Shown here: positions 1 to 36,743 of the stretch, piece by piece | Position numbering within the stretch: the stretch's first letter is position 1 | Layout of the letters: every line of letters starts with the position of its first letter | NCBI GenBank assembly: GCA_003141855.1 | Contig: PLNS01000011.1 | Location: 2,528-39,270 of the forward strand | Source of the DNA: Candidatus Bathyarchaeota archaeon | GTDB lineage: Archaea > Thermoproteota > Bathyarchaeia > Bathyarchaeales > Bathycorpusculaceae | Length of the DNA stretch: 36,743 nt | Direction of reading: 5' to 3' | Notes under the pieces: generated by a model | Databases searched by the model: none | What the model saw: the letters and a program-made list of their open reading frames with translations, nothing else | Told to the model about the DNA's origin: nothing | Position numbers and translations under genes: made by a program

Positions 1-202
1 TTAAACATATTTCTGATAGAAGCACTAAATCCGTTCTCTCAACATCATTAGAACATATTGTGATTCGGTAAGGGTGTCAGGACGCGTTCTTAGATATAAA
101 CTTGGCAATTTTCTGAAAGTGAAGCTAGTTTTCAGCGCACACGCTTGATTAGTTTAATTCAATTTTTTCTCGGTTGTTATTTGGCTTCACTCTTCTTAGT
201 TG
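1..202. other. No gene seen in the first 200 bases
   Basis: This AT-rich stretch has stops in all frames and no coding pattern that I can support. It lies downstream of the small minus-strand ORF at 203-343 and probably holds its 3' region. Confidence 0.5.
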
Positions 203-343
203 TTATTTACTTTCGCCCCTCTTTTTGGTGTCCGTATAGGTTTTCTTTTTCACTTTCTTTCTAATCGGGCAATTAAGTCGAATACTCGATTTGCACCTGC
301 GACAGTTCTTAACTAAACCTGCTCTTAATTGGCACATTTTCAT
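203..343 (-). CDS. Possible 46-aa Cys-rich basic small protein
   Basis: The ORF starts at ATG 343 (an in-frame ATG also lies two codons on) and stops with TAA at 203. The product has four cysteines (residues 4, 14, 17 and 25, with a CRRC pair) followed by a very Lys-rich tail, which fits a tiny zinc-binding, nucleic-acid-binding protein. A TATA-like GTATAAACA lies about 20-25 bp upstream of the ATG, so the mRNA would be leaderless. No function is recognised. The ORF is short and could be chance; the tandem promoter repeat and the spaced cysteines are the support. Confidence 0.38.
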   Translation of the reverse strand: MKMCQLRAGLVKNCRRCKSSIRLNCPIRKKVKKKTYTDTKKRGESK

Positions 344-356
344 TTACCGCTTTTCT

Positions 357-396
357 TATGTTTATACTCATTGCTCGTATGTTTATACCCATTGCT
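357..396 (-). promoter_or_regulatory. Tandem 19-bp repeat carrying two TATA-like boxes
   Basis: Two 19-bp copies (357-375 and 378-396, one mismatch) repeat with a 21-bp period, two helical turns. On the minus strand each contains GTATAAACA. The proximal copy is correctly placed for a leaderless start at 343. Function as a duplicated core promoter or a regulator site is inferred. Confidence 0.4.
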
Positions 397-450
397 TTTT
401 TTAGCTTAGTTTGTTATTTTTGCAATAGTTAGGCAATTAATTAAAATTAA

Positions 451-573
451 CTATTCACTATATTTGCCAAACTCGGATTTTAATTTGTCTTGATGACTTG
501 GTTTAGGCTTTTCTGGTTGCTCTGTCTCACTACCCCATGCGTTACAGCCATAACCTTTATCCTCAGTTTTTTC
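451..573 (-). other. In-frame extension after the amber stop of the zinc-ribbon gene
   Basis: After the TAG at 574-576 the same frame stays open for 40 codons and ends with another TAG at 451. The extension is hydrophilic and protein-like (Glu/Lys/Pro-rich, ending in KSEFGKYSE). It may be the original C-terminus cut off by a Gln-to-amber change, or it may be reached by read-through. The large gene at 1340 ends with TAG, which argues against general use of TAG as sense. Confidence 0.4.
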
Positions 574-1011
574 CTATTGAGATTTCAACTGGTCACTTTT
601 GCCTTTGCTCATAAATTCATTTAAACTTGTGTTATTACGTAAACTACTGTCTAAATTAACAGCTAAAACCTTGCCCATTACTTTCTCTTCTTCTGTGTGT
701 TTCCTCACTTTGAAATCGCTTTGGACGAAAAAAGAACGTTTGCATGATTCACAATTCAAATATGGAAAAATTCCGTCTAACGGCCTAGTGACTTCTTGTT
801 TAGCACCGCAATAAGGACATTGTTGAATCTTAGGTTTCTCGAGGCTGGTTGTAACATTTGATTTAACATCAATACTACTTTCTAACTCGTCCCAAGAAGA
901 ATACATTCGATGCAAAGGGGAATTTCCGCTAGACCATAATTCTTTGAAAATGCTAAGGGCTTCTTTTCGATCATTTTTTGTGGATGCTGGATAATCATTT
1001 TGATCGACCAC
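574..1011 (-). CDS. Zinc-ribbon protein of unknown function
   Basis: This 145-aa soluble protein has a central zinc ribbon: CPYCGAK near residues 65-71 and CESCKRSF near 87-94, a CxxC-x19-CxxC arrangement. The N-terminal 50 residues are polar and contain a probable helix (KEALSIFKELWSS). The start is GTG 1011, with a GGTGAT-like ribosome site about 6 nt upstream. Zinc ribbons of this type occur in many archaeal nucleic-acid and protein-binding factors, but no family is recognised. The frame continues past the TAG stop for 40 more codons (see 451-573), so the gene may be a shortened version of a 186-aa protein. It stands alone with its own promoter region. Confidence 0.7.
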   Translation of the reverse strand: MVDQNDYPASTKNDRKEALSIFKELWSSGNSPLHRMYSSWDELESSIDVKSNVTTSLEKPKIQQCPYCGAKQEVTRPLDGIFPYLNCESCKRSFFVQSDFKVRKHTEEEKVMGKVLAVNLDSSLRNNTSLNEFMSKGKSDQLKSQ

Positions 1012-1339
1012 CAGAAATCACCCAGTCTACTAGTAAAATGATGTTCATTAAAACTAATGGTGTTCATTAAAACTAATAACGTTTGTGAATAAAACAAAAA
1101 CGCGCTGCATCCCAAATAGTTTGACTATGTGGACTGAATTTATTCATGATTATTTGCAGTTCCAGAGAGCCTAAACTCCAAGAGATAATTGGTTGTTTTT
1201 TCACCAAGTTCTATAGAACCGCTGTCGGAAGTTTGATACAAACCAACATCAACTTTGAATGATTACAGCCAAGTGTTATATGCTATACGTTCTATAGTTA
1301 ATTTGTTTTCAAATAAAATTATAGGAAGAGAAAAAAAAC
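1012..1339. promoter_or_regulatory. Divergent intergenic region with repeats and palindrome
   Basis: This region separates the zinc-ribbon gene (minus) from the PQQ protein (plus). It holds two perfect 17-bp copies of TGTTCATTAAAACTAAT at 1042-1058 and 1061-1077 (19-bp period), just upstream of the minus gene. A perfect palindrome GTTCTATAGAAC lies at 1208-1219, and its half GTTCTATAG recurs at 1289-1297. A TATA-like TTATATGC lies near 1277-1284 for the plus gene, which has AGGAAGAG at about 1322-1329, 10 nt before its ATG. Confidence 0.5.
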
Positions 1340-3925
1340 ATGACAAAACTAAAAAATAAAACTATGGCTATTTTGATTGTGGCAATCTTAACTATATCAA
1401 TTGGAGCTTCAACAATACAAATGTCACAAGCAACAAATCTCAATGTACCAGTATACCTAAAAGTCTACGCTGAACCCAATCCAGTCGGCATCGGCCAAAC
1501 AGTCTTCGTCAGCATGTTTTTCACAAAACCAATCCCCAACGTTGTTGGTCAATACTACACTGGGTTAACCATAAACATCGTTAAGCCAGACGGAATCAAC
1601 CAGACCCTTGGGCCATACACAGCAGACACAACCGGCGGTGTAGGCGGAATCGTATTCGTACCTTCAATCGTCGGAAACTACACTGTTCAAGCATTCTATC
1701 CAGGACAAAACATCACAACAGGTGACCACTTAATTGCAACTTTGAGCGACCCAGACTACTTTACCGTGCAGCAAGAACCGATTCCAGGCTCTAATATAAT
1801 TCCATTGCCAACTGAATACTGGTCTCGTCCAATCTACGCAACAAACTACCTATGGTCACAACTCGGTGGTAACTGGTGGGGTCTATACCAACCATCATTC
1901 ACTAGCACTGGCGGCTACGACGCAACCGGTAACAACTTCAACCCATACAGCGCAGCGCCTAACTCAGCTCACGTTATGTGGGTTAAGCCAACCGCTTTCG
2001 GCGGACAAGTCGGCGGCCCAATCAGTGGCGACCAAGAAAGCCAGTATACATCAACATCAATTCTCTACAACCAATTCGAGCCCATTATCCTCAACGGCTT
2101 CCTCTACTACAAACTCTACCCCAACACACCAACAAGTCCCTCTAGCGCTGATACCCCTGGCATAAACGCAGTCGACCTAAGGACCGGAAATTTGATCTGG
2201 CACAAAGACACATCTCTTACACCACTCTTCGGCTGGAACATGCAATTCCACACCGTACAGGAATATGGAACACAAGCGTACCTAGTCTGCCAAGCACCAA
2301 CTCAACCAGCTCAAGGTAACGTAAGTAGCTACAGCGTTTGGCAAGTTCTAGACCCGATGACTGGATACTTCATAGCAAACATCACAAGCGTACCAAGCGC
2401 AGGACCTCTAGGCGGAGCTGGCCTACCAGGCATAGTTGAAACCAAAGATTACAACACGCAAGGAGCAGTATACTACTATAGCACCAGCAGCGGCAACCTT
2501 ACCATGTGGAACTCAACCAGATGCTTCCAAGGCGGCACAGCCTTCGGTGCAGCATCTTCACCGTCCACCATACGCCCATCCGGAAACATCAACTTCACAC
2601 GAGGCAACCAATGGCAAGTAATACTCCCAACCAATATTAGCGGTTTAGCCATCAACCCAGCTTTAAGCATTGCTGGAAGAACAAATGACGTAATACTTAT
2701 GCGTTCGTACGGTCCACTGTTGGCTAGCTTCTCGACTCAATTTGGAGCATCCTACGAGGTAGAATGTGGATTCAACGCGACAAACGGTCAACTGCTATGG
2801 GGACCTGTAAACAGGACAGACCTGCCAGAGTTCCATGAGCGATCAGTTATCGCTGTCGGTGACCAACACTGGGTAGAACATGACAAAGACACCAACCAAG
2901 CATACACCTACGACCTACTTACTGGCAAACAAATCGGTTCAGTCATCACGCTTCCAGGCAACGCTTTAAGCACACTGGAACGCGGCGGAGCCATCGCTTA
3001 CAATAAATGTTATATCTGGGACTTCGGCGGCAATGTTAACGCGATCGACCTGACAACAGGTAAGTTAGTATGGACCTATAAACCCAGAGACGCAGGATAC
3101 AACACACCATACGGCATCTATCCATTCTGGCATTTTGGCTCACACAGCATCGCAGACGGCAAATTATTCCTCTCGGAAGCCCGCATGTACGACCCACCGA
3201 TGTTCTCTGACGCACACAAAATGGCAATCAACACCACTGATGGCACAATCGTCTGGAGCGGATTAGGCTTCTATGGACGCGAGCCAAGCGCAATCGCTGA
3301 CGGCTACTTAGTCGCATGGAACAGCTATGACTGCCAAATCTACACCTACGGCAAAGGACCATCAGAAACCACAGCCAACGTACAGCAGAACGTGGTGCAG
3401 TACGGTTCAAGCGTGCTCATAACCGGCAACATAATGGACAAATCCACAGGCACAACCGACAACGACAGATCAGCAAGATTCCCAACTGGCGTACCAGCCG
3501 TATCAGACGACAGCCAAACCGCATGGATGGCATACGTCTACATGCAGCAGCCAAAACCAACAAACGCAACTGGAATTCCAGTGTCAATCGATGTTCTCGA
3601 CTCAAACGGCAACACCCGAAACATTGGCACAACAACTAGTGATGCCACCGGCAGATTCAGCTTCACATGGACACCAGACATAGCAGGAGACTACACCGTC
3701 ACCGCGAACTTCTTAGGCACAGAATCATACTACGCATCATCAGCAGAAACATTCTTCACCGTCAGCGAACCAGAACCAACTGCAACACCCGCACCAACAT
3801 TAGCGTCATCTATGGCTGACCTGTACTTTGTTCCCGCAATCGCAGGCTTGTTCGTCCTAATCATCGTAGTATTAGCTCTGCTAGTACTCATGATGATGAG
3901 AAAACGACCAACCCCAACCATATAG
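1340..3925 (+). CDS. Secreted PQQ-like beta-propeller protein, membrane anchored (paralog 1)
   Basis: This 861-aa surface protein has an N-terminal signal peptide (about residues 1-31) and an Ig-like domain (about 35-145). Next comes a Trp-rich linker (TEYWSRPI, GNWWGLY) and a PQQ-type propeller (about 260-700) with recurrent blade motifs such as AVDLRTGNLIW, AIDLTTGKLVW and INTTDGTIVW. A second Ig-like/CARDB-like domain (about 700-815), a Pro/Thr linker and one C-terminal membrane helix (about 831-853) followed by RKR complete it. Propellers of this kind serve as extracellular binding or scaffold surfaces; a bound cofactor or enzyme activity cannot be shown here. A close paralog lies at 5214, and a TrmB-like gene sits between them. 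The stop is TAG, followed by a T-rich terminator and the conserved element at 3967-4090. Confidence 0.88.
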   Translation: MTKLKNKTMAILIVAILTISIGASTIQMSQATNLNVPVYLKVYAEPNPVGIGQTVFVSMFFTKPIPNVVGQYYTGLTINIVKPDGINQTLGPYTADTTGGVGGIVFVPSIVGNYTVQAFYPGQNITTGDHLIATLSDPDYFTVQQEPIPGSNIIPLPTEYWSRPIYATNYLWSQLGGNWWGLYQPSFTSTGGYDATGNNFNPYSAAPNSAHVMWVKPTAFGGQVGGPISGDQESQYTSTSILYNQFEPIILNGFLYYKLYPNTPTSPSSADTPGINAVDLRTGNLIWHKDTSLTPLFGWNMQFHTVQEYGTQAYLVCQAPTQPAQGNVSSYSVWQVLDPMTGYFIANITSVPSAGPLGGAGLPGIVETKDYNTQGAVYYYSTSSGNLTMWNSTRCFQGGTAFGAASSPSTIRPSGNINFTRGNQWQVILPTNISGLAINPALSIAGRTNDVILMRSYGPLLASFSTQFGASYEVECGFNATNGQLLWGPVNRTDLPEFHERSVIAVGDQHWVEHDKDTNQAYTYDLLTGKQIGSVITLPGNALSTLERGGAIAYNKCYIWDFGGNVNAIDLTTGKLVWTYKPRDAGYNTPYGIYPFWHFGSHSIADGKLFLSEARMYDPPMFSDAHKMAINTTDGTIVWSGLGFYGREPSAIADGYLVAWNSYDCQIYTYGKGPSETTANVQQNVVQYGSSVLITGNIMDKSTGTTDNDRSARFPTGVPAVSDDSQTAWMAYVYMQQPKPTNATGIPVSIDVLDSNGNTRNIGTTTSDATGRFSFTWTPDIAGDYTVTANFLGTESYYASSAETFFTVSEPEPTATPAPTLASSMADLYFVPAIAGLFVLIIVVLALLVLMMMRKRPTPTI

Positions 3926-3946
3926 AAACGCCAAACAAAAAACAAT

Positions 3947-3966
3947 CTTCCCCTTTTTTGTTTTTA
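3947..3966 (+). terminator. T-rich terminator after PQQ paralog 1
   Basis: A CTTCCCC block runs into a T-rich run shortly after the stop codon. The same arrangement follows paralog 2 near 7820-7837. Oligo-T terminators of this kind are typical in archaea. Confidence 0.5.
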
Positions 3967-4090
3967 AAAACAATGGAGAAAAGATGAGGGCTGAGAAGGC
4001 TCTGGTTAGCATTCACTATATAATAGCCATAGTGATTAGAGCATTTTGCATTTTTGCTCTTTTCTCCAAGTTTCCAGAGCCTCAGCAAAC
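3967..4090 (+). ncRNA. Conserved structured non-coding element, copy 1
   Basis: GCTGAGAAGGCTCTGG (3990-4005) is complementary to CCAGAGCCTCAGC (4074-4086), an 8-bp plus 5-bp stem with a 3-nt bulge. It encloses a perfect hairpin TCACTAT/ATAGTGA (4013-4019/4029-4035). GGAGAAAAG (3975-3983) can also pair with CTTTTCTCC (4059-4067), giving a pseudoknot or an alternative fold. Blocks GGCTnAGAAGGCTCTGGTTA, ATTTTGCATTT and CCAGAGCCTCAGCAAACC recur downstream of the second PQQ paralog at 7850-7976. The strand is assigned from the upstream gene. It could be a 3'-UTR or RNA element, a small RNA, or a DNA-level repeat. Confidence 0.5.
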
Positions 4091-4094
4091 CAAA

Positions 4095-4224
4095 TAATGC
4101 CTGGAGAAGCATTAATATACGTTACACGGCTGAAACGTTGTTGCAGAAGTGCATGCAGAAAGCCTGTCAAGAGCCTTTTAAATAAAAGGAAATTTGGCTG
4201 TTAGTTGTCATTTATTCGAAGCGG
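4095..4224. other. Remainder of the 3926-4224 intergenic region
   Basis: It holds a hairpin TAATGC/GCATTA (4095-4114) just after the conserved element. A terminator-like hairpin CCTTTT-AAAT-AAAAGG at 4174-4189 lies about 35 bp beyond the stop of the minus-strand regulator. No gene was seen. Confidence 0.4.
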
Positions 4225-5076
4225 TTATCGATGAAAGGTGTCGCTTGCAACCTTAACATTCTTGCTAGAGTAACGATTTAGAGGTGGGACCGCTTGTTTC
4301 CATAGTTCGTTAAAATAAGCCTCGACAGCCAATATGAGGGCAGGGTTAGTTGTCCATAACATAGGCGAATCACCTACGAGTTTTTCAGGCGACGTGTAGA
4401 CAAGTAGTTCTTTTTTGTCATATACTCCGAGAATCGCCGAGAATTGGTATGGAACAAATCTGATTTCAAAATTCGGATTTTTAATGGAGTGTTTATAGAT
4501 TTCTTGAGCGGATTGTTTGTCAGGAAGTTTCTGTGCTACAATTCGGATTTTTACATGTCTTTTTAGCGCTTGGATGTTTTGCTCTTTGAAAAGGGAGCCT
4601 GCGTAACCGACATTTTTCCATGAACCATTGATAATGTCGCATGACTCTTTTGTTCCATCAACAACTATTCTTGACTTTCTTATGATAGCTTCCTTCCCGC
4701 TTGTAATAGCAAAGTAGGTAGTCTTTTCTTCGTCTGGGCTTTCCACTTGAACGTTTGCGAACTTCTCGAGCAGCATTTTTGACTTCTGCCCAAGATTCAA
4801 AGATGCTTTTTCTCTTCGTTCAAGCAGAAACATAATAGCGTCGTTTATGGGAACTGGCTTAAACTCTGTTGGATTGACGAGCAATTTTTCTACTAAACCT
4901 AGACTTTGCAGCTCAGCTACGACTCGCTGGGCTTCTTGCCGGGCTATATTTGTCTTTTCTGCAATCTTTTTAATTGTACTATTGCTTGTTCTGACTAAGG
5001 CAAGGTAAACCTTTGCTTGGAGAAATGTGAGCCCCAATTCCCTAAGAGTCTGAACATCTTCAACCCGAAGCATCAT
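4225..5076 (-). CDS. TrmB-like winged-helix transcription regulator
   Basis: This is a DNA-binding regulator of the TrmB family. The first 70 residues form a winged helix (LRELGLTFLQAKVYLALV, then the recognition segment KKIAEKTNIARQEAQRVVAELQSLGLV). A Lys/Arg-rich linker and a larger domain ending in a phospholipase-D-like effector region (SREAI-type ITSGKEAIIRKSRI, IVAQKLPD, VYTSPEKLVG) follow; TrmB proteins usually bind sugars there. The frame opens at GTG 5112, but that codon lies inside the promoter repeat. ATG 5076 or 5073, directly after GGGGAGGGG, is the better start (283 or 282 aa). It is transcribed divergently from PQQ paralog 2 and lies between the two paralogs, so it probably controls one or both of them and itself. 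Confidence 0.8.
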   Translation of the reverse strand: MMLRVEDVQTLRELGLTFLQAKVYLALVRTSNSTIKKIAEKTNIARQEAQRVVAELQSLGLVEKLLVNPTEFKPVPINDAIMFLLERREKASLNLGQKSKMLLEKFANVQVESPDEEKTTYFAITSGKEAIIRKSRIVVDGTKESCDIINGSWKNVGYAGSLFKEQNIQALKRHVKIRIVAQKLPDKQSAQEIYKHSIKNPNFEIRFVPYQFSAILGVYDKKELLVYTSPEKLVGDSPMLWTTNPALILAVEAYFNELWKQAVPPLNRYSSKNVKVASDTFHR

Positions 5077-5107
5077 CCCCTCCCCATATGCTACATTATT
5101 GCCTATA

Positions 5108-5203
5108 TGCACTTAAGACTGTTACATTTTTAAATTTTTATGAAAGCAAGTGACTTTCTTGCCACTCTTTAAGTGCAATAACCTACTTATAAGAACAAAG
5201 GAG
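5108..5203. promoter_or_regulatory. Shared divergent promoter with mirrored TTAAGTGCA elements
   Basis: TGCACTTAA (5108-5116) and its exact reverse complement TTAAGTGCA (5169-5177) face outward, each about 26 nt before the expected transcription start of its gene. Between them GCAAG/CTTGC (5146-5150/5157-5161) and AGTG/CACT (5149-5152/5163-5166) form a nested palindrome, a candidate operator. AAGGAG at 5198-5203 precedes the ATG at 5214. The mirrored elements may be TATA-type core promoters, regulator sites, or both; TTAAGTGCA recurs before the SSB gene at 15217-15225. Confidence 0.5.
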
Positions 5204-5213
5204 AAAAAAGAAA

Positions 5214-7802
5214 ATGTCTATCAATTTCGTTAGAGAGAATGCTAAAATTCATGGAAAACAGAAACTATCTGTAATTGCTTTGATTCTGCTGTTGTCAGTT
5301 TCCGGAATAATGACGACTATGTCAAATTCAAAAGCGCAGACTGCGGCTTCTCCTCTTCCCACAAATGCTTATCTAGCTGTTTCGCCAAACCCTGTAGGCC
5401 TCGGTCAGCAGGCAACACTTGAAATGTGGCTGGGTCAACCCAACCCAACTGCATCCGGTCTAGTCGGTAGCAGGTGGACAAACCTTGCCATAGCAGTCAC
5501 AAAACCTGATGGAACAACCGAAACGCTGGGGCCTTTCACAGCTAATGACGCGTCATTCGCAATCGCATATTACACACCCAACCAAATAGGCAATTACACT
5601 TTCAAGTTCACTTTTCCAGGGCAACACGTAACCGGTGTATCACCAATGACCATGGCACCAGTTGACAGTTATTATGCACAAAGCAGTTTCACAACAGTAC
5701 TTACAGTACAGCAGGAACCAGCGACAACAACGCCACAAACTTCGCTTCCAACGAACTATTGGACTCGCCCAATAAACTCAAATAATCAATACTGGTATTC
5801 AATTTCAGGAAACTGGCTAGCGTTAGGTGCATCCACTTTTGGATCAACAAACTACAATGCGACAGGAAACTTTAACGCGTTCACCAGGGCGCCTAATAGT
5901 GCTCATGTCCTGTGGACTAAGCCATTAGAGTTTGGAGGCTTAATTGGAGGCGAATTCGGCGGAACGAGCACAAGTAACTACTTCACTGGCAAAACATATC
6001 AAACAGCGTTCCAACCACCAATAATCATCAACGGCGTACTCTATTACAACGCTCCTACAAATCCCAGAGAGGGCTTTTATGCTGTAGATTTGCGTACCGG
6101 GCAAACGTTGTGGTGGCAAAACAGCACTGAGCCTGTTTATCAACCTATGGGCGGTTTAGTGACAGGTTGGGCTTATCCTGGAATCTCTCTCGGTCAAGTG
6201 TATAACTACCTGTCGCCTAACATGGAAGGAGGTTTTCCCTATCTCTGGTTCACTGGCACAACTACATGGGATATGTATGACGCTAACACAGGAAACCGGA
6301 TATTACAAATTGCTAATGCAACAACCGGCGGCACAAATGTCGAAGGACCTAATGGCGAACTGCTAAACTACGTCATTGGAAATAATTGGATAGCTATGTG
6401 GAACTCGTCACTTTGCATCGGAACGTTCGCAAAATATACCCCGCCGATCCCACTTTTTAGTTCAAATGCTTGGGTCTGGAGTCCACCTATAGGAGCCGTT
6501 CTTAATTGGAATACAGGCGTGCAATGGAATGTTACGATTAAGTATCCGGGTGAGGCAATAGCAAGCGTCAACTCGGGAATAATACTTGCAAGTACCGTAA
6601 CTGGGGTAGGCAGCTATTTCGGGATACAAAGCTACGCAATAGAAGTAGGATATAGCGCGACGACGGGCCAACAATTATGGATGCAAAATCGAACACTACC
6701 TTCTGGCCCTACAACAGGGTACCTTTACAGTATAGGACCGATGGTCAACGGCATATACACAGCATACGACGCCTTAGCTGAGCAATGGTATGCTTTCGAC
6801 GTTAACACTGGCAATAAGATATGGGGTCCGACAGTAGCTGACCCTGACCCATGGGGTTCAATGGGAAGCGCATCGAACTCACAAATCGCTTACGGAATCC
6901 TTTACGGAGAATCTACAGATGGAGTTCACGCTTTCAACCTTACCACAGGCCAGCACTTATGGGACTTCAAAGGAGTTGACAGCGGAGCAGATTTCCCTGG
7001 CTTCCCTTACTATCCGTTTGAAGGTACTTCAATGACCGTTGCTGACGGAAAAATCTACTTGCAAACTGGTGACACTCATGGTGACCCCATGTTTAGAGGA
7101 GCACAACTTTACTGTGTAAACGCTACTTCCGGAACAGAAATCTGGAGAACAACTTCATTCTACGAAGGAGTTACGCCTGTTTCAGATGGAATCCTCATGG
7201 CTCTAAACGGGTACGACAACCAAATATACGCCTATGGTATGGGGCCAACCAAGACTACTGTTACCACACCAGCAGTCGGAGTAACAACCGCAACACCGAT
7301 AACTATTAGCGGAACAATAACTGACATTTCAAATGGAGCACAGCAAGATGCAGTCGCGAAGAACTTCCCTAACGGGTTACCATGCGTTTCTGATGCAAGC
7401 CAATCGCAATTCATGGAAGCTGTCTACCAACAACAACCTATGCCAACCAACCTCACTGGCGTTCCAGTAACGATAAACGTGGTTGATTCAAACGGCAATT
7501 ACAGAACAATCGGAACCGCAGTAAGCAATGCTTATGGAACCTACAGTTTGACATGGACCCCGGACATCTCAGGTACCTATACCGTTATAGCAGACTTTAC
7601 AGGCACAGAATCATACTATGCATCCAAAGCTGCAGCTACATTCTACGCTTCTGAACCAGCAGCAACACCCACCCCAACCGCAGCAGTACAATCTGTCGCT
7701 GACCTATACTTTGTTCCAGCAATCGCAGGCATTATTGTTGCAATAGCCATAGTTGGAGCTGTACTAACACTCTTGTTGCTTAGAAAAAGACCACAAAGCT
7801 AA
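5214..7802 (+). CDS. Secreted PQQ-like beta-propeller protein, membrane anchored (paralog 2)
   Basis: This 862-aa protein has the same architecture as the one at 1340. There is a signal peptide (hydrophobic segment about 20-36, processing near SKAQT) and an Ig-like domain beginning NPVGLGQQATLEMWL. The Trp-rich segment TNYWTRPINSNNQYWYSISG follows, then propeller repeats (AVDLRTGQTLWW, FDVNTGNKIWG, FNLTTGQHLWD, VNATSGTEIW) and a second Ig-like domain (VPVTINVVDSNGNYRTIGTA). It ends with a Thr/Pro linker and a C-terminal membrane helix (about 834-857) then RKR. The C-terminal segment DLYFVPAIAG is identical in both paralogs. Gene bodies have diverged strongly, while the 3' non-coding element is still recognisable. 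Surface binding or scaffold role is inferred. Confidence 0.88.
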   Translation: MSINFVRENAKIHGKQKLSVIALILLLSVSGIMTTMSNSKAQTAASPLPTNAYLAVSPNPVGLGQQATLEMWLGQPNPTASGLVGSRWTNLAIAVTKPDGTTETLGPFTANDASFAIAYYTPNQIGNYTFKFTFPGQHVTGVSPMTMAPVDSYYAQSSFTTVLTVQQEPATTTPQTSLPTNYWTRPINSNNQYWYSISGNWLALGASTFGSTNYNATGNFNAFTRAPNSAHVLWTKPLEFGGLIGGEFGGTSTSNYFTGKTYQTAFQPPIIINGVLYYNAPTNPREGFYAVDLRTGQTLWWQNSTEPVYQPMGGLVTGWAYPGISLGQVYNYLSPNMEGGFPYLWFTGTTTWDMYDANTGNRILQIANATTGGTNVEGPNGELLNYVIGNNWIAMWNSSLCIGTFAKYTPPIPLFSSNAWVWSPPIGAVLNWNTGVQWNVTIKYPGEAIASVNSGIILASTVTGVGSYFGIQSYAIEVGYSATTGQQLWMQNRTLPSGPTTGYLYSIGPMVNGIYTAYDALAEQWYAFDVNTGNKIWGPTVADPDPWGSMGSASNSQIAYGILYGESTDGVHAFNLTTGQHLWDFKGVDSGADFPGFPYYPFEGTSMTVADGKIYLQTGDTHGDPMFRGAQLYCVNATSGTEIWRTTSFYEGVTPVSDGILMALNGYDNQIYAYGMGPTKTTVTTPAVGVTTATPITISGTITDISNGAQQDAVAKNFPNGLPCVSDASQSQFMEAVYQQQPMPTNLTGVPVTINVVDSNGNYRTIGTAVSNAYGTYSLTWTPDISGTYTVIADFTGTESYYASKAAATFYASEPAATPTPTAAVQSVADLYFVPAIAGIIVAIAIVGAVLTLLLLRKRPQS

Positions 7803-7819
7803 ACAGCAACACAAAAACA

Positions 7820-7837
7820 ATCTTCCCCCCTTTTTTA
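7820..7837 (+). terminator. T-rich terminator after PQQ paralog 2
   Basis: A C6 run followed by T6 lies about 20 nt after the stop, in the same arrangement as after paralog 1. Confidence 0.5.
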
Positions 7838-7849
7838 GTCTTAAAAAGC

Positions 7850-7976
7850 AATTTAGAAAGAGCTGGCTAAGAAGGCTCTGGTTAAATTAACTGTGACATC
7901 GTAGTCATCGTGAATACGATTTTGCATTTGTGTTCTTTTCTCCAATAATCCTTGCCTCCAGAGCCTCAGCAAACCC
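7850..7976 (+). ncRNA. Conserved structured non-coding element, copy 2
   Basis: GCTAAGAAGGCTCTGG (7866-7881) pairs with CCAGAGCCTCAGC (7958-7970), with one mismatch relative to copy 1. The enclosed hairpin has a different sequence (ATCGTA 7898-7903 with TACGAT 7915-7920), so pairing is kept while bases change. The ATTTTGCATTT and TCTTTTCTCCAA blocks are conserved, but the alternative pairing seen in copy 1 is weaker here. Its only shared context is the upstream PQQ gene. Confidence 0.5.
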
Positions 7977-8282
7977 TTCAAACAAATTTAAGAAGTAGTC
8001 AGCAAACAAAAGAAAAAGGCAAAGAGGGTTTAGGTGACTTGGCTTTAAGGGCTTCACAAAGCGATATTCAAGTAGTTGTGGTTTGAACCCATTACGGTTC
8101 AAATCCCGCCCGACCCACTCCCAATTCGCAATTTAAGGTCCGAACGACGGCTTAAACGACCCTGTGAAGCTAGCTCTCCCGACCAATCTTGCTAATTCAG
8201 AAAAAGAGGAAAACAGACTTAGTTTTGAAGAGAAAAAAGGAGCTGAAGTGTTTAGAGTGCACCGAAGCCCCTAAATGCTCAA
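7977..8282. other. Intergenic region with tRNA 3'-end-like fragment
   Basis: No gene was seen. At 8096-8117 GGTTCAAATCCCGCCCGACC plus CA resembles a tRNA T-loop, 3' T-stem and acceptor strand with discriminator A. The matching 5' half is absent and the T-stem does not close. TTTGAACC directly upstream forms a perfect 8-bp hairpin with GGTTCAAA across CATTAC. This could be a tRNA remnant left by integration, or an unrelated hairpin. Confidence 0.35.
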
Positions 8283-8738
8283 TTATTCTCCTGCGGAACC
8301 GGCTTGTACCAATGTTTCGATGAAGTATGACGCCTGGGTTGTGGAGATTACTATAGTGACGGGTCTGCCTATGTCGTTGATAGTTAATATTCCTCCGTTA
8401 GTTCCTCCGTTAGTGAACGTTAAAGTCGCGTTCCCTCCCTTTGCGAGACCGTTTACTCCGATGTCGGGGTTGCTTGTATAATTGGAGAACGTTTCTCCCT
8501 TGATTACCATTTGCTTCACCATTATGGACGTGGGACCTGTGTTTATGATTGTGATAGTTCCATTATTTATGCTCAGGTCCACCTGTGATATGTAGAGGCT
8601 TTCTTTTTGGACTTGGTTGGCTGTGACGTTCGAGGCAAAGAGCACAACGGTGGTTGAAAGTAAGACGGCGGCGGTCAGAATGATGAGGTTGCCGACTGGA
8701 GCACCTAAACCGCGCTTATTTCTGAAGAATCTCATCAT
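8283..8738 (-). CDS. Type IV pilin/archaellin-like secreted protein
   Basis: This 151-aa protein has a class III signal peptide: a positively charged start (FRNKRGLG, residues 4-12) followed at once by a hydrophobic helix (APVGNLIILTAAVLLSTTVV, 13-32). Archaeal pilins and pilin-like surface proteins are cut before this helix by an EppA/PibD-type peptidase. The rest is a beta-rich, Ser/Thr/Asn-rich domain with possible N-glycosylation sites (NYTS, NATL). Its ATG overlaps the stop of the 79-aa gene upstream by 4 nt (ATGA), so the two are one operon. It could be a minor pilin or an adhesive filament subunit; no archaellum genes lie nearby. Confidence 0.72.
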   Translation of the reverse strand: MMRFFRNKRGLGAPVGNLIILTAAVLLSTTVVLFASNVTANQVQKESLYISQVDLSINNGTITIINTGPTSIMVKQMVIKGETFSNYTSNPDIGVNGLAKGGNATLTFTNGGTNGGILTINDIGRPVTIVISTTQASYFIETLVQAGSAGE

Positions 8739-8974
8739 AGCGTTTCGCCCTTCTGCTGCTCAGCATCAAGCAAAAACGGTTCCGCGGCTTTGATTTTCAC
8801 GCCGTCGTCTCGGGTCACACGTAGATAAGTAAGAGATTTGCACTGATAAATCATCTGTGCCCCATTACGGCTACTGACGTATTTCAACAAGTCTAGATAC
8901 TGTTTTTCACTGCCCTTTAAAACCAAGGCTATGTAATAATATGGTTCGGACAGATTCGTTTCTTTTTTCTTCAT
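8735..8974 (-). CDS. Hypothetical 79-aa soluble protein in pilin operon
   Basis: A small soluble protein with no signal peptide or membrane segment. It shows alternating strands and a helix (YYYIALVLKGSEKQYLDLLKYVSSRNGAQMIYQ), which might make a ferredoxin-like alpha/beta fold, and an acidic C-terminus. No family is recognised. It starts at ATG 8974 after a GATGGA-like site. Translational coupling with the pilin-like gene suggests a role in regulating or assembling it, but that is inferred from position only. Confidence 0.62.
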   Translation of the reverse strand: MKKKETNLSEPYYYIALVLKGSEKQYLDLLKYVSSRNGAQMIYQCKSLTYLRVTRDDGVKIKAAEPFLLDAEQQKGETL

Positions 8975-9000
8975 ATTCCATCAATTCTTTCCATCGTTTC

Positions 9001-9030
9001 ATTGCGTTTGCGCAATGCAACTGTATAGTG
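9001..9030 (-). promoter_or_regulatory. Promoter and inverted repeat before pilin operon
   Basis: ATTGCG-TTTG-CGCAAT (9001-9016) is a perfect 6-bp inverted repeat 27 bp upstream of the first gene of the operon. A TATA-like CTATACAG (minus strand, about 9020-9029) lies just upstream, so the repeat would fall at or near the transcription start, as a repressor operator would. Confidence 0.4.
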
Positions 9031-9181
9031 TATCTTAACTCTTAATAAAGGTTACTGATATTGATTGGAAAACCATAGCCAGAATACATCAAAACGCCAC
9101 AAGAACATCAAAACTACTCAACAGCCGTACGCAAAACTGCAAAAAATCAGCACGGGTCTCTGGCGATTGTTTAGAACCAGC

Positions 9182-10294
9182 TTAAGTCTTGTTAGGCGAC
9201 GTAACGCTTGCCGCCTCAGGTTTTTTTCGTGAAAAGATTAGGCTTGTTGACTTTACAATTTGGGGCACTCCTGCGAGGTCCTCAAAAATTAGCAAGCCTC
9301 TGGCAAGGATGGCAAAGGCACCTAGGGTGGCTTTAGTTTCTAATGAGATGGGTGCAGTAAAGAAGAGGGTGAAGATTCCGATGATTCCGAATTCTTGTAT
9401 GCCTGCGCCTGCTGGTGTTAATGGTACAAAAGCTAATGCGGTAACTAGCGGGTGGATAAGGAAATAGCCTATCCATGGTATCTGCGTAATTCCTAAAGCT
9501 AACCCTAAAAAGTACCATTCAAAACCTTTCAAAATCCAGCATGCAAATGTTAAGACGGCTATTTCTGGGATTGCTTTGCGGGTGCTGTGGGAGCTTTCTT
9601 TGTATTCTTCAAGTTTTCCCATTAAGCCGCCTGTAAATCTTTTAAGGAATCTGGAATTTGCGATTCGGTCAAATAATGAGATGGCTCTTTGGGACCACGT
9701 GAAAGCGGCAAGTACGATTGCTCCTGTGAGCATTAAGCCTATGCCTAGTCCTGCAACGATTAAACCCAGGTTTATCCCCGCAATGGATTGGGGGAATACG
9801 TAATTCCAGGTCGCTGCAGGTACTACTTTAACTAGGAAAATTACGGCTCCTATTCCGCCGATTACTTTGGCTAAAAACTCTATTGTTTGTATGCCTAAGA
9901 TGCTTGAGAGCCCTTTTGATGCGGGCACATTTTGGTCTCGAAGATAAACTGGTGTTAGAATGTAGCCTGAACGTCCTGGGGTTACGTCGCTTGTTAGCAT
10001 TCCTGCGTATTGGGCAAGAAGTGTTTTGCCAAAGGACGTTTTGACGCCGTCTTTGCTCAGGACGCGTCTTAGCCGTACTGTAAAGAGGAGATTTATTCCA
10101 AAATACATTAGAAAAGCAAGAAGCAAGTACTCTACCTTAATGGTAAGCAATGCGTTATACAGGGAGCCTATTCCCACATACCAAAGCAATGCGCCGAAAA
10201 TAGCAACCATGACCACTACTTGAATGAGAATTTTTAGGATTCTTTTTGATGAGCTTTGAGTCTTAGGTGCAGAGGGTAATTGAGGATTTGTCAT
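9182..10294 (-). CDS. Flippase-like integral membrane protein (LPG synthase TM / UPF0104 family)
   Basis: This 370-aa polytopic protein has about eight membrane helices and the family's typical features: a conserved Arg-rich cytosolic loop (FTVRLRRVLSKDGVKTSFGK), the segment GMLTSDVTPGRSGYILTPVYLRD, and a C-terminal P-x-x-P-A-G-A-G-I-Q-E-F block (PLTPAGAGIQEF). In bacteria this domain is the flippase part of lysyl-phosphatidylglycerol synthases; in archaea stand-alone versions are thought to move lipids or lipid-linked sugars across the membrane (the AglD glycosyltransferase carries the same module). The substrate is unknown. The start is ATG 10294, without a clear ribosome site, and the gene stands alone. 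Confidence 0.78.
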   Translation of the reverse strand: MTNPQLPSAPKTQSSSKRILKILIQVVVMVAIFGALLWYVGIGSLYNALLTIKVEYLLLAFLMYFGINLLFTVRLRRVLSKDGVKTSFGKTLLAQYAGMLTSDVTPGRSGYILTPVYLRDQNVPASKGLSSILGIQTIEFLAKVIGGIGAVIFLVKVVPAATWNYVFPQSIAGINLGLIVAGLGIGLMLTGAIVLAAFTWSQRAISLFDRIANSRFLKRFTGGLMGKLEEYKESSHSTRKAIPEIAVLTFACWILKGFEWYFLGLALGITQIPWIGYFLIHPLVTALAFVPLTPAGAGIQEFGIIGIFTLFFTAPISLETKATLGAFAILARGLLIFEDLAGVPQIVKSTSLIFSRKKPEAASVTSPNKT

Positions 10295-10398
10295 GGTGCT
10301 TAGGAATTGGTTTTGAGGGTTAAATGGATTGTGGAAAAAACATCGAATTAAACCGTGGAAACTTATTCAGCTATCTGGCGGAAATCCATTGGCTTTAT

Positions 10399-10888
10399 TC
10401 ACGTGCAACCTTGATTTTTGCTTGTTTCCCTCAATATCACATAAATTAGGATGTTGCTGATGAACCATAAAACCGCAAAAGTGAACGTCGTAATTTGATT
10501 GAGGCGTCCTTCAAACTCCGTTGCTGCAAGAAGAGCCGTTGCCCAGAGAACCGCATTAGCAATTATTAATGCAGACAATTGTCTTCTTAGAAAGCTAACA
10601 ACGACGTTAGTTGATGTGTAAGTGTTTGTTTTAACGATTAGGTTGTAGGCTTCTTGTCCGAGTTCTGAGAGGCTGTATTTTTCGTTTTTTTTGGGTTACG
10701 AGCGTTTGCAAAGTGTTCAAGTGGTAAGATAGAGAAGAACTGTCCTCAATTTGGACCGATTTTTTGATTTCAGTAAACGAGGCTTGCTTGTTCTCGCCGA
10801 CGAAGCGTAGGATGTCTCTGCGTTTTTGGTTGCTTAGTGTTTTGAAAATTGATTCTTCCAAGCTTTCACTCTCAGTCTCAATGTCCAA
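10399..10888 (-). pseudogene. Winged-helix regulator with two membrane helices, frameshifted in an A8 tract
   Basis: The N-terminal 66 residues form an ArsR-like winged helix (FKTLSNQKRRDILRFVGEN, then SSSLSYHLNTLQTLV). The frame then goes wrong at a run of eight A (minus strand; T8 at 10685-10692) and stops at 10631. Reading the tract as seven A restores QKNEKYSLSELGQEAYNLI and continues to a TGA at 10399. The restored protein is 162 aa: winged helix, short linker and two C-terminal membrane helices (ALIIANAVLWATALLAA and FTFAVLWFISNILIYVIL). Membrane-attached regulators of this shape are common in archaea. The cause may be a real mutation, an assembly error, or transcriptional slippage on the A-run that still yields full-length protein. 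Confidence 0.75.
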
Positions 10889-11180
10889 CCCATTCGACCT
10901 CCAAGTATTTGTTGGGTTATGTTGCTTTTAAGATGGTTAGTGAAGGAATTTTTACTTAAACAAATTTGACCATTAGACTGGCCTGGTGATTTGTGAGCGT
11001 TTCATGGCTATGTTGCTTACTTTCCTTAGTTAATCTTAAATATCAAACTTGAATACACTGGCGGAAATGTTAAGGAGAAATTAGAGAAGATTAGGAGCAG
11101 AGCAATAAGGTTCCTTCCAGTCATGGTAACCCTGATGGCCGTGCTAATAATTCTACTCTAAAACAACAACTTTTTCTTTT
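10889..11180. other. Intergenic region with a possible start-less microprotein frame
   Basis: The upstream part holds the promoter of the winged-helix gene. On the plus strand, a frame open from about 11032 to the TAA at 11159-11161 reads as a charged helix then a hydrophobic segment (LPVMVTLMAVLIILL), like a one-helix membrane peptide. AAGGAG lies at 11072-11077, but the frame has no ATG/GTG/TTG before the hydrophobic part. I do not call it a gene. Confidence 0.25.
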
Positions 11181-11363
11181 TTATGGTCTTACGCATTCAG
11201 CTTTAGGCCTGTATGGGCGCTTTGTGGTTCTTTTGCGTTTGTGGTATTCGCATTCGTTGCTTCGGGTAAGCATCCAGCCTTTATCTTGGTACACGCAACC
11301 GCAGGGCAACTTTACTTCTTTTAAAGTAGCAGTTTCCTCGTTGCTTTTTTTGGTTTCCGCCAT
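11181..11363 (-). CDS. Small Cys/His protein, hypothetical
   Basis: This 60-aa basic protein has a central cysteine cluster (LPCGCVYQDKGW, then NECEYHKRKR) that could bind one zinc through Cys-x-Cys and Cys-x2-His. It ends in an Arg/Lys-rich tail (KRTTKRPYRPKAECVRP). The start is ATG 11363. A T-rich stretch follows the stop. The composition suggests nucleic-acid binding, but no family is recognised and the gene stands alone. Confidence 0.6.
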   Translation of the reverse strand: MAETKKSNEETATLKEVKLPCGCVYQDKGWMLTRSNECEYHKRKRTTKRPYRPKAECVRP

Positions 11364-11462
11364 TTGTTTCTGCCGTCAAATGTTTCTTAGGCAGAATTAG
11401 CGTATTAACTTAACCGTTAGCGTTTGATTTTTTAGAATATAAACAAAAAAGAAAATATGGAA

Positions 11463-11478
11463 ATTGACTTTTGTCAAT
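11463..11478 (-). terminator. Hairpin terminator after the dockerin gene
   Basis: ATTGAC-TTTT-GTCAAT forms a 6-bp stem 8 nt beyond the stop codon. On the minus strand it is followed by a T-rich stretch (TTTTCTTTTTTG). Confidence 0.5.
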
Positions 11479-11485
11479 ATATTTT

Positions 11486-12289
11486 TTACATGTTTGCTGC
11501 GACTGTTGAAATGTCAGCGATGTCTACTCGGTAGTTGTTGTTGAAGTCCATTCTTGTGTCGTAGTTTCCCCAGCCCGGCATTGCACCGTAGCATTGTGCA
11601 ACTGTGTTAATGTCAGCTCTTGTTACTGTGTTGCTTGTTGAGTCGTCGGTCATTTTGAATGCGTTAAACTGCATTTGTCTTTGCATATAATGGGACATTG
11701 AACCTGTCAGCGGATCTAAGCCAGTTATGTTGAGGGTGAATTTGCTCCAGTTATCAGTTACCGTTAATTCTCCGTAAGCCTTTTGTGTGGTAATGTCTTG
11801 GTTTCTAAGGACTCTGGTTATTGTGCCATTCTCATTTGTTATGATGGTTACATTGGATTTTACGGTTGCTACGTTCCATGTGCCATTGATGAAGTAGTTG
11901 CTGGCTGAAGAACCTGTGCTTAAAATTGATACTGACGCGTTAAGTAACCTTGCAGTATAGAAGACGTAGGTAAAGTTCTCTTTTGTTCTAACGGCTTGGA
12001 TTGCTCGCGTGGTGTTGGTTGTCCATATTGCGGTGGCGGAAGCTAACTGTCGAGTGTCTGAGGATTGAAGCAGAGCTGTTCTGGCTTGAGTTTGGAGCTG
12101 CCCTCTTACATCGGTTGTGCCCCACTGGTTAATGGCACCGTTGATGCGTATCCAACTTGCCGAAACTGGCCTGTTAGAGACGCTTGTCATGCCTCGCGGC
12201 ATTGCCGCGGCAGAATCGACTGCTAAAGCGAGACTGCTTGCTAGAAGAACTCCGATGACTGCGAAGATTAATGCTTTATTCTTATTCAT
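11486..12289 (-). CDS. Secreted dockerin-domain protein
   Basis: This 267-aa protein has a clear signal peptide (residues 1-30, AVIGVLLASSLALAVDSAAA). A central beta-rich domain of unknown type (about 35-215) follows. The C-terminal dockerin-like domain has two F-hand repeats: DDSTSNTVTRADINTVA, with a degenerate calcium loop, and DFNNNYRVDIADISTVA, with the regular Asp/Asn spacing and the closing Asp. Dockerins bind cohesin domains, and a cohesin protein is encoded 1.2 kb away on the other strand (13520-14203), so the two are likely partners on the cell surface. The central domain lacks an enzyme motif that I recognise. The start is ATG 12289. Confidence 0.78.
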   Translation of the reverse strand: MNKNKALIFAVIGVLLASSLALAVDSAAAMPRGMTSVSNRPVSASWIRINGAINQWGTTDVRGQLQTQARTALLQSSDTRQLASATAIWTTNTTRAIQAVRTKENFTYVFYTARLLNASVSILSTGSSASNYFINGTWNVATVKSNVTIITNENGTITRVLRNQDITTQKAYGELTVTDNWSKFTLNITGLDPLTGSMSHYMQRQMQFNAFKMTDDSTSNTVTRADINTVAQCYGAMPGWGNYDTRMDFNNNYRVDIADISTVAANM

Positions 12290-12584
12290 GTTTAATCACT
12301 TATTGTTTTCTCAAGAAGCTGTTGTTAGAAGCAAATAAAAGCATTTCTAAGCCCTTTTTCGAGTAATAAGCTATAAAACAGTTCATTTTAGTTCACGATA
12401 GTTCATTCACGTCCAGAATGGCTGAAAAACCAAGCTAACGGTTCTTTACCGTTAAATCAGCTATCTACGCGATTTATTCAACATAGCACTAACTTGTTCC
12501 CAAATTTAACTGAAAACAAATGCGGTGCAATCAGAATAGGGTTAAAAACACCCAATTTTAAATATGGTCGAAGCATTCCTTTAC
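12290..12584. promoter_or_regulatory. Divergent control region between dockerin gene and sensor-cohesin operon
   Basis: Three tandem 10-bp units GTTCATTTTA, GTTCACGATA and GTTCATTCAC (12381-12410) lie directly upstream of a minus-strand TATA-like TTTTATAG (12371-12378) that serves the dockerin gene. TAACGGT-TCTTT-ACCGTTA (12436-12454) is a perfect 7-bp inverted repeat. TTTTAAATA at about 12555-12563 is a TATA box for the plus-strand operon. The 10-bp phasing suggests a regulator contacting one face of the helix. Confidence 0.5.
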
Positions 12585-13517
12585 ATGAGAACCTGCATGA
12601 GTAACCATCGCCTAACAGTTTGCTTAACAATCTGTACGCTACTGCTTCTATTCCTTACAATCTACACGGCTCAATGCCAAAACTACTTCGAGTACCGCGT
12701 GCAAATAAGAAGCGATGGCTCAGCAGTTTGGACCATAACCCAGTTCTCAAGTGCCAATGCAACAGTGGAAACGTGGGATGTTTTTCAACAGAAAATCTTT
12801 GACCTAGTTGATTCTGCAGCAAACGTAACCCACCGTGAAATGGCTGTGGATGAAAACTCCCTCCAGATAAACACCACCGTTTCTTCAGAATCCAAAACTA
12901 CCGAGTACTCGTTTGTATGGCAAAACTTCAGCATCGTTCAAGGCAACAAACTCTCGTTTGGCGACGTTTTTCAAGTTAACAATTTCTTCGGACAGCTCTA
13001 TGGCGATGCGGCATTGCAGTTAAGCTACCCTTCGGATTTCAGCGTTAAATCGGTTTCTCCAGCACCCTATGAAAGGCAAGATTCGGCAGATCTGTTGAGG
13101 TGGTCGAGGACCCAGGACTTAGTCATTAACAGAGTGAGCATAGTTCTAACGAGCAACAGTCAAAGCACCTTTGGCAATGGCAGTGATTGGCAACAGTACG
13201 CCATCATAGTCGCGGTTTCAGCTGTAGGCGTAATCTTATCCTTACTGGGTTTTTACACGTTCAAGCGACGAAAAATTAATGCAGCCTCAACTACTCTTGC
13301 AGAATCCCCGCTTGTGAGCGAAGAAGACAAAGTAATAAAACTCCTCAAATCTTCCAGAGGCAGCATGCGCCAGTCAGAAATTACTGAGCAATGCAGGTTT
13401 TCGAAGGCTAAAACCAGTCAACTCTTAGCTGTTTTGGAGAAGCGAGGTAGTATAACAAGGTATAAGAATGGGAGAGACAAAATAGTGACTCTTAAAGAAC
13501 GGGTGAAAGGTGAATAA
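12585..13517 (+). CDS. Membrane-anchored sensor with cytoplasmic winged-helix domain
   Basis: The protein is about 310 aa: an N-terminal hydrophobic segment (VCLTICTLLLLFLTIYTAQ), an extracellular beta-rich domain of about 170 residues, one membrane helix (YAIIVAVSAVGVILSLLGFY), a basic stop (KRRK), and a cytoplasmic winged helix in the last 65 residues (EEDKVIKLLKSSRGSMRQSEI, then KAKTSQLLAVLEKRGSI). This matches archaeal one-component membrane regulators that read an outside signal and bind DNA inside. The frame opens at ATG 12564, but the TATA box at about 12558 would place transcription near 12584, so ATG 12585 or 12597 is more likely. It lies 2 nt before the cohesin gene and probably controls this locus. 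Confidence 0.78.
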   Translation: MRTCMSNHRLTVCLTICTLLLLFLTIYTAQCQNYFEYRVQIRSDGSAVWTITQFSSANATVETWDVFQQKIFDLVDSAANVTHREMAVDENSLQINTTVSSESKTTEYSFVWQNFSIVQGNKLSFGDVFQVNNFFGQLYGDAALQLSYPSDFSVKSVSPAPYERQDSADLLRWSRTQDLVINRVSIVLTSNSQSTFGNGSDWQQYAIIVAVSAVGVILSLLGFYTFKRRKINAASTTLAESPLVSEEDKVIKLLKSSRGSMRQSEITEQCRFSKAKTSQLLAVLEKRGSITRYKNGRDKIVTLKERVKGE

Positions 13518-13519
13518 TT

Positions 13520-14203
13520 ATGAATAACCCGACCAAGTCAACATCCAAAATTATTTTGACAGTTTTAGTTTGTACATTATTATCATTCAACCTTGTCTAC
13601 AGTGTTTCCGCACAGAGTACCATAGTGAAGGCAGAAGCATCCACGAGCCAACCACGCGTGGGCGATACTTTAACGGTTAACATAAAGGTCTCCAATGTCC
13701 AGAACCTCTTCGGCGTAGATGTAACACTTAGCTGGAACCAATCGGTGCTCACAGTTATCAGCGCAACCTCACAATTAGGCGTAGACTCTCATCCAGGCGG
13801 AGTTCTCTATGAAACATCAAGTTACCCAATTGAAGTGGTGGATGATACTGCTTCACAATCGACAGGGGAATACCACCTTTTGGCTACCTCGACTGGTTCA
13901 AGTACGCCAGCGTTTAGCGGAAGCGGAACAATAGCCACAGTAACATTTAACGTTACAAGCGCGGGACCGATAGGATTAGTATTAGCATCAGAACTTTCAG
14001 ACCATCCAGCATCTGGAGGAACCGCAAATCTAATTGACCACACAGATACCGTTGACTCAGTTACCGCAGTGATTCCTGAATTCTCAAGCATCACCACCAT
14101 AATAGTGCTCGTAGTCCTCGCAACAGCCACAGTAGCAGCCGTCTCGACCAAGCTACTAAAAAGCAGGGCAAGCTTGTCAATCAAAAAAGCAACCAATATC
14201 TAA
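13520..14203 (+). CDS. Cohesin-domain surface protein, C-terminally membrane anchored
   Basis: This 227-aa protein has a signal peptide (about 1-32) and one cohesin-type beta-sandwich (about 34-183). Typical cohesin motifs are VGDTLTVNIKVSNVQNLFGV, DVTLSWNQSVLTV and GSGTIATVTFNVTSAG. It ends with IPEFSS, a hydrophobic helix and Lys/Arg residues, the arrangement of archaeal PEF-type surface anchors that may be processed by an archaeosortase. Cohesins hold dockerin-bearing proteins, and one is encoded next door (11486-12289). AGGTG at 13508-13512 precedes the ATG, and the 2-nt gap shows coupling with the sensor gene. In bacteria such pairs build cellulosomes; in archaea the role is not established. 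Confidence 0.8.
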   Translation: MNNPTKSTSKIILTVLVCTLLSFNLVYSVSAQSTIVKAEASTSQPRVGDTLTVNIKVSNVQNLFGVDVTLSWNQSVLTVISATSQLGVDSHPGGVLYETSSYPIEVVDDTASQSTGEYHLLATSTGSSTPAFSGSGTIATVTFNVTSAGPIGLVLASELSDHPASGGTANLIDHTDTVDSVTAVIPEFSSITTIIVLVVLATATVAAVSTKLLKSRASLSIKKATNI

Positions 14204-14338
14204 AAAACGCCTGCAAGCCTAAACCCTCTCAAACAAGGTTTCCTGCAAGAATTTTTCTTTATATAAGGGAGGGGGTAGGTCAAAAGAGCACTATACTTCT
14301 ACAAAAGTGCCTATATAAAAGGGGGCTATAGACTGTTC

Positions 14339-15145
14339 TCAGCTACTGGTTTTGGGTGTTATTGTTATTTGGTAGAGGTTTGGCCAGTCTTTGCCCGTGA
14401 TGAAGAGCCTGTCGGTCTGTGAGTCATAGGCTATGCCGTTTAGAACGTCGTCTGGGTTGTTTGATTGGTAGATTCCGGTTAAGTCTATCCAGCCTTTCAC
14501 CGTTCCTGTTTGAGGGTTTATGATGGCGATTTTTTGTTGAAGCCAGATGTTAGCGTAAACGTCTCCTTTGACATATTCTAATTCGTTAATGTTTGTTACA
14601 GGTATGTTTGCGTCGTGAACGTTTACCTGCCCAGTTTTCTGGAATGTGGTTGGGTCAATGAAGTACAGGTTTGAGGTGCCATCGCTCATGATTAGTTCAC
14701 TGCCATTATATGTTAAGCCCCAACCCTCAGTTACATAACTAAAATTACCCTGCAAACCAAACGTTTCCTTGTCGTAGATAAAACCGATGTTATTTTGCCA
14801 TGTCAACTGAACAAGCGAACCATTAACAACCGTTAAGCCTTCACCAAAATACTGGCTGGGCAAAAAAATCTCCTTTTGCACGCCTCCGTTTTCGAGGTTG
14901 ACTCGGCACAAAGAAGAAGATCCATACTCGCCTGTGCTTTCATACAAAACTCCATTGTTAAACACTAAGCCTTCGGTGAACGCGGTGGTATCATGCGGAT
15001 ACGTTTTGACGATATGGTAGGTGTAGAGTGTAGGCAAACCAGAATCAGTAGGCGCTTGCCCAGAATTCGACAAGACCGCCCAAACTCCGCCTGCAACAAG
15101 AACTGCTGCAACAACCAAAACGGCGGCTAAGGTAGCTCTTTTCAT
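14339..15145 (-). CDS. Glutaminyl-peptide cyclotransferase (glutamine cyclotransferase family)
   Basis: Enzymes of this family turn an N-terminal glutamine of a protein or peptide into pyroglutamate, often outside the membrane. The sequence has one N-terminal membrane/signal segment and a five-bladed propeller with family motifs: TYPHDTTAFTEGLVF, ESTGEYGSSSL, YFGEGLTV, LTWQNNIGFIYD, EGWGLTYNG, ISDGT-like MSDGTSNLYFIDP, and NELEYVKGDVYANIW; the last blade has NGIAYD and RLFITGKDWPNLYQI. The frame opens at GTG 15178, but a TATA-like TTTTATAC at about 15182-15190 puts transcription near 15160, so ATG 15145 (268 aa) is preferred. Confidence 0.85.
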   Translation of the reverse strand: MKRATLAAVLVVAAVLVAGGVWAVLSNSGQAPTDSGLPTLYTYHIVKTYPHDTTAFTEGLVFNNGVLYESTGEYGSSSLCRVNLENGGVQKEIFLPSQYFGEGLTVVNGSLVQLTWQNNIGFIYDKETFGLQGNFSYVTEGWGLTYNGSELIMSDGTSNLYFIDPTTFQKTGQVNVHDANIPVTNINELEYVKGDVYANIWLQQKIAIINPQTGTVKGWIDLTGIYQSNNPDDVLNGIAYDSQTDRLFITGKDWPNLYQITITPKTSS

Positions 15146-15209
15146 AAAACCAAAAACGCCTGCCGCATTAATATGCACAACGTATAAAACCGAAAAAAAC
15201 TAGCGAAGC

Positions 15210-15225
15210 GAAACACTTAAGTGCA
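15210..15225 (+). promoter_or_regulatory. TTAAGTGCA promoter-like element before SSB
   Basis: CACTTAAGTG (15214-15223) is a perfect palindrome that contains the TTAAGTGCA 9-mer found twice in the divergent promoter at 5108-5177. It is suitably placed for a TATA-type box, with transcription near 15245. It may therefore be a core promoter or a shared regulator site. Confidence 0.35.
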
Positions 15226-15273
15226 GAGAAATCTAAGTTGTGTCTCAGATTAAAAAATAGGTGTTGAAATCAA

Positions 15274-15837
15274 TTGGCTGTTGAAGGTTTTTTCGAAAAC
15301 AAAAAGCAACCTGTAGAAGCAAAAGTCGGAGACTTAACCCCACAATCAAAAGCGGTTAACGTTACGGCCAAAGTAGTATCCAAGACAGAAGTTAGAGAAA
15401 TTCCAATGGGCAGAGACGGATCTGCACACAAAGTCAGCGACGCACTCATCGGCGACGAAACGGGCGTAGTATACCTAACCTTATGGGATGACAACATTGA
15501 GAAAGTCAACGAAGGCGACACAGTACGCATTGAAAACGGCTATGTTACACTCTTCAAAGGCAACATACGCTTAAACATCGGCAAATACGGCAAACTCGAA
15601 CCAGCAAAAGAGCCACTCGCAGTAGAAGTTAACACAGAAAACAACGTTTCAAGCAAAACATACGAGCAAGAACGCAGACCATTTAGAGGTGGCGGCGGAT
15701 ACGGCGGAAGAGACAGACGCGGTGGTAGCGGCGGCGGATACGGCGGTGGCGGTTACGGCGGCGGTCGAGATAGAGGCGGAGATCGACGCGGTGGCGGCAG
15801 CGGCGGTAGCGGCGGCGGTTACAGACCAAGATACTAA
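15274..15837 (+). CDS. ssb: Single OB-fold single-stranded DNA-binding protein with Gly/Arg-rich tail
   Basis: This 187-aa protein has one RPA-type OB fold (about residues 15-115: VGDLTPQSKAVNVTAKVVSK, VSDALIGDETGVVYLTLWD, VNEGDTVRIENGYVTLFKG, IRLNIGKYGKLEP). A flexible C-terminal tail of about 50 residues made of RGG/YGG units and ending in YRPRY follows. This is the plan of Sulfolobus-type SSB, which binds single-stranded DNA through the OB fold and partner proteins through its tail. The start is TTG 15274, supported by AGGTG at 15259-15263. A T-rich terminator follows near 15865-15895. Confidence 0.85.
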   Translation: MAVEGFFENKKQPVEAKVGDLTPQSKAVNVTAKVVSKTEVREIPMGRDGSAHKVSDALIGDETGVVYLTLWDDNIEKVNEGDTVRIENGYVTLFKGNIRLNIGKYGKLEPAKEPLAVEVNTENNVSSKTYEQERRPFRGGGGYGGRDRRGGSGGGYGGGGYGGGRDRGGDRRGGGSGGSGGGYRPRY

Positions 15838-16004
15838 GCTTCCAATGTGTTGAGTTTAGAAATTTTTTTCTTTTTTTGATTTTTATAATTTTTAGCGTTT
15901 CACCTATTACTGTTGTGTTGTTTTCGTTTTCTTATGCGCTTATTTCCTGAGGTTTTCTGTTTGTGTAATTCTGAGGGTGGCTCGGCAAAGGATGGTACTT
16001 TAAG

Positions 16005-16057
16005 CCTATAGGTTTCTGCAACGAATTACTATTAGGACCCAAATATGCCGCTGGGCA
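16005..16057. repeat. Dispersed ~45-bp repeat, copy R1
   Basis: This copy shares CTATAGGTTTCTGCAA, CTATTAGG and CCAAATATG in the same order and spacing with the two copies at 28115-28230. It lies between the convergent 3' ends of the SSB gene and the gene at 16088. Confidence 0.6.
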
Positions 16058-16087
16058 TGCTTTGGTGTTTTGAAGTTGTCTAGGTTG

Positions 16088-17233
16088 TTAGGTTACTGTT
16101 TGGTTCCAGTAGAAAACTATGCTGTAACATCCTAGTAAAGGCCCAACTTGTGGTTCGTCGTACAAAATGTCATAGCGTGAACCGTACTTTGCGGTTAGAG
16201 TGTTTGTGTCGTTGTAGATTTTTTGTGATAATTCGTCGGCTGGAAACAACCCCCAGATTACGTCGTTGGAACTACGGAACCCAAACCCGTAATCTTTAGG
16301 CACGATGTAAGCGGCTTCAGGCTTGTTTGAACCAAAACTGCCCGGGTTGCTGTGCAGGGTATTCCAGAATTTCTGTAGAACTGCAAAGTGCTCGTCGGCT
16401 AAGGTGCCGTAATTGGTAATATTGGGGTTGCTGAAGCTGAAAACGAACGCGTATTTGGCGCCGGCACTATAAGCAAGCGACAGGTCGCTGTATAATTCGT
16501 CGCCAGACTCAAGGTACGGATCCTGGTTATACTTCCAATTAATTATAACGCCCCAGTCTTTGTTGAATGCTTGGGCGGCGCCTCTGTCCTGCGCAATAAT
16601 GCGTTGTCTGCTTTCGTTGCCGACGAACTCAGCGAAAACTGCAGTATAGTTTGCTTTATAATCAAACCAGTTGAGTGCATAATCAGCTGTGAATATGTTA
16701 GGACTGTAAGGGTGATAGTAGTTTATCATGGCTGATAGGTTACCGACGTATGCCTGAGCCGTTTGACTGTAGCTTGCGGTGTCATTGATGATTCTGGAGG
16801 GACCATTATCGAGTTGGTTTCCGCCTGGTTCATCAATTTTGTAAATGCCTAAAAATTTGTCGCCATACTTGTGCTGTGCATCAACCATCCAATTTGTAAT
16901 CTTGTAACCGTTCGAGTAATTGTACATGTCAATGCCTGTAAATAGGACGATGAAGTTTAATCCTGAATTGAAAATATAGTCACATGACTCATCCAAAGCT
17001 GTCCTATTAAATGTCACAGCAACTGAGCCTATAACGAAAAGATTTGTGTAATTTCTAACTTTATCCACCAAAGCTTCTACTCCGACAGCTTGGTCGCCGT
17101 AAGCGTATTCAACGCCGACATAGAATTCTCGGGGCTGCGGTTTCTTGCTGAGCAAGTTTGTTGCTACAAACAGTGATAGTATTATCAACACGATAAGTAC
17201 TGTCGAGGTTACGATGACGAGTTTACGATTCAA
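16088..17233 (-). CDS. Secreted glycoside-hydrolase-like protein (TIM-barrel type), unassigned
   Basis: This 381-aa protein has an N-terminal membrane/signal helix (about 5-28) and a large extracellular domain. The pattern of strands and helices resembles a TIM-barrel hydrolase: FYVGVEYAYGDQAVGVEALV, FIVLFTGIDMYNY, and FLGIYKIDEPGGNQLD, in which the Glu after Asp is a candidate acid; then WGVIINWKYNQDPYL and YAFVFSFSNPN. Several N-glycosylation sequons (NYT, NRT, NDT) fit a surface location. I cannot name a family, and activity on sugars is an inference from fold-like features. The start appears to be TTG 17233, with only a weak ribosome site. It is monocistronic. Confidence 0.6.
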   Translation of the reverse strand: MNRKLVIVTSTVLIVLIILSLFVATNLLSKKPQPREFYVGVEYAYGDQAVGVEALVDKVRNYTNLFVIGSVAVTFNRTALDESCDYIFNSGLNFIVLFTGIDMYNYSNGYKITNWMVDAQHKYGDKFLGIYKIDEPGGNQLDNGPSRIINDTASYSQTAQAYVGNLSAMINYYHPYSPNIFTADYALNWFDYKANYTAVFAEFVGNESRQRIIAQDRGAAQAFNKDWGVIINWKYNQDPYLESGDELYSDLSLAYSAGAKYAFVFSFSNPNITNYGTLADEHFAVLQKFWNTLHSNPGSFGSNKPEAAYIVPKDYGFGFRSSNDVIWGLFPADELSQKIYNDTNTLTAKYGSRYDILYDEPQVGPLLGCYSIVFYWNQTVT

Positions 17234-17338
17234 ATCTGCTCAACCAATGGTAGAATAATCATTGAGAGAAAGTATTTAACGTTTGAATGGTTGCCGCTGA
17301 CAACGAGGAAAAAAGAGATATCTGAATTTTATGGGTTT

Positions 17339-17779
17339 TTATCTATGGTAGAGACCTATCAATTCGCCCTTGGCAAGGATGTGATTCTGCATGGCTTTTT
17401 CTAGGTCTCTTTTGGTCGACTTAGCGCCTAACCCCAGCTCGACATCCAACGCATAAACCTTAAAAAAATACCTATGCGTACCCGAAGGCGGACAAGGACC
17501 CATAAACCTCTTTTGCCTTGCACTATTCAACCCCTCAGCTCCCGGAACCGAGCGCTCAGCTATTTTGGTTGTGGAAGGCGGAATGTTCCAGACGACCCAG
17601 TGGTCAAATGTTCCGCCTGGCGCGTCAGGGTCATCTACAACAAGAGCAAGGCTCTTTGATTCTTTAGGTATACCCTCGATTGTTATGGGCGGATTGGTGT
17701 CTTCGCCGTCGCAACTGTATTTTTTTGGGATTTGGCTGTTGGGTTGGAATGCTGGGCTTTTAACCGTTAGTTCTTTCAT
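17339..17779 (-). CDS. YbhB/YbcL-type PEBP family protein
   Basis: A 146-aa phosphatidylethanolamine-binding-protein fold. The diagnostic motifs are all present: SPAFQPNSQIPKKYSCDGED near the start, VDDPDAPGGTFDHWVVWNIP (about 52-71) forming the anion-binding pocket, and GPCPPSGTHRYFFKVYALD (about 92-110). Prokaryotic members are small cytoplasmic proteins of uncertain role and inhibit no known archaeal kinase. The open frame extends up to 17875, but ATG 17779 matches the family start and follows a GAGG site by about 8 nt. Confidence 0.88.
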   Translation of the reverse strand: MKELTVKSPAFQPNSQIPKKYSCDGEDTNPPITIEGIPKESKSLALVVDDPDAPGGTFDHWVVWNIPPSTTKIAERSVPGAEGLNSARQKRFMGPCPPSGTHRYFFKVYALDVELGLGAKSTKRDLEKAMQNHILAKGELIGLYHR

Positions 17780-17894
17780 TAAGATGCCTCTAAAAAACAA
17801 TGGTTTGTCTGCTAGATAAAGTTGGCGAATAAAACGGTTGATGCTAAAACAACATCTTTTGAAAGAGGGCAACAAAAAAGATTGGAGGCTGGTT

Positions 17895-18089
17895 TTAACT
17901 TGGGGCTCCCATTATTGCTTCGTGACTTTGTCCTTTATGCAGGTCCATTCGGTGTTGCCTTAGCTCTTCGGGCGTTGAAAACTCTGCTTTGCAGATAGGG
18001 CACTTGTAGGTTTCATACATTTGCTGGTCCTCTTTGCCAAGCCAAACACCATCAACTGTTAAAATGAATTTGTGACTGCAACATGCCAA
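17895..18089 (-). CDS. Small C2H2 zinc-finger protein
   Basis: A 64-aa protein with one classical C2H2 finger (about 29-52): YKCPICKAEFSTPEELRQ followed by HRMDLH, i.e. Cys-x2-Cys, 12 residues, His-x4-His. The N-terminal part also has CCSH, which might contribute a second metal site. Archaeal single-finger proteins usually bind nucleic acid or protein partners; the target is unknown. Confidence 0.7.
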   Translation of the reverse strand: MACCSHKFILTVDGVWLGKEDQQMYETYKCPICKAEFSTPEELRQHRMDLHKGQSHEAIMGAPS

Positions 18090-18109
18090 CAGCTTAAGTT
18101 AAAAAGAGT

Positions 18110-18298
18110 TTAGGGTTTTTCTTCTGTCCACTTCTCCACAATCAACTTGCCGTCTTTAGCGCTAAAATGGACTTTAACAGGCATTGAACCGTCGCATTTA
18201 AGCGGAAACATGCTGTCATCGACGACGCGTACCGGCAAGTAAAGCAGGTATCGGTCGTCTTTTCGCCTAAAGATTGTTCCCTTTCCCTCGTTACCCAT
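18110..18298 (-). CDS. Hypothetical 62-aa beta-rich protein
   Basis: The product is a short beta-rich domain (GKGTIFRRKDDRYLLYLPVR, then VKVHFSAKDGKLIVEKW). It recalls the swapped-hairpin AbrB fold of archaeal regulators and antitoxins, but the match is only by eye. The frame opens at 18364, yet ATG 18298 lies about 45 bp after a TTTAAA box and removes an unlikely Cys-rich leader, so it is the better start. No toxin partner is adjacent. Confidence 0.5.
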   Translation of the reverse strand: MGNEGKGTIFRRKDDRYLLYLPVRVVDDSMFPLKCDGSMPVKVHFSAKDGKLIVEKWTEEKP

Positions 18299-18389
18299 AA
18301 GCCAACACAAACAAGTTAACGATGTCTCACTATACGCTTTTAAATCTGACTGTTTGGTAAGCAAAAATTATCAAGGGTGGGTTGCACTT

Positions 18390-20096
18390 TTAGATTTCAG
18401 CTTTTCTTAAGAGGTCCTTTGCACTGTTAATGTTAATCCGATAGAAAACCGCCGTGATGATCGAGGTTATTATGCCGCTGATTATTACTGAAATGGCAAG
18501 GTCCAAAGAGCTTACGGATGAGCTGCCGCCAATGAAAGATGACGCAAATAAAGAAATAACATACGGTGCCAGAGGCGCCAGTATGGCTAAGCCTGCGATG
18601 AGACAGGCGACTGTAGCTATCAACGACCATTCTTGACGTATCATTCTTGCCCTTCGGGTTGCAGAAAAGTCAGCGCCCCTAAAGCCGATTGAAAGCGAAA
18701 TAGAGCCTAAAGCCATAATCAAGAAAACAGCTTCGATGACACCTACAATTATAAATCGTAACGAAGGGTGGTAGATTACGATGCCTATTATTCCAGTAAC
18801 TAGTAAAATAATACTTGAAAGCAGGACTATGAAGAAAAATTTGCTTTTTACCAAGTTCTTAGCTGAAATGGGCGAAGCATAAATTCTCCATACTGCTTGC
18901 CCTTCTTCCCCTATTAAAACTTGGCCGACTGTCATAGCCATGACTCCAGCGGGCAACAGGATAGTTATCGCTGAGTAAATTAGGTTAAATTGGGGTGACG
19001 GTGTGGTTCCACTTGTAATGCCTATTGATTGTGTAAGCGGTATTAGAATGAAAATGATGGGGATGATGAAGGTGCTGATTAACTCTCGGCGTCTAGTGAA
19101 CGCTCTTAGGTCTTTGCGAATTAATGCTGCTTCGACGGTGGAGAAACCGAGTTTTCCTAAAAGCCCCGTTTTAGGTGCGTAGATGCTGCCGCTTGTTTGA
19201 ACTCGTATTGCTGGAGGCTCATAGAGGCCAAACCGCTTGTTCAACTGGATAGCAAGGTAGTATAAGCCTGCGATGAACAGTGCTGATAAACCTACGAATA
19301 GGGCGCCTTGTAAGAGTACTCCATTGACTAAGTAGTAGAGGGTTAGGCCTAGCCACACGAAGGGTATGAACCAAACTGCATTCTGGAATTGTGTTAATCC
19401 CTGAATGAAGTTTGCAAAGCCTGATGTTATCGAGAAATACAGGATGTAGAAAATAAGGAAAAATAGTAGCGAGCCGATGAATCTTACCCAGACGGCTGCT
19501 TTGCCGCTTGATTTGTAAACTGCACCTATAAACCGCATTTGCAGAAGTCTTAGAGTTTCTGTTGTGGCACTAGCCATGAAGGCGGCGGCGAACAAAGCCA
19601 AGACAGTTAGCAATGCTTGAAGGATTAAACCGTTGAAAGCTGCGAAAACAAGTACTCCTGATGCAAACCCTAGTACTGTTGCAAGTGGGAACCCTAACAG
19701 GTTAGCTAAGATGGACGCTAAGGTTTGTTCTTGCCATGTTACTGGTAGCCAGTACATGACTTGAGTTGATGCTTTTACACCGCTGAGTTGGATTTGCTGG
19801 AGTAGTGTGAGAACTATGCTGAAAATTAAAACAAGCGTCGGCAGAGATACGAAAATGCTGAGCGCTTCAGTTGATAATGGAGGCAATCCTACGGGAATTA
19901 CATTGGCATTCGAGTACACTGAAGCGGCGATGAAGTTAGCAAATAAACCGCCTAGCACACCGATGATTGCGGCAACCCAGTAGGGCCAATAGGCGAGGAT
20001 ACCGTTTTCTCTATACCTTGTTGCCTTTATTCCTCTGATTAATCTGCCAGATTTGCGTTCCACCCGCAACAGGAAGAGAACGTTCTTCCAATTCAT
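18390..20096 (-). CDS. ABC-2 type exporter permease
   Basis: A 568-aa integral membrane protein with about 12 predicted helices. A soluble loop near residues 300-345 (STVEAALIRKDLRAFTRRRE) is followed by ISTFIIPIIFILIPL, as in ABC-2 permeases that are twice the usual size (two six-helix halves). Its start overlaps the end of the ATPase gene by 4 nt, so the two form one transporter. The substrate is unknown; export of a lipid, peptide or drug is typical for the class. Confidence 0.82.
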   Translation of the reverse strand: MNWKNVLFLLRVERKSGRLIRGIKATRYRENGILAYWPYWVAAIIGVLGGLFANFIAASVYSNANVIPVGLPPLSTEALSIFVSLPTLVLIFSIVLTLLQQIQLSGVKASTQVMYWLPVTWQEQTLASILANLLGFPLATVLGFASGVLVFAAFNGLILQALLTVLALFAAAFMASATTETLRLLQMRFIGAVYKSSGKAAVWVRFIGSLLFFLIFYILYFSITSGFANFIQGLTQFQNAVWFIPFVWLGLTLYYLVNGVLLQGALFVGLSALFIAGLYYLAIQLNKRFGLYEPPAIRVQTSGSIYAPKTGLLGKLGFSTVEAALIRKDLRAFTRRRELISTFIIPIIFILIPLTQSIGITSGTTPSPQFNLIYSAITILLPAGVMAMTVGQVLIGEEGQAVWRIYASPISAKNLVKSKFFFIVLLSSIILLVTGIIGIVIYHPSLRFIIVGVIEAVFLIMALGSISLSIGFRGADFSATRRARMIRQEWSLIATVACLIAGLAILAPLAPYVISLFASSFIGGSSSVSSLDLAISVIISGIITSIITAVFYRININSAKDLLRKAEI

Positions 20097-20866
20097 CTCA
20101 AAAGTTCCTCAACGACAGCTCTTAAATCTCCAGTTCCAGTTAGCTTTAGGAAGATGTCTTCCAACCCGGAGTTTGGCAAACTTGCCCTGCTTCTCAGTTC
20201 GTTCATGGTTCCTAACGCTAAAATGCTACCCTGATACATGATGCCGATGCGGTCGCACAATGCTTCGGCGATTTCTAGAACATGCGTGGACAATATTGTT
20301 GTGACGCCCTGCATTTTCAGTTCCTGCAGCAAATCCTTCACTATCTTTGCGCTTCTTGGATCTAAAGCGTTGATTGGTTCGTCAAGAATCAACAGTTTAG
20401 GCTTATGGAGAAACGCCGAGATTAAACTTATTTTCTTTTTCATGCCGTCCGAGTAGCTGTTTATCATGTCGCCTTCTCGTCCTTCAAGCTGAAGGGCTTT
20501 AAGGTACTCGGTTATGCGCTGCTGCTTCTCGGCTGGTGGCACACCGTAAATGTCTGCTATGAAGTCGAGGTATTCGATTCCTGTTAGGAACTCGTAGATG
20601 TTGGGTGATTCGGGAACGTAACCAACCTGTCGCTTAACCGCGACGGGGTCTTTCTGCACGTCTATCCCTAAAACGTTGATTGAGCCAGCGGTGGGTTGAA
20701 CTAAACCCAGCAGCATCTTGAGGGTGGTGGATTTTCCTGAACCGTTAGGTCCCAATAAAGCGAAGATTTCGCCTGTATTTATCGTTAGGTTCATGTTGTT
20801 TACGGCTACTATTTCGTTGTAGCGTTTTGTTACTTCTTTGAGTTCAACTGCGTATGGACTGCTCAT
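20093..20866 (-). CDS. ABC transporter ATP-binding protein
   Basis: A 257-aa ATPase of the ABC-2 exporter type. Walker A is GPNGSGKST (39-47) and the Q-loop region reads VGYVPESPNIYEFLTG. The signature is degenerate, YSDGMKKKISLISAF, with Asp in place of the usual second residue Gly/Ser of SGG. Walker B is LLILDEPINALDP, and the switch His is in LSTHVLEIAEALCDRIGI. It is the first gene of the two-gene operon with the permease at 18390-20096. Confidence 0.9.
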   Translation of the reverse strand: MSSPYAVELKEVTKRYNEIVAVNNMNLTINTGEIFALLGPNGSGKSTTLKMLLGLVQPTAGSINVLGIDVQKDPVAVKRQVGYVPESPNIYEFLTGIEYLDFIADIYGVPPAEKQQRITEYLKALQLEGREGDMINSYSDGMKKKISLISAFLHKPKLLILDEPINALDPRSAKIVKDLLQELKMQGVTTILSTHVLEIAEALCDRIGIMYQGSILALGTMNELRSRASLPNSGLEDIFLKLTGTGDLRAVVEELLR

Positions 20867-21011
20867 GATGTCGATGCCACCGACTGCAAATAGAAAAGCA
20901 TCGGTATTTAAGGGTAATGCGTATTTTCAAATCTCTCTTAATTGTTGATTACTTAAACAAAAAAGTTCTCAAGGAAAAAGAAGAAAAAAGAGTAAAAATT
21001 ACTCTTAAAGC

Positions 21012-21449
21012 TTACTTAAAGTTTAGTTCAAAGCTTATTGGAACCGCTTCGCCCCACGACTGCCGAATCGGACAAATCTTCTGCGCCATCCCATACACCG
21101 TGTTGGCTTTCTTGCGTTCACGCTCATTATCGTTCTCTAAGCCCACTGTCATGTTGAAGTGGACGTTTGTGAAAATCATTTTCTCCATGCCTTCTACGTT
21201 CATTTTAACGTTTGCTTTGGTTTCCAAGTGTTTAAGGCCTAACTGGCTATTTTTTGCAATCAAAAGAAACAGCGTATTGATGCATGACGCTAAAGCAGCG
21301 GCGAAAATGTCTTCAGGCACGCAGTAGCCTTCTTTTCCTCCAAACGATGGTGGTGGACTGACAGTTACAAGTTTCTTGCCTTTAATGGAGAGTTCGCATT
21401 CTGTTGCGCCTTTCCATGTGGCGGTTCCTTCAAAATTCATTTCCGGCAT
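21012..21449 (-). CDS. OsmC family protein (peroxiredoxin-like)
   Basis: A 145-aa OsmC/Ohr-fold protein. The two conserved cysteines are present: C56 in the helix start ALASCINTLF and C126 in AQKICPIRQSW. In the family they reduce organic hydroperoxides with thiol partners. The Arg/Glu that usually complete the site are not assigned with certainty, and the length is normal for the family. The start is ATG 21449 after GGAG. It is likely cytoplasmic stress defence and is transcribed alone. Confidence 0.85.
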   Translation of the reverse strand: MPEMNFEGTATWKGATECELSIKGKKLVTVSPPPSFGGKEGYCVPEDIFAAALASCINTLFLLIAKNSQLGLKHLETKANVKMNVEGMEKMIFTNVHFNMTVGLENDNERERKKANTVYGMAQKICPIRQSWGEAVPISFELNFK

Positions 21450-21491
21450 TTAAAATCTCCATAAGGGTATTGTGGAGGTGGAAATTTAATG

Positions 21492-22967
21492 TTACGGAAT
21501 CTCTGTTTCAGCAGGTTTCCCTGTGATTCTTCTAAAGAATTTCCTTAAGTGATGCAGAAAATGTGCCAAGAAAACGTGTTCTTGCCTGTATATTCGGCGG
21601 AAAATGTTCTGCTCCGAAATAAGGGATTGTTTTACTTCGGTTAGTTCTTTCTTTGGTGAATACTTGATGTAGATTGGGATTCCCACCAAAAGCAACAGAA
21701 CGCCGATGGCAATCTGGGATAGGCCGCATTGGGTAATCAAGTACGCAGAGAAAACTATGCCTAACACTGGAATCACCATCTTGCTTTTCCCATAAACTAC
21801 GTTGGGAACAGGGTTTTTCTTGCGCAAAGGAAACACTGAGGCACTTGTCGCTAAATATGCAATTGCCAAGAAAAACACTGAGACCGAAATAAGCAAGCTT
21901 AAGCCGCCAAAAAGAGGCGCCACAAGCGCAGCAACAAGCGCCGTCACGCTTTGGATGATTATGGAAGCGTACGGGGTCTTGAATTTCGCGTGAATCTTAG
22001 CAAAAAGCTTGGGGAACAAGCCGTCAGCCGCCAACGCGTAACCAAGCCTTGACGTGCCAATCATTCCCGACTCATCGGAACCCGCAACGGAAATCAACGC
22101 TCCAATGCCAACCAGCAAGCCGCCGAAAAGCGCTAAAGCCACATTCGAAGATAGGATGCCGTTTGATGCAGCCGCTAAAGGTGCGGTGTCAGTGGCTAGT
22201 TGGCTGTAGTTGCGAACTCCAAACAGGATAACGTTGGTCGTTAAGTAAAAAACCGTCACTACTAATATGCCGATTATGACTGCTTTGGGAATGGTTTTGC
22301 TTGGTTCCTCCACATCATCGGCTGGAATAGTTGAGATTTCGAAGCCGGCGTAAGCCCAGAAAATCAAGACAATCGCTGAGCCGAAACCGGCAAATCCAAA
22401 CGGTGCAAATGGAGAAAAATTAGCCAAAGCCACATTAGGACTTATAATAATCCAGCTTAACCCCGCGATGACAAAGAAAACCAGCGGAGCCAGCTTAAGC
22501 AACGTTAAAGCATCATTAACTTTCCCCGCCGCCCTGACACCAACGATGTTGGTTACTGCAAGAAAAGCCACGAACAACACTTTAATCAAGCTCTCAGTAA
22601 CAATGTCAAGGTTGGGAACAAAAAACATCAGGTACCTTGTGAAGGCCAAGGGAAAAACTGCCAGCGAAATCCACTCCGCCAGCCACAGCGACCAGCCAAC
22701 GATGAAACCCGCAAAGGGTCCCCAAGCGCGTGTAGCGTAAGCGTATGGTCCGCCAACTTTTGGCAACATCATCGCGCATTGGGCAAAGCAAAGGGCAATT
22801 ACGATTGCGATTAACCCAGCGACTACCCAAACCACCAAGCTGAAGGGACCAAGGAAACCTGCGCCAAAAGAGGACGCCACATAAATGTCTGCGCCTATTA
22901 TTGCTCCTATGACTAGGTTTGTTACGTCGAACAAGGAGAGCTTTCTTTGCGGTTTAGTCTCAGACAT
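21492..22967 (-). CDS. APC superfamily amino-acid permease
   Basis: A 491-aa transporter with about 12 membrane helices. The first helix carries the family's substrate-binding glycine run (FDVTNLVIGAIIGADIYVAS), and helices 2-3 have LPKVGGPYAYATRAWGPFAG. FWAYAGFEISTIPADDVEEP is the usual helix-6 and loop motif. The C-terminal 55 residues are hydrophilic and probably cytoplasmic. Import of amino acids or polyamines by proton or sodium symport is the usual role; the substrate cannot be read from sequence. It is divergent from the exporter operon at 23119. Confidence 0.88.
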   Translation of the reverse strand: MSETKPQRKLSLFDVTNLVIGAIIGADIYVASSFGAGFLGPFSLVVWVVAGLIAIVIALCFAQCAMMLPKVGGPYAYATRAWGPFAGFIVGWSLWLAEWISLAVFPLAFTRYLMFFVPNLDIVTESLIKVLFVAFLAVTNIVGVRAAGKVNDALTLLKLAPLVFFVIAGLSWIIISPNVALANFSPFAPFGFAGFGSAIVLIFWAYAGFEISTIPADDVEEPSKTIPKAVIIGILVVTVFYLTTNVILFGVRNYSQLATDTAPLAAASNGILSSNVALALFGGLLVGIGALISVAGSDESGMIGTSRLGYALAADGLFPKLFAKIHAKFKTPYASIIIQSVTALVAALVAPLFGGLSLLISVSVFFLAIAYLATSASVFPLRKKNPVPNVVYGKSKMVIPVLGIVFSAYLITQCGLSQIAIGVLLLLVGIPIYIKYSPKKELTEVKQSLISEQNIFRRIYRQEHVFLAHFLHHLRKFFRRITGKPAETEIP

Positions 22968-23118
22968 ACGGTAAAACGCTTCAATTAAGCATTAACTAGC
23001 CAGATGCTGTTCATTTAGTTTTTTCTAATTTGCGTAAAGGTGTTCTTTTTCTGATTAAACAGCACTATATCCTTAAATCTGCGCAAAGTTTCATTGCTAA
23101 AAAGAGAAACCCAAAACA

Positions 23119-24108
23119 ATGCCCCACGCTATCGAAACCCACCAGTTAACAAAAACTTACAATTCCCTAAAAGCAGTAGACACACTAAACATCGCAGTGG
23201 AGTCAGGGGAAATTTTTGGGCTGCTTGGACCTAACGGCGCGGGAAAAACAACAGCAATATCGATGCTCTGTACGATTCTTAAGCCAACCTCTGGAACCGC
23301 GACAGTGAACGGCTTTGACATCGTTCGGGAAGCCAACAAAGTTCGAAAATCCATAGGCATCGTTTTTCAAGAACCAAGCGTTGATGACCGTTTAACAGGC
23401 AGAGAAAACCTCTATATGCATGCTAACCTCTATGGAGTTCCAGCGTCTGAGCAGAAGGAACGCATAAACCGCATCCTAAAACTCGTCGAACTCGAGGATA
23501 GAGCAGATGATTTACTGCGTACCTATTCGGGGGGTATGCGTCGCAGGCTTGAGCTTGGGCGCGGCTTGATTCATTATCCTAAAGTGCTTTTTCTCGATGA
23601 ACCAACCGTTGGATTGGACCCGCAAACCCGCGACCACATCTGGAAATACATCAAGGAACTCAAAGAAGCCCACGACATCACCGTGGTCTTAACGACCCAT
23701 TATATGGATGAAGCGGATAGACTTTCAGACCGCATAGCCATCATGGATCATGGCAAAATTGTCGTCTTGGATTCGCCGTCGAAACTTAAGGAAACCCTTG
23801 AAGGCGACGTCATAACAGTCAGGGCAAACAACATCCAAACCTTATCGGAGCTGGTCAATAAATGGTTGGGACTCAGCCAAACCCACGTGGTCGATGATGC
23901 CTTAGAGATTACGGTGCGCAACGGCAAAGCAGTAATGCCCCGCATCATGGAGTTGGCAACGCAAAACAACGTTTACGTTGAGTCGTTGCTTTTGCGCCAA
24001 CCTAACCTTGAAGACGTTTTTCTGCATTACACTGGAAAATCGATTCGGGAGGATACTGGCAAGGAATTGCATGGTATGGCGGCTATTCAGCGGAGAGCGA
24101 TAAAATGA
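23119..24108 (+). CDS. ABC transporter ATP-binding protein, DrrA-like
   Basis: A 329-aa ATPase of the drug/lipid exporter (DrrA, CcmA-related) group. Walker A is GPNGAGKTT (37-45), the Q-loop lies in SIGIVFQEPSVDDRLTGREN, the signature is YSGGMRRRLELGRGL, Walker B is VLFLDEPTVGLDP, and the switch His is in LTTHYMDEADRLSDRI. The extra C-terminal domain of about 90 residues is usual in DrrA. It overlaps the permease gene by 4 nt. A TATA-like CCTTAAATC at about 23071-23079 gives a short leader. Confidence 0.9.
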   Translation: MPHAIETHQLTKTYNSLKAVDTLNIAVESGEIFGLLGPNGAGKTTAISMLCTILKPTSGTATVNGFDIVREANKVRKSIGIVFQEPSVDDRLTGRENLYMHANLYGVPASEQKERINRILKLVELEDRADDLLRTYSGGMRRRLELGRGLIHYPKVLFLDEPTVGLDPQTRDHIWKYIKELKEAHDITVVLTTHYMDEADRLSDRIAIMDHGKIVVLDSPSKLKETLEGDVITVRANNIQTLSELVNKWLGLSQTHVVDDALEITVRNGKAVMPRIMELATQNNVYVESLLLRQPNLEDVFLHYTGKSIREDTGKELHGMAAIQRRAIK

Positions 24109-24881
24109 GTGAACTTCGGGGTCTCTATACTCTTTGGCTCAGGGAAATCAAGCGGTTCATGCGGGATAGGACAAGGCTGGTTAGCATGTTTATTCAACCC
24201 CTACTCTGGCTAGTTATTTTCGGTGCAGGCTTTGGCTTGCACTTTGCACTTCCAAACTTAAGTTACCAACAGGTTATTTTTCCAGGCATCGTTGGTCAGA
24301 CACTGCTTTTTACTTCGATGTTCATGGGCATAAGCGTGCTTTGGGATAAAGAGTTTGGGTTTATGAAAGAAATCCTTGTTTCTCCAGTTTCTCGGTTAAC
24401 TATTTTTCTAGGAAAAATGATAGGCGACAGTACATCCTCGTTTCTTCAGGGCATAATGGTCTTTGTTATAGGCATCGCATTGCAGATACCGATTGACCCA
24501 GTCACTGTCCTATACGCCTTACCAATTATGTTGCTCATAACTTTCGGTTTAGTAAGCATTGGCTTAACCATAGCAAGTTTAATAGGAACCTTAGAATCCT
24601 TCGGCGCAATTCAAACATTCATCAACCTGCCACTGTTCTTCTTAAGCGGCGCACTATTTCCTCTCAAAGGACCAGGAATCAGCCTTCCAAGCTGGCTAAC
24701 GACCGTTGCCACATGGAACCCCTTAACATACGGTGTTGATGCACTGAGGAGCGTTGTTTTAGGCAATGCATGGGGCACCTCTCTTCAAATTCAACCACTA
24801 TGGATTGACATTGGAATCATTACACTATTTGACGCGATTATGATTGCAATTGGCACTTGGGCATTCACAAGAATGAAGTAA
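24105..24881 (+). CDS. ABC-2 type permease, DrrB-like
   Basis: A 258-aa protein with six membrane helices and the ABC-2 signature region (PLFFLSGALFPLKGPGISLP before the last helices). The N-terminal cytoplasmic segment LYTLWLREIKRFMRDRTRL is typical. With the ATPase upstream it should form a small exporter. The substrate is unknown. Confidence 0.88.
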   Translation: MSELRGLYTLWLREIKRFMRDRTRLVSMFIQPLLWLVIFGAGFGLHFALPNLSYQQVIFPGIVGQTLLFTSMFMGISVLWDKEFGFMKEILVSPVSRLTIFLGKMIGDSTSSFLQGIMVFVIGIALQIPIDPVTVLYALPIMLLITFGLVSIGLTIASLIGTLESFGAIQTFINLPLFFLSGALFPLKGPGISLPSWLTTVATWNPLTYGVDALRSVVLGNAWGTSLQIQPLWIDIGIITLFDAIMIAIGTWAFTRMK

Positions 24882-25015
24882 AAACGATAAGATAAGCGCA
24901 GAATAAAGTCCCTTTCAAATTTCCAAACCTTAAAACCTTTGTTTACCTTTTTAGCCACAGCTTCAGTCAAAAAACCTTTAAGCAACCTCTGCCTATGCAG
25001 TTTTTGGTGACAAGT

Positions 25016-25309
25016 ATGCAAAAAACGAGAAGAATCATTTATGTTAACTTGCTTGCAACCGTTGGTTTAATGATGGTTTTGATTAGTCCAATGTATGTAT
25101 TAGTGGCTTCAGTTAGTATCCTTGCTTTTCTAGCGATTGCTAGGCAAATGAACTTCTACAAAATAGCTATGATGGTAAAGAATCATGCAAAAACTGTTTC
25201 AAAGTTGCGCTTTGAGATCCAAGCCAAGCTTCACACCGGCTTTAGAGACTACAGCGGCTCTGTGGAAAGCGAAGAATCTAGCCATAAAAGTTGTGGTTTC
25301 GTAAGGTAA
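25016..25309 (+). CDS. Small membrane protein, hypothetical
   Basis: About 97 aa: two adjacent hydrophobic helices (YVNLLATVGLMMVLISPMYV and LVASVSILAFLAIA) followed by a basic, soluble tail of about 50 residues ending in Ser/Glu- and Cys-containing sequence. The frame opens at 24995, but ATG 25016 follows GGTGA by 5 nt and is preferred. No family is recognised. A T-rich terminator follows at about 25321-25335. Confidence 0.5.
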   Translation: MQKTRRIIYVNLLATVGLMMVLISPMYVLVASVSILAFLAIARQMNFYKIAMMVKNHAKTVSKLRFEIQAKLHTGFRDYSGSVESEESSHKSCGFVR

Positions 25310-25374
25310 GCACCTAAACCCTTTTTTATTTTTAAAATATTGGAATTGGAAAAGAAACTGGATAAAATAGTTTA

Positions 25375-25659
25375 TTATTTATTGGTCATTTCGTTGATTT
25401 GCTGTTCCATCGCGTGTCCGCGGCAGAAAACAACTGCTTTTTTCACGCCCGGAACCGCTTTAGCGGCATCACGTATGTCGGCTGAAAGTTTGAAAGCGAT
25501 GGGGCAGAATGGACTTGTCGGGACGAACTCGACGGTGACTGTACCTGGCTCGGTTTCTTTAACGCTCTGGATCATCTGCATTTCCTCGAAAGTTTGTCCT
25601 GTTTCGGGGTCTTGCACTTTGCCTACTTCTACGCGTACTTTATCTTCAAGTTCAGTCAT
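25375..25659 (-). CDS. MIP18/DUF59-family iron-sulfur assembly protein
   Basis: A 94-aa protein of the MIP18/SufT-like family, which helps to mature or deliver Fe-S clusters. The conserved core is VGKVQDPETGQTFEEMQMIQ, then VTVEFVPTSPFCPIAFKLS with the family's key cysteine, and VPGVKKAVVFCRGH. The start ATG 25659 lies just after GAGG, and a TATA-like TTTATATG lies on the minus strand near 25706-25713. It is divergent from the HIT gene. Confidence 0.82.
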   Translation of the reverse strand: MTELEDKVRVEVGKVQDPETGQTFEEMQMIQSVKETEPGTVTVEFVPTSPFCPIAFKLSADIRDAAKAVPGVKKAVVFCRGHAMEQQINEMTNK

Positions 25660-25758
25660 TTTTTAAACCTCGCTGTACGTGAATGAATATGAAGCGGAAA
25701 GGGCATATAAACTGATTGATTAAGCAAAAGTGACGTAGTAATTTAGCGGTGAGTTGAC

Positions 25759-26178
25759 TTGACGTTTGATGAATCCTGCATATTCTGCAAAATTGTCCGT
25801 AAACAAGCGCCAGCTAGCATCATCTACGAAGATGAAGCAGTCATGGTTTTCCTCGATATTCGACCGTTAAACATGGGGCATACGCTTGTCATACCTAAAG
25901 CCCACTACGTTGACATATTCGACATCCCCCAAAACCTGCTAAGCCAAGTCCACAAGGTTGCCAAATTAGTTTCCTTTGCAGTCAAAAAAGCAACCAGCGC
26001 CGACGGCATCAGCATCATCCAGCAGAACGGCAAAGCCGCAGGTCAAGACATATTCCACCTGCATGTGCATGTGGTTCCACGGTTTGAGGGGCAAAAACTG
26101 CCGCATTTCAGCGACCTCAAAGAAGTCGAGCGAGCAAAACTTGACGAGATGGCGAAGAAAATAAAGCAACCCCTCTAA
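25759..26178 (+). CDS. HIT family nucleotide hydrolase/transferase
   Basis: A 139-aa histidine-triad protein. The motif HLHVHVVPR (about 114-122) gives the His-x-His-x-His catalytic triad. The N-terminus has the zinc pair CIFCKI and the family segments MVFLDIRPLNMGHTLVIPK and ISIIQQNGKAAGQDIFH. Such enzymes act on adenosine 5'-monophosphoramidate or related nucleotides. The start is TTG 25759, following a GGTGAG site at 25749-25754. The protein is cytoplasmic. Confidence 0.9.
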   Translation: MTFDESCIFCKIVRKQAPASIIYEDEAVMVFLDIRPLNMGHTLVIPKAHYVDIFDIPQNLLSQVHKVAKLVSFAVKKATSADGISIIQQNGKAAGQDIFHLHVHVVPRFEGQKLPHFSDLKEVERAKLDEMAKKIKQPL

Positions 26179-26293
26179 ATTGAAACTCTTCTGACGCTGG
26201 GAAAATTGGGTTAAGTTCAAAGTTGCTTATTTTCCCTTAGCGATACCAAGTAAGTATCCGCCCAAGCCGATTTAAAAAAAATATTTTGGGGTA

Positions 26294-26334
26294 ATTTTTT
26301 AAAAAATGTGGGGTTTCCTGTTTAAAATTACAGG
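26294..26334. terminator. Inverted repeats between convergent genes
   Basis: The perfect palindrome ATTTTTTAAAAAAT (26294-26307) and the hairpin CCTGT-TTAAAATT-ACAGG (26317-26334, sharing its central bases) lie between the HIT and fasciclin 3' ends. They probably end transcription from both sides. Confidence 0.4.
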
Positions 26335-26340
26335 TTCCTG

Positions 26341-26781
26341 CTACATTTGTTCGCCTACAACTGCCATTTTCGGCATCAACACTTTATCGATGGCATGGCA
26401 AACTCCATTATCCACGGCTAAGTCTGGCTTGATGATGTTTGCACCGTTAACTTTCATGTTTCTATGCATGTGCCAGCGTTTAGCGTCTATCTTTAATTCT
26501 CCTCCCGAAACCGCCTGCAAATACTCGTGCTCAGCCAAGTCTTTAGCCATAAGCTTTCCTTCAACAACATGGAAAGTCAAGACTTCCTTCACCTTTGCAG
26601 TGTCTTTGAGGAGCATGTCGAGTTCTGCTTTGGGTATTTTAGCGAATGCTTCATCTGTGGGCGCAAAAACCGTGAATGGACCTGGACCCTTCAATGTGTC
26701 AACTAATCCCGCTGCTTTTACAGCTTCAACAAGGGTGTTAAACATGCCTGAAGCCATTGCAGTGTCAACAATATCCGGCAA
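26341..26781 (-). CDS. Fasciclin (FAS1) domain protein without signal peptide
   Basis: A 146-aa protein made of one FAS1 domain: PDIVDTAMASGMFNTLVEAV, the H1 motif GPFTVFAPTDEAFAKIP, then VLTFHVVEGKLMAKDL and the C-terminal H2-like NIIKPDLAVDNGVCHAIDKV. FAS1 proteins usually work as extracellular adhesion modules, but no signal peptide is visible here, as in many prokaryotic single-domain members. The start is TTG 26781 after a strong GGAGGTGA. Confidence 0.88.
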   Translation of the reverse strand: MPDIVDTAMASGMFNTLVEAVKAAGLVDTLKGPGPFTVFAPTDEAFAKIPKAELDMLLKDTAKVKEVLTFHVVEGKLMAKDLAEHEYLQAVSGGELKIDAKRWHMHRNMKVNGANIIKPDLAVDNGVCHAIDKVLMPKMAVVGEQM

Positions 26782-26900
26782 AATTTCACCTCCACTCGAT
26801 TAAATTTTAAAAATCACTATGAATACAATGGATAGAACAAACTATAAACCTTGCTAATCTAATGACACGTGGGTTTGTAGCGCCAGAAGTCCCTTTCAAC

Positions 26901-27980
26901 TTAGGAGTGGATTGTTTGTGCGATTCTAAAAATGATGAATTCCGCTGGCTTTACAGGCGCCACACCGATAAGCACTATTAACCGCCCGTTATCAATGTCG
27001 TTTTGAGTCATCATGCTTCTATCGCACTTCACAAAGTATGCCTCTTGCTGGGTAGCGCCTAATATCATGCCAGCTGTCCATGCTTGAGTTAGGAAATTCT
27101 CGATTGCTGATTTAACTTTAGTCCATGTTGCCTGGTTGTTTAATTCAAAAGTTGCCCATGCTGTTCCTTTGGTGATTGATTGCTCAAGGTAAATGAGCAG
27201 TCGTCGAACGTTAACATATCGGGTTTCTAGGTCGCTGGAGAGGGTTCTGGCGCCCCACACCCTGATGCCCCTGTCTGGGAAAGAGCGTATAGTGTTTATT
27301 CCTTGCGAATTAAGCGGTTCAAGCAGGTTTTGGTTACCCGAAAATTCAGTGCCAACTGCACCCTTGACTACTTGGTTGGCAGGCGCCTTGTGAACGCCCT
27401 GTTCAATATCCACTCGTGCGTAAATTCCCGCAATATGTCCGCCTGGCGGAACCAAACATAACCGCCCTGTTGTGGCTTCCTTAATGTTAATCCATGGGTA
27501 ATACAAAGCAGCAAACGAAGACTCATGCGGCTTAGTAACGCTGGATGGGTCCTGCCCCTTAAGCGAATCAAAAATAACAAACCGCTTCCTTAACCGTTCA
27601 CAATGACTAATCAATGCGTCAGCCAAACCTGCTACGGCTTGAGCGTTGGGAGAGTAAACAATTGACACTTCATCAACTTTTTCAATATTAGCGATAGCTG
27701 ATGCATAATCAGAATTAACCACCTTGCACCCATAGCATCGCTGCCCGCCGTTTAGGAAAAAACCTTCAACAGCATAAGGCAGATACTTGCCCTCGCCAAA
27801 GTAGCCGCCAAAAACCTTTTGGTAATCAACCCAACTCGTGACGAGTGTTGGCGTGTTTGGACCCGTTTGGGTTTCCCCTAAAAAAGCAACGGTGCTTGTG
27901 CTTACGCCTTCGATTGGTTGCGGATGAGAGGCAATGTTTTGTATGTATATTCCGGGCGGTTTTATGGTAAAGCGGCTCAT
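26901..27980 (-). CDS. Contractile injection system / phage tail sheath protein, orphan
   Basis: A 359-aa sheath subunit of the contractile tail family, close in length to the sheaths of extracellular injection systems (Pvc2/Afp2, about 350 aa). The N-terminus has PPGIYIQNIASHPQPIEGVS and STVAFLGETQTGP. The C-terminus has the well-conserved block FLTQAWTAGMILGATQQEAY, VKCDRSMMTQNDIDNGRLIV and LIGVAPVKPAEFIIFRI, which holds the sheath core interactions. A sheath contracts around an inner tube to drive it through a membrane. No tube, baseplate, spike or ATPase gene is nearby, so this copy either works with parts elsewhere or is a remnant. ATG 27980 overlaps the stop of a 29-codon leftover frame by 4 nt. 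Confidence 0.9.
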   Translation of the reverse strand: MSRFTIKPPGIYIQNIASHPQPIEGVSTSTVAFLGETQTGPNTPTLVTSWVDYQKVFGGYFGEGKYLPYAVEGFFLNGGQRCYGCKVVNSDYASAIANIEKVDEVSIVYSPNAQAVAGLADALISHCERLRKRFVIFDSLKGQDPSSVTKPHESSFAALYYPWINIKEATTGRLCLVPPGGHIAGIYARVDIEQGVHKAPANQVVKGAVGTEFSGNQNLLEPLNSQGINTIRSFPDRGIRVWGARTLSSDLETRYVNVRRLLIYLEQSITKGTAWATFELNNQATWTKVKSAIENFLTQAWTAGMILGATQQEAYFVKCDRSMMTQNDIDNGRLIVLIGVAPVKPAEFIIFRIAQTIHS

Positions 27981-28066
27981 AAGTTAACGTTAGCAAGCGG
28001 TCGTTTTTGTGCATATTGGTATCCTTGGAAACGTCGACTGCGCTTATTGCGCTTTTTTAAAAGCAC
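27977..28066 (-). pseudogene. Leftover 3' end of a winged-helix gene (tail copy C)
   Basis: This 29-codon frame from GTG 28066 contains GYQYAQKRP, the same C-terminal peptide as the regulator at 29853-30260 (RRYQYAQKRPPV). Codon differences are nearly all silent, so this is coding sequence in origin. The rest of the gene is not recognisable upstream. Its TGA overlaps the ATG of the sheath gene. Confidence 0.45.
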
Positions 28067-28109
28067 TCGATTTCAACATGTTAATGGCTGCGGAAAACGC
28101 CATTACGAC

Positions 28110-28230
28110 CTACCCCCTATAGGTTTCTGCAACCTATTTCTATTAGGCTCCAAATATGTTCGTGCTAGCCTACCCCCTCTATCGTTTCTGCAATGAACCA
28201 CTATTAGGATCCAAATATGATGGCGCTGGA
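28110..28230. repeat. Two tandem ~61-bp repeats (copies R2 and R3)
   Basis: CCTACCCCCT, TTTCTGCAA, CTATTAGG and CCAAATATG occur in the same order in both units, 61 bp apart (TTTCTGCAA at 28124-28132 and 28185-28193). A third, single copy is R1 at 16005-16057. The whole unit is conserved rather than alternating with unique spacers, so this is not a CRISPR array. Confidence 0.65.
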
Positions 28231-28286
28231 TTACAAATAAGGCGAGCGTACTGCTGAGTGAATTTTTGTTGTCTTGGAAGCTGCTG

Positions 28287-28325
28287 TTAGTTTGGGGGTC
28301 TTTTTTGTGCGTATTGGTAAACCCT
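28287..28325 (-). pseudogene. Leftover 3' end of a winged-helix gene (tail copy B)
   Basis: On the minus strand the sequence encodes RVYQYAQKRPPN then TAA, nearly the same peptide as the end of the regulator at 29853. Five of the codons differ only in the third base. An in-frame TAG lies directly upstream, so only the tail survives. Confidence 0.45.
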
Positions 28326-28382
28326 CTATTTGATATTGAAAAAATTTATTAGCGCTTACGATAACTTGGGCTGGGGTATCTG

Positions 28383-29822
28383 TTGCCATCTAGTGACGAA
28401 ACACTTCTCCCAGATCTCGAATGGGAATTAATGACTAAACCGTTAACGGTCACCAAGGTTAACGATAATGAGCGCCTTCCAAAAGGTCAAAAGAGAATTA
28501 TAATTACACGAGACAACGATTATAATCTTCACGGGGAATTGGAATTCGAGGACAACGACTTCGGGTCTTCATATTTTTGCAATCAATCTTCTCCTGGAAC
28601 TTTTATTAAATATTTTGAAATAACTGGCTCAAACCATTCAGATTCTCGTCAGTATACCCTTGAAAACTGCTACATTAATCCAGATGGAATGGTATTAGGT
28701 GAAAACAAAGCTAATCTTTTCTTAAGTGCGCTAAAAATTAAATCAAACCCTGAACAGGAAGTCGTCCATTTTAATGAGTGGTGTCTTAATGGGCCATCTA
28801 CAGCAGTATTTTCAAGAAGTACAATTCGAAAATTAAATAGAATTTACACTAAAGAACGCTTTGAAAATAGCGATAAAAAATTAGAATCAATAACGATAAC
28901 AAATACTCCTACAAGTTACGCAATGGATTATCTTTTAATAAACGCACTGGATTACAAGTTTATCGTAGCAAAAGCGCCAGAACACTTGGGACCGATTTGG
29001 TCATCAAACATAGGAATTGAATATAGAACTGAATGGGGCAAAGTACCTAATTCTGCCGAGCGGGAAGAAATAATCGAGTTATTAAGTTTCGTATTTGGGC
29101 GCCAGTTGTTGCCCATTGGCTACACGGCTTATAATAAAGATGAAAACGTCCTCGAATCATACGCTCGCCATCCTTGGGGATATTCTGCAAAGTCCATTTG
29201 CTCTATAGACGGTTTTCCTCCAGTGCCTGTCGATATTTGGCACAAGGATAGCGCTAAAAATGCAATCCAAAGTCTATTACCCATTTATCTCCAAAAATGC
29301 GAAGATTTGAATTTAAAAGAAGCACTTTGGAACTATTGGGTTTCTCGACAAATGCCGCTAGGAGCTAATTTTGCCATTTTGGGAGCTAGCATTGAATTCA
29401 TAATGCGAGGTTGGTTCAGCAAAAAATCAAGAAGCAATATATATTTAAAGAAAAGTGCCTTCGAAAGTTTGCTGTCCGATGATATCAAAAGTATGCAAAA
29501 TAAGCTTAACAAGTTACCTAACGGGGAGAAGATAATGGATAATATTCATAGATCAAACGAAGCAGGGGTAATGAAAAGATATGCGCTCTTCTTTGAGGGA
29601 ATAGGTATAGACCTGAGCGATTCTGAGCGGGCGGCAATTGAAGAGCGCAATGTCTCTGTCCATGCAAAAGCATTATTTGAAGAGACAGACTCACACGAAC
29701 TAGCATTACATGCAAGAACTTTTGAAGTCCTGTTTAACAAAATTATACTAAAACTGTTAGGCTATTCAGGAAATTACATCGACTATACATCCAGCGGATG
29801 GCCAGAAAAACAAATCAATTAA
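28383..29822 (+). CDS. ApeA-like HEPN-domain protein, candidate anti-phage RNase
   Basis: A 479-aa soluble protein. The N-terminal half (about 20-220) is beta-rich, like the N-terminal domain of ApeA-type proteins. The C-terminal half is helical and ends in a HEPN-like domain whose RNVSVH motif (422-427, Arg-x4-His) is the usual HEPN RNase site, near the helix SDSERAAIEERN. Such proteins often act in phage defence or toxin systems by cutting RNA. The ApeA relation is judged by eye. The gene is visibly richer in A/T than its neighbours, which suggests transfer. The frame starts at TTG 28383; ATG 28431 is a possible alternative. Confidence 0.6.
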   Translation: MPSSDETLLPDLEWELMTKPLTVTKVNDNERLPKGQKRIIITRDNDYNLHGELEFEDNDFGSSYFCNQSSPGTFIKYFEITGSNHSDSRQYTLENCYINPDGMVLGENKANLFLSALKIKSNPEQEVVHFNEWCLNGPSTAVFSRSTIRKLNRIYTKERFENSDKKLESITITNTPTSYAMDYLLINALDYKFIVAKAPEHLGPIWSSNIGIEYRTEWGKVPNSAEREEIIELLSFVFGRQLLPIGYTAYNKDENVLESYARHPWGYSAKSICSIDGFPPVPVDIWHKDSAKNAIQSLLPIYLQKCEDLNLKEALWNYWVSRQMPLGANFAILGASIEFIMRGWFSKKSRSNIYLKKSAFESLLSDDIKSMQNKLNKLPNGEKIMDNIHRSNEAGVMKRYALFFEGIGIDLSDSERAAIEERNVSVHAKALFEETDSHELALHARTFEVLFNKIILKLLGYSGNYIDYTSSGWPEKQIN

Positions 29823-29852
29823 CGCTATTATGCTTATAAAAACAAACGTCTC

Positions 29853-30260
29853 TCAAACGGGGGGTCTTTTCTGCGCATACTGATAGCGTCGTGGTTTGCC
29901 TAGGCGGGTTAGTATGTTGTCTTTAACCAAATCCACCAGTGCGTGGGCTACGGCGGTGCGGTCGTAGTGGAAGCCTTTGCGTGCGAGTTCAGTGTGGACG
30001 TCGTCTAAGCCTCTTGGCTCTGCGAACCATTTTTCTTCCCAGAGTTTTTGGATTACGCCTCGGCAGGTTTCGGCTCTTGGCAGGGGTGCGGGTCGTTCGG
30101 CTAGTTGGGTTAGGTTGGTGTTTTTGAGGCGTTCGGTTATGGTGGTGAGGATTCTGTCTACGGCTGTTTGGATTTGGTCGGGTTGGGCTTCGATTTCGAA
30201 TTCTATGTCGCCGATTTTCATTTTTACGCGTATGGGAGGGTTTTGCGGTTTTTCTGTCAA
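29853..30260 (-). CDS. Winged-helix regulator divergent from nurA-herA
   Basis: The protein is 135 aa from TTG 30260, which follows AGGTGAAG. An N-terminal stretch (KIGDIEFEIEAQPDQIQTAV and a long helix) could dimerise. The C-terminal 65 residues look like a winged helix (RGVIQKLWEEKWFAEPRGLD, DVHTELARKGFHYDRTAVAH, LVKDNILTRLGKPRRYQY). The frame is open further upstream to 30398, but that part lies in the promoter. It is divergent from nurA-herA, with paired inverted repeats over both promoters, so it is probably a local repressor that also controls itself. Remnants of its tail occur at 27977-28066 and 28287-28325. Confidence 0.65.
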   Translation of the reverse strand: MTEKPQNPPIRVKMKIGDIEFEIEAQPDQIQTAVDRILTTITERLKNTNLTQLAERPAPLPRAETCRGVIQKLWEEKWFAEPRGLDDVHTELARKGFHYDRTAVAHALVDLVKDNILTRLGKPRRYQYAQKRPPV

Positions 30261-30282
30261 CTCTTCACCTATTGTATATTGA

Positions 30283-30307
30283 ATTGTGCAAGATGCGCAT
30301 GCACAAT
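30283..30307 (-). promoter_or_regulatory. Inverted repeat over the regulator's promoter
   Basis: ATTGTGC (30283-30289) and GCACAAT (30301-30307) are perfect inverted repeats with an 11-bp spacer. They fall on the expected transcription start of the minus-strand regulator gene, just downstream of its TATA-like ATTTAAGTA (about 30308-30317). Confidence 0.5.
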
Positions 30308-30348
30308 ACTTAAATATTTCACCAATAAAGATATTGAATATTGGTGAA
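30308..30348 (+). promoter_or_regulatory. nurA promoter with 10-bp inverted repeat
   Basis: The TATA-like CTTAAATA (30309-30316) is followed by TTCACCAATA (30318-30327) and TATTGGTGAA (30339-30348), perfect inverted repeats with an 11-bp spacer, the same spacer length as the repeat at 30283. The right arm covers the start of transcription and the GGTGA ribosome site (about 30343-30347) of the GTG start at 30354. Confidence 0.55.
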
Positions 30349-30353
30349 TCATC

Positions 30354-31424
30354 GTGATTGAACAATATACAATTACTAACAAATATAACTTTCCACAACC
30401 CTCCATAGACTCAACCCTCCCCCAACGCTTCTTCGAGCAAAGCATCCACTCCCTCAAACAAGTCCAACACCACCCCCTGCAACTAAACCAGCAATTTCAA
30501 CAACTAAACACAACCGAACAATACCCCCACAACATACAACTAAAACCCCAACCAATCATCCTAAAACCCGACCACCAAGAAACAATAATCGCCGCCATCG
30601 ACACCTCAACAATAAAAATCGGCGAAACCAGCACCGGCATAATCGTCGCCGTCCGAGGAGCAACCACATGGAAACAAAACGGCGCCTACAAATACACCCG
30701 CCTCGGACCCTTCATATTCCACATAACAGAGGAAAACAAAAACCAACTATACAACACGCTCGAACACGCGTACTTTAGCACCGCATACGGTAGCTGCCAC
30801 CAAGCCGCACCAAACATCATGCAAATGCCCACACGCCTCGCCAGCCTCTTAGAGCGGTGGCTGCAAACCATGCTCGCAAAAACCGTAAACCGCGGCGTTC
30901 TCCTGTTTGATGGCTCATTAACCTGTGGCACCCCTGAAACCCCAACCCAACGCCTCAGAGAAATCTTGGGCTATGCAAGAAGAAACCAAAGCACCGTTTT
31001 GGCGTTCTCGAAAGCCACCACGCTAAGAGCCAACGGCTTGTTAATAACGGAGCAGCTTCCAAACCGTGACCCGCCCTACTTGCTTGAAACCGCAGGCGTT
31101 CATTCAAAACCGCCGATGATGCTGCTGGGCGACGTTTATGTGGCGCGATTAAACAAGGCAAACCTTGCGTTTAGATTGGACATCGACAAAGAAACGCCAG
31201 TTGAACAGCGGATGGATGCCATCCAAAAACTGCTCGGCAACGACCTCTACACACAAAGCTACCCCGAAACACTCCGCCTATCCCACATCCTCTGCGCTTT
31301 CACCGCCAACGAAGTCCTAGCCATCAAACACTTCATCACCCGCAAACACGGCATCCAAATCATCAACCGACCCGACATGCACAAACTCCTCTTCGGATCA
31401 TACGGTTTCAAAGGAGAAAATTAA
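30354..31424 (+). CDS. nurA: NurA-type 5'-3' nuclease
   Basis: A 356-aa NurA-domain nuclease. Family motifs are IIAAIDTSTIKIG (metal-binding D83), LLERW (E167), VLLFDGSLTCG (D186), a C-terminal PPMMLLGDVYVARL, and LRLSHILCAFTANEV with a likely catalytic His. NurA cuts DNA ends and works inside the hexameric HerA pump; in most archaea the two act with Mre11-Rad50 in DNA-end resection. Residues 35-60 are unusually Gln/His-rich (VQHHPLQLNQQFQQLN). The start is GTG 30354 after GGTGA. It is followed after 2 nt by herA. No mre11 or rad50 lies in this window. Confidence 0.85.
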   Translation: MIEQYTITNKYNFPQPSIDSTLPQRFFEQSIHSLKQVQHHPLQLNQQFQQLNTTEQYPHNIQLKPQPIILKPDHQETIIAAIDTSTIKIGETSTGIIVAVRGATTWKQNGAYKYTRLGPFIFHITEENKNQLYNTLEHAYFSTAYGSCHQAAPNIMQMPTRLASLLERWLQTMLAKTVNRGVLLFDGSLTCGTPETPTQRLREILGYARRNQSTVLAFSKATTLRANGLLITEQLPNRDPPYLLETAGVHSKPPMMLLGDVYVARLNKANLAFRLDIDKETPVEQRMDAIQKLLGNDLYTQSYPETLRLSHILCAFTANEVLAIKHFITRKHGIQIINRPDMHKLLFGSYGFKGEN

Positions 31425-31426
31425 TC

Positions 31427-32890
31427 ATGAAACTCTACAAAAAAGAAGGCAACATCCTGCAGATCATCAGCTTCCCTACTGAGAGCGCTGAAAAAGGCGA
31501 TTATCTGCTGGTAGAAGATGCCGACGCAGCCAAAGCGCTCATCGCACAGGTTATAGACGTGCAGTTCGCCGCTGTTCCAGGCGTTCTGGAGGAACTTTTG
31601 CGTACGCTCCCTGACGGAGGCGAACCCTTGCAGGGCGAAGACATCGACCCCATGGAAATCGCTCCGCACATCACCTACATCCAAGATGCAAGTCTGCTGA
31701 TCTGCAAAATACGCGCCACTTTAGAGAATGAAATGTTGAGCCCAAGCAGCAGCTGGCTTCCTTCCCGCTCGCAGTCCACGATCAAGAAACTCTCCATCCC
31801 TATGCTCATGAAACTCGCCAAAGTCGACGGTAAACTGCCCATAATTTTGGGCGGAACCAAAGACTCCTCCCTCTTAACCATCGACGCTTCATCCATAGAC
31901 GGCACACTAAACATCATAACAGGCAAGAAGGGTTGCGGTAAATCGCACCTCTCCAAACTCCTAATGGTCAACCTCGTGGGCTACAAAGCAACCGTCGTAA
32001 TTTTTGACTTGAACGGCGAATACTCAAGCCTAGGGCTGACCAACGACGGCAAAAGAAACATGTACTACGACAAAATCCACACCCTGATACCCTCGCAGAA
32101 CTTCAAGGTGGCGCTTGAGCAGCTGCCCCTGAACACGGTGATGGGTATACTCGTAAACGCGCTCCATTTGCCTGGAACCTCAGCTCGCGAGTTTCGGCGT
32201 TTGTGGAAGATGCTCAAAGAACAAGGAAAGCTCAACATGCAAAATTTGGGTGAGGCGATTCGCGACTTAAACTGCAACCAGCACGTGCGCGACGCGTTGG
32301 CTTCACGGTTCCACTCGTTTGCTAACTCAGGATTTTTCACTGACTGCCCAGGCGAAGCAACATTGCTCGATGAGAGCCTCTTTAAAGCTAAGGATGCAGG
32401 CGGCGCCATAATCGTAAACCTAAAAAACACTTCGAATATCGACCGCCAAATCGTAGTCGAATACGTCCTAGGCAAACTCGTCGATTCCCTCTCAAACTGG
32501 AAACTCAAAGCCGTCTTCCTCTTCGCTGAAGAAGCCCACTTGTACCTACGAGAAACCTACTGGGACGACATCGTCACCCGCATGCGCCACTACGGCATAT
32601 TCACCACGTTCATAACCAACCAGCCCGACACCATCCAAGACACCATCTACCGCCAAGCCGACAACATCTTCCTCTTCAACTTCACCAACGAACACGACTT
32701 GGATGTGGTTTCAAGGGCTGCACGTGTGGATGCTGAAACTGTTCGCTCAATCGCCCGCGATTTGCCCCCTCATCACTGCTTAACTTTAGGCAAAGTTGTC
32801 AGGGATTTCCCCATAGTTGCCCGCGTCAGAGCTTTAGACATTAAAACGATGGGTGAAACCAGACTCTTCTTTCCTACCCTTAATTCTTAA
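31427..32890 (+). CDS. herA: HerA-like DNA-translocating ATPase
   Basis: This 487-aa protein has the HerA plan: an N-terminal HAS-barrel (about 1-100, with KGDYLLVEDADAAKALIAQV), then a FtsK/HerA-type ATPase core. Walker A is GKKGCGKS (166-173), followed by VVIFDLNGEYSSLG; Walker B is AVFLFAEEAHLYL (362-374, catalytic Glu 368/369). The Arg-containing segment TRMRHYGIFTTFITNQPDTI precedes the C-terminal part. HerA forms hexamers that move DNA into the NurA nuclease. The length is normal. The 3' end overlaps the convergent surface-protein gene by 57 bp. Confidence 0.88.
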   Translation: MKLYKKEGNILQIISFPTESAEKGDYLLVEDADAAKALIAQVIDVQFAAVPGVLEELLRTLPDGGEPLQGEDIDPMEIAPHITYIQDASLLICKIRATLENEMLSPSSSWLPSRSQSTIKKLSIPMLMKLAKVDGKLPIILGGTKDSSLLTIDASSIDGTLNIITGKKGCGKSHLSKLLMVNLVGYKATVVIFDLNGEYSSLGLTNDGKRNMYYDKIHTLIPSQNFKVALEQLPLNTVMGILVNALHLPGTSAREFRRLWKMLKEQGKLNMQNLGEAIRDLNCNQHVRDALASRFHSFANSGFFTDCPGEATLLDESLFKAKDAGGAIIVNLKNTSNIDRQIVVEYVLGKLVDSLSNWKLKAVFLFAEEAHLYLRETYWDDIVTRMRHYGIFTTFITNQPDTIQDTIYRQADNIFLFNFTNEHDLDVVSRAARVDAETVRSIARDLPPHHCLTLGKVVRDFPIVARVRALDIKTMGETRLFFPTLNS

Positions 32891-33721
32891 CAAGAGGATA
32901 ACTGTTACAGCTGCTATGGTAATGGCTATGCCTACCATTGCGTAACTTAGGCTTGCTGAAGGCATCAAAGATACATTAAAGTTTACGGTTTGGCTGGCAC
33001 CCATATTTCCCACTGTATCGTTGGCGTAGACCATGATTGTGTGTGGCCCGTTGGCTAGTGCGGCAAGGGTTGTGTTTCCTGCAATGGTAACGTTCTCTTC
33101 CCCATCTAGCGAGTAGCCCATCCAAGAAGTTGACTCGTCCGTTGTAAAGTTCAATGGTAAGTCTTTTTGGCTGTAGGTTTTGTTTTCAAGCGACAGATTT
33201 GATACAATTGGTGGATAACCGTCGTTTATCGTAAAGAAGACTGACCTATTATCCAATCCAACATTATGATAAGAGCCTGGGTACTCGTATTTCCCGTAAA
33301 CTGTTATGTTATGTGACCCTTCAGATATTTCTGGCAGAGCCGCCCATCCAGTAATCAAATAATAAGATTGTATCGAGATGCCTTTGGTTTTTGTACCGTT
33401 GGCATCGGTTGTTTCCACGTCTATGGGAACGGGTGTTGATTGTAGGGGTATTGTTGTGTTGGTTTTCCCATCAATGCAATAAACCATTGTTATGTTCGCA
33501 TGGCTTGAATCAAGAAAACTCTTAACTGTAATGTTTAGGGTTAACGATTGGGAAGTGTAGGTTAGGTTAGAGGGAGAAATAATGTTGATTGGCGAAACAA
33601 GAATAAACCCTTGACCATCAGTGGTATATTGTGCCTTGACAGCTTGAATTCCAACCAATGAGGCAGTTAAGAACCCTAAGACAAAGACCTTTAGCAAAAG
33701 GGTTGTCTTTCGCATTAGCAT
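32834..33721 (-). CDS. Ig-like surface protein with C-terminal membrane anchor
   Basis: A 295-aa protein: a signal peptide (about 1-30), a beta-sandwich region, then an Ig-like repeat of a type common in archaeal surface proteins (GYSLDGEENVTIAGNTTLAA, NGPHTIMVYANDTVGN), and one C-terminal membrane helix (YAMVGIAITIAAVTVILLL) followed by RIKGRK. Many Asn-x-Ser/Thr sites suggest glycosylation. ATG 33721 or 33715 is the start, and GGTGT fits the second better. It is convergent with herA and overlaps it by 57 bp. Confidence 0.78.
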   Translation of the reverse strand: MLMRKTTLLLKVFVLGFLTASLVGIQAVKAQYTTDGQGFILVSPINIISPSNLTYTSQSLTLNITVKSFLDSSHANITMVYCIDGKTNTTIPLQSTPVPIDVETTDANGTKTKGISIQSYYLITGWAALPEISEGSHNITVYGKYEYPGSYHNVGLDNRSVFFTINDGYPPIVSNLSLENKTYSQKDLPLNFTTDESTSWMGYSLDGEENVTIAGNTTLAALANGPHTIMVYANDTVGNMGASQTVNFNVSLMPSASLSYAMVGIAITIAAVTVILLLRIKGRKEESGFTHRFNV

Positions 33722-33965
33722 ACACCAATAAAACTAACAGTAAAGGTGTTATTTACTCTGTCTGTGGAACAATCTGTTCCTCTATTGGAACACTCAACGG
33801 TCCAGCATCAATTTACCGAATAAAAAAATTTTTAATACGCTTTCCAAAGTTGGGTGAAATTCGCCTGTTCTTTAGCCGTTAGAGCCTTTTTTGCAAGCTT
33901 TAACCAAGAAAAAGTTCAAGCGAACGCTTATAAAAAACTAAAACAATAAACCATATGTAGTGTAA
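33722..33965. promoter_or_regulatory. Divergent intergenic region with GGAACA palindrome
   Basis: GGAACA-ATC-TGTTCC (33766-33780) is a perfect 6-bp inverted repeat, with another GGAACA at 33787-33792. It lies just upstream of a minus-strand TATA-like TAAATAAC (about 33748-33755) for the surface protein. On the plus strand CTTATAAAA at about 33927-33935 is a TATA box for the gene at 33966. Confidence 0.4.
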
Positions 33966-34523
33966 ATGATTTTTAGAAAACATTTCTTCGATGTGATTCT
34001 AGTACTCGTTGTGATTGTGGCAGTTATTTCTGTAATGTTAGCGGCTCATGTTGTTACGGTTGATGGAATATGGTTTGTCTGCCCAATCGCTAACATTCGC
34101 GTTTCTACTTTAGTTACTGCTGTTTTTTGTTTTACGCTTGTCCTGTTTTTGCAGGGAAAACTCCTGTGGAAACCACTCTACTATGCTTTACTGGCGGTTA
34201 TCTTCTTTCTGGGTTTGTACGAAATAGTTTGGTATTATCTAGCAGCGTATTCTTTCGGTTATGAGCTGAGGATTTTCCAGTTTGCCGCGCTTAGCGGTTG
34301 GGTTTTGCTATGTCTAAAAGAGGTGTATCCAAAGAAGCCACCGAAAATTTCTATAGTTCTTTATGGACTTTTCGTAGTCACTATGGTGCTCTGGGTTGCA
34401 ACTGGTTTTGAGGTGAATAACTTGGGTGAAGCCCAATTCTCGGTTACGGGCGAGGTTTTCAACGCTGCAAGCAAAGTGGCGCTTGCCCTAGCTTATGCTG
34501 TACATATTGGAGCAAAAAAATAG
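33966..34523 (+). CDS. Integral membrane protein, hypothetical
   Basis: A 185-aa protein with five or six membrane helices and short loops (for example VILVLVVIVAVISVMLAAHV, YALLAVIFFLGLYEIVWYYL, VLYGLFVVTMVLWVATGFEV). No motif of a known transporter or enzyme is seen. The start ATG 33966 lies about 35 bp after a TATA box, so the leader is very short. It converges on the NUDIX gene. Confidence 0.6.
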   Translation: MIFRKHFFDVILVLVVIVAVISVMLAAHVVTVDGIWFVCPIANIRVSTLVTAVFCFTLVLFLQGKLLWKPLYYALLAVIFFLGLYEIVWYYLAAYSFGYELRIFQFAALSGWVLLCLKEVYPKKPPKISIVLYGLFVVTMVLWVATGFEVNNLGEAQFSVTGEVFNAASKVALALAYAVHIGAKK

Positions 34524-34967
34524 TCAATAGGAACTAATTTTTTCTAATCTTTCCCTGTTTTGCCTGAAAAAAAGCCGAAACGACGCCGTCAAATTATAAG
34601 TCTCCACCTCGTCGAACGGTACCCAACGCAACTCGGCGGCATCGCTTGCAGCCTTGATGGCGCCAGCTTTGACATGTACCAGGTAGTCGATGATGACGTA
34701 GTGGTATTTTACTTTGCCCTGCTCATCCAAATCAACATTATCCACCACACCAATCAGGCAAGGGTTCTCAACGTCAAGGCAAACTTCCTCCTTGGTTTCC
34801 CGAATAACTGCCGCCTCAAGGCTTTCGCCAAGTTCAACTAAACCACCCGGGATTGTCCATTTGCCTTTGCTTGGTTCGTTTCCCCGTTTTATGAGCGCTA
34901 TTTTGCCTTGGTTGATTATGACTGCGCCGATGCCTACGACTGGTTGGTCAGGGTACAAGCGTTTCAC
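34524..34967 (-). CDS. NUDIX hydrolase
   Basis: A 147-aa enzyme with a complete NUDIX box: G42, then E48, R56, E57, E60 and E61 in GGLVELGESLEAAVIRETKEE. It binds Mg and hydrolyses a nucleoside diphosphate linked to another group. The N-terminal AVIINQGKIALIKRGNEPSK and the region around it resemble ADP-ribose pyrophosphatase-like members, but the substrate is uncertain. The start is GTG 34967 after GAGAGG. It lies 25 nt after the MacB-like permease and may share its transcript. Confidence 0.88.
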   Translation of the reverse strand: MKRLYPDQPVVGIGAVIINQGKIALIKRGNEPSKGKWTIPGGLVELGESLEAAVIRETKEEVCLDVENPCLIGVVDNVDLDEQGKVKYHYVIIDYLVHVKAGAIKAASDAAELRWVPFDEVETYNLTASFRLFFRQNRERLEKISSY

Positions 34968-34992
34968 GCGAAGCCTCTCAGATACGACTATG

Positions 34993-36312
34993 TTATTCGT
35001 ATCTTAAAGCTTCTACGGGTTTTAGCTTTGAAGCACGCCATGCTGGGTATAGTGCGAAGATGACGCTGACGCCGACACCGAATCCTAAAGCGCCCACCAG
35101 CACCTCAGGAGTTAGAAGTGGCGTTATTGTAAATCCGCCACCTCCGCCGAATACTCCTGAACCCAAAACTCTTGCAGTAACATTAGCTAATATCCAACCC
35201 AGCACTATGCCTATTATTGCACCCATTAAGCCGATTATTACGGATTCACCAAGGAATATGGTCAGTACTGTTCTGCTCTTCATGCCTAATGCTTTGAGGA
35301 TGCCGATTTCACGTGTGCGTTCGATGAGTGAGACTATCATGATGTTCATTATTCCAATGCCCGCCACTAACAACGAAATTGCCGCAATCCCTCCGAGGAA
35401 CAGTTGTAGGATGCTGAAGATGTTTGTGAGCAAACTCAGCACTGCAGTTGAGGATACAACGGACACTTGGTTGCTGAAGTGGTCAGTTATGGCTTTCGAA
35501 ACGTTGGTGATGGTTGCGTTGTCGCTGCTCTTGAGCTTGACAATTATCATGTCGCATTGGTCAGTTCCGAAGAAGCTCTGAGCCTTGTCGATTGGAATGT
35601 AAACGCCCGTGTCTGAGGGTCCGCCGATGCCGAAGCCGCCGATTTTTTGGAGCACACCTGAAACGTCGGCTGTGTAGGTTTCATTGACTGGTGGTAGGAC
35701 TGTTGCGTTGGTCCATGTGATGTTGATTCTGTCGCCTGCGCCAAAGAATATTGTTCCGTTCTGCCCCGGCTGGTTTACGCGTGTCCCCACGATTGTGTCG
35801 TTTTCAGATGGGTTAGTTGGTATAGTTCCGCTTGCAGCAATGAAAGTGGTGCTGTAAACTTGAGAATACTGGTTAAAGTCTACGCCATAAATGGTAACTG
35901 TCCTGTTCAGGTTGTCGGTTTGAACGAATCCTCCACGGCTTATCACTGCGATTGACGTATCAATATCTGGCGATAATGCGTTAATTTCGCTAGTGTAATT
36001 AACGTATAGTTTGAAGCCTGAATTATCGCTGGTTCCGCCTCCACCTCCGAAGCCTCCGCCGCCAGCACCTCCGCCACCTCCACCTCCCGCTCCGCCTAAA
36101 AAGCCACCGCTGCCAGGACTTACGATTAAGGTGTTGGCGGATAATCCTTGATTGAGCTGACCAGTTAAGGTTGCTTGCAAACCCTGCGTAATTGACAGCA
36201 AAGCCACTATCGCAGCGATGCCTATGACAACGCCCAATGTAGTTAAGGCTGCACGGAGCTTGCGAAGTTTAATCGCACTAAAAGAATAACCGAAAATATC
36301 TATTGTTTTCAT
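34993..36312 (-). CDS. MacB/FtsX-type ABC transporter permease
   Basis: A 439-aa permease with the MacB plan: one N-terminal helix (LRAALTTLGVVIGIAAIVAL), a large extracellular domain (about 60-300), then three helices near the C-terminus with the usual ISLLVAGIGIMNIMIVSLIE, TREIGILKALGM and the end PAWRASKLKPVEALRYE. The extracellular domain begins with a Gly-rich stretch near residues 70-95. It works with the ATPase encoded just upstream (4-nt overlap). Export or surface-lipid/protein release is typical for the class; the substrate is unknown. Confidence 0.9.
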   Translation of the reverse strand: MKTIDIFGYSFSAIKLRKLRAALTTLGVVIGIAAIVALLSITQGLQATLTGQLNQGLSANTLIVSPGSGGFLGGAGGGGGGGAGGGGFGGGGGTSDNSGFKLYVNYTSEINALSPDIDTSIAVISRGGFVQTDNLNRTVTIYGVDFNQYSQVYSTTFIAASGTIPTNPSENDTIVGTRVNQPGQNGTIFFGAGDRINITWTNATVLPPVNETYTADVSGVLQKIGGFGIGGPSDTGVYIPIDKAQSFFGTDQCDMIIVKLKSSDNATITNVSKAITDHFSNQVSVVSSTAVLSLLTNIFSILQLFLGGIAAISLLVAGIGIMNIMIVSLIERTREIGILKALGMKSRTVLTIFLGESVIIGLMGAIIGIVLGWILANVTARVLGSGVFGGGGGFTITPLLTPEVLVGALGFGVGVSVIFALYPAWRASKLKPVEALRYE

Positions 36313-36743
36313 TGCTGGTTCACCGTTTCAGATGTTATTTCACCATCAAACATTTGCACTGTTCTTCTTGCTTCCCGCGCCAAATGCTGGTCATGAGTAA
36401 CCATGATAATGCTAACGTTGTTCTCAACGTTGAGCTTCTTGATTAACGCTAAAACTTCGCTTGCCGTTTTGGAATCAACGTTCCCCGTCGGCTCATCCAA
36501 CAGGAGAAACCTGGGGTTGTTTGCAAGGGCGCGTGCGATGGCGACGCGTTGCTGCTGTCCACCGCTAAGCTCAGCGGGTTTATGATTGACTCTGTCTTTT
36601 AAGCCGACTGTTTCCAAAAGTTCTATTGCGCGTTTTTTTCTCTGTGCTTTAGTCATGTTGGCTATTGACATGGGTAATTCAACATTGTCGCGTGCGGTTA
36701 ATCTTGGGATTAGGTTAAAAAATTGGAAAACAAAGCCTATTTT
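36309..36743 (-). CDS. MacB-type ABC transporter ATP-binding protein, cut by the window edge
   Basis: The reading frame continues past the ATG at 36671 to the end of the window, with 24 more codons including [20 protein letters not shown], which holds the Q-loop. The real start and Walker A therefore lie outside. Visible motifs are the signature [16 protein letters not shown], Walker [13 protein letters not shown] and the switch His in [12 protein letters not shown]. It belongs to the LolD/MacB group and is the partner of the permease at 34993-36312. Confidence 0.9.

Follow-up and report, generated by a model that had tools for sequence, protein, structure and literature searches.

Cohesin-dockerin pairs are known as scaffolds, and among described complexes the closest to the proteins analysed here is the type II pair SdbA/CipA of Clostridium thermocellum (2b59), whose two chains were matched by the profiles of our two surface proteins. 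According to the portion of the literature source consulted, cellulosome genes are under the control of membrane sensors of substrates, RsgI/SigI (PMC12203970). Archaeal cohesin and dockerin proteins apart from cellulose degradation have been reported from Archaeoglobus and ANME, and the consulted sections of that report mention no linked regulator or common control site (PMC9012536). The tox-box, TNAAA-N5-TNAAA, is given as a 10-bp direct repeat in the excerpt of PMC8517210. Likewise, the excerpt of PMC6396743 presents ArnR and ArnR1 of Sulfolobus acidocaldarius as membrane-bound one-component regulators of surface structures (pili and the archaellum), with boxes upstream of the promoter.

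In the window, by which we mean the whole analysed stretch of 36,743 nucleotides, a secreted dockerin protein (DOC), a membrane regulator (SEN) and a membrane-anchored cohesin protein (COH) are encoded side by side. The parts of this cassette are of known kinds, and no description of their combination was found in the literature, an absence only as wide as the searches made. We infer that a docking pair is under the control of a ToxR-like one-component circuit that is complete in itself, and we assign a probability of roughly 55% to a surface-docking circuit in which COH would be the socket, DOC the plug and SEN a regulator with feedback. Compared with SdbA/CipA, the cassette has no multi-cohesin scaffold and no enzymes, the genome contains a single cohesin match, the other domain of DOC is barrel-like, and a dedicated regulator is encoded alongside. 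RsgI, an anti-sigma factor, is cleaved by proteases, whereas SEN has a DNA-binding domain of its own and involves no sigma factor. ToxR-like regulators and SEN both have an outside domain, one transmembrane helix and a cytoplasmic winged helix, and GTTYA-N5-GTTYA, the repeat found before DOC, shares the geometry of the tox-box. However, SEN is archaeal and its chain order is reversed, with a C-terminal winged helix that is MarR-like rather than OmpR-like, which places it outside the ToxR family with its OmpR-type N-terminal winged helix. ArnR and ArnR1 differ from SEN in having, in the excerpt of their source, an N-terminal HTH, two C-terminal transmembrane helices and inverted repeats (PMC6396743).

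The ORF list gave three frames at 11486-14203: DOC (11486-12289, minus strand, 267 aa), SEN (12564-13517, plus strand, 317 aa) and COH (13520-14203, plus strand, 227 aa). DOC is divergent from the other two, which are separated by 2 bp, and all three genes were matched elsewhere, in agreement with the preliminary description of a secreted protein divergent from a sensor-cohesin operon. Linkage in related genomes, on which that description had been made to depend, was conserved. The 90 related genomes gave 24 DOC matches at E<=1e-14; all of these matches were examined, 21 lay within the same arrangement and the remaining three were truncated fragments. A DOC neighbour was present at 27 of the 30 SEN loci in 256 genomes of the class, in divergent orientation at 26 of these 27, and SEN and COH abutted or overlapped in 20/21 loci (gap -44 to +16 bp). 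Identity to the proteins of the window was 28-66% for DOC, 35-65% for COH and 28-65% for SEN. In each of the three gene trees, three type-2 cassettes formed a single clade (support 0.994-1.0; L073, L081 and L082 omitted from the trees), indicating that the set was inherited as a unit, and gene order was also kept by cassettes in other families. Departures were a convergent DOC-SEN locus with no cohesin seen (L089), a SEN gene with no DOC within its 5.7-kb contig (L151), and a genome in which stops split off the winged helix while DOC, COH and the site were kept (G018). Chance or decay was rejected, given the conservation of the three genes and the site. Shared chromosomal context was rejected as the only cause of linkage; among the 105 pairs formed by 15 of the 20 loci, a common flanking gene was present in 33 and absent from the others.

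DOC consists of an N-terminal hydrophobic segment, a beta-barrel-like domain and a C-terminal dockerin, as judged from its ORF, its homologues in 90 genomes and a structural model. Within the preliminary description, the two-repeat dockerin called for the most care. The profile of the DOC family (20 homologues, the window's DOC included) matched 2b59_B, the CipA X-module with its type II dockerin, at 4.7e-7, and a profile of the tail only (23 sequences; residues 205-267, 11489-11677, minus strand) matched it at 2.7e-6, with four dockerin chains in the top rows. The C-terminal repeats were thus recognised by dockerin profiles, and both profiles place DOC with type II dockerins by homology. In contrast, DOC itself had no match to Pfam Dockerin_1 (PF00404) at E<=1, falling short of the type I cut-off; this model recognised one of 20 full homologues (E 0.063) and 5/23 tails at E<=0.1 (best 6.9e-5), so that DOC is visible to profile searches only and not as a plain Pfam dockerin. 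Loop 1 (residues 215-226) is a degenerate EF loop. In loop 2 (248-259), the five calcium-type positions were D in 20/20, N in 17/20, N or D in 18/20, D in 18/20 and D in 20/20 sequences. Residues 41-207 (11669-12169, minus strand) form a predicted up-and-down beta-barrel-like domain (AlphaFold2 block, pLDDT 67-95) that aligned with 1qjp (VIA-align best Z 10.8, 123 aligned, rmsd 3.6), although the DOC model had no Foldseek match at E<=0.001. To our knowledge, an outer membrane of the OmpA kind is not expected in these archaea, and this OmpA-like match was therefore read as barrel-like only. The dockerin tail was modelled at a pLDDT around 35 and left uninterpreted. The proposed search for further dockerin proteins in the genome, which is 96% complete, yielded none: there were no Pfam dockerin matches, and a homologue search found no second DOC. 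Pfam found no enzyme domain in DOC. These counts, together with the single cohesin match, led us to reject a cellulosome; COH and DOC look one-to-one in this genome, which is unlike a cellulosome scaffold.

COH was confirmed as a cohesin protein by Pfam Cohesin (PF00963) at 4.9e-11 (43.4 bits, cut-off 24.1), and the same model matched 21/21 homologues at E<=0.001. Its cohesin domain (residues 42-168, 13643-14023, plus strand) was supported by both Pfam and profile matches. Among the type II cohesins matched by the COH profile was 2b59_A, which is the partner chain in the solved 2b59 complex; the top PDB sequences of the profile were cohesins of scaffoldin adaptor protein B and SdbA, which we take to be type II, so COH is nearer to type II than to type I. 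The PEF-type anchor proposed previously is only suggestive. The motif and C-terminal hydrophobic helix (14075-14161, plus strand) scored below the PEF-CTERM cut-off (TIGR03024, 13.5 bits against 23), and this model reached E<=0.1 in 4/21 members. However, P186 and E187 are nearly invariant, and the genome encodes an archaeosortase-type enzyme (PF09721 at 1.7e-9, above the cut-off).

SEN has the make-up of the membrane-anchored winged-helix sensor that had been proposed, with DUF7345, one transmembrane helix and DUF7343 in a single chain, the architecture of a membrane one-component regulator. Both domains scored above their Pfam cut-offs (DUF7345 2.6e-14, DUF7343 6.7e-17), and neither was mentioned in the literature searched. 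The DUF7345 ectodomain region spans residues 40-200 (12681-13163, plus strand; Pfam and model). A transmembrane helix and its continuation, bearing a positive FKRRK, follow at 13179-13286 (plus strand; helix 206-241 in the model, hydropathy in homologues), and the MarR-like winged helix, supported by Pfam and further comparisons, lies at 13311-13505 (plus strand). The positive residues suggest that this last domain is cytoplasmic and the first outside. Most homologues begin at residue 8 or 12, and the true start is probably 12585 or 12597; the annotated start at 12564 falls within the likely TATA box of SEN itself. The ectodomain was DUF7345 rather than a cohesin in 19/20 SEN proteins scanned. 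In L082, it was replaced by a cohesin (1.7e-10) fused to a transmembrane segment and DUF7343 (1.1e-16) and divergent from DOC; such a fusion occurred in at least one of 256 genomes, among the matches listed.

A phased GTTYA site before DOC is new here. The likely DOC TATA box (12335-12341, minus strand; ATAAAAG on the plus and CTTTTAT on the minus strand) is an aligned word in 17/21 loci and adjoins a BRE-like AGAAATG; that of the SEN-COH operon is TTTTAAATA (12556-12564, plus strand), read from the sequence, with a similar AT-rich element in many homologues. Between them, an operator-like site of 10-bp-phased GTTCA, GTTCA, GTTCA and GTCCA (12381-12415, plus strand) begins 46 bp from the DOC TATA box. 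This distance was exactly 46 bp in 17/21 loci, a count in which the ATAAAAG word of L068 stood only on the SEN side and L065, L076 and L082 had none. Of the 21 intergenic regions, 14 contained a perfect triple GTTYA at period 10 (shuffle mean 0.002), while the other periods from 5 to 17 gave none. Across 162 genomes, a strict spaced pattern was matched at 19 sites, of which 17 lay in the DOC-SEN intergenic region (control 1), although matches in the main cassettes, from which the pattern was derived, are not independent. Out of sample, one strict site was found in another family (G194), the register was kept in further divergent cassettes (L112, L146 and L150, the TATA position of L150 being set by word choice), and L148 had three of the four words; in this check, no TATA word was obtained for L065, L068 or L076, and the TATA position of L073 was set by hand. 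In L082 and L149, most words kept a constant phase, but the distance, counted from an ATAAAC word, was 44 instead of 46. The DOC-SEN locus was the only place in G000 where the unspaced motif occurred without mismatch. A regulon was rejected, one-mismatch matches in the window's own genome being at control level. Site-like copies away from cassettes were an orphan promoter copy with no clear gene behind it (G017:C47) and a second site with 45 bp spacing (G027:C26), to which the strict pattern, fixing the spacing, is blind; the latter precedes a secreted ORF without a Pfam match at E<=0.01, whose second frame had no PDB match.

We observed directly which genes are present, how they are linked, what their domains are homologous to, and that the site and its spacing are conserved; from these observations the following mechanism is proposed. 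COH would present a type II-like cohesin outside, and secreted DOC would plug into it through its type II-like dockerin, thereby displaying a barrel domain that is a probable binder of something outside. From the membrane, SEN would place its cytoplasmic winged helices on the three to four GTTYA units, along one helix face, and, given the distance of the site, would most likely activate DOC transcription. Its ectodomain would sense the outside, the preferred input being the state of DOC/COH (a free or occupied socket), which would feed back on plug production. We have strong confidence in DOC-COH binding, good confidence in SEN binding to the candidate site, and moderate confidence in activation rather than repression; that SEN senses engagement is tentative, somewhat short of an even chance. 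Still less likely, though not remote, is a version in which engagement would itself act as a transmembrane signal: SEN would read whether the socket is filled, directly so in G074, where its own ectodomain would be the socket, and rows of sensors along one face of the phased DNA would tie the plug promoter to the membrane.

Docking is supported by the match of the DOC and COH profiles to the two chains of one type II complex. The opposing view, in which these two surface proteins are not binding partners and are linked by shared use only, draws on the absence of DOC from the Pfam dockerin model and its degenerate loop 1, and sequence cannot show binding; against it stand this match to both halves of a solved complex and the pairing of one cohesin match with one DOC in the genome, and we give it little chance. 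Equally improbable is a different transcription factor acting at the GTTYA site, with SEN controlling something else. MarR-type dimers usually sit on inverted repeats, whereas the site is a direct repeat, which is unusual for such folds; the copies outside cassettes, G017:C47 and G027:C26, also fit another factor. However, strict sites were present in 17 of 26 SEN genomes and one of 136 others (by a Fisher test that disregards kinship), and ToxR, a membrane winged-helix protein, uses direct repeats of the same geometry in the excerpt of PMC8517210.

Many MarR-type regulators act as repressors, and SEN might repress DOC until engagement or a ligand lifts the repression. Archaeal activators usually sit upstream of the BRE, the position that the site also occupies (39 bp past the TATA word), and the fragment with both ArnR boxes is likewise upstream (-43 to -84 relative to the start site, in the excerpt of PMC6396743), making repression quite unlikely. 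The predicted reading of the surface by the regulator is favoured by the phased operator-like site, and the cohesin ectodomain of L082 supports the feedback step; the prevalence of DUF7345 ectodomains argues the other way. SEN might instead sense an unrelated outside cue, a ligand or envelope state, and switch DOC on without feedback, with COH merely anchoring DOC. This agrees with DUF7345 in 19/20 SEN proteins, with the possibility that the barrel-like domain of DOC carries a ligand and with the cohesin-less view of L089, but not with the L082 fusion or the nearly constant co-encoding of SEN and COH, and we regard it as unlikely, though with a real share of the probability.

If the feedback that we prefer is real, the cassette gives cells a means of reading their own surface that is new, and its components are natural parts from which to build surface sensors. 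Three proteins and a single promoter would be enough to test its function, since the pair is minimal and one-to-one, comes with a regulator and has a candidate DNA site that is sharply defined. The DUF7345-DUF7343 pair gains a concrete candidate target gene, and the arrangement suggests that the cell could adjust the output of this surface part. A 60-aa ORF (11181-11363, minus strand) was rejected as a fourth cassette gene. In 13/20 loci it directly follows the 3' end of DOC and shares its strand, but it is more distant in L074 and was also retained beside the decayed cassettes L083 and L085; it was therefore treated as an independent neighbour.

The window was located in contig C21 of its own 2.39-Mb genome, and the gene set consists of DOC (ORF 11486-12289, minus strand), the secreted protein with a C-terminal dockerin, and the divergent pair SEN (ORF 12564-13517, plus strand), the predicted membrane one-component regulator, and COH (ORF 13520-14203, plus strand), the membrane-anchored cohesin protein. 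SEN and COH are 2 bp apart in the window, and the gap is between -44 and +16 bp in 20 of 21 loci, the exception being L081 (197 bp, with a broken SEN). The annotated SEN start falls within a TATA-like word in the window sequence, and SEN homologues mostly start at residue 8 or 12 of the window SEN.

We searched 90 family genomes for DOC homologues and inspected all 24 rows obtained at E<=1e-14. At 21 of these, window included, SEN and COH adjoin DOC in the same divergent order, and fragments account for the remaining three (G016, where there is a stop, G073:C20 and G015). Among 13 loci in the named genome collection, which mostly overlap with those above, 11 possess all three genes and two a truncated DOC alone. 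A SEN profile search of 256 class genomes returned 31 rows, representing 30 loci in 26 genomes, and profile-based comparison revealed a DOC neighbour at 27 of the loci, that of L150 being weak (tail only, 1e-4). The orientation is divergent at 26 and convergent at one (L089), where no cohesin is in view; of the remaining three loci, L151 has SEN but no DOC, that in G195 is a piece at a contig end and that in G141 is a broken piece. Cassettes were seen in families f1, f6, f7 and f9, some (L146-L149) with extra or multi-domain cohesins, and the type-2 cassettes of G019, G027 and G031 form a single clade in all three gene trees. In the L149 cassette, from genome G197, a 575-aa protein with three cohesin matches adjoins DOC (4109-5836, minus strand); it is a small, scaffold-like archaeal protein.

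The Pfam Cohesin match of COH has an E value of 4.9e-11, and all 21 COH homologues (window included) match this family; the COH profile retrieved type II cohesins from the PDB, including 2b59_A at 8.2e-9. Pfam Dockerin_1 gave no match in DOC and a single one, at an E value of only 0.063, among 20 DOC homologues. A profile of 20 DOC homologues found 2b59_B at 4.7e-7, in an alignment that begins at profile position 156 and extends through the dockerin, thus covering part of the X module too. The 63-residue tail alone found this chain at 2.7e-6, with dockerin chains ranked on top and calmodulins later. In the PDB, 2b59_A and 2b59_B are partners in a single complex. Of the two EF loops of DOC, the second is well conserved and the first is not. 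In the AlphaFold2 model of DOC, the tail is poorly modelled, and residues 41-207 form a barrel-like domain rich in beta structure (block pLDDT 67-95). Foldseek returned no match to the model at E<=0.001, and VIA-align gave Z 10.8 against the OmpA barrel (123 aligned, rmsd 3.6), with lower values for soluble barrels. We read the domain as a soluble barrel, and a ligand for it would be a guess.

The SEN model (mean pLDDT 81) comprises an N-terminal helix, an ectodomain, a long helix (206-241) and a winged helix (253-310) resembling the MarR fold. DUF7343, the winged helix, was found in all 20 SEN homologues scanned, and DUF7345, the ectodomain, in 19. In genome G074 (locus L082), the place of SEN, divergent from DOC, is taken by a fusion of cohesin (1.7e-10), TM helix and DUF7343 (1.1e-16), both matches exceeding the curated cut-offs; among the matches listed for the 256 genomes, this protein had no further full-length counterpart.

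In front of DOC, between it and SEN, a candidate control site of four GTTYA-type units in 10-bp phase was found at 12381-12415 (GTTCATTTTA GTTCACGATA GTTCATTCAC GTCCA). Three perfect units with period 10 are present in 14 of 21 intergenic regions (dinucleotide-shuffle mean 0.002), and none of the 21 contains such a triple at any other period from 5 to 17. The TATA word lies 46 bp from the first unit in 17 of 21 loci, the other four having no usable TATA word in the distance script. The units of L072, L112, L146 and L150 keep the register 36/46/56/66/76/86, as do three of the four words of L148; counted from a slightly different TATA word, those of L082 lie at 44/54/64/74 and those of L149 at 44/64/74, plus 25 and 94. 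The unspaced triple yielded 24 distinct sites (31 rows) in 90 genomes, 14 of them at DOC, and its backwards control 10 matches. A strict pattern of TATA word plus fixed spacing, searched in 162 order genomes, yielded 19 sites vs 1 for the control, and 17 of the 19 lie between DOC and SEN, one of these (G194) in another family. Strict sites occur in 17 of 26 SEN genomes vs 1 of 136 others (p 1.2e-15, a value that ignores kinship, for a pattern largely derived from these loci). In the own genome, a mismatch-free site was found only before DOC; therefore, SEN looks like a regulator dedicated to DOC.

The other two strict sites are a stray in G010 and an orphan promoter copy in G017:C47 (L161, 3819-3900), which reproduces the whole DOC promoter with the site at 46 bp; neither DOC nor another clear gene was seen behind it. 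A second site of like build, 45 bp from its TATA word, was noted in G027:C26 (L162, 2779-4072, minus strand), in front of an ORF for a secreted protein that is split over two frames. This ORF has no Pfam match and its second frame no PDB match; by eye, it reads like a parallel beta-helix. At L081 (G018; 5426-6232, minus strand), SEN is cut short and its winged helix is found in another, stop-containing frame; DOC, COH and the control site are kept, making this a natural loss case.

The most likely working of the set is that COH would serve as the socket and DOC as the plug, while SEN winged helices would align along one face of the phased site and switch DOC. Archaeal cohesins and dockerins have been described (PMC9012536), as have an archaeal membrane one-component regulator, ArnR (PMC6396743), and, in Clostridium, membrane sensors for cellulosome genes (PMC12203970). 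The phased site shares the geometry of the ToxR tox-box, TNAAA-N5-TNAAA (PMC8517210). Its position beyond BRE and TATA of DOC, resembling that of the ArnR boxes upstream of their promoter, favours activation of DOC by SEN. In our literature searches, neither DUF7343 nor DUF7345 was named in any paper, and no account of a cohesin-dockerin pair that has a regulator of its own came up.

As to what SEN senses, its usual ectodomain is DUF7345, which leaves room for another cue. Two things speak for the docking state as the input: the co-transcription of COH with SEN, and the L082 fusion. The fusion, a thin single case, is the clearest hint that the sensor can take up a dockerin directly.

Downstream of DOC, a 60-aa Cys/His-rich ORF (11181-11363, minus strand; LPCGCVYQDKGWMLTR..CEYHKRKRT..RPYRPKAECVRP) is present in 13 of 20 loci at 68-90% identity and also persists beside decayed cassettes; it is a conserved small protein, perhaps zinc-binding. 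Elsewhere in the window, the plus-strand ORFs 1340-3925 and 5214-7802 encode secreted proteins of 861 and 862 aa that resemble each other, carry a C-terminal TM helix and are, by eye, apparently tandem paralogues. Read by eye from the translation, the ORF at 26901-27980 (minus strand) resembles a phage-type contractile tail sheath protein, and two ORFs at 30354-32890 (plus strand) read like a NurA-HerA pair.

Follow-up and report, generated by a model that had tools for sequence, protein, structure and literature searches.

A sole NurA-HerA operon and its divergent winged-helix gene flank a conserved candidate operator in a Bathyarchaeia genome

The window, a 36,743-nucleotide stretch from a 2.39-Mb, 96% complete genome of the Bathyarchaeia, carries what is probably a sole, vertically inherited NurA-HerA end-resection operon under the control of its own divergent winged-helix protein (wHTH), which probably represses its own gene as well. 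Established here are the identities of the genes, the single copy of the set, its synteny, the strict linkage of its three genes, the conservation and uniqueness of the candidate operator, and the joint loss of the genes. A sequence-only reading of this DNA had proposed a self-regulated module. That proposal is supported at the level of phylogenetic footprinting, by the strict linkage, by a deeply conserved and genome-unique candidate operator and by the fact that the three genes are present or absent together.

Organization of the locus

The reading frames bear out the described arrangement of a winged-helix gene divergent from a tight nurA-herA operon. A gap of 93 bp separates the winged-helix gene from nurA-herA, and only two bases lie between the nurA stop and the herA start. 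The genes referred to below are the following.

29853-30260, minus strand: winged-helix gene, 135 aa, TTG start; N-terminal beta-hairpin and helix, C-terminal winged helix
30354-31424, plus strand: nurA, 356 aa, GTG start at 30354
31427-32890, plus strand: herA, 487 aa
34524-34967, minus strand: NUDIX gene, a syntenic landmark

The likely start of wHTH is the TTG at 30260, preceded on the minus strand by a Shine-Dalgarno sequence, GGTGA, at 30269-30265. An Rfam scan of the window returned no matches. Near the module, a phage tail sheath-like protein (Pfam Phage_sheath_1 and Phage_sheath_1C) is encoded at 26901-27980 on the minus strand. Between this gene and the regulator lies the gene of a 479-aa protein (28383-29822, plus strand), for which no Pfam or PADLOC match and no relative in 20 compared loci were found.

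NurA and HerA

HerA is unremarkable in its domain, its motifs and its closest solved structure: it passes the DUF87 model with 50.7 bits, its Walker A (GKKxxGKS) and Walker B (EEAH) motifs are invariant, and the best PDB match of its profile is 4d2i, an entry named HERA. The NurA protein scores 18 bits against the Pfam NurA domain and misses the cut-off of 21 because its sequence is strongly diverged; a scan of its own genome with this model gave nothing at E<=0.001, the window NurA itself included. Distant tandem NurA relatives in other families pass the same model with 49-71 bits. Sequence searches of the PDB with NurA and with wHTH found nothing significant, so that comparison of predicted folds was needed. 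The AlphaFold model of NurA (pLDDT 78) has S. solfataricus NurA (2ygk) as its best PDB match, with an E-value of 1.2e-8, and matches T. kodakarensis NurA as well. Three residues, D83, E167 and D186, are invariant in 20 relatives, and we propose them as the putative catalytic acidic residues; going by order and spacing alone, they would correspond to D58, E116 and D133 of the S. islandicus enzyme (PMC4351679). Membership of the window protein in the NurA family is thus based on fold, motifs and linkage to herA, its sequence falling below the Pfam cut-off.

The winged-helix protein

The wHTH protein matches no Pfam or NCBIfam family. In its AlphaFold model the C-terminal winged helix is confident (pLDDT near 90), and the N-terminal hairpin and helix are less certain. 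Its fold matches in the PDB are winged helices of the Fur, BlaI, PadR, RTP and Hop2 types (the last including 2mh2, which we take to be Hop2), none of them below E 0.001. The recognition region, GFHYDRTAVAHALxDLV, is near-invariant across 34 sequences.

Other families have small paralogues of wHTH, with the same N-terminal beta-hairpin and helix pattern, arranged in tandem at a distance of a few kilobases. In families across the class these tandem winged-helix-like paralogues share a cluster with gatD-gatE and nurA-herA (loci L131, L133, L134, L289, L291 and L295).

The control region

The 93-bp gap and its borders contain the following elements.

30270-30316, plus strand: conserved regulatory block TATTGnnTATTGnATTGnnCA...TGCRCAAyAyTTAAATA
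30283-30307: inverted repeat IR1, the candidate operator, with the core TTGTGCA-N9-TGCACAA at 30284-30306
30309-30316: TATA box CTTAAATA, assigned from sequence and conservation and probably used in both directions
30318-30348: inverted repeat IR2, with a left arm kept mainly in the genus and a right arm, TTGGTGAA, that is the nurA Shine-Dalgarno region
30343-30347, plus strand: nurA Shine-Dalgarno sequence GGTGA, conserved, 6 nt ahead of the GTG at 30354

The sequence-only reading had described two perfect inverted repeats with a common 11-bp spacer. The repeats exist, but the spacer is not common to them: IR1 has arms of 8 bp (30283-30290 and 30300-30307) around 9 bp, IR2 has arms of 10 bp (30318-30327 and 30339-30348) around 11 bp, and IR1 reaches a spacer of 11 only if its arms are trimmed to 7. 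Among 1000 dinucleotide shuffles of the 93-bp gap, 45 contained a perfect arm of 8 bp or longer and 3 contained one of 10 bp or longer. Conservation is a stronger test than composition, and IR1 passes it while IR2 fails. Of 87 distinct orthologous intergenic regions, 79 contain the pattern TTGnnCA-N9-TGnnCAA, and none of the shuffles does; the spacer is nearly always 9, any other length being found in one region or none. Both arms of IR2 are present in 16 of the 87 regions, and its right arm, which is the nurA ribosome-binding site, in 82. The alignment of orthologous regions therefore leaves one widely kept candidate operator, IR1, instead of the paired operators that had been claimed, IR2 as a pair of arms being confined mainly to the genus. 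The two repeats differ in arm sequence and hence do not represent the same operator twice, and since the right arm of IR2 coincides with the Shine-Dalgarno region of nurA, there is probably no second operator; IR2 was rejected as one on conservation.

IR1 adjoins the nurA TATA box. Its exact consensus has a single match in the genome, namely the window site, and one-mismatch matches are no commoner than those of a reversed-pattern control, so that no wider regulon is visible. The gap between nurA and wHTH is 77-91% identical to that of other genera of the family and 87-98% within the genus; the 90 bp that precede mre11 in these genomes give 39-60% and 62-84%. The suggestion that the repeats lie over two predicted transcription starts agrees with positions that would place the starts about 25 bp on either side of the shared TATA box. 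A sigma-70 promoter scan gave chance-level results, that model not being applicable to archaea.

TATTG-type repeats (TATTGnnTATTGnATTG) at 30270-30286 lie immediately ahead of the IR1 core and are conserved nearly as well as the candidate operator; on the opposite strand they lie within the leader of the regulator. The half-sites of IR1 are about 16 bp apart from centre to centre, and a third TGnnCA lies off the dyad. Such a spacing is unusual for one homodimer bound on one face of the helix.

Copy number, synteny and descent

The sequence-only reading had suspected a second copy of the nurA-herA pair. A search of the genome found no further set: the window HerA is the sole DUF87 match, and no other NurA was found. 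The pair does stand apart from mre11-rad50, as had been stated, the latter being on a different contig (L078). In three families of the order (f4, f6 and f7), the divergent wHTH and nurA-herA, a NUDIX gene on the wHTH strand and mre11-rad50 on the nurA-herA strand follow in a row, and nurA-herA is linked to mre11-rad50 in genomes G053, G058, G070 and apparently G072. Because the gene order in these three families continues into mre11-rad50, the window pair represents the ancestral repair cluster. In the family of the window (f1), wHTH, nurA-herA and NUDIX are kept and the neighbouring mre11-rad50 is lost; NUDIX adjoins herA in several families. Across 29 genomes, identity in HerA rises and falls with identity in Mre11 (rho 0.955). 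The module is, to judge from these comparisons, an ordinary repair locus that was vertically inherited. Such ordinary repair machinery had been expected to be a sole copy in a lineage without the regulator and the repeats; the copy is indeed the only one, but relatives do carry the regulator and IR1.

Some relatives that have the window-type module also possess a second, canonical-length nurA-herA-mre11-rad50 operon. These second sets are sporadic, and in the five genomes where this layout was inspected they are ordinary, compact nurA-herA-mre11-rad50 operons, full at L171, L174 and L177 and truncated at L172 and L178 (genomes G017, G046, G071, G013 and G003).

Linkage and loss among relatives

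The 80 close relatives found by name are all Bathyarchaeota, Crenarchaeota or uncultured-archaeon records, and the genus is probably Bathycorpusculum. In 76 of the 80 named loci wHTH adjoins nurA-herA, the other four lying at contig ends or at an assembly gap. An apparently solitary wHTH at L251 was discarded, since an assembly gap of N lies just upstream of it. Among 81 related genomes wHTH is present in 45, nurA in 44 and herA in 46, and with few exceptions the three come as a set. The exceptions include truncated contigs, G076 with its broken gene set, and G055, where the weak matches stem from another NurA-HerA, a tandem one that lacks the divergent wHTH.

Of the 32 genomes of the genus, 10 have the module and 22 lack all three genes; 17 of these 22 are at least 90% complete, and five have no DUF87 match at all. 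Most of the module-less genomes tested still have the surroundings of NUDIX but not a remnant of the three genes, which leaves clean empty sites. The Mre11 tree nests G024 beside two carriers, G000 and G022; in G024 the tail-sheath gene that is upstream in the window directly abuts NUDIX (L159). The absences fall at three or more separate positions within the genus in this tree, a single-gene tree with partly weak support, and further absences occur in families f6 and f9. The module thus appears to have been lost cleanly several times among the closest relatives.

Candidate substitutes

A weak Mre11-type match of one kind is present in 10 of the 22 module-less genomes and in none of the 10 carriers (Fisher p 0.013, uncorrected for kinship). 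Four such loci were read fully, with family scans on one; each has an SbcD-like gene and, behind it, an SbcC-like gene, a pair of bacterial type. The remaining loci are presumably bacterial-type SbcD-SbcC as well. A UvrD-PDDEXK fusion of about 1000 aa is found in 12 of the 22 module-less genomes and in two of the 10 carriers, apparently broken in one of the two (Fisher p 0.12, uncorrected for kinship). At four loci of module-less genomes (L321, L322, L323 and L324 in G020, G010, G026 and G002, respectively) SbcD-SbcC lies near the fusion of about 1000 aa.

SbcD-SbcC and UvrD-PDDEXK together are a possible replacement resection machine. The distribution suggests non-orthologous replacement of NurA-HerA, with many module-less genomes showing neither candidate. 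An AddAB-like replacement was considered as the full explanation and is unsupported, because about half of the module-less genomes lack a strong UvrD-PDDEXK match.

Proposed regulation and its alternatives

In the proposed mechanism, wHTH would bind the 23-bp element TTGnnCA-N9-TGnnCAA. The one TATA box (30309-30316) would direct starts near 30338 for nurA and near 30287 for wHTH, so positioned that the element covers the predicted start of wHTH itself and abuts the BRE and TATA box of nurA. Bound wHTH would hinder TFB and TBP and lower transcription both of nurA-herA and of its own gene, until a signal released it, for which DNA breaks or replication stress are plausible candidates. We infer the binding, the repression and the identity of the signal, and it is from the position of the element that the protein is read as a repressor and not an activator. 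The element could also be read by a factor other than wHTH.

Sites upstream of the BRE are bound by certain activators in archaea, and the element lies directly upstream of the nurA BRE and TATA box; wHTH might accordingly recruit TFB from there as an activator. We regard this as unlikely, because the element overlaps the position of the BRE and the predicted start of the regulator, which autorepression fits better. Another reading would have wHTH work alongside NurA-HerA as a partner that binds, for instance, DNA ends or junctions, with the element serving as a promoter for general factors or for another regulator. The protein is better conserved than NurA in distant families, is always lost along with nurA-herA and belongs to a local family of small paralogues near repair genes, all of which would suit a partner. 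It is, however, encoded divergently and not co-transcribed with nurA-herA, the near-palindromic element that abuts the TATA box is unique and of fixed spacing, and the recognition helix hardly varies, as suits a constant DNA target; such a partnership seems to us decidedly unlikely.

The idea in the sequence-only reading that the pair is a second set deployed against foreign DNA could draw on the patchiness of the module within the genus and on the CRISPR-linked extra nurA-herA pair of Pyrobaculum (PMC3396285). It is contradicted by the single copy in the genome, by the conserved synteny with the nurA-herA-NUDIX-mre11-rad50 cluster and the ancestral linkage to mre11-rad50, by vertical inheritance, and by clean losses instead of insertions at varied sites. 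PADLOC returned nothing beyond weak HerA-like and mad8 models, the NCBIfam HerA models scored well below their cut-offs, and neither a known defence partner nor a match passing a curated HerA defence model was found at the locus. We consider a defence role of this kind very improbable, and return to autorepression as the preferred reading.

Relation to known systems

HerA-NurA acts in DNA end resection (PMC4351679, PMC8708640) and is essential in the archaea where this was tested (PMC4351679, PMC12977600). The window pair is a variant of the known repair operon. Like the mre11-rad50-herA-nurA operon of Sulfolobus and Thermococcus (PMC4351679, PMC12977600), it has the same NurA and HerA folds and motifs and a nurA-herA tandem, and in three sister families the cluster runs on into mre11-rad50. 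Unlike that operon, the window pair is split off, with its own divergent promoter, a dedicated winged-helix gene, a conserved operator and a NurA of far diverged sequence. The Pyrobaculum nurA-csm6-herA cluster (PMC3396285) is likewise apart from mre11-rad50, but is an extra paralogue beside CRISPR arrays, whereas the window pair is the sole copy and has no csm6 between nurA and herA. With HerA-based anti-phage systems the window locus shares a HerA-type ATPase beside a nuclease; its partner, however, is NurA and neither Sir2 nor DUF4297, and its matches to HerA models are weak.

Divergent archaeal autoregulators of the winged-helix, MarR or Lrs14 type are small proteins that face their target operon across a short promoter region. 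The window wHTH faces nurA-herA in this manner across a short common promoter region, but differs in having no family match, in its end-resection target and in the unusual 16-bp half-site spacing. A limited literature search found no description of a dedicated NurA-HerA regulator.

In Sulfolobus all four genes are essential and high constitutive expression has been suggested (PMC4351679); a review describes UV co-induction there (PMC8708640), and another study records no increase in repair gene expression (PMC2246294). A dedicated switch at this locus would therefore be informative either way. The regulator-operator pair, conserved across families, offers a defined target for the question of whether archaea switch on break repair transcriptionally.

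Genes that are essential in S. islandicus are absent, as a module, from two thirds of the genus. Our tentative and somewhat doubtful picture is that in this order a dedicated transcriptional switch may run NurA-HerA resection, and that in this genus switch and machine may have been dropped together several times, partly alongside the gain of a bacterial SbcCD and a one-chain UvrD-PDDEXK helicase-nuclease, which would be a natural replacement of a complex essential in model archaea. The repeated clean loss in one genus indicates that some archaea live without NurA-HerA, and points to candidate substitutes.
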